Shown here piece after piece: positions 1 through 64,000 of a stretch of 64,000 bases of DNA. Below the pieces are notes generated by a model. The model did no database searches and was not told the DNA's origin. It saw only the letters and a program-made list of their open reading frames with translations. The DNA is taken from contig CAUYUJ010009535.1 of the NCBI GenBank assembly GCA_963575745.1, forward strand, positions 121,567-185,566. The letters run 5' to 3'. The translations under genes were made by a program, and so were the position numbers. Source of the stretch: Prorocentrum cordatum (Eukaryota > Sar > Dinophyceae > Prorocentrales > Prorocentraceae). The stretch's first letter is position 1; every line of letters begins with the position of its first letter.

Positions 1-415
<415 letters not shown>

Positions 416-800
416 GGTGCCCCCAGTGACGAAATTGAGTGGTCTAAGGTCTCTTCGAATTCTCTGTATGGAGTCATGTGAATATGCTCCGCGAAGCCCA
501 CGGCGCTGAGTTTCAGGCGCTCTCGGGCGCTCCCTGTCGGCTTTTGGGCGCTCCCGCGCGCTCTGGGGGGTCCCGGCGTGACTTTTCGCGAGGCCAAGAG
601 CGCGTTGTTCAGGACATGCGTATTCAACATGGCTTCTGATGGCCCTAGGGACCGTCCTGGAGCCCTCTTGGGCGCCTCTGAGGCAGTCTTGGAGGAACTG
701 GCGGGCGGCCAAGAAGACAAAATCGTCAAACTCAAATTGCTTGTGTATGGTTTTCACGATACCGCTTTTTTTGGTCTGCAGAGCGTGATGGTTTTCGCAG
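416..800. other. GC-rich sequence without recognised gene
   Basis: GC-rich single-copy-looking sequence between the ACT microsatellite and the CCAAGA block. Short overlapping frames exist on both strands, but none has a recognisable domain. Confidence 0.5.
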
Positions 801-1625
801 TGCCGCCTTGTTGGTCCTCAGAGCGTCCAGGACGGCCCAAGAGGCGCCCAAGCTCGCCCCAAAACGGCTCAAGAGGCCCTCAAGACGGCCCAAAGAGGTG
901 CCAAAGTTAGGGGGAACACGAACTGTTGTGTTGAGCCCTCCGCCCCAAGATGGTCCAAAGACCCCCCACAAGCCCCCGAGGTGCGCCCAAGAGTCCCCAG
1001 GAGGCCTCCAAGAGGCCCGGAGATGCCCAAATCGGGCCCCCAGAGGCCCCCAAGACACCCCCAAAACCATTTCCAGGAGGCATCCGAGAGGCCTCGGAAA
1101 AGAGATCCTCACAGGCATCCTGGAGGCCTCTGACCCACAACCCAGGCGCGGTGGCGGGATGGGCCGAAGGCCACCCCCTGTGGTCTTGCCACAGAGGTGC
1201 ACGGCGGGCCAAATGTCTGGCAAATGTCTGGCTCTTTTTTTCAAGAACTCCCCGTGGGGTCTGGGCCCAGCCCGCTGGCCACCCGGAAAGCTCATCAAAA
1301 TCCCCATCGTTGGTCAAATCGCCTCCAACTCGGCTAAGATGGCCTAAGGTGCCCTCCAAGATGGTCCCAAAATGCCTCCAAGATGGCCGATAAGGCCCCG
1401 AGAACGCCCAAGCTGGCCCCAAGATGCACCCAAGACAGCTCAAGATGCACCCAAGACGTCCCGAGATGGCCTCAAGATGGCCAAGACGCCCTCAAAAGGC
1501 CTCCAAGAATTAGTAAGATGTTTGAGGGATGCTGCCGTTTGCTAAATTCTGGCCTTCCGACGGCCTGAAAAAGCCCAAGAGGTCCCCAAGATCGCCCAAG
1601 AGGCTCCCGAGAGGCTCCTAAGAGG
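800..1625 (+). repeat. CCAAGAGG-type low-complexity block
   Basis: Degenerate reiteration of words such as CCCAAGAGGCCC, CCAAGATGGCC and CCCAAGACGCC without a fixed period. Overlapping open frames on both strands translate to Pro/Arg/Lys-rich nonsense and are not called as genes. The same word family recurs at about 30.4-31.1 kb in this orientation and at about 49.95-50.18 kb inverted. Confidence 0.8.
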
Positions 1626-1680
1626 CCTCCTCCTCCTCCTCCTCCTCCTTCTCCTCCTTCTCGTACCTCTCCTGATTCCC
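1626..1680 (+). repeat. CTC/TCC microsatellite
   Basis: Pyrimidine-rich (CTC)n tract with TTC interruptions directly after the CCAAGAGG block. Confidence 0.9.
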
Positions 1681-2639
1681 CCTCCTCTGATCCTCCCCCA
1701 AGTGTTTCCCGATGATTTTCCAGAGTGGCTTGGAGTACAGAGTCCGATAGCTTGGCCGAGCGAGGGCCCAACGATTGGCCACAGAGGCGCTTCCCAAAAA
1801 GCCAGGGGGCGGCGGTGATTCGACGTAGCCGTCTTCGATACAAAAAATGGTACTACATAACAACTAAGTAATCACTACTACGTTTACTCTTCCATCTGAT
1901 CCTCCTCATTCCCCTCCTGCCAACCGCTGAACTAGAATAGCTGCACTCTTGGAACTCAATATGCGAAATCATGCTGGCACCCCGAACACCCACACCCCTG
2001 GCAACTCGAGAATGGGATTGAACACTGGACGGCAGCGCCCCTTTTGACATCCGGGAGGCATTTCTGGGCAGCGGGCTCATAGAACGATTGCCAAGAAAAA
2101 AGTAGACCGTGGTGACGGAAACAAGAGCTCCAGGGGCCAGCGACTCGAAAGGACCGAGCCGCCGGAGATCTGGGCAAACCTCTGGAAGCCAGGGGTGCTC
2201 TCGCTGGATCTCGCCGGATGGCAGCGCGCGCTCTCTGGCGCGGTGGCGCGGAATTCGGCTTGAGACGCTCCACCGCGGGACTGGCACAGCCAAGGTAGGG
2301 GGGGGGCGGGGAGGAGCAGCGAGGAGGGGCAGCACGAGCTGAGGAACCTGGTCACGGTGTGAACAACCTCCCCGATGCGGAGCGGAGCGGGGGGAGGAGG
2401 GGGAGGAGGCGGAGGTTTGGGGGGTGAGAATAGAGCAGCAAGAAAGCGGCAGAGGAGGAGGCGGGGGCTGGACTGGACACTTCATGCAGGGGGAGGGGGT
2501 GGGACAGAGGAGGGGCGAGGAGGGGGAGCATGACCGAGAAGGAAGTGCCTATCACCTGGGTTTGCGCGGAACCCGACAGGCTCTCGCAGCAATGAGAGGC
2601 GGCAAAGGAGCGCCGCACTTCTGACCCGCTCTCGCAGTA
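1681..2639. other. No recognised gene
   Basis: Mixed-composition sequence with G-rich and GGA-rich patches at about 2300-2540. Several overlapping open frames on both strands are mutually exclusive, and none shows a domain I recognise. Confidence 0.5.
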
Positions 2640-2700
2640 CCCACTCCTCCTCCTCCTCCTCCTCCTCCTCCACCTCCTCCAGCTCGTCCTCTTCGTCCCC
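2640..2700 (+). repeat. CTC microsatellite
   Basis: (CTC)n tract with an adjoining CTCGTCCTC tail. It is one of many such pyrimidine tracts in the window. Confidence 0.9.
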
Positions 2701-3480
2701 GTGTTGGTTGCGTGCCTCACTGCGGCGTTTGTGCTTCGGTGCCGTCGGGAAGGAAGGAGGTTGATGATGCGACGCGCGGCTTCGCAAGGTGCGTGCTCGA
2801 ACAGTGCGGCTGGCCGGTGGGTGGCGCATAGGACCTCACGAGGATCCACCACTTGCGCCACGTTGGCTTAGCCCCCAAAGGTGAAAAAGTCGGGATCCCG
2901 AACCCCAGTGGGATCGAAGGAAGGAGGAGCGGGGAGCGAGGCGAGCCCCCCCCCAAGAGGAGGGCCGCCGGCGCAGCGGTCGGCGGGGTCGGCGGCGCGC
3001 CCCCGAGAGGGCGTTCGCGCAGTCCTGGACCGACTGCGCCGCCTGCGAAAGGCTGGCGCAGCGGGGCTGCGCCGCCCCTCGCGTGCTGCGCCCGAGCACA
3101 CACACACACACACACTGACTGCCTACCAGACCGCCCCAACTCAACCCGAAGACCCGAATTTCGGGTTGGGGGGGGTACGGGTTCCATAAGTATGCGTTTT
3201 GTCAGTGTTCCCCGACCCCCCACCCCCACTGGAATTGGAGGGCAAATCGGGGGCTTCGGGTTGGGTTGGGGTGGGTTGGTGGTTGGTGACACACACACAC
3301 ACATTCGGCCACGCCCGCCTCCTCCCCGCCCGCGTCGTCCTCGCGATGATTCCCCCGTCCTCTCCCAAGTTCTCCTCTTGGCCCTTCTCGTCCTCCTCCC
3401 CTTCTTCCTCGCCGCTTTCCCCGTCCCTCCCGGTCCTCCCCGCCCTCTTCCTCCTCTTCGTCGTCCTCGAACTCGACAGC
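2701..3480. other. No recognised gene; short CA repeats
   Basis: GC-rich sequence with short (CA)n runs at 3098-3115 and 3288-3302 and a C/T-rich patch at 3310-3470. The 332-residue minus frame and the 281-residue plus frame here overlap each other, are compositionally biased and match no known domain. Confidence 0.5.
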
Positions 3481-3868
3481 ATGTATGTATGCGCAGATTC
3501 CCCATACAGTGTTTGCACCCAGGGTGTCTTATTTCTCTTCCACGGACCTGGGCCCATCTGTCGGTCTGGCAGCTATCGCCGACCGTGTCTGGGCCTGTCA
3601 GTCGGTATGGCGGCCATGCTGTCGCCTCCATTAAATTGCGCCACATACACTGCACCACATGGATTGCACCACATATATTGCCTGCACCACATGGGTAACA
3701 CGACATGGCTTGCACCGCGTAGATGACACCACATCAAGTGCACCGAATAAATTACGCACCGCGTAGGTTGCACCACGTAGTTCGCACTGCATATAGTCTC
3801 CAACATAGATTCCACCGCATACATTGCCCATCACATAAGAGTTCACACTACATGCTGCTAGAAACACA
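3480..3868 (-). repeat. Compound dispersed repeat, left inverted arm
   Basis: Read on the minus strand this is a run of degenerate units around ATGTGGTGCAA (3868 to about 3640), then a segment with CCGACTGACAGGCC and AGACCGACAG (about 3620-3555), then GCAAACACTGTATGGGGAATC (positions 3504-3524 on plus). The right arm at 5400-6000 has the same three parts in the same order on the plus strand, so the two form an inverted pair. Confidence 0.75.
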
Positions 3869-3889
3869 GCTGTTTGGGGGGAGCGTGAT

Positions 3890-4175
3890 CAACCGCCGCT
3901 TTGCTGTGAAAAATCCCCCCCTCCCTCCGGAACTTGGAGTTTCCACACCCCGAAAATTCCCCCCCCACCCCCCCCTACCCCTCCTTTTTCAAACGTCTCC
4001 CCCCCCCCTGCCCCGGCAAAGAACCCCCCTCCCCAACCCCTCCCCCCCCCGGAAAACCGCAGAGGCTCACTACCGGTTCTACCGGTTTGACCCCCGCCAT
4101 CCCCCCGGGGAAAACCGTGGGTGTTCACCACCAGTTCGAACCCCCCCCCCGCACCCCTACTCGCCGCTGGCAAAC
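3890..4175 (+). other. C-rich spacer
   Basis: Dense runs of 6-9 C residues linking the left inverted arm to the minisatellite. A long plus-strand frame crosses it and the minisatellite (3723-5387, Pro/Thr/Cys/His-rich), but it is explained by repeat composition. Confidence 0.6.
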
Positions 4176-4179
4176 GACT

Positions 4180-5045
4180 CCCCCGTCCCCACCAACGTTC
4201 CCACCACCGCCTCACCACTGTCCCCACCACCGTCCGTCCCCACCACTGTCCCACTGTCCCCACTGTCCCCACCACTGTCCCAGTCCCTAGTCCCCACCAC
4301 TGTCCCCACTGTCCCCACCAGTGCCCCCACCACTGTCCCACTGCCCCCCCCTGTCTCCACCACTGTCCCCACCATGGTCCCACTCTCTCCACTGTCCCCA
4401 CCAATGTCCCACTGTCCCATTGTTCCCGCTCCCCACTGTCCCAACCGCTGTCCCACTATGCTGTCCCACTGTCCCCACCACTGTCCCCACTGTACCACTG
4501 TCTCATTGTCCCACTGTCCCCATTGTCCCACTGTCCCCATTGTCCCATTGTCTCCACTACTGTCACCACTGCTCCAACCACTGTCCCCCCTGTCCCCACT
4601 GTTCCCACCACTGTCCCCACCACGGTCCCACTCTGCCCACTGCCCCCACTGTCCCCGCCACTGTCCCACTGCCCCCACTGTCCCCACCACTGACTCACTG
4701 TCCCCACACGTGTCCCGCTGTCACAACTGTCTCCACCACTGTTCCCACTGTTCCACTGTCCCATTGTCCCACTGTCCCCATTGTCCTACTGTCCCCACTG
4801 TCCCCACTGTCCCGTGGTCCACTATACCACTGTCCCATTGTCCCACTGTCCCACTGTCCCACTGTCCCACTGTCCCACTGTCCCCACTGCTCCACTGTCC
4901 CCACCGTCCCCACCACCATCCCGTCCCAACCACTGTCCCCACTAGAGTCCCACTGTCCCACTGTCCCCACTGTCCCAACTGCCCCACTGTCCCCACCGTC
5001 CCCACCACCATCTCGCCACCGTCCCCAACGCTGTCCCCACCAGTC
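4180..5045 (+). repeat. CCCACTGTCC minisatellite
   Basis: Long array of 10-11 bp units with consensus CCCACTGTCC or CCCCACTGTCC. Common variants are CATTGTCC, CCACCACTGTCC and CGTCC. The phase wanders because units alternate between 9 and 12 bp. Both strands stay open over much of it; these frames are not genes. Confidence 0.95.
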
Positions 5046-5279
5046 CCCCATCCAGAGTGGGGGAAGAGAGGAGGGGCAGTCGCTTGCCGGCGGCGAGAAG
5101 GGGGGAGGGGGTTCGAAATGGTAATGACCCCCCCCCTTTTCATGATGGACCGAGGGGGGGGGGACGGGTTTGAACCCCCAGTGAGCCCCCCCGGTTCTCA
5201 AGAGGGGGGGCGTGGGTTTGAAACCCCTAAGGGCCCCCCGGTTTTCTGCCAGCAGCGGCAGAACACGCTCTTTCATATA

Positions 5280-5330
5280 TACATACAATTATCTGTGTAT
5301 ATATATGTATATATATATAGAGAGAGAGAC
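5280..5330. repeat. TA-rich microsatellite
   Basis: ATATATGTATATATATATA followed by GAGAGAGAG, between the minisatellite and the right inverted arm. Confidence 0.85.
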
Positions 5331-5399
5331 GCACATACGAATATTGTCTATGCTAGCCAGCGTGGACACAACGCAGCGTGCGTCTAGCAGTATACGTGT

Positions 5400-6005
5400 T
5401 ACAACCGATGTGGACCGTTCAAGCTTGTATAATTGTGTGATCTACGTGGTGCAACTTACGTGCTGCAATATATGTGGTGCAACCTATGTGGTGCAACGTA
5501 CGGCGCAACGCGTGTGGTGCGCAAATTATGTGGTGCAACCTACGTTGTGCAATCTATCTGGTGCGATCTGGGTTGTGCTATTTATGCGGTGCGCACAATG
5601 TGTACGCTGTGCAGTATATGCGGTGTACTATAAGTTGTGCGATATGCATAATGCAACTAATGTGGTACAATCTCTACGTGTTGCAATATATGCGATGCAA
5701 ACCACGCTGCGCAATTTAGGCGGCGACTTGGCGGCGACGGCAACGACATATCTGCCAGACCCACAATCAGGCCCAAATGACGGGCTGTGACGAAGCGGCG
5801 ACTGGGCGGCGACGGCGACAACATAGTCTCCAGACCGACAACAAGGCCCTGACGACGGGCGGCGACGATGCGGCGACGGTGACAACATAGCCGCGGGACC
5901 GACAGCAAGGGGGAGTTCCTTAGAGACGGAAGACAAGAGCCCTTGAATGCAAACACTGTTTTGGGAATCGCTCTGCATATATCTGTATACACACACGAAT
6001 CTATA
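5400..6005 (+). repeat. Compound dispersed repeat, right inverted arm
   Basis: About 5430-5715 is a run of degenerate 14-16 bp units around TATGTGGTGCAACC. About 5720-5905 holds two to three units of roughly 65-75 bp with GCGGCGACGG, ACAACATAG and CAGACCGACA. At 5950-5985 there is GCAAACACTGTTTTGGGAAT followed by CATATAT. It matches the left arm at 3480-3868 in inverted orientation. The short Cys/Val-rich frames are repeat by-products. Confidence 0.75.
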
Positions 6006-6074
6006 CGCAAGTCCCAAACTGCGTTTGCTATCCAAGATCCGCATGCCCGTTCCAATTAATTGGAGGAGTCGGGC

Positions 6075-6445
6075 GAGGATGTTCCACGTTGCCGCCCAAT
6101 GTGGTGTCGGGGGCGTCGGTATGCGCCCCCTGTACTTGGCGGGGCCAAATTTACGCCACGTTGCCGTCCTCGCCGTCTCGCAGGGGCGATCGTGAGCGCT
6201 CAATGCAATGGGCGGGTCGCCCGATGTTGCGCCGCGTTGCCGCCCGTGCCGCCTCGCAGGGGCGATCGTGGGCGCCCCGTGCGATGGGTGAGTCGGCCGA
6301 GGTGGCGCCGCGTTGCTGCCCGTGCCGTTTCGTGGGCGCTCCCGTGCACCCCATGCGCTGGGTGGGCCGGCCGAAGCCGCGCCGCGGTGCCGCCCGCGCC
6401 CCTCGCGGGCGCTCGCGGGCGCCCCTTGCGCTGAGTCTCCCCGCG
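6075..6445 (+). repeat. GC-rich tandem repeat (GTTGCCGCCCGTG family)
   Basis: Four to five diverged units of about 70-80 bp, each with the words GTTGCCGCCCGTGCC, CGCAGGGGCGATCGTG or its derivative GCGGGCGCTCG, then GGGCGCCCC and GCGATGGGT/GCGCTGGGTGGG. Related units occur at 60.66-60.93 kb (inverted) and 61.73-62.13 kb (direct). Confidence 0.8.
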
Positions 6446-6485
6446 CAGCTTGCGCCGCGTAGCTTCCACGACGTAGCCTGCGGTG

Positions 6486-6504
6486 TGTGTGTGTATATAT
6501 ACAC

Positions 6505-6551
<47 letters not shown>

Positions 6552-6575
6552 TGTATATATATATATATATTATCA
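6486..6575. repeat. GT/TA microsatellite
   Basis: GTGTGTGTGTATATATACAC, then (TA)n with GTATGTATGTA interruptions, immediately 3' of the GC-rich tandem repeat. Confidence 0.92.
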
Positions 6576-6855
6576 TACGCACCTCTCCGAGGGAGTAGAG
6601 CTCAGAGGCGATTAATGCGCACGGGCCGCGACGTTCGCGATGTTTCTGGCCGTTTCGCTGGGAACATCCTCGAAATTCTGAAAATCGGTGGCACCCCTCA
6701 CACAGATCGTGACGTCAGGGTCCAAAAAACACATAGGAATTTCAACAGTCTAACATAAAACCTTCAAAAACACTGTGTGATTTCAGTGATTTTGACACCG
6801 GTTCTCAGAGAATGGGGGTTTCGCCTGAGACATCCTCCAACAAACGAGCCCCGAC

Positions 6856-6966
6856 GTACCTTCTGGTACCCCAGACCCCGCCTCGGAGCCTCCTGGGGGC
6901 CTCCTGGAACCTCCTGGGGCTTTCTGTACCTTCTGGTACACCAGACCCCGCCTCGGAGCCTCCTGG
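6856..6966 (+). repeat. Two 41-bp direct repeats
   Basis: Copies at 6856-6896 and 6926-6966 begin GTACCTTCTGGTAC and end CGGAGCCTCCTGG. They differ at one base (C versus A after the second GGTAC), and the repeat interval is 70 bp. The 29-bp spacer itself repeats CCTCCTGG. Confidence 0.9.
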
Positions 6967-7106
6967 CCCTTGCTCAGCCCATCTCAGCGCTGCGCCGAAT
7001 AGGCCGCGCGCGCGACGCGCGCCTCCACGCTGCGGCGCCTCCGCCCATCCTGCCCCGCCCCTGGTGGCTGAGACAGAGCGGGGCTCAACTCGTCCAGCGG
7101 CTGGGC

Positions 7107-7796
7107 TCACAGTCCTGGCTGGGCCGAGCGCTGTCGCGCCTGCCGCGGGAGTCGACGACGTAGCCCCTGTCCCCGTTGTTCGTGAGGCACCCCGCGGTGA
7201 CCTCGAGCGCGCGCGGCCCTCCTTAGCACCGTGCCCCTCAACGGCACCACGCCTTCCGCCGATTGCACCGCGCCCCAGGGCCCCTGCTTCGTCTGCACCA
7301 CCCTGGCCTCCAAGGAACTTGGCGACGCGCTGCCTCTCGTCGTCGCCAGGGCCCGCCAGGGCGGCGCGGCGCGCTCCGACTCCCAGAGCGCCCTCCCAAT
7401 TCTCGCCGTAGCAGCCCGACGCCCACAGCGCACGCACACCTGCCACTGGCCGTGTTTCTCAAACTGGTGCCGCGTGAAGCTGACCTGTGGCTTGAGCAAT
7501 TTCCGCCTCGCCTGCCCTCGGGGTCTCGGCGGAGCGTCTGGCCATTTACCATTCACCCGCTGATGCAACCATCCAAAGCTCTGGATCGCCCACTTAACCT
7601 TGTCGCCTAAGTCGTCCAACGCCGTCCGCTTGCCGTAGTACGCGTCGGCACCGGCACCTGATTTGGCCAACAGGTCCACCGCCTCGCTGCCATTCGCGAT
7701 CCTGTGCGCCTCGCCCTGGAAGAGGTCTATCGCCGTCTTGGATATGTGCGCCTTGACGTGCCTAACCCAGGTGGTGTCAAACTCGATATCGTTCAC
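7107..7796 (-). pseudogene. LINE RNase H C-terminal remnant
   Basis: The minus frame reads WVRHVKAHISK near its start, then NGSEAVDLLAKSGA. This resembles the end of a retroelement RNase H domain, where a conserved Asp follows a Gly/Asn-Ala motif (usually NxxAD). Downstream is a basic linker and WQVCVRCGRRA, like the C-terminal zinc motif seen after RNase H in dinoflagellate LINEs. Beyond about residue 140 the frame degenerates into Arg-rich sequence. There is no reverse transcriptase beside it, so it looks like a 3' or internal fragment. Family-level assignment is inference. Confidence 0.55.
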
Positions 7797-7799
7797 CTT

Positions 7800-8110
7800 G
7801 CGCCAGATGCGCCGCCACAGATTCGCACGTTGCCGCTTCCGCGCTCAACTCCATCTGAGGCCTCCACGAGGCCATCCCCGAAACTCGCAGGCACCCCCGG
7901 GAGGCCCAAAGAGGGCCCCCAAAAGCGATTTCGTCCTCGTCCTCTTGTTTTCCCTCCGCCGCCCCCTCCTCCACCTCCTCCATGCCGCGCGGAAGAAAAC
8001 GATGTCGGGATCACGACCCTCCCAGTTCAGACCACTCGCTAACTTGCCGCGGGGTGTGATCTCGACCTGTTTCCTGCCGCGCGGGCGAAAACGAGGTCGA
8101 AGTCACGACC
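7800..8110 (+). repeat. GC-rich spacer with a 38-bp imperfect direct repeat
   Basis: CATGCCGCGCGGAAGAAAAC (from 7980) and CCTGCCGCGCGGGCGAAAAC (from 8072) each continue into a related GA-rich sequence ending in TCACGACC. The rest is GC-rich with CTCC patches and no recognised gene. Confidence 0.7.
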
Positions 8111-8344
8111 TGTCCTTATCATACTCCTTGTCGGAATTACGCCGTTGGTGCACTCCTTCCTGCAGCGATGCTGCGCAGGCTTGGTGGCGGGGTTGGCCGC
8201 AGGCCGCTGGATACCCGCTTGTGAAATATATGACTACATTGTATATGTATACACATATATGAGTATTCATCAACCGGTTGAGCGCATGGCAGTAGCCGCG
8301 GGCCAGAACAGAACGACCAGCTGGCAACGCCTCCGAGCACCTCC

Positions 8345-8538
8345 ACGACATTGTCGTCCTCCTCATCCTCCTCATGTTCCTCTCATGGTCCCCTCCTCCT
8401 CCTCCTCCTTCTCCTCCTCCCCTTCTTCCTCCTCCTCCTCCTCCTCCTCCTCCTCCTCCTCACCCTCCTCCCCATCCTTCTCCTCCTCCTCCTCCTCCTC
8501 CTCCTCCTCCTCCTCCTCCTCCTCCTCCTCCTCCTCCC
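8345..8538 (+). repeat. TCC/CTC microsatellite
   Basis: Long (CTC)n tract with TTC and CCA interruptions; the poly-Ser, poly-Leu and poly-Pro frames across it are by-products. Confidence 0.97.
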
Positions 8539-8672
8539 AGAGCAGGCGCATGCGGGACTACGAGTTCGAGCGCAACAGCGGGGCGATCCTTCGCGGCGGT
8601 GATGGCAGAGTTTCGCTCGGAGGACCCGAGTGGCAGAGAAAGAGGAGATCGAGGTTTTTCAAGGGCTCCCAA

Positions 8673-8703
8673 CTTCGCGCTTCGCGCTGCGCGAAGCGCG
8701 AAG
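8673..8703. repeat. Perfect 14-bp inverted repeat, 3-nt loop
   Basis: Left arm CTTCGCGCTTCGCG (8673-8686), loop CTG, right arm CGCGAAGCGCGAAG (8690-8703). Confidence 0.95.
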
Positions 8704-8796
8704 TGCGAATAACTTCGCGCTCTCGCGCCGCCTCCCAAGGGAGAAGAGAAGGATGAGGAATCGGAGCCGAACCGCGAAGCGCGAATAACTTCGCGG
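8697..8796. repeat. Two copies of a GCGAAG-GAATAA-CTTCGC dyad
   Basis: GCGAAGTGCGAATAACTTCG at 8697-8716 and GCGAAGCGCGAATAACTTCG at 8774-8793 differ at one base. In the second, CCGCGAAG (8772-8779) and CTTCGCGG (8789-8796) form perfect 8-bp arms around a 9-nt spacer. Confidence 0.9.
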
Positions 8797-8799
8797 CCT

Positions 8800-9220
8800 C
8801 GAGGGCGCCCTTGTTGGTGCCAGCAGGTGCCAGCGACGTGCGCCTGCGACCTCGCCTCGTGAGCTCTGCGCCTGGACGGAGACGGCCCCAGCCCCAGGGA
8901 AGCTCCACACAAGAGCATCGCAGACGATCCGTTGGTGCCGCTGGAGGTCGAGCTGGACGACGCCACGCTCTCGTTCACCCCAAGGATGTGGTCAACCAGA
9001 AAGCGAGCAAGCGGCGCAAGTTGTGGAACCCTACCCGCGACGACATAATTGAGGTACGATAATGTGTTCGGCGGACCAACGAGCGAGCTCAGCTTGAGAT
9101 CCTCACTGAGATCACGGGCGAGAGATGGTGAGAGCAGCTGCCCATCGTACGCGTCCTCGGTCTGGGATGGGAGCTGATCAAATGTAGCCTCTTGGCTTCG
9201 AGAGGGTACCGCCAGCTGCC
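8800..9220 (+). other. Possible 5' part of decayed LINE
   Basis: GC-rich sequence upstream of the reverse transcriptase remnant. A short frame reads VNQKASKRRKLWNP near 8991-9030, which is basic like a pre-RT linker, but homology cannot be established by eye. Confidence 0.35.
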
Positions 9221-11820
9221 TTGGAAGAGCTAGCTCAATTGCACATGGCGTGCGAGGAGCAGGTCGCGTGGCCCCACCAGGTCCCGGCGGCGCTGGGCAA
9301 GCTGCTGCGGAAGAAAGGAGGCGGCGATCGCATCGTCGACTTGCTGACGAGGTTCGCCAGGATCTGGCCGCTCATCCGAGAACCCATCGTGGGCGACTGG
9401 AGCGAGGCAACGGCGGCCCATTGGGACGCGGCGGTGCAGGGCAAACTGGCTTTGAGAGAAGCGTTCGCGAGGACGCTTCAGGAGGAGATCGGGCAGGTCT
9501 CGTGCGCATCATCGGGCCATGGGGGCTATTCGACATCGAAGCAAGTTCCGATAGCATTCGTTGTCAGGTGCTTTTTGCCGAATGGGTTTAAGTTGGGATT
9601 CCCGGCTGCAGCTCTGTGCTTGGAAACGCTCCAGTGCATGTCAGTGCGCACGTTGGGCCGGCGAGGTGCGTGGACGCTGCCGTTCATTCCAACTCAGTAT
9701 ATTGTTCAAGGCCTTCGTTCTGGCACACGTTTCGCACGCGTGGTTGTGTATGTCACGCTGCAGCGCATATGCATGGCCCACCCGAGGATGGGCCACAGGA
9801 TCTAGGTGGATGATCTTTCACAGCGAGCGGTTGGATCCAAAGCTTCAGTGGCGAGTGATCGTATTCATTGTTTGCGGGACACAGGTCGTGGTCTTGCTCG
9901 GTTGCATGTGCGAGTTGCCCAGAAGAGAGTAGTGATGTGCTCGGCGTTCAAGGACGCAGTCAAAGTGTCTAGGGCATTGAGGCGAGCAGGTTTCACGGTC
10001 AAGGCACAGAGGACAGCGGCATACCTGGGCACCGACCTGGATAACGGGGGCGTATACAGCAGGCTGCACGACAAGATTCGGAGGTACAAGGTGACAGGGC
10101 GTCGCTACCACGTCACATCCAAGCTGGAGGTGCTTGGGGCGCAAGCGGCTTGGTCCTACGCTTATCATTTCCACGGGGTCTTCGGCACGTACCTCACTAC
10201 CTACCGGCGCAGGTTGGGAGCAGCAGTTGGGTCGACGGCCAGGGGCAGGTGCCTCACAACGCCCATCGCCTTGAAGACACCTGCAGACCCTGCGCTGCGC
10301 AGGACCGACGAGTGCGTGCGGCTGCGGCTCCGCATGTGGCAGCAGCAGCCGTCGCTGAGGGCGGGCGTGCATGCGGCGTGGGCCATGGTGGTCGCTCACC
10401 TGCGGCAGGTCGAGCAGAACCATCGCTCACGCCACATTCGCGGACCGATGTCGACGATGATGGCGCCGTTGCTGGACAGTGGCTGGGACCCGCAGTCGGC
10501 CATCTGCTGGGCCGTGCCGCCCACGGAGTCAGGCGAACTCATCGAGTGGCAGTTTCCCGACACGGTGTGGACGGGCTTCGTGGACGTCGACGCGCCGACA
10601 GGCTTGGTGAAGGATCTACGGAGTTCTATTTCGTCGAGACTGTGGCGGAAGGCTAGCGAGCAGTACTGCGGCCTGGGCGTGGGGCATGGCGTTGACATGG
10701 CGTCGCTGCGCAAGCTCTACCAGCACTTCACCAGCATGCCGCAGGGCAATCGCATGGCGGAGGTGCTCAGCCTGGTGGTCACGGGCGGCAGCTGGCCGAG
10801 GGAACGGCGAGTGGACGCTGCTGGGGCCAAGGCGCTTGGGCTGTCGCGCCTCTGCCCGAGGTGCGGGGAGGAGGCCGAGACCATGTTCCATCGGGGCTGG
10901 AGCTGCTCCAAGAACGTGGGGACGCCAGCGTACGATTGCTCGCAGGACTTGCCCCCGCAGGCGTACAGCAGGCACGACAGCGAGGATTGTTACTGGCTTC
11001 GGAGACTGCTGCCAGCCAGGTGGACTGAGGTGAGTCCGCCGCAGGAGCACGAGGAGTGGCACGTGTCGGGCGTCGCGGCGAGCAGTCTCGAGGGCCTCTC
11101 GTTCGGGACCGGCACCGAGCCAAGGCCGCTGTGGCTTTTCGCCGATGCGAGAGGCGGCGCCGACTCGGCCGACAACCGGTCCAGGCGCGTTGGCCTGGCG
11201 GTCATCAGCGTGAGCAGCTTCGACCCTCTGGCCCTTGATGGGTCGGTGTCGGGGGTATTCCTGGGGTACAAAAGAGCGTCCCCAGCGGAGAGCTGTTCGC
11301 GCTACTCGTCGCCATTAGGATGTCAAGTGGGTGCGTGTACTTTGTCACAGACAATAGGGAAGTTGCCGACGGAGGGTATGCACGAAGATATGCCTCACCT
11401 GTTCGAAAGAATGCCGACTTGTGGCATAAGATCGGAGTGTTTATGGCAAGGCGCAGTCACGCGGACTTTGTTGATTTGTTTGTCAACTCGCACCTTTCGC
11501 CGCAGCAGATGATTTAAGGAATTGCGCCGTGGCAACTGGTCGGTGACGCGGCAATCGACGAGCTGGCTGGCAGGAGGTGCAGCACACCGTGTCAGGCTTG
11601 CTGAATCCGAGAGGTTTCGTGGTCACAGAGTTGAAACAGAAGCGTATCAATTACGACTGAGACTGCTCAGAGATACCCTTGCTGCTCTAGATGCGGAAAG
11701 CGAGCTGGTGCAACAAAAACTGACCGATGACGAAAAAAGAGGTGGCGTGAGAGCTACCGCCGCCTCCTGCCCCGTCTGTGTGCAGGCAATTTGCGACCAG
11801 TCACTATCTCGATGATTATG
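9221..11820 (+). pseudogene. Decayed LINE: RT, zinc knuckle, RNase H
   Basis: Reading from 9221, the frame carries LGKLLRKKGGGDRIVDLLTR then WSEATAAHWDAAVQGKLALR, a segment I associate with the region before the catalytic palm of dinoflagellate LINE RTs. A shifted frame at about 9520-9590 gives FDIEASSDSI, the motif A position. The frame from 9806 starts DDLSQRAVG (end of the xxDD motif), then RTAAYLGTDLDNGG (RT motif E region). A zinc-binding LCPRCGEEAETMFHRGWSC lies at about 10850-10905. An RNase H-like LWLFADARGGADS follows at 11130-11165 and, after a frameshift, FVTDNREVADGG and NADLWHKIG at 11340-11440. Several frameshifts make it non-functional. It lacks a visible endonuclease. Confidence 0.8.
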
Positions 11821-13985
11821 GCAAACGCTGTAGGAACTGCTGTAGTTCCTCCTCGCCGGCCTCCAACGCCCAATGGACTTTAACCCAGTGTTTTAGACCA
11901 AGTCCAGTCGATGGTAGATTCTCTGCGTTGCCGTCGGAGGTTAAATTGCATGTAGGGGGGGCTGGGTGCACGGTAGCCACAGAATGCGTCTGCATCAATG
12001 CCTGGGCCTCTGGTTTTGCTCCTAGTGCAGGTATTATGCCAGTATTGCCATCAGGTGCCTGGGTCAAAAATGTCTCAGGCGAACGAATTTATATCGGATC
12101 GAATACGATCGATGGCCGAAGGCTTTCAGCAAGGCCGAGAAACTCGCTCGTAAGCGCTCATAGATTCGTTTCGACTCGCATTGCGACTGTTCTCACTCAC
12201 TCATCTTCCCCCCATTGTGACTTCCCTCACCACCACGGCTCCTCTTGCACCCCCATCCACCCGCTGCCCCTTCATTCAACCCCCCCTCTCTGATCCTCCA
12301 CCGTGTTCTGTCTTCTTCCTCAGCCTCCTCAGCTCCCCCGCTTTCGCAAGCCGAAGCTCCTTCCTAAACTATGATTTCGTCGCCTCACCCCTGGCGGCCA
12401 GATTTTCACATAAACTCATGAGCTTCTTCTTGCTGCCCGCCCATCAATTTTACTGGTCTCCGTGTTGCATATCTGCGCCACTCCTTCAACCAACTCCACA
12501 CGTGCAAGACTCCCCGCTGGATCCAGCCATGGATCCCCCTTTGTTTCTCTTGCCAGCATGTTCCTGAGACGCACTAACATACGGGCACGAGTATCGCACA
12601 TGCACGCACGAATGCAAACAGATTCCTACTGATACTTGCAAATGTACATGCACAGCGCGAATCGATTGACGACGGACGTGCAACGGTCAAGAAACGTTCG
12701 ACTCGTGACCTCTATGCAAGCGAAAACCGGAACTCTGTATCAAAGCCGCCCGCATTGTACCCTCGGCTGCACTAGGGAAACGAGCAAGCGACGTGGACAG
12801 GGAGGGTGACAAAGGGCGCATAATTCTTGACGAACAGCTGCATAATCTTGGTCAGCCCAGGGAGGCCCGGCAACTTCATGCCTCCCAGCCCCTCTTGCGC
12901 AAGAACGCCCCGCAATTGGTACAGTCATAATTGATAGGAAACATGCGCGATAAGGATGCAAGCCCCTTGGACGCCCATGTCGAACCTTTTGGAGCGGGGC
13001 TGGCCATCGAAAGGGATTCAGAATGGACCGACCGGGTAAGGATGCAAGGGTACCCGTGGGAAGGTTACATGTCCTTGCTATCGTTTTCGACTATAGTGTC
13101 CGGAGCAGCGCAGCGAATAGAATTCGCCCATGGGTAAGACACGTGCTCAATTCAACCCGACGGCCATTTCGGCTGCCCGCTGCGCGAAGGCACTCACCAA
13201 GCGTTCGAAACTGAACGCCAGTGGGTCATATCGGTAAAATTGGGGGTAGGGTAAAATGCGAACACAGGTACTGGCTACCTTTTGGGCGCTGCCCGCGTCG
13301 GCGCGACGCCCCTACCACGACCAAATGCGAGCAAGGATGATGTATGAAGGGGCAAACATCTCCAGGGGAGCATGCTGACCAGAACTTCGAGGCGGATCCA
13401 GGCGTGGCGACGAAGGAACGCTAGCGGTATCCGAAGCCTCCTTTGAATGCAGGCCCGTTCGGCTCTCCCGTACCTTCATGATCTATACAATTGCGTTTGC
13501 TGCAATGTCCTTGTCCACGCAAGCGCCACACAAAGGATCTATATGTGCGCCGTTCGGAAGTGTGGGGCGGGCATGCGGCGATGCACTGCAATGTTAATAA
13601 CACTTGACGCGCGCTCATACGGTGCTGTCGGTTCGGCGCGGCGACAATCCGCTCCCGTCTCAACTTCAAGCATCAGGCGATCTGGCATGCTCGACTCCAT
13701 CTGTGGGAACTCCAAACCCACATGGTGAAGCCTCATGCCAAGAGATATTGAAATCAGGGCACCGTGACGGAGTGGAACCTCTGCTCGTCGCTGTCACGGG
13801 GCAAAAAGCTATGTGGTGCATGCCTGCGCCATCTGCTGCGCGAGGCGGGCTCGAGCTGCGGCAACCTCGGACGGTTGCACCTCGTGGAGTCGTTCCCCCG
13901 CCGTCGCCAGTGCAAACCCGCCTGCGCTCTCAGCTCACCACTGTTTTCTTATCGAGGGCGCGTGGCGCCTAGACTGTGGCAAGGG
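11821..13985. other. About 2.2 kb with no recognised gene
   Basis: Moderate-GC, apparently single-copy sequence. Open frames are short (longest 171 codons, 11778-12293 +) and none shows a conserved motif. A pyrimidine-rich patch lies at 12200-12330. I see no RNA gene or repeat array. Confidence 0.5.
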
Positions 13986-13989
13986 CATC

Positions 13990-14045
13990 AGCTCGTCGTT
14001 GTCATTGTCATCGTGGTCGTCGTCGTGGTCGTCATCGTCGTCCTT
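13990..14045 (+). repeat. GTC/GTT trinucleotide tract
   Basis: TCGTCGTTGTCATTGTCATC followed by GTGGTCGTCGTCGTGGTCG; imperfect (GTC)n. Confidence 0.9.
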
Positions 14046-14136
14046 CAGGGTTGATGGCACCAGCCGCATCGCCTTCAAAACATTGGATGTCCGTCTCTGA
14101 AAAGCGAATACTCCACACATATACATCACCGGCCCC

Positions 14137-14193
14137 TTTTTCCCAACCATCCTGTGGTGTTGGGCCCTCGTTTTGAAGAGACGGTGGCCCGCG
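14137..14193 (-). repeat. Conserved satellite-edge tag, copy 1
   Basis: Read on the minus strand: CCGTCTCTTCAAAACGAGG, then GCCCAACACCACAGGATGG, then TTGGGAAAAA. The same word order occurs at 41803-41859 (+) and, more diverged, at 58425-58476 (+). In all three the tag is separated from a satellite array by a polypurine tract, on the same side relative to its own strand. Confidence 0.8.
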
Positions 14194-14199
14194 TCTCCT

Positions 14200-14285
14200 C
14201 TCCTTCTCCTCTCCTCCTCCTCTCCTCTCCTCTTCCTCTCCTCCTCCTCCTCCTCTTCCCCCTCCTCCTCCTCCTCCTCCTCCCA
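14200..14285 (+). repeat. CTC/TCTCC microsatellite
   Basis: Pyrimidine tract (purine on the minus strand) between the edge tag and the 90-bp satellite. Confidence 0.95.
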
Positions 14286-14310
14286 CCGTCATCATCGTCA
14301 TCACCCATTT

Positions 14311-15472
14311 CGGCACACCCCTCACACGTTTCGTGGCCCCATAGGGAGCTCCGCCGAAGGTCCCAGTGGGTGTGCCCGCATGCGTCCCGCACACCCATGT
14401 CGGCACACCCCTCACACGTTTCGTTGCCCCATAGGGAGCTCCACCGAAGGTCCCAGTGGGTGTGCCCGCATGCGTCCCGCACACCCATGTCGGCACACCC
14501 CTCACACGTTTCGTGGCCCCATAGGGAGCTCCACCGAAGGTCCCAGTGGGTGTGCCCGCATGCGTCCCGCACACCATTTCGGCACACCCTCACACGCTTC
14601 GTGGCCCCATAGGGAGCTCCACCGAAGGTCCCAGTGGGTGTGCCCGCGTGCGTCCCGCACACCCCGGCACACCCCTCACACGTTCGTGGCCCCATAGGGA
14701 GCTCCACCGAAGGTCCCAGTGGGTGTGCCCGCATGCGTCCCGCACACCCATTTCGGCACACCCCTCACACGCTTCGTGGCCCCATAGGGAGCTCCACCAA
14801 AGGTCCCAGTGGGTGTGCCCGCATGCGTCCCGCACACCAATTTCGGCACACCCCTCACACGTTTTGTGGTCCCATAAGGGAGCTCCACCGAAGGTCCCAA
14901 AGGGTGTGCCCGCATGCGTCCCGCACACCCATTTCGGCACACCCCTCACACGTTTCGTGGCCCCACAGGGAGCTCCACCGAAGGTCCCGGTGGGTGTGCC
15001 CGCACGCGTCCCGCACACCCATTTCGGCACACCCCTCACACGCTTCGTGGCCCTATAGGGAGCTCCACCGAAAGTCCTAGAGTGTGTGCCCGCATGCGTC
15101 CCGCACACCCATTTCGGGACACCCTTCACACGTTTCGCGGCCCCATAAGGGGGCTCCACCGAAGGTCCCAGTGGGTGTGCCCGCATGCGTCCCGCGCGCC
15201 CATGTCGGCACACCCCTCACACGTTTCGCGGCCCCATAGGGAGCTCCACCGAAGGTCCCAGCGGGTGTGCCCGCATGCGTCCCGCACACCCATTTTGGCA
15301 CACCCCTCACACGCTTCGTGGCCCCATGCGGAGCTCCACCGAAGGTCCCAGTGGGTGTGCCCGCATGCGTCCCGCACACCCATTTCGGCACACCCTCACA
15401 CGTTTCGCGGCCCCATAGGGAGCTCCACCGAAGGTCCCCGTGGCGCAGTCCGCATGCGTCTCCCCCACCCAG
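14311..15472 (-). repeat. 90-bp satellite array, about 13 units
   Basis: Unit starts, marked by CGGCACACCC or a variant, fall at 14311, 14401, 14491, 14580, 14665, 14754, 14844, 14935, 15025, 15115, 15206, 15296 and 15386. The period is therefore 85-91 bp and mostly 90. Each unit contains CCCCATAGGGAGCTCCACCG, CCCAGTGGGTGTGCCCGCAT and GCGTCCCGCACACCC. The reverse complement matches the monomer at 40.2-41.75 kb. Because 90 is a multiple of three, long Gly/Thr/Arg-rich frames run through it on both strands; they are not called as genes. Confidence 0.97.
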
Positions 15473-16020
15473 TACACTCCGCCGGAGGCCGTCGGAGTTC
15501 CGCGCCTCGCTCGCCCGTCGTCGCTCTGCCCAGCGGCAAGAGCCTTGCCCGCTATCAGCCAGCAAGCTAGCTCTTTTTGCTGCGCGCAGCGGACGACCCG
15601 CGCGCGTCGCTGGGACCCCTCCGGGGCGACCTGCGCGCGTCGCTGGGACTCCGCGCAGCGCTGCGCCCGCAGCCTTGGACTTTTGAATGCGCGGGCAAAG
15701 AGGGAGTTAAAGAAGGGGAGGAAGCGGGCGCGATCCTCGCGGTGGCGTCGCGGCGCGCGGGCGACGCCATCGGGGAGCCCCGGGGAAGCTCCTTGCGGCG
15801 GCCGCGCCCAGCGTCACGCGTACTCAAAGGCAATCATTCTCAAAATATTGACTTTTTATATATATATAATTCCACCATGCTTTGTCAAAGTTGCATTCGT
15901 GCACGTAGACTCGCTCGCACGCAGATTCACTCACAGTCAGACGCACTCGCGCTCAGATTCACCCGCGCTCAGTCTCCCTACGTACTCAGATAAATCGTTT
16001 TCGTTCGCGTCGTGTACCAC
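15473..16020. other. GC-rich spacer then AT-rich and CTCAGATTCAC repeats
   Basis: GCGCGTCGCTGGGACCCCTC and a near copy GCGCGTCGCTGGGACTCCGC occur at 15601 and 15637. A short AT-rich stretch with TATATATATA lies at 15858-15868. At 15900-15985 there are short reiterations of CGCTCAGATTCACCCG and CACTCGC. No gene recognised. Confidence 0.5.
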
Positions 16021-16023
16021 GCC

Positions 16024-16085
16024 ACTCATTTCGGCACACCCCTAGCACGGTTCGTTGCCTCATAGGGATCACCACCGAAAAAGGG
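16024..16085 (-). repeat. Isolated partial unit of the 90-bp satellite
   Basis: TTTCGGCACACCCCTAGCAC, then GTTCGTTGCC, CATAGGGA and CACCGAAA. It is a diverged single unit about 550 bp beyond the array and just upstream of the LINE insertion. Confidence 0.8.
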
Positions 16086-16271
16086 AATCACATTTGCGGT
16101 ACTCACACCTGCATATGGTTGGGTCCTTCGTCAGGCTAATTTAGTCAAGAGCGAACCTCGTCGACCCTTTTGTTCCGCGATGCCCTGGGGGAGCATTGCA
16201 TGCAGCGGCGGCAATTATATCCGACGCCCAGCTTGCTTGAATTACATGCTTTCTCCACTAGCTGGCATGTT

Positions 16272-16286
16272 TCGTGAGGCGACGTC
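16272..16286 (+). repeat. Candidate target-site duplication, 5' copy
   Basis: TCGTGAGGCGACGTC. It abuts and overlaps by two bases the first spliced-leader relict, and matches 23140-23154 (TCGCGGGGCGACGTC) at 13 of 15 positions. Confidence 0.5.
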
Positions 16287-16306
16287 CGTGGCCATTTTGG
16301 CTCAAG
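16285..16306 (+). other. Spliced-leader relict 1
   Basis: The 22-mer matches the dinoflagellate spliced leader at 21 of 22 positions; the only change is A to G at position 6. It ends in TTTTGGCTCAAG, the exact 3' end of the leader, and joins directly to relict 2. In a mature mRNA this sequence is added by trans-splicing, so its presence in the genome marks a retroposed transcript. Confidence 0.93.
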
Positions 16307-16328
16307 TCCGTAGCCGTTTTGGCACGAG
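16307..16328 (+). other. Spliced-leader relict 2
   Basis: Begins immediately after relict 1 with no spacer: TCCGTAGCCGTTTTGGC, then ACGAG. It matches the leader at 19 of 22 positions (changes at positions 10, 18 and 20). More decay than relict 1 fits an older addition, because each new trans-splicing event adds a leader 5' of the previous one. Confidence 0.85.
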
Positions 16329-16481
16329 ACCTGACCTTGCTGGCGTGGGGGAGTCCGCGGCCCCCATCTGCGACGCCTCACTGCCTGGTCAGGGAGGCAT
16401 TTTGCGTTGCAGAGCTGGTTCGCCCCAGCTACTGCTGCGTTGCTCGGGGTCCAAGCGCTCTCACCTTTCCTCTGCTCTGCG

Positions 16482-17747
16482 ATGGCCTATGGGAAGCATG
16501 GGTGTCACGGCAAGGGCAAGGGCAACCGGGCCCAGCCTGGGTGCCACGGCGGGCGCAGGCCTCCTCTGGTTCCTGGCATTCAACTCCCTGCTGACCCTGG
16601 AGGACAGCCACCTCCTTCGTCCGAGAAGGAGTGGAAGTGTCAAGCATGCGGGTGCGCCAAGAACGCTGCGAGGTTCTACTGCTGCAAGCACTGCGGCACA
16701 CGCAAGCAGCCAATGGCGCCCGACTCGGCCTGGCAAGGCAACGCCGCCATGCAGCCGTTTGGTCAAGGGCGTCTTCCAGGTTCATGCTGGGGCGGCGGCC
16801 AAAGCAAAGGCGGCTCGGCAGGGGGGCGCCAGTGCGAGCCCCAAGGGCGGCCACGGCCTGTCCAAGGGCGGCCCGCAGGCTCCAGCCCCTGGCCCCTCGC
16901 TCACGGCCGAGGAGTACGAGACCATGGCTGTGCTGTCCGAGAAGATGGGTGGCAAGCTCGCAGCCGACGCCCGCCGACGTGCTGCTCGGGCGCTCACCGA
17001 ACCCACCGTGCCCCAGAAGTCCGTTCAAGTCCGCCTCAACGAGGCGCACTGGAAGGCCGAGGGCATCAAGAAGCGGTTGGTTGTCGCCGTGGGCAAGCAT
17101 GACGAACTGGAAGCTCAGCTTGCCGCCCCGACGACGGATTACGTCAGGACCTCATCGATGCGGAGAACGAGCACAAGGCCCTGGTGCAATGTCTGGTCCA
17201 GAAGCAGGCTGGCCCCGCGGCGTGCGAAACACCAGTGTGCAAGCTCTCGCTCGAGGACATCATGGACCAGGAGCGTCTGTCCCAGGTGTTCGGCACCAAA
17301 GTGTGCGATATAATTCAAATGTGATGACCTGGAGCTCGGCGAGGAAGACAGCCTCGAGATCGAGTCCCGAGTCTTGCAGCTCAAGAAGGCCTGTCCGCCA
17401 TGGCGGTTTCTCTGTTCTCCGAGGCGAAGCAGAAGGTCGACGAGCTCAGGGCTGCCCACCGCGCACATGTCTCTCGCCTGGCGGCCAAGCGTCGGCGCAC
17501 TGAAGATGACCCTAACGAACATGGCGCTTGTCCTGGGTCAGCCGCCACGGCTGAGGCTGGCAAGGAGTCGGCAGCCCCGAGCTCGCCCGCGGGCGGCAAG
17601 GGCGCCCAGGCCTCTGGCGAGCCTGCGGCGCCTGCATCGGCAGGGGAAGGCGCAATTGGCGCTGGAAGCAGCGGGGGTCATCCTGACGCGGGCGCTGCCA
17701 GGGCCCGTGCTGACCTCATCGCAGGCGCGGGTTCCTCTTCTGATTAA
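16482..17747 (+). pseudogene. LINE ORF1: RanBP2-like zinc-finger protein, frameshifted
   Basis: The start ATG at 16482 opens MAYGKHGCHGKGKG, a basic Gly/Lys-rich N-terminus about 150 nt after the leader relicts. WKCQACGCAKNAARFYCC and KHCGTRK (about 16632-16710) form a W-x-C-x2-C...C-x2-C zinc finger of RanBP2 type, plausible for RNA binding. Frames then shift at about 16790 into a Lys/Ala-rich and helical segment (LTAEEYETMAVLSEKMGGKL), at about 17140 into LIDAENEHKALVQCLVQ, and again near 17320-17400 into SLFSEAKQKVDELRAAH, ending SSSD-stop at 17747. The helical, coiled-coil-like middle fits an ORF1 role in binding and packaging element RNA. About 420 codons if frames were continuous. Confidence 0.75.
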
Positions 17748-19026
17748 TCCCCCCCCTGAGGAGCGCGCTGATTGCCTGGGCTCGCTCGCTTCGAGGTTCG
17801 CTCGGGGCCCCTTGGCCCGTGGCTCGTCGAGCGTCCTCCAGGGGGGAAAGTTTGATTTTTGCGCTGGCATTCTCACGTTGCCCCCAGGGCCGCGCAGGCC
17901 TTCCAAAGCTCCTCTCTCTGCTGCCCAAGCTTGCCTCTGGGGCAAAGGGAGAGCCACAATCTCGTCGCGGCGTGCTGGTCGGAAGATGCACTCCCCCAAC
18001 ACGCTACTGGATTTCAGTTGCCCCAGGGCCGGGTATCCCGCGCTGACCCTGGGCAAGCCACTTTGCCTGGACACCGCTGAGGGGTCAGCCCCAGCGGGTG
18101 TCTGCTCTCCTCCCCACCATGAGCCTGGTGTCTGTTTCGAATATACAGCCTTGGAGTTTGCTGGCGGCGGGCAGCCACCGTCAGCAGCACGGGCTGCCAA
18201 GGGCGGGCCCGTCTGTTTCAAGGACCTAGAGTCCACTCACCGCGTGAGCAGCGTCAGGCTGCCGCTGCCTGCGCCCGTGGTAGGTAGGCAAGGCACCGCG
18301 GCTAGCTCAGTCTGTGATGATTCGGTGCCCCTCACGATTCGTTCCATAAACGCCAACTCGCGGGGCACCCTGAAGTCTCTCTTGGAAGATTGCCCCGCCC
18401 ATGTTGTGCTCGCTCAGGAGCACCGTCTGATTTCATCGGATGGCATTGCGCAGGCCAGCTCGTGGTGCCTTCGCCGAGGCTGGAAGTCGGTCTGGGCCCC
18501 AGCGGCCCCCACGGCGGCGCAGGATACCAGTGGTGGAGTGGCGATTTTTGTTCGGTCGTGGTTGGGGCGTCTTCAGGTCAAGGGTGCCATCGCGACGCCT
18601 GGGCGATGCATTGCGTGTTCCGTGCTCCTTCCTGGGGCTCCCCCGATCCTCGTGGCGTCAGCTTACCTTCACCACCCGGAGGGGCTTAGTGACGCCAACC
18701 TTAGCCTCCTGGCCAAGTTTGGCACGCAACTTTCGGATGTGGGCCAGCCGTGGGTGGTCGGTGCTGCGTTCAATGTTGAGCCGTCTGTGCTTGAGTCCTC
18801 ATCCTTTGTGGCGGAGCTGAGGTCTAGCCTCGCGGTCCCATCTGTCGCCACCCATTATCCTTGCGGCCCGCCCTCCACGTTTGATTTCTTTGTGCGTTCG
18901 GGAGGCTTGGCCAAAGGGGTGATGAGTGTCGAAACGCAGCCGGACACGGAGCTATCTCCCCATCGGCCCGTCCAGCTCACTTTCTCCCCCCAGCTTTCTG
19001 TTCTGAAGGCCCTGTCGTTTAGGATG

Positions 19027-19053
19027 CCCCCCCCCCCCCCCCCCCCCCCCCCC
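19027..19053 (+). repeat. 27-nt poly-C tract in ORF2 linker
   Basis: An uninterrupted run of 27 C just after the endonuclease domain. The coding frame before it (endonuclease) and after it (ALAESALACVQEGDYQGA linker) differ. Confidence 0.97.
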
Positions 19054-19246
19054 GCACTCTGCCCTGCAAAGCGGTGGTGGGCCCACGCCCGCACGACAGC
19101 TGTTGGGGCAGGGAGCTGGCTTTAGCTGAGTCCGCCCTTGCGTGTGTTCAAGAAGGGGACTACCAGGGGGCCATAACCCTCTTGGGGCCTCTCTACCGCC
19201 AGTGGGCTGATCACGCGGAGAAGGACCTCATCCCTGTTGTCGGTGT

Positions 19247-19247
<1 letters not shown>

Positions 19248-19282
<35 letters not shown>
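19248..19282 (+). repeat. 35-nt poly-C tract in ORF2 linker
   Basis: An uninterrupted run of 35 C encoding poly-Pro in the frame that follows. The frame changes back across it, into KPILAKDGKARFPTRRAIKR. Confidence 0.97.
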
Positions 19283-22200
19283 ACACCCACCCCAGACTGG
19301 GCGCTCGCGGGCTCGGCCCCCAGCTCGCGTGGAAGCCGATTCTCGCCAAGGACGGCAAAGCTCGGTTCCCCACCCGTCGAGCCATCAAGCGGCTTGGGCA
19401 CCAGCTCCGCGCTTTCATTCACGCTCGGCGAGGAGGCGACTTAGCCACCGCGTCGAGGATGCACCGTCTGCCGGTGGAGCCGCCACCCAACATCGCCACA
19501 TATCAGTGCGAGTACGGGGCCCTCTTCAGTCGGGTGGCTCAGGAGGTCTCCGCCTTATTTGATACGGACGGGGGCGTCGACTCACACGCCGACTTCTATA
19601 CTGAGGTGCATGCTGCTGCGCAAGCTGCTGGAGCCAAGTTCGCCGCGCGCAGCAGAGCGGAGTGGCCCACGTGGCTGCACCAGGGGATCGATCAAGGGGC
19701 CAAGAGGGTGCACCAGTGCATCAAAGACCCTGAGCCCTGGACCCCGTCTTCGACGCTGTCTGCGTCTGGATGCATTGTCAGCGACCCTCTGTCCTTGAAC
19801 AAGGCTGAGGGCGAGAGGTTTAGCAGCATTTGGGGCCAGGGCTCCGGAGCTCACCCCGACGGGATCCTGGGCCCCCCCCTTCCCGAGGCTCAGCGCCGAA
19901 GAAATCAGGGCCACGTCCAAGTCGCATAAAGATTCCTCTGCTGTTGCGGTGGACGGCTTCCATTGCAAGCATTTCTCTTTATTGGCGGACGCGGCACTCG
20001 AGTGCCCGAACGCTATTTTTTCTGCGATGGAAGCGGTCGGATGCCTCCCCCCGCAGATATCGGTGACCACGCTTGCGCTGCTCCCGAAACCGACTGGTGG
20101 CTACAGGCCAACTGGGGTGTTCTGCTCCTGGTTCAGGGTTTGGGGCCGCCTTCGGCGGCCCTTCGCCCTGGATTGGGAGCAGAATCACCCCAGGAGGTTG
20201 TGGGCCGCTGGTCAGTTTCGAGGAGCAGCCGACGTTGTCTGGCGTCAGTCTGTTACGGCAGGGGCAGGTTTGGCAAAGGGAGAGAGCTCGTGCAACGTGT
20301 CGTTCGACCTCAGCAAGTTCTATGGAAGCATTTGTTTGGATCAGTTGGCCATCCGCTGTTCCAAGCACGACTTCCCCTCGGCCATCGCCAGGCTCTGTAT
20401 CTATGCCTACAGGTGTGGGCGTTTCCTCTGCCTTGGAGGATGGCTGGATGGCCGCTACTTCTGCCGAGAAGGAGTCGTGGCTTGTTGTTCGATGGCCACC
20501 ACGTTCATCAGAGTGCATTGTCAGGACGGCTACGATTCTCTGCCAAAGAGGCCTGGTCTCGACCTTGACGTCTACATCGATGACCAGGGCCTCTCGTGTA
20601 CTGGGCGCCACTCTGACGTTTTTAACAACATAGTCAAAGGGGCCAAGGAGCTCCACGGGGTTGTGTCCTACTGTTTTGGGTGTTCGTTCGCCCTCGACAA
20701 AACCGCGGTGGTCGCTTCTTCGAAGGCCCTGGCGGAAGAGGTCGCTCTGGCGCTTTCCCTGTTCGAGGGTTCGTTCACTTCTAGCGCGGTCAACTTAGGT
20801 GTCGACTACGCGGCGGGCCGCGCGCTCAGGGTCCAAGGTCGCTCAGCTAAGTCTGACTATCGCATTGCCAAGGCCTCCAGGGCCGCCCGAAGGCTGAAAA
20901 AGCAGAACCGTGTCATTTCGAGATCGCACGTGCTGCGTGTGTACACTGCGGGCCCTCTCTCGGGAGTCTCGTATGGGACCGAGATCACGGGTGTAAGCGA
21001 TCTCGAGCTGTTGCAAATGCGTATGCAATTTTTTTGTGGTCAGACCCAGATCTCAATTGCGCTCTCTGACCACGCTCGCGTTGCTCGAGTGGGATCCGTG
21101 CTGGCGCGGCATGTGCCCCCATACTTAGGCGGTCGAAGGAGATCTGGCTTTGCCAGACGGGCGCGTTTCAGTGGGGCCTTCCCCTCCCCTCCCTGCGTCG
21201 CGCTTGGGCTGCTGTTTTCTCCGATCAGGCCTGCTCTTGGCGTTCGGTTGCTGGCCCGATTTCGGCCCTCCGCATGTCCCTGGTGCGCCTCGGGTGTAGC
21301 ATGGAAAATTTCATGACGATTAGGGGCGACCGTGGTTTCATCCTGCACCTGGGCATTTTCCCCCCCCGCCCTGATCAAAATTCTGGTCAAAGACAGATAC
21401 TTCAGAATGTTGGAGCGGCTCTCTGGTGAAAAAACAAAAGTATTCTGCCTCGGGTGTGCTGCGATGTTTTGCGCGAGGCATTAGCTTCGAAGAAGTACAC
21501 GACCCCTCAGAAGGCCCACATCAGGGCCTTCGCCACGGACGCGTTTTTCACTGGAGAGAGAGCGGTCAGCTTAGGCTACATCGTGAACGACAGCTGCCCT
21601 TTCTGTGGGGGCCTCGACTCAGCGTTTCATAGATTGTGGGAGTGCCCCCGCGGCCCTGTCGCCGAGCTGCGCACGAGCTTAGTGGACGACAGTACTGTTT
21701 CGGCCGCTTTGGCTGCTAAGGACTGCGTCGAGGACGCCTTCGTTTTCTCATCGGGGGCTTTCCGCCACCCCGCCGACACCTATCCTAGGCCCCTTACTGA
21801 GTCGGAGGATGGTCCGTTTCTTGCGTGGCACCGTCAAGGTATCCTCGCTCCCTCGGGCCAGCCTCCTGGACGGGAGGTCTGGGACAACGTTTTCATCGAT
21901 GGCTCGTGTTATCGCCATCCGATTCGTGAGCTGTCTAGGGCCGCCAACAGCGTTGTCATGGTTGACGACGCCGGTGGTTCCATGTGTGAGTTCAGGGCCC
22001 CTGTTTGGGCCCCTTGCCCGCAGACGACGCAGTCGGCCGAGTTTTGTTGCTGGACTTGGGCCAGCGTTCTCGCAGCGGCGCCGCTGTCTGCGCACAGTGA
22101 TTGCAGCAATGTTGCCAACTTGGCGCCTCGGCCTCGGAGCGAGCAGCTGTCGGGCCAGAGAGCTTATCCAGGGGCATTTCTGCAGATTTACGCGCAGGGA

Positions 22201-22891
22201 GGCCATCCTGCGGTGCGTTTCAAAGTGGCGGCGCATCAGGATCCGGGCGATCCGAATTTAGACGCTGCCGAGCGCTGGAGGCGCCTCGGCAATCACCACG
22301 CCGACGTGGCAGCGAAGCATGCAGTTCGCCTCCGCCCGCTCTGTCAGGACAGGCTCGATGCCGCTGACAAACTTGTGCTCTTTGCCCGCCGGACCATTCG
22401 CCTGGCCGCGCACGTGCTGCACCTATGGCCGCCGCTCGATCTCTCTGAAGCCGAGCGTCGGATACCGATGCCTGTGTCCAAGGGGGCCACCGTTGGCCAC
22501 AGATGGGAGTTCTGGTCTGGTGCGTGGAGGTGCGCGGTATGTCTCAGGGGCCGCAGATCGGACGCGAAGCCCGCCCCTGGGGTCTGCCCTCAAGGCCCCC
22601 CCCCTACACGCGGCACATCAGGGCGCGCTCGAGCATCGCACGGTTGCCCTCGATTGTTCGGATGGCTCGGTCCTGTTCATTTGCACTTGGTGCAACTGTT
22701 ATTCTTCAGGGGCCGCCATTCGGGGTCTCGCCTCCAAGTGTCTCCCTCCCCCCACTCGCGCCGCCAGATGCAGTTGGAGATACCTGTGCAAGGATAAGCA
22801 CCCCAACTATGTTTTGCGCAAGGCGGGCGTTTCAGTAGACACTGGCAACATCATACCTTGTTTCAACACCTTCTTGGGTGTGGCGGACTGA

Positions 22892-23139
22892 CTTGGGTCG
22901 CACCTTGCCCTCTCTTTCTGGCCTGTGTGTGATCCTGGGTGAGCAGCGCTCCCCTGGCGACACGGGGCGCGGCGCCGTCGCCTGCCCCTCCGTCGCCTCT
23001 TCCGCGAGGGTTTCTCCCTCAGCTCGCTGTGCGCTCATCTTGTCTAGTGGTGTATGCCAGCGAGCAGGCAAGCTGCTTCGCTCACAGCAGCTGGCTTCTG
23101 CCCCAGGAGCCTTCGAGCGGCGCAGAGCCAAAACAAAAA
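22892..23139 (+). other. LINE 3' tail with A-rich end
   Basis: About 250 bp of GC-rich noncoding sequence between the ORF2 stop and AAAACAAAAA at 23130-23139. The A-rich end is short and interrupted by one C. Confidence 0.5.
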
Positions 23140-23154
23140 TCGCGGGGCGACGTC
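23140..23154 (+). repeat. Candidate target-site duplication, 3' copy
   Basis: TCGCGGGGCGACGTC directly follows the A-rich end. It differs from 16272-16286 at positions 4 and 6 only, both transitions. Confidence 0.5.
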
Positions 23155-23365
23155 GCACATGCGCATGGGGCGGTGAACGCTACTAGGATGTTGAGAATAA
23201 CTGCGCATGAAGAAGAAAAAGATGCCGCGCCCTGACGGCGCATCGGCAAAACAGTAAAACTTGATCACATGCAAGAAGAGCCGAGTGGTACGCCGAGCCA
23301 GTCTAGAGCCTCGGGGCACACGCGCCAGACATTTCCTCCAAGAGCGTCGCGAAGGCGCGCTGCAC

Positions 23366-23434
23366 AGGGAGGGAAGGGAGGGAAAGGAGGGGAAAGGGAG
23401 GGAGGGAAAGGAGGGGAAAGGGAAGGGAGGGGAG
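23366..23434 (+). repeat. 69-nt uninterrupted polypurine G-tract block
   Basis: Pure purine run with about 13 groups of three or four G separated by A or AA, including an internal direct repeat of GGGAAAGGAGGGGAAAGGGA. It satisfies the G-quadruplex pattern several times and lies between the two LINEs. Confidence 0.95.
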
Positions 23435-23454
23435 CGGACATACCATCGGCATTA

Positions 23455-25630
23455 TTATCCGACGGCCTTGAGCCATTGTCCGGAAGCCCCCTGCAAAAGC
23501 GCGCGCAAGCGAACTGGGTCATTCCCCGATGATTCCAACCCCCCCGCGCGCATGTATTTGCATTTGGCCCGCTGCAGGCGGGGGCGCCCTCTGGCGCGAG
23601 CACTGCCCCGTTCCCTCGGCAGCGCGCTGCACGCCCCTCCCATTTCAAGAATCATACTTGTCGGAAGGCTGTCGGGGCAGTCAGCTGCAAGTTCACCATC
23701 AATTCGTAGTTGTCGCTGTAGTAAGAGCACTGATAACGGCTTGGCGTTTGCTGTCGCCCTCACTGTGCAATGCAGTTTGTGAACTCTTCGGAAGCACTTC
23801 GCATGGGCGCCATCGAAACTGGCCCGGCCAGCTTTCAATGTGATGCATCTTTCAATACGCACAGCAGCGTCGAGAAAACACGAGCATACAACACTTTCGG
23901 TTTGTAGTACCTGCCGAAGTTAACATGAGTCCACACTGTGCAAACCTTCTCGAATGCCACCCTCGCTTCCCCGATCCTTCGTGTGAGTTCTGTTCTGGGG
24001 CTCCCGCTGGAGCTCATTTCGCCGCCAAGATAGACTGCGTGGTCATCGCATGCGATGGGGTCTCCTTCCGGGCCTGCGACAATCGCTTCCAGACGAATGT
24101 TCGTCAATCTCGTTCTTGAAACATTGAGTTCTAACCTGACAGTTTCCCCAACTTATATAACAGCATCCAACTGAACGTGAAAAGACACCAGATTGGTGGC
24201 CACGAGCATTGCATCGTCGTCATAGAAAGCACATTGGCTGACTGACGAACATGTTGAAGCGTTATTGTCGACAGTTTCCAAGAGCGCAGACATCGCGATG
24301 ATGAACAAATACTGTGCTAATGGGCATCCTTGTGCTGCGCCTGCCCCCTGTGCTCTCGAACATCGACAATCTATCAAGTTGTTGACTACAAACGCCGTGG
24401 TACGGTATATCGCCTGCACCATGTCGACCATAACCGGAGGCATGCGAAAATTGCGGAAAGCGGGCATCAAGCCTGCCGGGGTGATTCTGTAATAAATTTT
24501 TACTCCCAAACAGCAGCAATGATATTATGCCCCCTTCTTTGTCTTCCAACGCGGCGTCGATCAGCCGTCGCGCCAAGAAAAGAGCGCCTGACGTTCCGCG
24601 CCCAGGACAAAGCCCGCATTGAGACTCTCTTCGGAATCCCTCCGCCCCGTTACTCTTGAAGCGAAGAAGAAGAGTGCTCGCCAAAACTTTGCATCCCGCG
24701 TCAAGCAACGAGATTCGCCTGCAGTTGCCCGGCAATGACGCGTTACCTTTCTTGGATATAGTGCCGACAGGAGCTCCCCGCGTCACCTTTTTTGAATATA
24801 GTGCCAACGCGCGCTGCGCGGATCCAACAGAACTGCCAGTGCTTCGTCGCATTGCCACATAATTTGCCACATCGGGCGACCCTCCATAATTTCCGGGTGC
24901 TTTTTGCGCTCGTGGACAACTGGCAGCTCGACACAATTCCAAATTAAACGTCGTCCGCGTTTGCCTCTGAGTAGCCAGCTTCGTGTCGCAACTGGGAGAA
25001 TTCCGCTGGATGTTGAATTAATGCACATCGCTCTTTCTCAAAAAAATCAACCATAGCTTCCGCCGTGGACTGTGCGTCCACAAGGTCCCCGTCGAGATCG
25101 CGCAATCGCCCGCGCGGCGATGGCCGGCCTGTCATCAAACTCCGAACCGCCCCCCAGCCACGATGCTCGACGGAGACTTCCAGCCATTGCTTCCTGTCCG
25201 CCTGCGCGGGAGATTGAATTTGTTCGTTGATTTTTCCAACCTCGCCCTTGTCGCCGCCGGGGCGTGTCGACGCGTTCCCTTGCCCGATCAATTGCAATGT
25301 CCGCTGTGCAATCGAAGGCCAGCGCGGGGCAACGGCAAGACGCGGCGCATGTTCTTTCGCTGATTCTAACGCGCATGTAGCAATGATCATGGCTGTCACA
25401 TCGATGGAATCGTTTCGCGGTGTGCCGCCCCATCTTTCGACGCATCCAGATGCGCATTCCCGCGCGGTCTCTGGCCCCCAGATCGTTTCCCAATCGCGCT
25501 GTAGCTCCCAGCGGGGGCCACCAGCGATGGGAATGTCAATCTCCAACTTCGCGACCTGTAAAGAAATGCGTTTGTAACATTCTGGATAACTATGTCGTTC
25601 CACGCGCACCGTGCACTCGAAAAACAGCAT
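23455..25630 (-). pseudogene. Second LINE type: RT and C-terminal region, decayed
   Basis: Minus-strand order is as expected for a non-LTR pol. Pre-RT region (25630-24944): GWGAVRSLMTGRPSPRGRLR then DGDLVDAQSTAEAM. RT finger: ISKKGNASLPGNCRRISLLD, ESQCGLCPGRGTSGALFLAR, LIDAALEDKEGGIISLLL (about 24780-24560). Palm: GAAQGCPLAQYLFIIAMSAL (about 24330-24270) and catalytic AFYDDDAMLV (about 24225-24198). Thumb: VYLGGEMSSSGSPRTELTRR, then RIGEARVAFEKV (24050-23950). C-terminus: LLLQRQLRIDGEL and ARGRPRLQRAKCKY (23740-23540). Frameshifts and stops separate these blocks. No endonuclease is visible upstream; the block stops at 25630 in unrelated sequence. It differs from LINE-1 in RT motifs, so it is a separate lineage. 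Confidence 0.88.
24740..24808 (-). repeat. 40-bp tandem duplication inside LINE RT
   Basis: GCGTTACCTTTCTTGGATAT (from 24740) and GCGTCACCTTTTTTGAATAT (from 24780) both run on into AGTGCCRAC, a 40-bp shift. It duplicates the coding of the RT segment reading VGTIFKKGDA and VGTISKKGNA on the minus strand. Confidence 0.85.
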
Positions 25631-26480
25631 GATTCAGTTGCTCAGCTCCCAGGCTGCGGGGCGCCCATTGGGCGCGCGCCCAGGTCGTGGCAAGCGGCCT
25701 CGGCGCGCATGCAGGGGTCGAAAAAAGCTCTCGCGACGCAGGCTGCCGCGCCAGTGCGAAGTTCTACCCGGGGTCCCCCCTTGGACAGAGAACGCCGTTT
25801 ACAATTTGTTTTCGCGCGGACACTCCCCTGTGACATGCTCTCCCCAGGCATGCTGTTGCGATGACTTTGCGCCGAGTCCCCCGGCGTTGTCCCTGGCCCG
25901 CGGGGGCGGCGTGCCCCGGCGAAGTTGCCCGGGCCAGGAGGAAAAAACAAGACAACAAAACGTGCGAAACACCCGCTTGCACTGCGCGCGCGCGACTTCG
26001 CGCCGCCCGCGGGACTGTCGGCGGGACACGTCGAAGATAACGCGGCCCCCATTCGTCAACGCTGTCGCGCGACCCCCTGGCGCGGAGGGCAAGCAGATGG
26101 AACGCGCGAAGCGCCCGAAGCCGAAGCGGATGGACAGCGAAGACGACGTGGATAAGCTTCGAGCGAAGAGGTCTCTAGAGGATCCTCCCTGCAATCTCTG
26201 AAGGCTGCCTTTGAGCTGCCTGGGAGGCGCCATGAACGCCTCTGAGATGCTCGGGATGTCTTCCACCGCGCCGAGCGCAAATTCACAGCGCAGGCCAATT
26301 GCCTTCATGCTGTAATCGAACCGCTGAGGGCTATGGGCTAGCAACGTCTGTCCTGGGAACGCATGAGAAGTGACTTCGTCGAGTCGGCACTACTGGCGCG
26401 CGAGAGCATAAAGGGCAGGCACGTTTAGTCCAGCAGTGTCTTATATCACGCTTGAATTCCGCCTACAACTTGACGAGGAC
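25631..26480. other. No confident gene; possible 3' exon of receptor-like gene
   Basis: GC-rich. A 181-codon minus frame (25799-26344) starts HSPQRFDYSMKAIGLRCEFA and could be a downstream exon of the receptor-like gene, but it shows no recognisable domain. Confidence 0.3.
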
Positions 26481-26889
26481 ACAACGATCGGACTCGACAG
26501 CAGCGATTCGGTCGCGGAAGCATCGCCACGCTACAGCGAAACATTAGAGAGACAACCCGCGCGCTCGCCCCGGGGCGACGCCCGGCGCGGAGCAGAGCGG
26601 AGAGGGTATCCTAAATAACAAATTACTCTCATAATAAGGATAGCAACGCGTCGTCGGGTTGCCGCCATGGCCGGGCCAACCCTGAGAGAGGTCAGACCTC
26701 TGCCGCCGACGTCGGCCGGCGGGATCAGCAGGGGCAGGCAGCTCAGACCGTCGGCGCGGCGACAGTAGGCGTCGGCTCATCACCGCGCGGTCAGAGTCGC
26801 TGCCCCAACCTCCCCGAACATGGCAATCATGGCAAGCAATTATGGCATGGCCAAGTTTGACGGACAGAACGGTGTAACCACCATTGCTG

Positions 26890-30118
<3,229 letters not shown>

Positions 30119-30319
30119 GTTGAGCAGGGCAGGGATAGAATGCGATTGCGCGGGCGCTGGTGCAACGCGCTTGAGTGGATCGGGGCCGGCCTGCTAAAAT
30201 CCAAACGGCGCGAGCCCAAATGGCTGCGGAGCTCGCTTGAGTTACAGCGAGGCCCGCTCGTAGCACCACGGGGGACTTGCTGAAGAGAATCCAGGCGCGA
30301 GCAGATTCGCCGGGCCAAC

Positions 30320-30361
30320 GGGCCAAAGGCGTTCTAAGATCCCCAGTAACTGGCTAACAAT
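30320..30361. other. Junction into low-complexity block
   Basis: Short unique sequence between the receptor-like gene's upstream region and the CCAAGAGG-type block; nothing recognised. Confidence 0.4.
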
Positions 30362-31080
30362 ATGTCTAGTTCGCGCGCGCGGGGCCCCCGGGGGTCCCCG
30401 GGCGACCAATGCCCGGGCAAGGTCCCGGCGAGGTCTCGGCCAGGTCCCAGCAAGCTCTTAAGAGCGCTACAGGTGCGCTCCAAGTGGCTTCCAAGAGGGC
30501 CCAACATAATCCGGAACGGTCCAAGAGCGATCCTAGACGCCAGAGATGGCCCCCAGACAGCCCGAAGCGCCTTCGAGACGCCCCAAGAAGCTCCAAGAGA
30601 CGTCCCAAGAGAGCCCACAGAGGCAGAACTTAATGATTTTCCTACAAAAAGTGCTCGGGGGTTGTTAGCGTTCTCGCCTTTTCGGCTTTCCAACGCTCCA
30701 AGACGGCCCAAGAGGCCCCCAAGACCACCTCGAGACGGCCCAAGAAGCCTCCCAGAGGGCCCCAAGACGGCCCAATATGGCCCAAGACAGCCCAAGAGGC
30801 GCACAAGACAACCCAAACAGGCCCCAAAACGGCCCCAAGACAGGCCCAAGAAGGGGACCAGGAGTCAAAAAGTCAGACCTTCAGCTCCAAGAGGCCCCCG
30901 CCCCAGGAGGCCCCAAGAGGCCCGGTGCCCCCGAGAGGCGCCCCAAGAAGACCCAAGAGGCCCACAAGAGGCCCCAAGAGGCCCTAACACGGCCACCAAG
31001 AGACTTCAAAACTGCCTCCGAGAGGCCCCCCAAGAGGCCCCAACACGGCCCCCAAGCGGCGAGGCAATATGGGCCAGCGG
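30362..31080 (+). repeat. CCAAGAGG-type low-complexity block
   Basis: Same word family as 800-1625 (CCAAGAGGCCCC, CCCAAGACGGCCC, AAGACGGCCCAAG). The 250-codon plus frame and the 171-codon minus frame crossing it are by-products. Confidence 0.8.
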
Positions 31081-31091
31081 AATGAGCGAAG

Positions 31092-31124
31092 CGATTGAAC
31101 AAAAAAACACATAAGGTGCCCCAC
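31092..31124 (+). repeat. 33-bp dispersed repeat, copy 1
   Basis: GATTGAACAAAAAAACACAT then AAGGTGCCCCACT. It is nearly repeated at 31992-32025. Confidence 0.8.
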
Positions 31125-31129
31125 TCCGC

Positions 31130-31990
31130 CGGCCCAGGGGCCACAGCTGCGGAATGAGCGCTCTTTGGCCATCATTTTCGCTTCAGAACACACTTCGTTG
31201 GAAATGTTCGTCTTCAAGGCGCCGCTGGCCTCTCTCAGAGGCCTCTCCGGGAGCTCACTGACTCGATTGTGGAGGCCTCCAGACGCTTTCCTGGGGCGAT
31301 CTTGGCCGTCCTCCAGGCCATTTTGGTCCAGTCTGGCAGCCCGCCCACCTCTCCTCGGCCCACTTCGACTACAAACAACAACACGCAACAACACCTCGCA
31401 AAACACATATGATTATGTCCATTCTGGCCTTGTCGAAACTCTTAATTCTTGCCTCGTTTCGAGTTCACGTGCGTCTTCGCGGGCTCTTGGAAGCACGTTG
31501 GAATCAGCGGGCGCTCTCTGCGGCTGTCCGCCACGCCTCCCGACCCCGGCCTGGGCCGTCTGGCAGGGGCTTTCTTGGGCCGTCCTGGACGCGCCCAGAG
31601 GGTCCCCAGAGTCCCTTTTGAGGCCCCCAAACTAACTGGGATCTCGTTTGTACGCCGCTCCTTATGTCTCTTCCTTTCGCCTACACTTTTGCTCACCCTC
31701 AGGCGTCCTTTCAATCATATCGTACGGTGGTCTGGCGTCTTTTTAAGTAATTGTCCGGCTCTCTTGGTGTTTTCTGAGAGCCGTTAAGACCCCACTTTCG
31801 TGTTTTTTGTCCAAACCCTCTGAGACCTGATTGTTCAATCTCTCTTGGGGCTTTCTGAGAGTCTTTAAGACCCCAGTTAACAAAAGCCCAGCCAAAGCTG
31901 AGTGAACACCCCCGCTACATCCCGATTTGCCCCCCCACGCAACCTCCGCGTTCCAAAACAACGGGGCGGGGGTGTCTGCCCCCTCAGGGG
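31130..31990. other. No recognised gene
   Basis: Lower-GC sequence. GTTTTCTGAGAGCCGTTAAG (from 31768) and CTTTCTGAGAGTCTTTAAG (from 31851) begin two related units 83 bp apart, each continuing with ACCCC. No coding signal. Confidence 0.5.
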
Positions 31991-31991
31991 C

Positions 31992-32025
31992 GTTCAATTA
32001 AACAAAAAACACAAGGTGCCCCACA
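31992..32025 (+). repeat. 33-bp dispersed repeat, copy 2
   Basis: GTTCAATTAAACAAAAAACA then CAAGGTGCCCCACA. It matches 31092-31124 apart from small indels in the A tract and GTG-flanking bases, 900 bp downstream in the same orientation. Confidence 0.8.
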
Positions 32026-32129
32026 TTCGAATCAAGGAACAGCCTGGACATCAATGGGACAAGATTGGTCTAAATTCTCGGGGGCGGGGTCTGGCTCTTG
32101 GTGAACCTAGGGCCACAGTGGATGCGGTC

Positions 32130-32435
32130 GCATGTCGTTGCCGCGCGCACCCCTCACGCGTTTCCGGCCCTCCTGGAAGCTCCACCTACGGCACCAATGA
32201 GTGCGTCCGCATGGTGCCGCTACGCACATTCGGCACGCCCCTCGCGCGCTTCCTGCCATCCAGAAACCTCCACCCACGCCCTTGGTGAGGTTCTCGCACG
32301 GCGCCGTCGCGCCGTTTTCGCCACGCGTACACAAACTCCCAGTGCCTCGCGAAGGGGACCCCGCCTACTTCCCAGTGGCGGTGCTCGCATGGCGCCGCCG
32401 CGCTCATGTCGACACACCCTTCACGCGGATGGTAC
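32130..32435 (-). repeat. Diverged units of the 90/99-bp satellite
   Basis: Three to four degenerate units keyed by GCGCACCCCTCACGCG (32143), TTCGGCACGCCCCTCGCGCG (32229) and GTCGACACACCCTTCACGCG (32408), with GGAAGCTCCACC and AACCTCCACCC at the position of GGGAGCTCCACC. The orientation matches the 14-kb array. Confidence 0.65.
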
Positions 32436-32685
32436 AGAGGCCACAATTATGGCACGAAGCTGCAACAGGGCGCTGCACGCACCGCAGACCGCGACACCGC
32501 GGGGCTGGCGGCCGCGGTAGCCGCGGTCGCCGCCCGCTCAATGGTCCGGCGGGGCGGCGGCGGGGAGGGCGGAGGAGGGAAGCCTCTAGGCCGAAGGCAG
32601 GCCCCTGGCCGCGGTCGCGCAAGCCGGCTCGGCTCCCCTCGAGCCATAGCGGCTCAAGCCAAAGGGGGTATGGACATACACGCAA

Positions 32686-32768
32686 ACACGCACACACACA
32701 CGCACACACACACGCACACACACGCACACACACACACACACACACACACGCACGCACGCACGCACACA

Positions 32769-32808
<40 letters not shown>

Positions 32809-32812
32809 CTCA

Positions 32813-32860
<48 letters not shown>

Positions 32861-32886
32861 CACACGCACGCACGCACGCACGCATA
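32686..32886 (+). repeat. CA and GCAC microsatellite
   Basis: (CACA)n with GCAC interruptions grading into uninterrupted (GCAC)n. Confidence 0.97.
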
Positions 32887-33025
32887 CACTTTTTGCGTCG
32901 GCGGCTGGGCAGAGGGACTGCTCCGGCGACGTGGGCATGTAGCGCGCGCACATACACCTCTTGGCGTCGCGGCCACGTGCTCGGCGTGTCGCGGCAGAGG
33001 AAGGTCCAGAGAGGAGCGCGCACGG

Positions 33026-33135
33026 GTTCATCTCACTGAAGAGGCCCTGGGACACACAATAAATATACTTAAGTGACGGGATTCCCCATATTGTTTCTCA
33101 TATTTTCTGGGTTTTTGTCTTCCCCCCCCACTTCC
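33026..33135 (+). repeat. Dispersed repeat beside microsatellite, copy 1
   Basis: GAGGCCCTGGGACACACAAT, then GGGATTCCCCATATTGTTTC, then TTTTCTGGGTTTTTGTC. The same three blocks in the same order and spacing occur at 39505-39612. Here it lies 140 bp 3' of a (GCAC)n array. Confidence 0.85.
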
Positions 33136-33139
33136 CATA

Positions 33140-35885
33140 TTTTCCTATATTTTGGGGGGAAACGACGATTAATTGTGTCTGTGTGTTTCTTTCCCTCTTG
33201 ACTCACACAGCGGAGAGACACTGGATCTGCCCATAAGGGATCGACAGCGCCACTCACGAGAGGGCAGCCTCGAGGGGACAGGCAGGGCAGAGGAAAAACT
33301 GCGAGGAAGGAGAAGGGGAAGGGGAAGACGAAGCAGCGCGACAGCAACAATCAATGAGCAAAGCGCAGCGGGGAGCGGCAACGGCAGCCAGACCAACGAA
33401 GAAGAATACCAGTCCAGCATCAAAATTGTGGGGAAGTCAGCGGCCAGGGGGGGAGACCCGTGCAGCAGCCGGAGAGCAGTACTGAAGACGGCGCAGGGCT
33501 GCCCTCGGGCGAGGAGAAGACGGCGCAGGACGCACACGCACACGCAACACTGTGTGCAGGAAGTGGCCGAGCACGCACTCCTCTTCCCCTGCACCGCCAC
33601 TCCGCCCCACCTACGTCAACCTCTGCTCCCAAATAAGCCGCCGAGCCACTGCGGCCGACTCGGGCGTATGCCAGACCTGCTCCCTTCGAGTCCCCTCTCC
33701 TTCTGTGGCGCCCCCTTCGCGTCGAGACTAGCACCGCATACTTTCAGGACGGCGCATGACACACGCAAGCGAACTCAATAGCATGTGAATTAGACGCATG
33801 TCGTGGTGATACGGCCTGTAAACAACTAGCCTGTGATGCAAATACGTCCATCCGCTGAGCCCTTAACAAGGATGCGCGCACCGTGCAACTTGATCACAGA
33901 GCAGATGATGTGTTCTCAGCTGTCCAATCTGCTCCCCTAATTGCGCCCAAAGCGTGTCAACTATGCAGCTGTGCAAATACACACGGTGCAGAATCTACAT
34001 TCAACGCAATAGCGGCATATATCGCAACATATCCTGGTTGTTGGAATGACTCTTGGGTATTAACACTGTCATCACATGCACGTATCTGCAACAACTGCCA
34101 CTATGATGGAACTGCTATGGCTCAGAACGACCGCCTCACCAGCCATGATGCGCCACGCCAATCCGCACACTGCGCAAGCGTAACGGATAAATGCTTCGGC
34201 GGGCAATGTATGCACCTAGGGTTCGCACGTCATTAGTACATAGCTCAGCTTGATTCGTTGGTGAGGGGGATGGAGAGCGCGATCCCAGATCTCCACACAA
34301 GCTGGCGTCAACCACAGAACTGTACTTGGCATGGCGCTGTTGTGCTTGATGTACCCTGCACCACCAAAGTACCCAAAGCGAATTACGCACGCATCTTTCT
34401 TTATACTGGGTGCCATTTGGTTGCGCCATAGGTGGCGCCATGGGTTGCACGCATAGCCTGCTTTGCATCGGGTTGGATGGCTTTGCTGTAAGCAGGCTTG
34501 CCGTGTTGTCTTGCACTTTTTTCCACTACCTTGCATTGCCGTCCATACCTTTCTACTGCGCTGACTCGTTTTCCCGTGCCTGTCGCCATTTTGCGCTGTG
34601 AGCTGGGTTACGGTGCTCTGCTTTGCTTGCTTTGAAAGGACCAATTTGCGTCGGACCCTTTTGCATTGCACTCCACATGCTACACGACATCACTGTTTGG
34701 GGTTCACGCTGGAACCATTCATAGAAACAATACCACCCGCGCTCGAACACCCACCGTCCCCAGATGGCCGGTTCCGAAAAGCGTGAATTTCCCCAACATG
34801 GCATCTCATGGGGATGCGTCTTTGGCTTCCGCCAAACCCCGCCAGCCTTCACCCGGCGGAGACGTCTCCGTTTCACTCTCGCCAGCTTCCGCCGGCCGTC
34901 CTTCGGGGAGGATATGTAAACTTCTCGATCCCTCGAAGGCGAAGACCTCTCTGGAACGAGCCACATGTCTCCCCTCCCCGTGTGAACCTGCAGCGGATAT
35001 ACTAAGCGTCGTGTTGATCGGGAAGCCCAGATTGACTTTGAATATGTCCTCAACGGGGAGCAGTGTGCCAGAGGACAGAACTGGTCTGACGCAGCCAGGC
35101 CACATGCACACGGTGCTCCAGGCTGCTGCGCTGCACTCTGCCTGTCTCGCGGCAATTGTGTGTTGCACACTGTCTGCAAGACGACCCTGAGCCTTGCCAG
35201 TCCAAATGCCGAAACTGTGCGTAGGTGCATCGTGTCCTGCGCCGACTCGTCCTCCTCAGACTCCTCCCTCCTACCATTCGCAGGCGTCCTTCCCGTTCTG
35301 CAGCACCATGCTCCCGATCAGTCGCTCCTGCGCTGCGGAGGCGCAGGGTGGCCCAGCCGTGGAGCGCCCTGAGCTGCTCCGCGGACAACGACCAGAAGGA
35401 CAGAAAGTCAGGAGGGGGCGAGAGGGAGCCAGGGAACGAGAGAGCGGGAGCGCGAGAGCCGCATTCTCGTCGGACGGCAGCGCGAGTGATCCCCTGCCTC
35501 CCTCCAGGCCCACGGACCCCGGGACGTGGGCTCCGTCCCCCATACCCCACTCCTTCAGTCTGGGTGGGGGACCCGTCGGCGTGCTGCTGCTGCCGCTGCT
35601 GAACAACACCAGGCATTCGGACGAATATCACAAAGGCAACACGCTGACGGGCTGCCAATGGCAGCGCGTCGTTGATACTTACCGCTCTGTAGAAGAACAC
35701 AAACGACATGAACACGAATCTGATTTCTCGGAACTCCGGGCGGAACTCCGAATGTTTATGCATGTGCCGCTGAATGTTAACCCTGGTAAGTCTTTAGAAA
35801 TCCCCTGGCCAAAGGATGGACAATACATATCTGCCGGGCGAATTTATTGACAACTCGGGAAACGACCCCACCCGACAATAGCGGC
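33140..35885. other. About 2.7 kb with no recognised gene
   Basis: Mixed sequence. At about 34080-34680 it is less GC-rich with reiterated TTGC/GCAT words. Open frames up to 237 codons (35050-35763, -) and 225 codons (34553-35230, -) carry no domain I recognise and overlap frames of similar length on the other strand. Confidence 0.5.
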
Positions 35886-35904
35886 AAATAAACATAGTTC
35901 GGGC

Positions 35905-35995
35905 GGCCCGGCGACGAAGACGAAAACGAAGACGATAACGAGTACGTGTGCGATTACGACTACGACAGCGATACGACGACGAAAACGAAGACGCA
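35905..35995 (+). repeat. GACGAAAACGAAGACG short repeat
   Basis: Imperfect 6-bp periodicity (GACGAA, AACGAA, GATAAC, TACGAC). Confidence 0.8.
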
Positions 35996-36002
35996 TGTGC
36001 GC

Positions 36003-36165
36003 GGCGCTAAGGCGAGAGCTGGATTTTAAACCACACCAGCCCTCGATCCTTGTAACTGTTACAAACTTTTAAGACGAGAATGCGCGGCGCTGAGACGAGA
36101 GCTGCTCTTTGAACCACACCAGCCCTCCATCCTTGTAACTGTTGCAAGCTTTTCGACAGTTGAAA
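36003..36165 (-). repeat. 83-bp tandem repeat, two units
   Basis: CCCTCGATCCTTGTAACTGT (36040) and CCCTCCATCCTTGTAACTGT (36123) are exactly 83 bp apart within otherwise matching units containing GCGGCGCTRAGRCGAGAGCT. Same family as 37870-38325. Confidence 0.92.
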
Positions 36166-36174
36166 AGAAAAAAG

Positions 36175-36285
36175 AAAATTGCGAGGGGCGCCTTCGGCGA
36201 CAAAAGAGTGGGTCCATATTGCAATCCTGTCACAAACGCGCTCAGAATTCTTCTGTCGTGTAGGGGCGCCCACGAGGCATCACTC
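36175..36285 (+). repeat. Dispersed unit (TTCGGCGACAAA), copy 1
   Basis: GCCTTCGGCGACAAAAGAGT, ATATTGCAATCCTGTCACAA and ACGCGCTCAGAATTCTTCTG in order. Matches 36440-36560 and 37765-37880. Confidence 0.85.
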
Positions 36286-36324
36286 ACTGGGACCAATAAC
36301 CTCGCAACATTATTCAGCTCGGCG

Positions 36325-36565
36325 CGCAATCGTGGGAATATAATCGGTGCCCCGCGGCGCGGGCGCCGACGCCGAAGATGAATACATACGCTGCAAATGT
36401 ACTAGCGCAGTTACTACTCTTGCAAGCAGGACGAGAGAAAGCGAAGATTTGCAAGAGCGCTTTCGGCGACAAACAAATGGATCTATATTGCACTTCTCTT
36501 GCGAATGCACTCAGAATTCCTCTGTCGTAAATGGTTGCCCACGGGGCATTATTCTCTGGGAGAAA
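36325..36565 (+). repeat. Dispersed unit (TTCGGCGACAAA), copy 2 with 5' extension
   Basis: TATAATCGGTGCCCCGCGGC, ATGTACTAGCGCAGTTACTA, CTTGCAAGCAGGACGAGAGA, GCTTTCGGCGACAAACAAAT and GCACTCAGAATTCCTCTGTC, in order. The full series recurs at 37688-37870, placing similar units on both sides of the LINE fragment. Confidence 0.85.
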
Positions 36566-36819
36566 GAACCCCAAACATTATTCAGCACGGCGGCCATCGG
36601 ACATCGGACATTGGCCTGCAGTCGAGGCGCCGCGGGGGCGCTCCAGGCGGGCGCCGGGGCGCCGCCATATGCATGACAATTGACGACGGTCAGACAAGGG
36701 ACAAGCGAACGAGAGAAGACAGAGACAGAGAGAGACCAACAGAGGATGGGCAAAGGAGCAATGCAACCTGTAATCGTATGTACAACAACTATGCGTGTGA
36801 ACCATCAGAAAATTAAGTA

Positions 36820-37747
36820 ATTACGACGCGCCGGCTCCCTCATTCGTTGTGTGACGTATCCTGGCTGGATATTGTCCCAAACGTCCGTGGTTGCAATATG
36901 TAACAAGCCTGCCACGGTGTGGTGCATCAGGGACGCACTGCTGTGTGTAACGTAATAGATCGTCCCACCACCTGGCCTTGGGGCGGCCAGCTGGTCGATG
37001 TGCCTGTCCGCGTACATCACCTCTCGGGTCCCATTGCAAAACCGTTCGTGCCCACTTTTTTGTACTGCTGGTGGCAACCGTGCGTACCCATTCCCACTTG
37101 CGCTGTCTGACAGACGCGGTCTAATCTATAATACGTAGTTTTGAAATAACACTCTCTGCATGTCGGGTTGCTCGTTTGATCCATTCTGACCAAGGTTCGA
37201 GTGGGTCGATGTCCTCGAGATCGTCTGCTGCTGATTGTACAAATGGTGCCACACTGTCTACATCACCTCCGCCGTCGGTGCCGGAATCGTTGGGGTCCTT
37301 GTCGTTCCTGCCGCTGGCGTCGTTGCCGCCGGTGCCGTTTTCGAAGTCGTGGTTGCCAGCAAGCCTTCGTCGAGGCGTTTTGACTATCGTCCGGAGCATT
37401 TGTCGCTGCGTCCTTCGAATCCTATTCTCGAGCTCCTGCGTCATCGTCCAAGCCTCACAACCATATATCACCGTTGGCGTAATTGTTCCGTGGAATAGCC
37501 GGATACGGTTGTTCAGTGAGTAGTGCGTTCCAGTAAGTTCCTGCTTGAGTAAATAAAATTTTCTCCATGCCGACGCAATCCGGTTCTCCACTTCCGTCTT
37601 GTGGCTGTCGCTGCATTGGAGCTTGCGCCCCAAATACTTAGTTGCTCGGTAAGGTGGGAGCACTTCGATCTTCACGTTGTGGAAACTAATCGGCGCCCCG
37701 CCGCTGAAGATTAAGAAATGCATTATATATGTACTAGCGCATACCAC
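36820..37747 (-). pseudogene. LINE 3' fragment: RT thumb and C-terminus
   Basis: The minus frame 37747-37121 reads ATKYLGRKLQCSDSHKTEVE, NRIASAWRKFYLLKQELT, TITPTVIYGCEAWTMTQEL and RRTQRQMLRTIVKTPRRRL, the RT motif E and thumb of a non-LTR pol in its common dinoflagellate form. An Asp/Gly-rich insert follows, then EPWSEWIKRATRHAE. After a frameshift (36821-37039) HRPAGRPKARWWDDL is the typical R-P-x-x-R-W-x-D-D C-terminal signature. There is no palm domain, so the copy is 5'-truncated as LINE insertions often are. It sits between two copies of the TTCGGCGACAAA unit. Confidence 0.9.
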
Positions 37748-37872
37748 AATATCCTTGCAAACAGGGCGAGAAAGAGAAGATGGGTAGAAGCGCCTTCGAC
37801 GACGAACGAGTGGAATTATATTGCACTTATCTTACAAACGCGCTCAGAGTTCCTCTGTCCTGTAGGGGTGCC
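37688..37872 (+). repeat. Dispersed unit (TTCGGCGACAAA), copy 3
   Basis: CTAATCGGCGCCCCGCCGCT, ATGTACTAGCGCATACCACA, CTTGCAAACAGGGCGAG, CGCCTTCGACGACGAACGAG and ACGCGCTCAGAGTTCCTCTG, then directly GCGGCGCTGAGGCGAGGGCT of the 83-bp array. Confidence 0.85.
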
Positions 37873-38325
37873 CCGCGGCGCTGAGGCGAGGGCTGCACTT
37901 TGAACCACGCGTGCCCTCCATCCTTGAAACTGCTGCAAACTTTTAAAACGAATGTGCGCGGCGCTGAGGCGAGATCTGCACTTTGAACAACACGAGCCCT
38001 CCATCCTTGAAACCGCTGCAAACTTTTAAAACGAATGTGCGCTGCGTTAAGGCGAGATCTGCACATTGAACAACACGAGCCCTCCATCCTTGAAACTGTT
38101 GCAAAAGTTTAAGACGAATGTGCGCGGCGCTGAGGCGAGGGCTGCACTTTGAACAACACGAGCCCTCCATCCTTGAAACTGCTGCAAACTTTTAAAACGA
38201 ATGTGCGCGGCGCTAAGGCGAGATCTGCACTTTGAACAACACGAGCCCTCCATCCTTGAAACTGCTGCAAACTTTTAAGACGAATGTGCGCGGCGCTAAG
38301 GCGAGAGCTGCACTTTGAGGAGGAG
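37872..38325 (-). repeat. 83-bp tandem repeat, five to six units
   Basis: CCCTCCATCCTTGAAAC starts at 37914, 37997, 38080, 38163 and 38246: four intervals of exactly 83 bp. Each unit holds GCGGCGCTRAGGCGAGATCT, TTTGAACAACACGAG and CTGCAAACTTTTAARACGAA. Constant length with few substitutions suggests recent amplification or homogenisation. Confidence 0.97.
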
Positions 38326-38329
38326 GAGA

Positions 38330-39500
38330 GGTTTCGGGAGCGGACGAGTTTCGGGACGAGTTTATTCACCGCGGAGAGCTCCAGGGGGGGGGACCAAAAC
38401 TAAAGACGTATAGAGGTTATCCGAGTCGCCCTCCCGAAGGAGGTATGGTAGGTCCATGCGGCGCCATCGCGTGCAAAAGTTTGTGACACTGCGTCGATCG
38501 CTCAAATTTGTCAATCGCGGCCCCCATGGTTCAAAATTAAATTCCGTGGGGTTCAATGACGCTACCGTCCATCGGTGCTTCCGCGTGGCAGACTTTAACC
38601 TTGAACGCCTTCGCCGGCATCGCCGGCGCGGCAACGCCGCATGGACCTGCCGTTGAGCATGGGGGGAGCGGGTCCTGCAGGAAACGGGTCCAGCATCCCA
38701 GGGCCTTCTCCCGGGACGAGATCTTCATCCTGAGCCGCTCTCTGACAGCCCCGGGGCCCGTGGAGAGCCCCGAGAGCCCGAAAGCGGCGAAAAAAACCTC
38801 AGGACTCGTTCCCCTCAAGACCCGCTTCCCTGAAGTCGTGCGTGTCCCTCTACAGGGGAATTTTGAGCGGAAGAGAATGCTCAACAAAATCCCCCCCCCA
38901 AAAGGGGCAAAGCTAGTCAAAAAGGCGCCCCCAGACTATTGCCTGACTACCTTTGAAGATTCCTCCTGCCGAGGGACGGGCCCGACTTCACGCTTCCCCC
39001 GTGGCGAGCCGCATGCTCCGTGCCCCCTCCGGCTCCCACGCCGGCGGCGCGCACGACGCGGGCGGGGCACCGCGAGGGCGGCGGCCCGCCACGCGGGCAG
39101 CGTAGGCGTCCTCGGAGCCGGGGCTGGCCGCTCGGCCCCTCCGCTCGGCGGTGGTCAAAACCTCCCTGCAGAGAAAGCGGCCTGGGACCGAGACCGGCGG
39201 ACCCGGACCCGCGAGAGTGACGGCCTCCGACGCCCCCTCGCGAAGCGAAGCCGGCCAATGCCTGAATCGACGCGTCAAAGGTAGGGGGCCTGCCCACACC
39301 CCGGACCCACAGGACATGCGCGCACGCGCCCTCGCGGAGGCAGAACCCCCATGCCTCTGTAGCCACCGGGGCCTCTCTGGGCAGGGGGCCCCCGCAGAGC
39401 TCGACACCTGCCCCTGGCCATCGCTCGGACGTCCCTCCCCTGTGCGTTGTTCGGTTTCGTGCGTTGCTTTTTCTCAGGATCATCCAGGGTGCTCCTGAAG
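38330..39500. other. No recognised gene
   Basis: A 242-codon plus frame (38556-39284) begins MTLPSIGASAWQTLTLNAFA, but no domain is recognised and a 330-codon minus frame overlaps it from 38947. C-run at 38889-38898. Confidence 0.4.
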
Positions 39501-39504
39501 AATC

Positions 39505-39612
39505 CCCGCCGAGAAAAATGAAGGGGCCCTGGGACACACAAATAAATACACACACACACATAACAGGATTCCCCATAGTTTCAAATATGTTCTCGGTTCT
39601 TGTCCCCCAGCG
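39505..39612 (+). repeat. Dispersed repeat beside microsatellite, copy 2
   Basis: ATGAAGGGGCCCTGGGACAC, ACAGGATTCCCCATAGTTTC and ATGTTCTCGGTTCTTGTCC. Matches 33026-33135; here the microsatellite lies immediately 3'. A short (AC)n lies inside it. Confidence 0.85.
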
Positions 39613-39679
39613 TGTGCGTGTGCGTGTGCGTGTGCGTGTGCGTGTGCGTGTGCGTGTGCGTGTGCGTGTGCGTGTGCGT

Positions 39680-39724
<45 letters not shown>

Positions 39725-39727
39725 CGC

Positions 39728-39782
<55 letters not shown>

Positions 39783-39785
39783 TGT
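39611..39785 (+). repeat. GTGTGC, GT and GTGC microsatellite
   Basis: (GTGTGC)n grades into (GT)n and then (GTGC)n. The mirror composition of 32686-32886 on the other strand. Confidence 0.97.
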
Positions 39786-39789
39786 TTTT

Positions 39790-40160
39790 TTCCCTCCTGA
39801 AGAAATTGCACACGTCCGCGCGATACCAAGGCCCAAGAGGACCCGCTGCTCGTGCCCCGCGGTCCTGGGCGGCCCCAGGGCCTCCATGGGCGCGGGGGCT
39901 GACGAGAAACCTCCGCCTCCAGGCGCGGCCCCTCCGCACTCCTCACCCCTCTGCCGCTCCGGCCTCTCCCCGACCCTCCAATTGGCACTCTCTTTCTGTC
40001 TCTCTCTCTCTCTTTCTCTCTTCCTCTCTTCAGGGACCGGACTCTGTACACCGACGTTTTCTACGGCCCCGCACTGAAATTCGCACAAGAAAACGGATCC
40101 TGGAGTATACATTTTTCGTCGTTTCCACGGGAAAATGAAGAAAATAGTTTACGCCACACC
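39790..40160. other. Spacer with CT-rich patch
   Basis: GC-rich, then TCTCTCTCTCTCTTTCTC at about 40002-40020, then moderate GC up to the satellite; no gene seen. Confidence 0.5.
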
Positions 40161-40164
40161 ACAA

Positions 40165-41758
40165 CGACGTCGCCCCCGAGGCTTCGGTGGAGCTCCCTGT
40201 GGCGGACGCATGCGGGCGGTCCAGCTGGGGGCTTCGGCGGAGCTCCCAATAGGGCCACGAAGCGCTGCACTGGGCGGGTGAAAATGCCAAATTGGGCATG
40301 GTGGACGCGCGCGGGCGGTCCCATTGGGGGCTTTGGTGGGGCACCTGTATGGGGCCACGGAGCGCTGTACTGGGCGGGTGGCAATGCCAAATCGGATGTG
40401 GGGGGGGGGGGGGGGGGGGGACGCATGCGGGCGGTCCCACTGGGGCTTCGGTGGAGCTCCCTATGGGGCCACGAAGCGCTGTACTGGGTGGGTGACAGTG
40501 CCGAATTCGGTGTGGGGGACGCATGCGGGCGGTCCCACTGGGGGCTTCGGTGGAGTTCCCTCAGGGGCCACGAAGCGCTGTGCTGGGTAGGTGGCAGTGC
40601 AAAATTGGATGTGGGTGACGCATGTGGGCGGTACCACTGGGGGCTTCGGTGGGTGTCCCTATGGGGTCACGAAGCGCTGTAGTGGGTGGGCGAAAATGCC
40701 AAATTAGGCGTGGGGGACGCATGCGGGCGGGTCCCACTGGGAGCTTCGGTGGAGCTCCCTATGAGGCCACGAAGCGCTGTACCGGGTTGGTAACAGTGCC
40801 AAATTATGTATGGGGGACGCATGCGGGCAGTGCCACTGGGGGCTTCGGTGGGGGTCTCCGATGGGGCCATGAACCGCTGTGCTGGGTGTGTGAAAATGCC
40901 AAATTGGGCGTGGGGGGCGCATGCGGGCGGTCCCACTGGGGGCTTCGGAGGGGGTCCTTAGTGGCCCACGAAACGCTGTACTGGGTGGGTGAAAATCCAA
41001 AATTTGATGCGGGGGGGAACGCATGCAGGCGGCCCCACTGGAGGCTTCGGCGGCCCCACTGGTGGCTGGGGTGGGGCGCCCTATTGGACCACGAAACACT
41101 GCACTGGGTGGGCGAAAATGCAAAATTGTATGTGGGGGACGCATGTGAGAGGTACCACTGGGGGTTTCGGTGGAGTTCCCTATGGGGTCACGAAGCGCGG
41201 TGCTGGGTCTGCGAAAATGCCAGATTGGGCGTGGGGGGCGCATGCGGGCGGTCCCACTGGGGGCTTCGGAGGAGCTCAACTAAGGGCTTCGGTGGAGCTC
41301 CGCTCCCTATGAGGCCACGAAACGCTGTGCTGGGTGGGTGACAATGCCAAGTTGGCCGTGGGGGGCGCATGCGGGCGATCCCACTGGGGGCTTCGGTGGG
41401 GCCCCCTACTGGGCCACGAAACGTTGTGCTGGGTGGGTGGAAATGCCAAATTAGGTGTGGGGGACGCATGCGGGCGGTCCCATGGGAGGCTTCGGTGGGT
41501 GTCCCCATGGGGCCACGAAGCGCTGTATTTGGTGAATGGAAATGCAAAATTGAACGTGGGGGGCGCACGCGGGCGGTCCCACTGGGGGTTTCTGCGGAGC
41601 TTCCTATGGGGCCACGAAGCGCTGTACTGGGCGGGTGAGAATGCCAAATCGGATGTGGGGGACGCACGCGGGCGGCCCCACTGGGCGCTTCGGTGGGGCT
41701 CCCTGCGGGGCCACGAAACGCGTGGGGGATTTGCCGAAATGAGCACGGGGGACACGCG
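40165..41758 (+). repeat. 99-bp satellite array, about 15 units
   Basis: Markers related to ACGCATGCGGGCGG fall at 40206, 40305, 40421, 40519, 40618, 40717, 40817, 40917, 41019, 41139, 41238, 41365, 41464, 41563 and 41662. The usual period is 98-100 bp; longer steps come from a 21-G run (40400-40420) and from insertions at about 41050 and 41280. Units contain CCCACTGGGGGCTTCGGTGG, AGCTCCCTATGGGGCCACGA and a GTGGGTGAAAATGCCAAATT tail. The first two blocks are the reverse complement of the 14-kb 90-bp monomer; the tail is the variable part. The long Gly/Arg/His-rich frames are repeat by-products. Confidence 0.97.
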
Positions 41759-41769
41759 CGGGCGGCGGA

Positions 41770-41802
41770 GACGAGGAGGGGGGGGGGGAGAAGAGGACAG
41801 GA
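41770..41802 (+). repeat. Polypurine tract between satellite and tag
   Basis: GACGAGGAGGG, a long G run, then GAGAAGAGGACAGGA. Confidence 0.85.
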
Positions 41803-41859
41803 ACGCGGGGACCGTCTCTTCAAAATGAGGACCCAGCCCCACAGGATGGTTCGGAAAAA
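41803..41859 (+). repeat. Conserved satellite-edge tag, copy 2
   Basis: ACCGTCTCTTCAAAATGAGG, ACCCAGCCCCACAGGATGG and TTCGGAAAAAC. One plus frame reads SLQNEDPAPQDGSEK. Confidence 0.85.
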
Positions 41860-42199
41860 CAAGCGAATTAGTCGAGACACCCTTGCAATTCCCGCCCCCC
41901 AGACGCGGCGCCCCCTCGAGGCGACGCGTCGCCAGATGAATCTCGCGGGCGCTCTTAAGAGCAGCGGATCGCTGACCCGAGCGCCGCAGGCCCCAGCCGG
42001 TCTTCTCCGCGCCGCGCCCGCGCCCTCGATCGCAGGCGCAACAGGCGACGAGAGTGTCGGAGACGGACGGGAGCCGTCTACGGTGACATCGAGGGTGCCT
42101 GCAAGCACGGCGGAGGCCTGTCGGCATCGCGCGGCCCTCCTTCGCGTTGACGTGCTCCTTGGGGCCCCCCACTCGCGCTCGAAACGGTTCTGCCGGCGC

Positions 42200-45100
42200 C
42201 CGGGGGGGGCCCAGGCGGCGCTCATAGGCGGCGCCAGGCTAGCATCCTCGCGAACCATTCGTTCGCGACGGGCGCGGCCGCAGTCGCCTGGGCCCGGCCG
42301 CCCGCGAAGTTCGCGGCGACGCCGCTCCAGCTGAGTAGGGGGCCCGCGCGATCCCCCAGCAGAAAGAGCGAAGTCGCCCTGCCGCCCAGAGGCGAGGAAT
42401 CCGATGCCGTCGCGCACGGCGACGAAATCCAGGGAGCTCGACGCTCAAGTCGACGCGGTCCTCGACGAACAAACCGCCAGCGCTCGCGGCAAGCGGAGGC
42501 CCCCCTCAGCACGGGCCCCCGCGCCGCGGCCACCGCCGCGCACTAGCCGAGGTCCGACGAGTCGGAACAGCAGGCCACCCCCACCAACCTCGGAGCGTCA
42601 AGCAGCCGACGCTGGCGCAGAAAGACCCAGCCTGAGATCAGCTTGATCTCCAGACGCACCGCGCGCGGCGTCGGCGCTGCAAGGGAAGTTGAATGAACTG
42701 ATCGAATGCCCACAGACTGGCCAAGACTGGTCGACCAAGCTCAAAGAGGCGCGCCGCGTGACCGACCCAGACTCGAAGCACTTCACCGCGAAGCCGCCGT
42801 CGACGAAGAAACTCATGTCCTGCAAGATAGACTCCCCATGCCCGTTGGGGCTGACGATGCAAGTGGGACACGCCGCTGGCAATCGACGACGGCGCCCGAG
42901 TGCTCCAACGCGCGGGTCTGCTCGGTCACGTCGCGCGTGAACATCTGCCTGCTCGCGAAACAGTTCAGCGCTTCATGTGCGCCCGAAGCGTCGGCAATAG
43001 CGCTCAGCAGATTGTCAGCGCGCGTGGAAGTGATGGGGCTCGCGCAAGAATAACGCGGAGCCGATGCTCCTCCGGGTCGGCGCGCCGCAGGCCGCCTGGA
43101 ACCCCTGGCGCCGCGATGTGCTCGACTGCAGAATGGCGCAAGTGCGGGGCCCACGCCAAACCCATGCTAAGCGCTCTGAATCACGGGTGCACGACACCTA
43201 TGGGCCTCAAGGGGGCCATCTCCTTCAGCTCGTCGCCCCAGACCCCTGAGACGCCGTCGACGCCTGCCCCGCCAGGGTTATCAATAACAAATCAGCGCGC
43301 CACCCTCCAGTTGTCGAGCTGGTAGAAGCCGCCAACGGCGTCCAGCGACGTGCCCGAGAAAGCGAACGGAGCCAGTCCTCCCTGACACCCGAGAAGGCAC
43401 CGCTCCTCCTCTGCGTTCAGCTCGGCGCCCGCGATCTCGGAGAGCTCGGCGAGGCTGAGGTCCACGTCGGCCAAGGCGGCAAGGGTGCCCGGGTCGCAGC
43501 GCGGTGGGGCTTTGCAATTCTCGTTGGTAGCGCGGGCGCCCGCGGCGAGGCGAGTCATGCCGGTCTTCTTCCCGCGCGAAGAAGATCGCGACCCGCGAGA
43601 AGATGCGGCGCCCGAAGGTGAGCAAGTGGCCCTGTACAATATGTCAAAGAGCTCACGACGGCACTTCTTCGAGCGCCTGGGGCCCGGGCACCAGCGCGGC
43701 GCGACGGGCGCCCAAGCTGGGCGATCCGCCCCCAGCTCTGCATCGCTCTTCAAGATGCGTTTCTTGAAACCGACGGCCTACCAGAGGATGGCCAGCGGGG
43801 GAACGGACTCCGGCGGCAATGGGGGGCGACGCCCTTCGCGACCTTCAGCTCGTCAGGAAGGTGGGGCGCCACGCGCTGCGGCCCCTGCGCGCGCGGGCCT
43901 TTCGCTTTGCGCGCTTCCTCGAGCGCGTCGAACGGGGCGAGGCCATCCGGGCGATCGCCGCGCGGCGAAATGCGCTCGTCGAGAAGAGTCGAGGATGGGC
44001 ATCTGAGAACTCGATGGCCTGCCCGAGCTGCCCGCGTAGAGACAGCGAGAACCTGGGCGTGCTCTGGCGCGACGCAAAAAGTCCAGTGAACGAGCGGCTT
44101 CCAGAAGACGCTGGTCTTGATGTCCAGCCTGCCCGCGTAAACGTCGCCACCCCGCGCCGGGTCGCCGCGCCGCCGTCGACCGCGACCGCGCAAGACCACA
44201 GCGTTCAAACATCAGAGCCCGAAACGACTGACGGGAGGCTCCTCCCGGGCAACCTAGGCTTTCACCGGCAGCGCGCAGGTGAGCGCGGCCGTTCGGCCCC
44301 AGCAGGGGCCAACACCTGACCTTTACCTTTGCCTTCGTCGGCGCCGGCCCCGCAACCGCCGCCTTTCGGAACCTTCGGCCCCTTGGGGCCAGCGCGCCTT
44401 CTGCCCTCGGCTGCTCTCTCCCCCCGAAGAAGTCGGGCCTGCTTGAGCGCGAAGGCGCGCTGGTGCTGCTTCTCCGCGATCCACTGCGTGAAGCGAGGCA
44501 ACGCAACGCCACCTTTGTCCTCGGTCGTGCCCACCAGCATGTATCCGAGGGCGTTGTAGTCCGGGTGCCTGGAGTCCTTCTCCGCCCGCGAGCTCTTGCT
44601 GGATGAACCTCCTGACCGACTGCTCCGCCATGACTGAGTTTGCCAAGTTGATCTGGTCGCAGGTGAACCCAAGTCGCAACGCCTCCAAGATGATCCTCTG
44701 GTCGCGCGCGATGCCGCTGTTCGACGAGACGCCTGAGGCCGAGCACCAGTCCTGATGATACGCGTCGAAGGAGCCGTCCGTCGCGTCACGAATGCCGACC
44801 AGGTAGTCTTTTTTTTTGCCCGAGGCTCTGAGAACGGGAAATCCTCGAAACCAGTTTCCTCCAGCTTCTCGGCGGCCTCCTCCTCTCGACTTCCAGCCGA
44901 CCTGAATGTGTCAAGCAGCCGCAGATCACCGCCTCCGCGTCCACGACTTTTCCACGCCTCGAAGTCCGCGGTGTCGACCCGCTCTTTGTGCTCCTCCGAG
45001 AAAGCATCGGCCGCGTCGAGCTGCACCACGCCATTGGTCTCGCGCGACATCGCGCGACCTGGGCCGTCCAGCGCGCCAGGCTCGACCAGCTCGCCGAACC

Positions 45101-45800
45101 GCGGGTGCGTAGTGTCGCTGACCATCCACACGCTTTCGGCATCCACCTCGATGTGCTCTCCTGCGATATCCGAGAGGACCCGAGCTCGAGCGATCAACTT
45201 GCTGAGCTCCCAAACGGGGCTCGGGTCGAACATGAAGATATCGTTCCTGCAGCGGTCTGGCACTGGCCTGCCTCTCGCTAGCAGCTCGAACCTAACAGTC
45301 GAGGTTTCCAAAAACTGCAGAACCCCCGACGGCGTGAGAACAACTCATGTACCTGCTGTGACTCGGACCAATAAAACTCGGTGGTGCCAAGTGAATTTCG
45401 GGCCATCATCGTACCTTACCAATATGTGTCGTTCCTTGATGTCTAAGGCGCCCATTGCGAATTAGCAAGCCTCAACGTCGAAAGAGTGATTGGTCCACTG
45501 CGAGCTCGCGTCTGAGCTGGAGCTTCTGGCACTACAAGGGTCGTGCGCCGAGGTCCGCACAGCCTGCCCACAAGCAAACCAATCGCGAAGCTCACGAACG
45601 AGAGACTGAACGCTACACTCACGCAAAAGTGGATGGTGACGCCGTGCCTCCGCTGAGCCTGCACGTTATCCAGCTGACTAGTCAAGATCCTCTCCACGTG
45701 GTGACACTTCGTCTCACCATCAGAATCGCAGAGGGCAACCTCAAAATGACAATGGCAAGTCGGCTCTGGAATTGGAACATTGAAAGAGATGATATCCCGC
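42200..45800 (-). pseudogene. Dinoflagellate retroelement polyprotein, heavily decayed
   Basis: Minus-strand blocks in order. About 45760-45445: CHCHFEVALCDSDGE, a helix region, then a hydrophobic segment TIHFCVSVAFSLSFVSFAIG, i.e. a membrane-spanning N-terminus. About 45440-45310: DIKERHILVRYDDGPKFTWH, an in-frame TGA, then VVLTPSGVLQFLE. 45311-44830: an acidic/basic domain of unknown role (VVQLDAADAFSEEHKERVDT). About 44750-44600: GFTCDQINLANSVMAEQSV. About 44560-44430: YNALGYMLVGTTEDKGGVAL and FTQWIAEKQHQRAF. About 43490-43330: DVDLSLAELSEIAGAEL and SLDAVGGFYQLDNW, which sits like RT motif A. About 43045: TRADNLLSAIADASGAHEAL, resembling a motif C with DN. About 42330: a GGRA segment. I recognise the series as recurring in dinoflagellate pol-like proteins but cannot name the superfamily. 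Confidence 0.6.
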
Positions 45801-45899
45801 AGGGAAGCGTAGGCAAAATGGAAATCCTGGGGAAGGTACGTGTTGCCGCAACGACGGCCCGCGCGGGCCCTATCGAGCAAAAAGGTGATTACTGACGAC

Positions 45900-47370
45900 A
45901 ACCTACGGGGCATCGTCTGCGTGCGAAGGCCACATTCACTTTGGGAAACGCGTAAGAACTGACATACTCCCATCCTCGGTTGCCCTTCGGTTTCTGGGTC
46001 ATAGCCCGGCTCTGCAGCGGCCGTTCGGGACGATCCGGGCACCCCGAGAACGCTCTCGGCGAGGCGCAGCTGCTGGAGAGTACCCCGAGACTGGAAAGCC
46101 GCCAAGTGTCAACGAAAACTTCCGAAAACCTCGAACCTCGAAACTTCGTCCTCTTCGAGTCTGCACGGCCGGCATTGCGCGTCTCGGCTCGACCGCTGGG
46201 GAGGCCCGAGCGCGCAAAGCGCAAAGAAGGCCGCAACGAATGGACTCCGCGTCCGGCCGGATTGCCGTCCTCGGGCGGCGTCGGCGGCTGCTCCTTCGCC
46301 TCGAGGGCAGCGCTGACCGCAGCCTGCTGGAAGGGGGGCTGCCCGTGTACGGCTTTCTCCGCAAGCCGGCAGGGCGGGGGACACCCACGCCAGCTGGGGG
46401 TCGACGGTCGGAGGCAGGAAAGGAGCGCGTGGCACGGAGCGGCGCGCACGTGCGCAACGAAGGCTCGGAGCCCACACATCAGTGTCCACACGAAGGCAGA
46501 GGGGGGGGTTCTCACCGCCTTTTTGCGTGAAGTGAGCGTGGGCAACGGAAGGCAGGAAGGAAGAAAGAGAGGGATGGAGCCTGATTTCTGTTTGTAGCAC
46601 GCCGGTTAGCGTCAAGCACCAACTCCCTGGAAGAGACGGCTGACAGCAGCAAGCAAGAACTGACTGACTTGAAGCATCCTGAAGCAGGAACAAGAGCAAG
46701 GTCCAAGCTCAAAGGCCCCTGCGCATGCCAGGGCAAGAGCCTGAGAGTGGCGGTCTGGCGAAGGAGGCCCGCGCAGTACTGGCCGGGCCGCCGCGCCCGC
46801 GGGCCATCCTCGAGGAGGCGGCCGGCGAGGCAGCTCAGGGCTCGGCTGAGTGGAGGAACGGACGGAGGAGCGGATGGAGGAGCTCCGCCTCCATCTAACG
46901 ACCCCTCCTCCCTCCACGCCTCCTACGCCGCCACCTCCAAAAGGACCCGGGGTCAGCTGCATTCGACCCCGTCCCCAAAGGCCCACGGAATGCTGAAAGA
47001 TACCCGCTCCCCCTCCCCAGACCACCTACTACTTCGGTTGCTCGACACGTCCGGCCCCAGAACCTCCGACCACTGCCAGGGACCCGTGTGCATCCCGCGC
47101 TGTTTGTTGACGCCTCTGGGGCCTGGGAACTGCCTCTGCACGCTGAGTATTACGCAAGCACCTCTGGCTCGAGTCTTTCATGTCGATGGAGGCCTGTGCC
47201 TGGCTTATCCTCCCTCACCCGTCGACCCTCGCAAATGAATGCCCTCGGTTGCGTTCCGGCCAGGAATTCGAAGCAAATTAATCCTCCTCATTTCCATCAT
47301 CCCCCTTCTCCTTGTAATGATCGCCGCCGGTCCTCCTGTTCTCTGTTTTCTCCCCGTCCTTTTTTCATGT
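45900..47370. other. About 1.5 kb with no recognised gene
   Basis: GC-rich; overlapping frames up to 218 codons on both strands (45889-46545 -, 45980-46597 +) with no domain. A GGAAGGCAGGAAGGAAGAAA patch lies at 46549-46568. Confidence 0.45.
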
Positions 47371-47377
47371 TCCTCCT

Positions 47378-47382
47378 CCTTC

Positions 47383-47415
<33 letters not shown>

Positions 47416-47435
47416 CCACCGCCACCACCACCACC

Positions 47436-47469
<34 letters not shown>

Positions 47470-47563
47470 TCACCATCACCAGCATCATCATCATCATCAT
47501 CACCAGCATCATCATCATCAGGAACATCATCCTCATCAGCATCAGCATCAGCATCAGCAACAG

Positions 47564-47594
<31 letters not shown>

Positions 47595-48100
47595 GTTGTA
47601 TTGATCATCACAATATGTTCCCTGGTCATCATGACCAAAATCATCATCAACATCCTCATCATCCTCATCATCACCACCATCAGCATCACCATCCGCAACA
47701 TCATCATGATCCTCATCAACATCACCATCAGCAACATCATCATTGGCAGCATCATCACCATCAGCATCATCATAATCCTAAGCACCATCATTATCCACCA
47801 TCAGCAACATCATCACCAGCAATACCTTCAACATCATCATCATAATCCGCATCACCAACACCGTCAGCATTAGCATCATCATCATCAACAGCAGCATCAT
47901 CGGCAACAACAACAGCATAAACAACGCATCAGTATCATCACTGCCATCAACATCGACATCGTCATCGTAATCGTCACCGCCAGCGTAGTCAGCAACGTCA
48001 TCCGCATCATGATCAGCAGCAGCAACATTATCATCACCATCAGCAGCAACATCAACAGCATCAACATCACTATCATCATCATCATCAGCATTACCATTAA

Positions 48101-48135
<35 letters not shown>

Positions 48136-48245
48136 ACACAATCATCGCCCCACCCTCGTCCTCATCATCATCACCAGCAACAGCATCGTCATCGTCATCG
48201 GCACCGTCATCATCGTCATCATCAGCAGCTGCAGCAGCATCAGCA
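47378..48245 (+). repeat. ATC/CAT trinucleotide repeat region
   Basis: Pure (ATC)n runs at about 47385-47475, 47560-47595 and 48070-48132, with CACCATCAGC, AACATC and CAGCAT variants between. The poly-Ile, poly-His and poly-Ser frames are by-products. Confidence 0.97.
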
Positions 48246-48249
48246 TCAA

Positions 48250-49370
48250 CAACATTACCAGTCTTTCGAATCTCACAGAACTGTGTCTGGGGCGTCGATG
48301 GTTCAGCTGCCTTGCAAACGCAGCATCAACACAACCGTCCCACGTGCCTCGGCCTCGGCGGAATGAACGAAAACTCAGCGACGACATTCACTTTTCCTGG
48401 AGGCCGGCGCTCGCGCAGCGCGCCGCGAAATGCCTGGGCGGTCGCACGCCGCACAGCTGGCCGTCTCTGCGGGCGACGGCACCACTATACAGCAATATGG
48501 ACTGTCAAGCAGGAATCCAACATTACAAACCACCGTCTCGTGATCCAAAGTGCTTGTTTGCGGGCCAGGGGTGCTGCGTGGACCGCCCGCACAAGTGGCC
48601 GACCGCCAGCGGTCAGACCTGTGTGGTCACCTTGTAGCTGCGCAGGCAGACGACAGGATCCAGCATCGGACCCCAAAATCGTCCATTCCAAGCAGTGCCC
48701 CCTCCTCCTCCCCTCCTCCCATAGCGAAGGGGCAACGATGGGGAGGGGGACTGGGTCGATGCATCCCCCCTGCGCCAAATTATCCCCCGTTGCCCCTGAC
48801 CCCTCCTCCCCTGCTCCTCCCTTAGTTTCCTCCCCCTCCTGCAGGTGGCGGTGGCGGCGGACGGGGAAGCTCGGGCCTCATAAGCCATCCACTCGTCGGA
48901 GTCGCGCACCGTCACCAGGAAGTGGGGCGCAGGGATTTCGACCGAGAGGGCGGGAGAGGAATGGAGAGGAGGAAGGATATCGGCGAGGAGGAAGGGTAGG
49001 AACAGGAGAAGGCGACACCTTCACCACCAGCGCGAGGCGCCAAAGAGGGTTTGCCTGGTGTGGTCCCCCCCTCGGTCGAGACATTCGAATTCGGAATTCA
49101 CACCACTTTCGAAGGAGAGAGTGCTTAAAGTTTCAGAAGACCCCCCCCCTTCCCTCCTCCTGCGCCGCCGGGGAGGGGGGAAGGGCTTCAGAAAGTATCC
49201 AACCCCTCGATATATTTGCGAAGCAGGGGGTCGCCAGTCACGGGAGCGGGTTTCCGCAGCTACCTCCTCTACCACTCTTCAGGGCTGGGGGTAAGTCTTG
49301 GCTTACCTTTGAACGGGGGGGCTCTGGAAGCTACCCGCCCGCCCTCTCTGTTTGTGGATCCAAAGTAAGT
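48250..49370. other. No recognised gene
   Basis: GC-rich with C-runs at 49141-49149 and GGGGAGG patches. The 545-codon plus frame (48009-49646) joins the ATC and GTC repeats through this segment and is not supported by any domain. Confidence 0.5.
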
Positions 49371-49374
49371 ATCG

Positions 49375-49640
49375 CCTTCGTCGTCGTCGTCGTCATTGTC
49401 GTCGTCGTCCTGGTTCTCGTTCTCGTCGTCGTCGTCGTCGGCGATGTCTTCGTCGTATTCGTCGTCGTTATAGCTGCCACAATCGTCGCAATCGACGTCG
49501 TCATCGTTGTCGTCGTCATCGTCGCGGTCGTCCTCGTCATCGGGGTCATTATTGTCGTGCTTCTGGTCGTCGTCGTTGTCGCCCTTGTCGTCGCCGGCGT
49601 CGCCGTCATCATCCTCGTCGTCGTCGGTGTCGTCGTCACG
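49375..49640 (+). repeat. GTC trinucleotide repeat region
   Basis: Imperfect (GTC)n with ATT, CTG and TTC variants. Poly-Asp on the minus strand is a by-product. Confidence 0.95.
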
Positions 49641-49714
49641 CGGTAGCTCCACTGTAAAGCAGAACATGACTGGACAAGAACGAGAAACGTCGGTTTAGTC
49701 TAATGTCTCATGGG

Positions 49715-49925
49715 AGTATTGGGCGAAGAAGGAGGAAAGGAAGGCGAGGGCGACGAGGCGATAGCGAGGACGACGTGGAGAACGTGATGATAGCGAGGAG
49801 GAACATGAGGACAACCAGGAGGAAGAGAAACACAAACACGAGGACGAAGTGAACGAGGGCGAGCACGAGGATGAATGCGGAGGACGACGACGACGACGAC
49901 AGAGGACAGTAAGAGGCAATTGGAA
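49715..49925 (+). repeat. Degenerate GAGGACGAC/GAACAC repeat
   Basis: Purine-rich triplet and hexamer reiteration (GAGGACGA, GAACACGAGG, GACGACGACG). Confidence 0.7.
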
Positions 49926-49944
49926 AAGGGTGTTGGATTTGGAG

Positions 49945-50185
49945 TGTCCTGGTGACCCTGTCGGGTTGCCCTGGGGGGTCCTGGCGCCGCGCGAGGTTGT
50001 TTTGAGGGGCGTGCTGGGGGTTTCTTTGGGGTCTCTTGGGTGCCCTTGTGGGTTTTGGGGGTTTTCTTGGGTTGTCTGGGCGCGTCGTGGGGTTCTTTGG
50101 GGTTTTTATTGGGCCGTCTCGGCGCCATCTTGGGCCGTCTTGGGGCGGCCTCCGTCGGGGGCTCCTTCGGGCCGTTCGAAAACCA
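49945..50185 (-). repeat. CCAAGAGG-type block, inverted
   Basis: TTCTTTGGGGTCTCTTGGGT, TTTTCTTGGGTTG and CATCTTGGGCCGTCTTGGGG: reverse complements of the words in the 0.8-1.6 kb and 30.4-31.1 kb blocks. Confidence 0.75.
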
Positions 50186-50189
50186 TCCG

Positions 50190-51225
50190 GGAGCCATTCC
50201 CAAACGATGACGATTCGGAGTCCCATCCCAAGCCAATTGTTCGAGGATGTCTTTACCGAAAAGGTTATTTCAGACATAATCCACCAGCGAGTTCCCAAGT
50301 GCGGCGCGGACCATTAGTAAAAACAAGTTAAGTTCAATTCATAGAAACGGTCGGCGTCAGGAGGCGCGGGCCCCGTCATCCACCACGGTGCCGTATGGCA
50401 CGACTTCGAACGTCCTCAAGTCCCTTGTTCGCTCCCCTGGAGCCTCAGTCCCCGATCCTGAGCATTCTTCCAGGGGCCTGGACTCGACGTTGCCAAGTTT
50501 CTGGGGCTTGGCACGTGGCCCAGTGAAACGTGTGCTTGGGGGCTTGACCGCGGGGTAATACACCGATTGCGTTTTTTAAAAGGTGACGTCGGAGACGCAC
50601 CGACGAATCCGATGACTCATCCCTTGACGGCAAGGCAAGCAAGGCGAGAAGTGAGAGGGAAACTATGGGGTAGAGGGGCGGCTCGTAGATAGACGTGGCT
50701 CTTGTCTGACGCTACAGAATCACCCACGGTCGTGCAAACAGCAAATAGGACTGTGCAGTCTTGAGCCAAGACAGCGTCGGATATAGCGTTCGCTACACGG
50801 CCTCTTCTTACACCTCGTTTGAACTCGGGGGGGGCGGGCCGAACGCTGGATCCAGGTCCGGATTGATGACGCCAAGTAAAGAAACAATGATCTGGACAGT
50901 GTCTTTCAACATTCCTGACAGCACGCAGTACCAAAGCACAGAAACGGCAGCGCAGAAAACAAAGGCTGGTCGCGGGTGCACTACCTCGAGACCAGCCGCA
51001 GACGATAATGGGCCGTCACGGGCGGGACCGCGTGACTACCAACAAAGAATTAGGGGGGGGCCAGCCAGTGGGCTGAGCGTCAAGGCGTGCAACGCGCGAA
51101 AGGGGGGCAACCAAGCGGTCGGATCACTTCCAAAAAACACACACACACACACACAAAAAAAAATGCCCGTGTCTGGGATCTCGTAGTTGCGCGTATCTAA
51201 GCCAAAAGCTATATATAATCAATTA
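50190..51225. other. No recognised gene; short CA and TA repeats at the end
   Basis: Mixed-composition sequence with a (CA)n at 51138-51154. No domain in the short frames. Confidence 0.5.
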
Positions 51226-51262
51226 TATATATGTATATGTGTAAATTATGTTATATATAGAT
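51205..51262. repeat. TA-rich microsatellite
   Basis: GCTATATATAATCAATTATA, then TATATGTATATGTG and GTTATATATAG. Confidence 0.85.
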
Positions 51263-51284
51263 GCCCGTGGCCGGGCAAGGATCA

Positions 51285-51560
51285 CTACTTGTGTGCGTTT
51301 GAGTGGAAGCGGCACTGAGTAGGGCACCCCCACGTTGGCGCTGTATGGTTCTTGCGTCGATAGGGCATATGCTTCTTTACTTCGCATTTGAAGGGCTGGT
51401 TGCCCTCCACGACTTGCAGCAATAGCGCCCGATCGATGCACCCTTCGGCATGGCCATCAGCGGTCATGCCTCGTGCATGGCACCACTGTGAGCTATGAGC
51501 AGTACCTCGGTCCACCATTTGTCTCATCCAGCCGATGTGGCCCAGCAGAGCGCATTCGGT
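51285..51560 (-). pseudogene. Ty1/copia-like RNase H C-terminus
   Basis: Reads GHIGWMRQMVDRGTAHSSQW, then CHARGMTADGHAEGCIDRAL and LLQVVEGNQPFKCEVKKH. In copia RNase H the end reads as R-E-x-x-D...W-x-D-T-x-D-M-x-A-D-x-x-T-K; here the D, T and K positions are H, A and E. It lies in the right order and strand to be the tail of the RT remnant at 52.3-53.5 kb. Confidence 0.7.
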
Positions 51561-52300
51561 AAGCTTCTCGAATCCTTAGTTGAAAAAATTTAAGCGACCG
51601 GCTCAGCGTCCATGGTAAGGATGGCCGTCTAACTGAAACCACCTTAGTCTAAATTGTGCTCGAGCCGAGCGGGCGCTAGGGGTCCAGCTTAAAGCTCACG
51701 CAGCGCATCCATAGTTTGGTTGCAGCCCTCAAGGTTATGAGCGGCTGCCAGGTGTTTCAGTGAGTAGCTGGAACGCACCTGTAAGCGATGGGACTTGCAA
51801 CGTGCATCGATCAGATGAACTACAATCTTGCCGCTCGGCGCGTGAACGCGCAGTAAAAGGCCGGCCCCGCGGGTGCCGCGTGTTCGTTACTTCGTCATCC
51901 TCGCCCAAATTACTGCTCAAGCACTCATGTCATGGTAATGATGGGATCTTGGATGTAGGAAACGACCCCGGATGTTAAACATCCGTTTTTGAATTTAAAT
52001 AGCCAGTTCTTGCGTTTCGGTGCAGCTTAGTAAGCCCATTCTCGCTTCAGTAAGTCGCACTTGTTCAATCATGTGCGATGGGCACGCCCGCTCATTCCTT
52101 GCCATGACCGGTGCTGGCCGGTGGATTAAGGCGACGATATCTGGAGTCACTGCGAAGGTCCACTTCTCCAGTCGGAGTCAGGAGCTGAACGATTTATCGT
52201 CTTGGGGCCTTGCTGGAATTGGCGCGCGGCGGCGTCGCGCCTTCGCGCTCGGAGGGTCGCGGGCCCCCGCGCTCGCTGCAAGGGCGCCGCGCGCGCCATC
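51561..52300 (-). pseudogene. Probable middle of decayed copia-like pol
   Basis: Between the RT and RNase H remnants on the minus strand. Only short broken frames; for example FFQLRIREAYRMRSAG lies just upstream of the RNase H end. Assignment is by position. Confidence 0.35.
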
Positions 52301-52319
52301 AACCGCGCCTGACTGACTA

Positions 52320-53467
52320 ATGCGCGCGCCAAGGCGCCGCGCGAGCTGATGGGCATGTCGGGCGCTGTCTTCGCTGCTTCTTCTTCGGCCACAGGGCCCG
52401 CGAATGCTGGGCGCCGCGCAGGGCGAAGCTGCGATAAATTCTTCCTGATCTGGCCGGGCGCAGCCCAGTGTCCAAGCGCGGCCGGCGGCGACCGAGCGAT
52501 TTTTTTCGACGCATTTGACACGTCAGCCCACGGCGCCCACCACGCCTGCCATGTTAGCGTCGACGCGATTGGCTCTGAGGAGGCCCGGGCTTGTCTCGAA
52601 GTCTTCATCGCATGACGTAGATGTTGGCCCGAATCCCCGCGCGACGGCTCTGAGCTGTAAGGATGGCGCCTGCGCCTGACGCATGACATTGCAGACGGCG
52701 CGTTGACCCGCCACGAGAGGAGAAGCCGGGCAGCGCGCGCAGACCGCGCGCCCCTTCTCTCCAGTGGCTTCTGCCCACTCACGTTGGGTCTGAGCTTCCA
52801 AGGGAAAACGTATCGATATGCATCGCCCCTTGTTCCCTGTGCGCGGCTGCGTTGGCGGGCAGCCCCTGGATTGCTCGACGAGCTGTGCCTGGGAAGGATT
52901 TTCCGTCGAATGCTTCAACGCCCATAGTCTCGGACAACAAGGCGTAGTCGAACAAATATATCAATTCTGCCGTCGCCATTCATGACAACTTCAACTTGCG
53001 CGCGTATCTTGATGTCATGGTCATGGTGGATTTCTGATGTCCTGCGCTTGAAAGCATGTGCTATCGCACCAGGTTGTGAATTCCGGGCGCAGAACCTGAG
53101 ATCGATTTGTCGGGTTGGCCAGCATGTCTGCCTTCATCAGGGGATCGTTTTCCGTGGCGACTTCAGATCTTTTAGCTGCGCCTGAGACATACGAGCGCGC
53201 TGTGGTTACTAGGTCGTTGCGTAGTGACTCGCGTTGCTCTGACAGAACAACTCTAGCTTTGTCAGTAGCCAAGCATAGCTCAACATGCTGGCCGCGTTCG
53301 TCCGAATCGAGATAGTATGTCTCGTCGTATACCGCGGTCCACAGTGCCGGGAAGGTATCGTCGGCGCCGTGCAACACATATGCTATTTCGCGCAAGTGCA
53401 AGTGTCCTTGCTCCTCATTGGCCACAACCACGAGTGCGCGGTTGTCTGCAACCGTGTCGGTGTGCAC
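52320..53467 (-). pseudogene. Decayed Ty1/copia-like reverse transcriptase region
   Basis: Frame 53467-53021 carries VLHGADDTFPALWTAVYDET, LCLATDKARVVLSEQRESLR and LRPEFTTWCDSTCFQAQDI, the segment before the RT core where copia-type pol has an acidic E-x-x-x-W pattern. Shifted frames then give FVRLRLVVRDYG (about 52950, cf. K-A-R-L-V-x-R-G), FDGKSFPGTARRAIQGL (about 52910-52860), REWAEATGEKGRAVCARCPA (about 52795-52735) and SCDEDFETSPGLLRANRVDA (about 52620-52560). Order and spacing match the dinoflagellate copia-like pol I know, but almost every block is in a different frame and the catalytic DD is not found. Confidence 0.65.
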
Positions 53468-53469
53468 CT

Positions 53470-53930
53470 CCTACACAGACTACCATGAAGATGTCTCGAA
53501 CAGCTCCTTCTCCTCACGGAGCTCGATGCACCGCGTTTCCATGATGTGCGTTTCTAGATCCATTCTTGACTCCTCAACAATGGTCGGTGGCCTGCCGTCA
53601 TGCGCGGCCGGCGCTGAAGATCGCGTTTCCTCTTGGGCGTGGCCGCCAGACGCTGGCGCGTCCGCCAGGCCATCAAACTCTGAGAGGTCCACGTCAAAGC
53701 TCGCCAGAAGTCGAGGACTTCAAGCGCTGGATTATTCGCGCGCGTGGGGTTCCAGTGATATCATGTATATTGGGAGCGGCGCCTGCGGATTCACAGCAAT
53801 GAAGTCATTGTGCGACGTCGGTCATAATGTACCAGGGGGGCAGCCATCAGCGCAGGGTGCTGCCGGTAACATGTGGACGCATCTAGCCAAGCGCACCGTT
53901 GCAACAGTCTCTATCCTAAAATAGTCTCTG
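53470..53930. other. No recognised gene
   Basis: Could be the 5' part (gag/integrase side) of the copia-like remnant on the minus strand, but no zinc knuckle or integrase HHCC/DDE is visible. Confidence 0.35.
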
Positions 53931-53934
53931 TCTC

Positions 53935-56135
53935 TATCCGTGGGGGCGCATGGCTGGGGCGGAAGGGCGGCCCCGCAACGGGGCGGCCCGCCCCCTCGCG
54001 GGACAATGGCGGAGATGGCGGAAGGGCAGACAGCGAGTGCGAGTGGGCAACTGCAGACATGAATGCGCGGGCGCGCGTGCGTCTGGGCGTCCAGTTGCGC
54101 GATCGCGCGGGCGCCCGCGAACGCGCGCGCCCGGGCTGCGCGCCGCGCGTCGCGCGCGCGAGCGCGGACGGACGCGAGCGCGAGCGAGCGCGCGCGAGCG
54201 CTTGGGCGCGCGCGGGCGGGGCAGATGTTCGCATGGGACGAGGTCTACAGTGAAGGGCCAACTGCGCGGCAGCGTCGCGAGGCGACGCGGGGGGGCGACG
54301 AGGGGCAGAAACCAAATCGCCGCGAAGGCCACGCAGGCGCGATCGGCGGAGGAGCCCGCCGAAGAGAGCAGGGGCCGAACATCGCGCGGGGACGCTCATC
54401 ACGAACCGCAGCAAGCTCGATGTCAAGGCTGCGCAACTGCCAAGGCCCCCTGCCCCGATAACTCCGACACCATGCAAGTGCCGACGCAAGCTCGGCGCGA
54501 ACCTGGCTGGGATGCCCGGCGCCCTGGAATTGCGCCATCTCGGGGCCCAGGCTCATCGCGACAAAAGCCCCGCGCGAACGGCGCCCTGAACGAGATCGCG
54601 ACAAGGCGATTGCGAGCCCCCTCGTCGCGAGCCGGGCGGGGTCGAGCGCGGGCAACCGCCCGGCGCACATTCCACCGAGACGCGCCGTGAAAGACAAGGC
54701 GGCCAGGAAGGGGCAAGCACCGGGACATAAGTTTTCGGCGGGCTCTCCACGAACATCACCAGGAGGTCAGCGAGAGACGCGCAGGAGAAACTGCACGACC
54801 ATTGGGGTCGGACGCGCCGAAAGCAGGACCCTGGCGATACACGCCCTGGGCCAGCTCATGAACGCGCCCCTGCAGCGCCCCGCGGCCTCGACGCGGCGCA
54901 GGGAAAGCCGCGCCTTCAGGAATTCGGGAATTCAGGAAGCTCGCCGCGAACGCCGACAGCGGCATCTGGATCATGACGACGAGCTTGATTGCGAACTCCA
55001 GCGTCAAGGCGCCGCCCGCAATGGCCATATTCACAAGCATCCTGTTCGCCCCGCACCACGCGCGTCAGTGACGCCCCTCGGCCCCGAAGCCGCCAGAAAA
55101 CGAGGCGCCTTCTCCTCGCGCGCAGCCCCGCGCAGCCAGGGGCGGGGCTCCTCCGCCACCGAGACTGTTGCGGCGCGAGGAGCGACGGGCATGGGCGGCA
55201 GACTTGGAGGTGCCTGATGCTTCGCGCAGTCGCCGCTGCCCAGCGCCTCGGCAACCTCGTCGAGCTCCTCCCCAGGCAGGCCCATCAGCTGCGCAGCCCT
55301 CAAGGCGCCCCGCCGCGCTGGGCCAGCGGCCGTCTCGCTGGTTGATCGTGCCGCAGCGCGCCGCCAAAGCGACCCTGAACGTCTTGCGCCTGACAGCGAG
55401 GCGCGCGCGCGGTTCTCGCCGACCCGCAGCCTCGCCCCCCGCGCAACCGACGCGAGGGCGCGCGAGCGGAGGCAGCCGCCCACGGGCGGCCAAGCGACGC
55501 CGAATCGGGCGCGCGCGCTCCTGCGCCTGTCGAGGCGCGCCCACGAGGTCCCCCCGAAGCGCGGCTCACTTGAATCGCAATTGCCGCGGAGGGTGGGGCG
55601 GGGGAGTCTGCGAGCGCGCGCGCGGGAACGTGCATTTGCGCGCGCATGCATGCGCGGGTGGGCGAGCGCTTGCGCTTGCGCGGCGCAACGTGCGCGCGCC
55701 TGTGGATAGCGCGAGCGGTGGCGCGCGCGCACGGTCCGCGCGAGCGCGCGCGCGCGCGTGCGCGGGCGTCTGCGTTATCGCGAAGGGCGCGAGTGCGCGA
55801 TCGGGCGCAGGCTTGGGCTTGGGCGCGGGGTCTGGGCGCGCGCGTTTGGGCAGGCGCGCGCGCGTGCGCGGGCGCGGGCGCGGTGGCGCGGGCGCGTCGG
55901 GGGGCGGGGCCGCCCGCCCCGTCTCGCGCGTGCTTTGCAGCGCCCTCGCGTGGGAACGCGCGCGGTGGACGGGGCGTGCGCGCCGCTTGGTCAGCCAGGT
56001 CCGGGGCGCCGCGAGCCGCGGGCGGCGGGCGGCGGCTAGCGCGGCCCGCCCAGCGGGCGCCGCCTTGCGCGCGGCGCCGGCAAAAAACCCAGGCGTGCGC
56101 AAGCCCGCCCACGCATGGCTGACCAGGTAGTCAGC
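53935..56135. other. CpG-extreme GC-rich region, no confident gene
   Basis: Dense CGCG words, maximal at 54060-54220 and 55600-56060 (runs such as GCGCGCGCGAGCGCG). All six frames are open over long stretches because stop codons are rare at this composition. One minus frame at 54930-55040 is hydrophobic (LTLEFAIKLVVMIQMPLSAF) and could be a transmembrane exon, but nothing around it supports a gene. Confidence 0.5.
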
Positions 56136-56139
56136 GAGC

Positions 56140-57030
56140 ACTAACTGCCCACGAAGCCCGCTACAAACACTTACGCGCCGATGCATGGCACCTCGACTGG
56201 GAGCAAACGTCGCGTCTGAAGCTGGGTCAACGGTCCACCTTCTGATTTGAACCCTGTAAGCTTCAAGAAGCCATCCGGAAAATTGCGCCCCCCGAATCGC
56301 CCTGGGCGCGCTTGGAGTCCGCGCGCGGCGCGCAGCGCGCGGGCGTCTGAAATGGCGCGTCGGGGCGCGCAGGAGAAGCCATCGAGCGAGCTTGCTTTTG
56401 CCTTCCTAAAATGCCGCAAGCGCCGGACACGCGAGCTTGGAACCGCTGTCTATGCGCTTGGGCAAGCTTGCCAGAGACTGCCGAGAGCAATTCTACACAG
56501 TGCGCGCGAAAGCAAGCATGGAAGCGCCGACGCTTCGCGCGCGCTGGGAACACCGACGAAACGCACTGCAAAAAAAAAAAAAACGCGGCCCCGCCTGACC
56601 GGCGAGCGTTGGCAACGTCAGCGCTCGCTGCCGCCCTGCTTCATCTCTGAAGCTCTTCTGCTTCGAGCAGCGACTATGCGCCCCGGGCGCCGCGACGGTG
56701 CGGGCCCGATAACCGAGGCATAACGGGAGAAATCGCGTTTGAGGTACCCAGCCGCCCCCAATGGGGGAGTTCGAGAGCGCGCAAGTTGGGGCCGCAGGTT
56801 CTCTGCCCCAACGAAACGACCTGTCGCGCGGGAGGGAACGTCGTTAGAAATCGCACGCAGGCAGCATGGGCCCGGAGGGGAAAGAAAGACGAGAGGGCGT
56901 CATGGGGGAAGCGGAAGAGAGCTAGGAATGGAAGGGCGGGAGAGGACGCAGGAAGACACGCGCCGCACTAAACCGCACTAAACAATACTAAACGGCACTA
57001 AAGAAAAGCCAGGGTGCTAAAAAAGGCTCC
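56140..57030. other. No recognised gene
   Basis: GC-rich, with a 13-A run at 56571-56583 and GCACTAAA reiterations at 56965-57003. No domain seen. Confidence 0.5.
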
Positions 57031-57039
57031 CATGATTTG

Positions 57040-58350
57040 CCGCCTAAGTAGGACGTCGCTCCGCTAGACCCCCCAGCGGCCCTCGAGCGTGGCGACGGAT
57101 CCGCAGATCGCAGCCCCCCAGGGATGGCGAAGTCAAATTTGACTCCGCGTAGGACGTCACTCCGCTGATCACCCCAGCAGCCGTCGAAAATGACAATTTC
57201 GCAAATCGCAGCCCTCCAGGGATGGCGAGGTCTAACTTGAATCCGCCTATAACGTCACTCCGCTGGACCTCCCAGCAACCCTCGAAAACGGCGACAATGT
57301 CGCAGACCGCATCCCCTCAAGGATGGCGAAATCTGATGAGTCCGCGTGGGGCCCCACACAGCTAGACCCCCCCCCCAGCAGCCCTCGAACGTGGCGACGG
57401 CTTCGCAAGACGCATCCCCCCAGGGATAGCAAGGATTAATTTGACCCTGCGTAAAACGTCGCTCCACTGGACCCCGCACCAGCCCCCCGAAAGTTATCGC
57501 CATTTCGCAGATCGCAGCCCCCCAAGGATGGCGAGGTCTCATTCGAGTCAGCGTGTGACGTCGTTCCTCTGGTTCCCCCCAGTCCCCTGCAGCACCCGAC
57601 AGTGTTGACGGTTTCGCAGATCGCAACCCCCAATGATGGCGAGGTCGTATTTGAGTCCGCGTAAAACGCCACTACGCTGGACCCCCCAGCAGCCCTCGAA
57701 AACTTCAACAATTTCGCAGATCGCAGCCCCCCAGGGATGGCGAGGTCAAATTTGACTCCGCGTAGGACGTCACTCTGCTGGACCCCCCAACAACCCTCGA
57801 AAGTGGTGCCGGTTTCGCAGATCGCAGCCCCCGCGGGATGGCGAAGTCAAATCTGGGTGCGCGTGGGGTCCCACCCCGCTGGACCCCCCAACAACCCCCG
57901 AAAATGGTGACCGTTTCGCAGATCGCAAACCCCAAGGCTGGCGACGTCTAGTAAAATTCCGCGTAAAACGTCACTCCGCTGGACCCCCCAGCAGCCCTCG
58001 AAAGTGGCGATCGTTTCGCAAATCGCAGCCCCCCAGTGGTGGCGAGGTCTGATCTGAGTGCGCGTGGGACCCCACGCCGCTGGACCCCCCAGCAGCACTC
58101 AAAACTGGCGACAGCTTCGCAAATCGCAGCCCCCCAATGACGGCAAGGTCTGATTTGAGTCCGCGTGGGACCTCACTCCGCTGGACCCCAGCAGCCCTCG
58201 AAAGTGGCGACAATTTCGTAGATCGCAACACCCCAGGGACGGCCACCCAGCGGCCCTCGAAAGTGGAACCCACTCCGCTAGACCACCCAGCAGCCCTCGA
58301 AAGTGGAGATCGTTTCGCAGACCGCAGCCCCCCAGGGATGGCCAGGTAGG
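57040..58350 (-). repeat. 101-bp satellite array, about 13 units
   Basis: GCAGATCGCAG-type markers fall at 57103, 57201, 57302, 57405, 57507, 57616, 57716, 57817, 57918, 58018, 58119, 58218 and 58317: periods 98-109, mostly 100-101 bp. Units contain CCGCTGGACCCCCCAGCAGC, CCTCGAAAGTGGCGA and CCCCCCAGGGATGGCGAGGT. The monomer has no visible similarity to the 90/99-bp family. Confidence 0.97.
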
Positions 58351-58359
58351 AGGCAAGCT

Positions 58360-58424
58360 GGCACGCAGGAAGGAGCGAGGTGAAAGGCAGGAGAGAAGGG
58401 GAGAGGGTGCGGGAAGGCGTGCGA
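58360..58424 (+). repeat. Polypurine tract between satellite and tag
   Basis: GGAAGGAGCGAGGTGAAAGG and GAGAGAAGGGGAGAGGGTGC; purine-rich, as in the other two array edges. Confidence 0.7.
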
Positions 58425-58476
58425 CCGCAGTGCTCTATGCAAAACGAGAAGCCAACGCAAGACGGTTGGGAAATAC
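58425..58476 (+). repeat. Conserved satellite-edge tag, copy 3 (diverged)
   Basis: TGCTCTATGCAAAACGAGAA then GCCAACGCAAGACGGTTGGG then AAATA. It aligns with copies 1 and 2 over AAAAYGAG, CCA and GAYGGTTSGGAAA with small indels. One frame reads SMQNEKPTQDGWEI, close to SLQNEGPTPQDGWEK of copy 1. Confidence 0.65.
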
Positions 58477-58613
58477 TAGCGGATCCCTGTGAATTCCGTG
58501 GGGTCCTTGAGGATTTAGATGAATCCCAAGCCAAGAAATGGAGGGGCGGACTGGGGGGCAGGGGGGTGGGCTTCGGGCTGGGGAGGTCCAAAGGACATTG
58601 AAATGGGGGAAGC

Positions 58614-58785
58614 TCGTCGTCGTCGTGGTCGTGGTCGTGGTTGTGTCGTGGTCGTGGTCGTGGTCGTGGTCGTCGTCGTGGTCGTCGTCGTTGTCTTCGT
58701 CGTCGTCGTGGTCGTCGTCCTCGTCTTCGTCGTCGTCGTCGTCATCATCGTCGTCGTCCTCGGCGTCGCACTCGTTACTGCCATT
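58614..58785 (+). repeat. GTC/GTG trinucleotide repeat
   Basis: (GTCGTG)n and (GTC)n with CTC and ATC variants. Confidence 0.95.
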
Positions 58786-58845
58786 TTCAATGTCGTCGTC
58801 GGTGGGCGGATGAGAAATTAGTTGTTTCACATATCCATTCCCTCC

Positions 58846-58970
58846 GCATTGCCATGTGGCGGGTAGGCGTGCGAGCTTTTCGTTTCCGCCCCTCTTGTGC
58901 GTCGCCACGTGGCGAGTACAGTTGAATATGTTGTTTGTTGCCCCCGTGCGTTGCCAGGTGGCGAATACTA
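58846..58970. repeat. Three units centred on GCCANGTGGC palindromes
   Basis: GCATTGCCATGTGGCGGGTA (58846), GCGTCGCCACGTGGCGAGTA (58899) and GCGTTGCCAGGTGGCGAATA (58948). The middle one holds the perfect 10-bp palindrome GCCACGTGGC (58904-58913). Centres are about 53 and 49 bp apart; a degenerate fourth (GCGTTGCCGCATGACGA) starts at 58992. Confidence 0.85.
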
Positions 58971-58999
58971 TGGCACAACATGCCTTCCCTCAAGCGTTG

Positions 59000-60295
59000 C
59001 CGCATGACGATTGCTGTAGGATGGTATGTGTGTCGCTGTTAGCGGCGCTGCGCGACGAACCTGGTCTACGATCGACGGGCTTCGGCCAGTTCCGCTGGAT
59101 CCCCGAGGATTCAGCGGGGATCTCGGACGCGAGAGCGGGTGGGCGCACGGGCGAGCAGTCGGGCGCGCGGAAGGGCGGGCGAACTAGGGGGCGGGGACTG
59201 TCGGGAGGCCAAACCTGGGCGCGCAAGACGCTGCTGTCGCGTAGCGTTCAGGCATCTGGGGACCCCGGTGTGCCCGGCCACTCTGGAGAAAGGTTACTCT
59301 TGCGTGTAGCCGAAGAGAAGAATCCTCGGGAAGGCCAGACAAAGACCGGGGGCAGAACGGCGTGGCGCGTGAGTGCCAGACGTCCCGCGGAGGTCAGCCG
59401 GGAGGGAGGGCCACGAATCGGAGGAGCGTCAGGGGGGGGGTCCCGCCCGTAGGCAGGCTCAAGTGACCGATAGCCTCGCGCTCCGCACTGCACGGGGCGC
59501 AACTGTGATTGAGTCCTCGCGCCGCCTCCCCGAGAAGAGGCAGACTGCCTCTCAGGCCCACGCACTCGCAGCGCGGGTAGCTTCGCGCCCTCGCTGATGA
59601 CCTGTGGCACGCGCGCAAAGAGCCCGACTCGGGCCCGAAGAATGAGGTCGGGCGAGGAAGTGGAGGGGGACAGGGATCCGGCACCCCTAGACCAGGACAT
59701 TACTAGCCAGGGCGTCCGAAATTCCACCTGGAGAGGACGAATAATGCAGAATGGTTCGACCCATAGCTGCAATTTTCTGGGCGCACCAATGTCCCGGTTT
59801 GTCAATGTCCCCGCTTAGGGGGCCCTGAAAAGAGGGAGAAGCACCGAGCCCATGGGAAGTCTCTGGTCCACCGACGGCAAGTACATGTCGAACTGGCCCT
59901 GTAGAGCAAGTCGAGGAGAACGAGTGAAAGGCATGAAAAACAAAAAGAGACCAAGCGATGAAACAAACAAAGTGGACAGGGACGATGCAACAATGTGTTG
60001 CTCATCGTTTGGGTCGCTGGCTGTGGCCTGGCAGCCTCGACGGCGACGACGACGGCGACGAATCGTGAATACTTGTTGATCCTCCCCTTCCCAATGGGAC
60101 ACTGCAACCACCATAAGGAATTTTGTAACCGCTTGATCGCATGAATGCCGCGTCGTCAAGCACAATACATGTCCGTAGGTTTTAACGGACAAGTCGACCA
60201 CACATCCAGGTCCATTGACAATGATCACCGACGACTGAATCAAGAGTCAAAGCGGAACCTGGATGATTGCCAGCGTGGACCCCCAAATACTGTAC
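59000..60295. other. About 1.3 kb with no recognised gene
   Basis: GC-rich up to 59700, then moderate GC. A CGACGGCGACGACGACGGCG patch lies at 60037-60056. No domains in frames up to 198 codons. Confidence 0.5.
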
Positions 60296-60299
60296 TGTG

Positions 60300-60605
60300 G
60301 ATGTGCAAAACTGTGTGAACCGAAGTATGTGGTGTACGCTATTTGGTGCAATACCTGTGGGGTCAACTATACGGTGAAAGCTGTGCTGTGCAAGCTCGGT
60401 GGTATAAACTATGTGGTGTAAGCTATGTAAGCTACAAGGTGCAAGCTATGTGATGTAGGCTGTGCCGTACAATATTCGTGGCGTAAGCGGTGTGGTACAA
60501 GCTGCGTGGCGCAGGCACTGTGGTGTAAGTTGCGTGGTGTAGGGCGTAGGCTATGTGGTGCAAGCGATGTGGCACACGCGATGTAGCTACACATATACAT
60601 ATACC
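60300..60605 (+). repeat. TATGTGGTGYAAGC degenerate repeat run
   Basis: About 15-20 units of 12-16 bp around ATGTGGTG(T/C)AAGC, ending in ACATATACATATACC. Same family as the 5430-5715 and inverted 3640-3868 runs, and again next to the GC-rich tandem family. Confidence 0.75.
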
Positions 60606-60649
60606 TAGACATGCACGCTGACATACACGTCTGCATGCACATCCACGCA

Positions 60650-60930
60650 TATCTGGCCGCCCAGCGAACGGGGCGCCCACGCGCGGCGATTGGCGGGCAT
60701 CGTGCTGCTCTGCACGCCCACGCAGCGCCCGCGGCGCCCGCGAGGCGCCCGCGGGCGGGCACCGGGCCCCACCCCGACGCGCCCACCCAGCGCACGAGGG
60801 CGCCCACGAGGCGCCAGCCAGAAGGCAACAGGCCACCCAGCGCACGAGGCGCCCACGAGGCGCCCACGGGCGGGCACCAGGCAACATCTCGGCACACCCG
60901 CTCAGCGCACGAGGCGCTCATGCCACTCCG
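60650..60930 (-). repeat. GC-rich tandem repeat, inverted copy
   Basis: CACCCAGCGCACGAGGCGCC, CACGAGGCGCCCACGGGCGG and GCACCAGGCAACA units of about 65-75 bp: reverse complement of the 61.73-62.13 kb array. Confidence 0.85.
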
Positions 60931-60934
60931 CTGG

Positions 60935-61725
60935 CGGCACTGCAGCGCATCATATGACACTGCACCGCACCAATGTGTGCCAGAAGAGCGCGTACAGCGG
61001 ACAAGTCAGAATTTGTGAGTCCAACGGGTTGTTGACGGTTGCATTCACGTCGCCGCTGGGCTGCCATTGCTTCAATGTGGGGGCTGGCCTCATCCCGCCT
61101 GAATACTTTTCGGTCTTTACTCGGACGGGCCTTGTTGGCTCTTTCCATTCGGTCTCCCCTCGACCACTATGGGGATGATACGGGAAGCCCCAGGAGCAGG
61201 AGGGAGAGGGGGAAGATACGGTCAATTGCGGATTATGTGGAGAAGGATGCAGAGACAGAACCGCAGGGAGTATGGCGAGGACCAAGGGAACGTCACTGGA
61301 CATGTGTTGTTTAGAGGGACTCTTTTATGGAGCGGCGAGATTCAGACACGCTTCAGTACATCCGATTGTCCTTGCCTTCGTTCCATGTCTCATGTATTGC
61401 ATGTCCACTCCATCACTCGTTAACGATCGCCTTGGAAAGTCATGTGATCACCATGAACATACCCCATAATCTCGAGCCACGCACTGAAATACATGCTCTC
61501 CACGATCGTATAACAACCCGTCACCGTACAGACCTGATTGTGCCCACTGTGCACACGGTAGCTCGGAAACAATGAAGCCGCACGGCCACTACTCTGCGCT
61601 TCTCGTTGGCAATTGCCCTCCTATCATTTCTCCCCGCAGGGTGCTTCCACTCAAAACTTTGATTGATTTGGCATACTTCGCATACGTACGTTATCGAATG
61701 AGCGTGACCGGTTTCCGGCTGGTTC
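60935..61725. other. Spacer between inverted GC-rich arrays; no gene seen
   Basis: Lower-GC sequence with short frames only. Confidence 0.5.
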
Positions 61726-61729
61726 CCAA

Positions 61730-62135
61730 GTGGTGGGCGCCTCGAGGGCGCCTCGTGCGCTGGGTGGATGTGCCGGGGTTTCGCCTGCTGCCCGCCCGTG
61801 GGCGCCTCGTGTGCGCCTCGTGCGCTGCGTGGGTGTGCCGGGGGATTCGCCTGCTGCCCGCCAGCGTGCGCCCGGGGGGAGCCTCGTGGGCCAGGTGGGT
61901 GTGCCGGGGTTTCGCCCTGCTGCGCCCGCCCGTGGGCGCCTCGTGGGCGCCCCGTGCGCGGGGTGGGTGTGCCGAGGCTTTGCCGTGCGCCCGCACGTTG
62001 GCGCCTCGCAATCGCCTCGTGGGCTGGGTGGGCGCCGAGATTTCCCTTGGTTCCCGCTCGTGGGCTCTCGTGGGCGTCTCGTGGGCGCCTCGTGCGCTGG
62101 GTGGGTGTGCTGAGGTGTCGCCCACTGCCCGCGCG
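61730..62135 (+). repeat. GC-rich tandem repeat, direct copy
   Basis: Five to six units of about 65-75 bp with GCGCTGGGTGGGTGTGCCG, GGTTTCGCCTGCTGCCCGCC and GTGGGCGCCTCGTG. The word series is shared with 6.08-6.44 kb. Confidence 0.9.
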
Positions 62136-62213
62136 TTGACGCGTAACCCACACACAAAGGAAAGGCAACACGTAGTATTGAAACAATGGATCCTCCCACC
62201 CTATTCGGCACTT

Positions 62214-62500
62214 CCGTCTCTTCCTCCTCCCCATCCCCTTTCTTCTTCATTCTTCACCGTCGGCCCCATGCTCATCCTCCCCCTCCTCCCTCTCCTCCTC
62301 CTCCTTCTCCTCCTCCTCCTCCTCCTCCTCCTCCTCCTCTTCCTCGCCCTCCTCCTCCTCCCCCTCATACTCCTCCTCAAGATCTTCTTTGTCCCTTCCC
62401 CCTTTCTCTTCTTTTTCCTCATCAGCCTCCTCCACCTGTTCCTTCTCCTCCCCCCTTCCTCCTCCTCATCTTCGCTTTCTTCGCCCACTCCTCCCCCTTG
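62214..62500 (+). repeat. CTC/TCC microsatellite region
   Basis: (CTC)n with CCCC, TTC and CTT interruptions, 3' of the GC-rich array. Confidence 0.93.
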
Positions 62501-62519
62501 CCTTCACCCTTCCCCTCGC

Positions 62520-62770
62520 CGCCAGACGCATGTTAGGTATCCCCCCCTCTGTACAACTGCTCACTTGGACGCGTGCAGAAGCCGCCAACCACTCGCTGGG
62601 CACTCCCCCATCGGCGCCAACATGCCCGAAAGCGCATGCCAAGAGCGCACAAGCCAGACGCATGCTGGACCCCTCCCTTCCGCGCACATACTTCGACGCG
62701 TGCAAATCCGCCGCCCCCATGCGCGAGGGCACGTGCCGAACGCACGCGTGCCAGACGCAATCCGATTGCC
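62520..62770 (+). repeat. Two and a half units of a 100-130 bp repeat
   Basis: GCCAGACGCATGTTAGG (62521), GCCAGACGCATGCTGGA (62651) and GCCAGACGCAATCCG (62750). Between them GGACGCGTGCAGAAGCCGCC (62570) and CGACGCGTGCAAATCCGCC (62695) align. Confidence 0.75.
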
Positions 62771-62869
62771 GCTGCTCCTTGCGCCCCCCCCTGTGCAGCA
62801 CCCAGACAGCCAGGCGGACAACTATACCCCTGGAGGGACTACTGGGACAAGCAAAGGTCCGCCTCGGAC

Positions 62870-62888
62870 GTGGTCGTCATCGTGGTCG

Positions 62889-62935
<47 letters not shown>

Positions 62936-62940
62936 CGCTA
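62870..62940 (+). repeat. GTCGTC/CTCGTC microsatellite
   Basis: GTGGTCGTCATCGTGGTCGT then (CCTCGT)n. Confidence 0.95.
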
Positions 62941-62944
62941 CCTC

Positions 62945-64000
62945 CTCATCTCGCGACAGCAAGGTCAGAACACGCAAACCAAACTTTGCTGTTGGCACCA
63001 CTTCTCGCTGGCCCTGCTGTGTTTGACGACGGAGGTCGGCCGGAGGACCTGGCAGAGCCGGTTCCCCAGCGGCTGGTGCTCTGCAGCCCTGCAGTCGGAC
63101 GCGCCCATCTGCCACGCGGGGTGCCAAAGGCACGCTGCGGCAGCGCTTGCAGTGCACGGACACTCGCCGGCCTTCGGGATAGAACATTCCCACAAGTACT
63201 CCGGGCTTCTGCCAACTTCGGGTGGCGCCGAGAGGCGACACAGAAACGGGCTTCGAAGACCTGTCCGGGCGAAACGCGACGAGAGAGACGGCGACCACTG
63301 AGAGCGAAGGGAGGGCGTCCATGCATGCAGTACGCTTTAAACAGGCTGGCAAGTCATCGAACAACATAAAGAAACAGGAGAGTAACCAATGGCGGCTCAT
63401 CTCACCTTGATAGACGATCAGGGGATTGCCAATCCATTTCCCGAGGAGAGCTTTCAATCAAGAACAATTAGACTAGTGCCTGAGCGAGTCGAGATCACGG
63501 TCATATTCTGAGAAACGCCCAAAGAGGCAACCTTGCGGAGCAAACATGAAAACGTGACGATGTACACATGGATCCAGTCAGCAAGCGAAATGGGGCAACA
63601 AACCAAGCACATAGACGTGGCGTCGCATACTCTCGTCACCACAGAGTACTTTCAATCTATCTGACACGGACAGGCTCAGACCGCTGACGGGACCTAAAAT
63701 GAATAGAGCGTTGAGCCCCCAGGAGAACCCGTTGAACGAGTCCCACATCTTACGCATGTGCCCCAAGAAGGACTGAACGTGCCATCCAACAAGACACCCA
63801 GACGTTCAGAAGAAGTTTCTGACAGCGGTGGCACGCGCGACAGCGCTCCGCTCCACAAACTCGGCCCCGGAACCATCGGCCTTAAGTTGGGTAGCGATAT
63901 CGTGCGAGATAGCGTCGCACGGGCCATATATGAGCCTCATAGCGCTTTCACGAAACTGATGGAAAAGAACAGCATCTGGCGGATGCGGCTGTAACCGGAC
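62945..64000. other. Window end; no recognised gene
   Basis: GC-rich to 63300, then moderate GC. A 211-codon minus frame (62822-63457) starts MKALLGKWIGNPLIVYQGEM, and a minus frame 63766-63578 is mildly hydrophobic (GLNALFILGPVSGLSLSV). Neither can be assigned. Confidence 0.4.

What the first reader, a model, noticed from the sequence alone, without database searches (positions are those of the whole stretch)
16285..16328. Two spliced leaders in tandem at the 5' end of a LINE
A 22-mer with 21/22 match to the dinoflagellate spliced leader is followed without a spacer by a second 22-mer with 19/22 match. Relict leaders in the genome are known in dinoflagellates as traces of mRNA recycling (established knowledge). 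Here they cap a LINE rather than a host gene, and the outer one is better preserved, which implies two successive rounds of transcription, trans-splicing and retroposition of this element family. It suggests the element relies on host trans-splicing for its 5' end.
Basis: partly seen in the sequence, partly recalled or inferred. Interest (0 to 1): 0.88.

Follow-up and report, generated by a model that had tools for sequence, protein, structure and literature searches.

The report
LINE that renews a borrowed leader
In a dinoflagellate genome, a family of jumping genes appears to have the host's RNA-splicing machinery put a fresh copy of the host's standard RNA start sequence on its front end at every jump, while carrying a second, altered copy of that sequence as a permanent inherited part, so counting these sequences would not count jumps.

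Summary
In detail: two dinoflagellate spliced leaders (SL), 21/22 and 19/22, stand head to tail at 16285-16328 and are the 5' end of a ~6.85 kb LINE. The reading "two rounds, inner one decayed" is not supported. In the host genome (G000, 4.13 Gb, fitting Prorocentrum cordatum) I examined 25 distinct insertions with this 5' module: 24 have an outer SL (18 exact, 6 with one mismatch). The inner leader SL* (TCCGTAGCCGTTTTGGCACGAG) keeps the same three changes in all 24 insertions that retain that part, across two LINE families whose reverse transcriptases share only 24% of residues. Target-site duplications end at the outer SL's first bases in four copies, weakly in a fifth. Among 17 copies the outer SL shows private decay but no inherited variant. 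Ordinary relicts are cut to 15 nt (1,202 exact cases); full SL-SL tandems are rare (8). Two exceptional copies carry SL joined to internal positions just after AG. Best explanation: host trans-splicing replaces the outer leader each round at the AG ending the old one, while one old stacked leader became a fixed part of a portable LINE 5' module. No RNA data were available.

The parts
16272..16286 (+). 5' target-site duplication TCGTGAGGCGACGTC (last two bases shared with leader bases TC)
   Evidence: 13/15 match to 23140-23154; 3 of 1967 random pairs score as high
16285..16306 (+). outer spliced leader, 21/22 to DinoSL; single change A>G at 16290
   Evidence: an outer leader is present in 24 of 25 distinct insertions
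16307..16328 (+). inner leader SL*, 19/22 to DinoSL; three changes shared across the family
   Evidence: the three changed positions are invariant in 24 of 24 rows; exact 21-mer occurs 20 times in the genome, 19 of them in this module
16329..16441 (+). shared 5' head (about 113 nt), common to two LINE families; predicted to fold well as RNA
   Evidence: 131-nt SL*+head z -3.1; no compensatory pairs
16482..17102 (+). start of ORF1 (ATG, zinc-finger-like motif WKCQACGCAKNAARFYCCKHCG), then frameshifts
   Evidence: no Pfam match; motif read by eye
17314..19125 (+). frame holding the endonuclease domain (about 18349-18942)
   Evidence: PF03372 E 1.6e-5
19799..21316 (+). frame holding the reverse transcriptase domain (about 20084-20713)
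   Evidence: PF00078 E 1.1e-4, below curated cut-off; 24% identical to the family-2 frame, E 6e-13
21430..22797 (+). frame holding an RNase-H-like region
   Evidence: no Pfam match here; about 21% identical to the family-2 frame, in which PF00075 scores E 1.1e-3, below cut-off
23122..23139 (+). 3' end with A-rich tail (..CCAAAACAAAAA)
   Evidence: homology with two other copies ends at 23122 and 23129; sequence
23140..23154 (+). 3' target-site duplication TCGCGGGGCGACGTC

Best explanation
The feature is the 5' end of a non-LTR retrotransposon (LINE) that uses the host spliced leader as a renewable 5' end. Shown by sequence: cDNA was integrated up to the first or second base of a leader, because target-site duplications end there; the outer leader is the host SL in 24 of 25 insertions; SL* plus ~113 nt is an inherited module present in two LINE families. 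Inferred: element RNA is trans-spliced in each round at the AG that ends the old outer leader (..CTCAAG|TCCGTAG..), so the old leader is removed, a new one is added, and the layout SL|SL*|head is restored. Inferred: SL* began as a leader stacked once long ago and is now kept by selection, perhaps as promoter or RNA-structure sequence. The number of leaders therefore does not count rounds.
For: (1) 25 distinct insertions: 21 have outer SL | SL* | head (one SL* lacks a base), 1 has three leaders (L012/L013), 1 has SL on the last 15 nt of SL* (L024), 1 has SL directly on the head (L036), 1 has SL* but no outer SL (L020); 18 of 24 outer leaders are exact, 6 have one mismatch. The three SL* changes are invariant in 24 of 24 aligned rows. 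(2) TSDs end at leader base 1 or 2: L011 16/16, L021 15/15, L023 14/15, window 13/15; L014 13/15 in G-rich DNA is weak. (3) In 17 family-2 copies, private variants per copy per site are 1.4% (outer SL), 0.5% (SL*), 1.0% (head), 1.2% (body), but shared variants are 0 at 21 sites, 0 at 22 sites, 0.098 per site and 0.223 per site: the outer leader was perfect when each copy was made. (4) The two odd junctions, L024 (CCGTAG|) and L036 (GGGGGAG|), both fall after AG, which is true of 10 of 153 positions. (5) Genome-wide, exact SL+15-nt relicts number 1,202 and exact full SL-SL tandems 8, so the full-length arrangement of this clan points to another acceptor. (6) Family-2 RT is 24% identical to the window's while ~113 nt of head are 92-95% identical.
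Against: No RNA data could be searched, so trans-splicing at 16307 is inferred. Strict selection on a DNA-encoded outer leader would also give an invariant outer leader. Against the slower head rate (0.098 per site) the lack of shared variants in either leader alone is not significant (about 2 expected each). In the 22-copy set of both families one outer-leader variant is shared, by L010 and L035. L020 lacks an outer SL, and L012/L013 shows that stacking does happen. What SL* does is unknown: the idea that its changes build a hairpin failed (5.4% of triple mutants fold as well).
Confidence: 0.7

Rival explanations
1. DNA-encoded leader mimic: an internal promoter starts transcription at the first base of the outer leader, the RNA is not trans-spliced, and the leader is kept identical to the host SL by selection because the mRNA needs it.
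For: The trypanosomatid LINE 5' module Pr77 is an internal promoter that yields unspliced transcripts (PMC8190864, passages). SL* and head are conserved. The RT would copy any complete 5' end.
Against: L024 and L036 carry a complete SL joined to internal positions after AG, which is what trans-splicing makes. The outer leader equals the host SL in both families while SL* does not. Private decay of the outer leader is like that of the body, which fits renewal as well.
Confidence: 0.15
2. One reading: each leader records one retroposition round; the inner one is older and simply decayed.
For: Stacking with decay is the published model for host retrogenes (PMC3229502; PMC12014239; passages). L012/L013 has three leaders.
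Against: The inner leader has the same three changes in 24 of 24 aligned rows and no shared variants in family 2. Published relicts are cut after nucleotide 7; this one is full length. A family with 10-17% body divergence must have made more than two rounds.
Confidence: 0.07
3. SL* is donated by a variant SL RNA gene, so both leaders come from trans-splicing.
For: SL RNA genes vary in dinoflagellates (recalled; a title to this effect is in a reference list seen).
Against: All 20 exact SL* 21-mers of the assembly were looked at: 19 are followed by this head and one by CGAAG (L058); none has a GT donor. Inexact variants were not searched.
Confidence: 0.03
4. Chance, assembly or cloning artefact (GGCACGAG also occurs in a common cDNA-library adaptor, recalled).
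For: The inner leader ends in GGCACGAG.
Against: Same arrangement on many contigs with different flanks and TSDs; backward controls give 0 matches.
Confidence: 0.01

Closest known systems
DinoSL relicts of recycled host mRNAs ('retrogenes') in dinoflagellates
   Same: A host spliced leader at the 5' end of a reverse-transcribed, reintegrated RNA; occasional stacked leaders.
   Different: Published relicts are truncated after nucleotide 7, leaving 15 nt, and are counted as rounds (PMC3229502; PMC12014239; PMC6050394). Here the second leader is full length, fixed and inherited, and it belongs to a LINE, not a host gene.
Pr77 hallmark of trypanosomatid L1Tc/ingi LINEs
   Same: A short conserved 5' module shared by different retroelements of one genome, in an organism with spliced-leader trans-splicing.
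   Different: Pr77 is described as promoter plus HDV-like ribozyme giving unspliced transcripts (PMC8190864). The module here contains a leader copy, is preceded by the host leader in DNA, and has no Rfam ribozyme match.
Trans-spliced transposon transcripts of Hydra
   Same: About 30% of transposon Iso-Seq reads carry the host spliced leader (PMC12220107).
   Different: That is transcript evidence; here the leader is found in the DNA as the insertion end, with an inherited second leader.
LINEs with endonuclease, RT and RNase H
   Same: Endonuclease, RT and RNase-H-like frames, A-rich tail, target-site duplications of about 15-17 bp.
   Different: 5' end supplied by the host's spliced leader. 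Clade not assigned: no protein relatives found.

Membership tests
LINE (non-LTR retrotransposon) | reverse transcriptase with endonuclease domain | tested here: met
   PF03372 E 1.6e-5; PF00078 E 1.1e-4, below curated cut-off; frame homologous to the family-2 frame, E 6e-13
LINE (non-LTR retrotransposon) | target-site duplication and A-rich 3' end | tested here: met
LINE (non-LTR retrotransposon) | absence of long terminal repeats | not tested
   no dedicated LTR search was run
LINE (non-LTR retrotransposon) | placement in a named clade | tested here: inconclusive
   no useful hits in protein searches, PDB (one chance-level match) or NCBIfam; no tree built
DinoSL relict | genomic copy of the 22-nt DinoSL at the 5' end of a retroposed sequence | tested here: met
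DinoSL relict | inner relict truncated after nucleotide 7 (CCGTAG|) | tested here: not met
   inner leader runs its whole length in 23 of 25 distinct insertions (one lacks a base, L029; one has three extra, L020); it is cut at that site in L024 and absent in L036
DinoSL relict | inner leader decays independently in each copy | tested here: not met
   three changes invariant in 24 of 24 rows; no shared variants at 22 sites in 17 family-2 copies
Pr77-like 5' module | short 5' sequence shared by different retroelement families of one genome | tested here: met
   ~113-nt head 92-95% identical between families with 24% identical RT
Pr77-like 5' module | promoter activity | not testable with these tools
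   needs expression data
Pr77-like 5' module | HDV-like ribozyme | tested here: not met
   no Rfam ribozyme match at E up to 10 in 16200-16700

The most novel reading that the evidence does not exclude
These LINEs have made the host's spliced leader part of their life cycle. Trans-splicing restores a perfect 5' end at every round by splicing at the AG left by the previous leader, and one ancient leader copy has become a fixed functional part (SL*) of a 5' module that moves between LINE families. SL-headed LINEs, rather than host genes alone, may account for much of the 14,218 exact leader copies in this genome, and leader counts cannot be used to count retroposition rounds.
Probability: 0.5. 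Interest if true: 0.85.

Novelty: new variant of a known kind. Interest (0 to 1): 0.74.

Why it matters
LINEs must keep an intact 5' end at each copy; here the host's mRNA-processing machinery appears to do it. It bears on an open question, which elements drive the extensive mRNA recycling of dinoflagellates (an LTR element has been proposed, PMC6050394): LINEs that take SL-capped RNA as their natural template are obvious candidates. It also undercuts the use of leader number as a count of retroposition rounds.

Tried and rejected
SL* as a purpose-built hairpin: native SL folds at -5.1, SL* at -6.9 kcal/mol, but 2251 of 41580 triple mutants (5.4%) do as well; not claimed. Known RNA family or HDV-like ribozyme in the 5' module: one chance-level Rfam match only. 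Covariation in the head: 42 predicted pairs, none with changes on both sides; sequences too alike. Protein relatives in the protein database: none for the ORF1 region or the RT frame. Exact SL in IMG/VR: one contig, not pursued. TSD for the L019 copy: the stretch fetched ran into N, no result. L041 and L043, fetched for the 3' ends of L012 and L015, showed no homology to the window's 3' part, so those copies gave no TSD. Counts of SL joined directly to ACCTGACC and of wider SL* variants did not complete.

Limits: the DNA search scored 40 of 99 candidates and listed 46 matches, 30 of which became loci, so the copy number is a lower bound. 26 of those 30 loci reach the 5' head (L012 and L013 share one flank, hence 25 distinct); the other four are internal pieces, and three further head matches had no locus and were not looked at. 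L020, L024 and L036 were left out of the family-2 counts and L013 out of family 1; L013 and L036 are not in alignment A1. For L012 the leader next to SL* is the middle one of three. The 48 background SL loci are 48 of the 100 places listed, in contig order, not a random draw. The pattern is slightly laxer than that (it asks for 12 bases of the first leader).

Full report
OBSERVATION. The two leaders are present as described: 16285-16306 matches the dinoflagellate spliced leader at 21 of 22 positions and 16307-16328 at 19 of 22, without spacer; no match at this level occurs in 100 shuffles. Downstream lie an endonuclease frame (PF03372, E 1.6e-5), a reverse transcriptase frame (PF00078, E 1.1e-4, under the curated cut-off) and an RNase-H-like frame, in different reading frames and interrupted by C-runs. 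Homology to two other copies ends at 23122 and 23129, followed by an A-rich tail and TCGCGGGGCGACGTC, a 13/15 repeat of the sequence that ends at the outer leader. In a control, 3 of 1967 random position pairs scored as high. The element thus spans about 16285-23139 and the outer leader is its 5' end.

GENOME. The window lies in an assembly of 4,128,499,153 bases in 21,875 contigs. Its size and its contig C1 of 3,562,531 bases fit the published Prorocentrum cordatum CCMP1329 assembly, 4.15 Gb with a longest scaffold of 3.56 Mbp (PMC10666404, passages). The exact 21-nt SL occurs 14,218 times (7,201 forward, 7,017 reverse), its backward control 0 times.

OTHER COPIES. A search with 16329-17329, deliberately without the leaders, gave 46 matches with 40 of 99 candidates scored. 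Twenty-six of the 30 loci include the 5' head and represent 25 distinct insertions (L012 and L013 share their flank). Laid out from the head upstream: 21 show flank | SL | SL* | head; L012/L013 shows three leaders, the middle one lacking a base; L024 shows SL joined to the last 15 nt of SL*; L036 shows SL joined to the head after GGGGGAG; L020 has SL* (with three extra bases) but no outer SL. Eighteen of 24 outer leaders are exact and six have one mismatch. The three positions at which SL* differs from the host SL are invariant in all 24 rows of the alignment, L024's part included; 18 distinct insertions have SL* exactly, and L011, L014, L020, L029 and L032 have further private changes. The exact 21-mer occurs 20 times in the whole genome: 19 in this module (L013 counted), one (L058) before unrelated sequence; none is followed by a GT donor, so no SL RNA gene encoding exact SL* was seen.

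TWO LINE FAMILIES, ONE MODULE. The window and four other insertions have the window's LINE body (the four are 77-87% identical to it). Twenty continue into another body (mostly 85-95% identical to L019, part of L030 76%). The other body is also LINE-like: one frame is 24% identical to the window's RT frame (E 6e-13), and it has an RNase-H-like frame (PF00075 E 1.1e-3, below cut-off); Pfam itself found no RT or endonuclease there. Yet the first ~113 nt after SL* are 92-95% identical between the families. The module has either been exchanged between LINE families or been kept far more strictly than the rest.

INSERTION ENDS. Target-site duplications were sought where both ends were available. 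L011: 16/16 (17 with one base shared with the leader), after AAAGCCCCCCAAAAA. L021 (family 2): AAGGGGCAACAATGG, 15/15, after GAGCAAAAA; 0 of 300 random anchors reach 13 exact. L023: 14/15 after GAGCAAAA. Window: 13/15. L014: 13/15 in G-rich DNA, weak. In L021 the duplication stops before the leader's first T, so all 22 leader bases were copied. L019 gave no result because of N, and the stretches fetched for L012 and L015 did not contain recognisable 3' ends.

RENEWAL RATHER THAN STACKING. In 17 family-2 copies (L020, L024, L036 left out) private variants per copy per site are 0.0140 (outer SL), 0.0053 (SL*), 0.0100 (head) and 0.0120 (body): similar decay after insertion, SL* lowest. Variants shared by two or more copies, which are probably inherited, are 0 at 21 sites of the outer SL, 0 at 22 of SL*, 0.098 per site in the head and 0.223 per site in the body. 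At the body rate about 4.7 would be expected in the outer SL (Poisson chance of none about 0.009, my arithmetic); at the head rate about 2, which is not significant alone. With 22 copies of both families one outer-SL variant is shared, by L010 and L035, which belong to different families. The outer leader was thus identical to the host SL when each copy was made. SL* is different: it departs from the host SL by three fixed changes and is inherited. The published rule is that a new leader is spliced after nucleotide 7 of the old one, leaving 15 nt (PMC3229502; PMC12014239). This genome agrees: 1,202 exact SL+15-nt tandems against 8 exact full SL-SL tandems. In the LINE clan the full-length form is the rule. 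The simplest acceptor is the AG that ends the previous outer leader, which replaces rather than adds a leader. L024 used the internal CCGTAG site and L036 an AG in the head; AG precedes 10 of 153 positions there.

WIDER CONTEXT. Of 48 exact-SL loci (48 of the 100 places listed), 33 sit directly behind a trinucleotide repeat, 8 carry the 15-nt relict (at most 4 mismatches; L007, which is L024 again, is one of them) and one, L075, a full second leader (at most 7 mismatches, ungapped). L075 begins TCCGGAGCCGTTTTGGCACAGG|ACCTGACCTTACTGGC, sharing two of the three SL* changes and the start of the head, and so looks like a third, diverged bearer of the module (by eye). Fourteen of the 48 fall into one protein cluster by single linkage. 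In 9 of these 14, and in L002, L107 and L110, a hairpin GGANACC-NN-TRGTCC-NN-GG lies 25-26 nt after the nearest leader (41 in L066, where a 15-nt relict intervenes), with compensatory changes: 44 of 44 cells paired in 11 distinct rows, 7 changed on both sides, slid controls at most 45.5%, though 38 of 500 shuffles also reach two pairs with double changes. L003 and L108 also matched the search motif and were left out of that alignment. SL-headed repeat families thus seem common here, several with their own short 5' head.

LITERATURE. Seen: PMC6050394 parts 1 and 2 of 3; passages of PMC12014239, PMC11453091, PMC10666404, PMC3229502, PMC8045281, PMC12220107, PMC8190864. The 2008 paper that proposed leader recycling was not read and is known here only through these. 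Searches (open-licence papers only; listings) showed no title or abstract start that describes a LINE with a renewed or inherited spliced leader.

VERDICT. Observation confirmed; dependence on trans-splicing well supported by DNA; 'two rounds' not supported. What SL* does remains open; promoter or RNA-structure roles are guesses.

Noticed in passing
window 30209-30230, minus strand: Decayed leader TCCGCAGCCATTTGGGCTCGCG (4 mismatches; 0.02 expected at this level or better) followed by CCGTTTGGATTTTAG, resembling the 15-nt relict, and then an ATG reading frame starting MLWKGHELL (read by eye): probably an old host retrogene.
   Followed up: partly
window 50760-50781, minus strand: Weaker leader-like stretch TCCGACGCTGTCTTGGCTCAAG (5 mismatches; 0.1 expected at this level or better).
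   Followed up: partly
L002-L009, L066-L105: 33 of 48 sampled exact leaders sit directly behind a trinucleotide repeat, mostly (TCC)n or (GGA)n: many SL-headed elements may target such repeats.
   Followed up: partly
L002, L006, L008, L066, L074, L080, L084, L086, L090, L099, L107, L110: Covarying 4-bp hairpin GGANACC-NN-TRGTCC-NN-GG about 25 nt after the leader in another SL-headed superfamily.
   Followed up: partly
L004/L095/L100, L088/L097, L091/L093: Further SL-headed loci share only a 47-89 nt head right after the leader at the DNA level.
   Followed up: no
L058, C16805:131990-132010: The only exact SL* outside the module: a single SL* before unrelated sequence; unexplained.
   Followed up: partly
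L001 (IMG/VR contig): A public 'viral' contig carries two exact dinoflagellate leaders 147 bases apart: probably dinoflagellate DNA.
   Followed up: no
window 14302-15471: Satellite of 90-bp units upstream of the LINE; related sequence lies behind the leader at L082.
   Followed up: no
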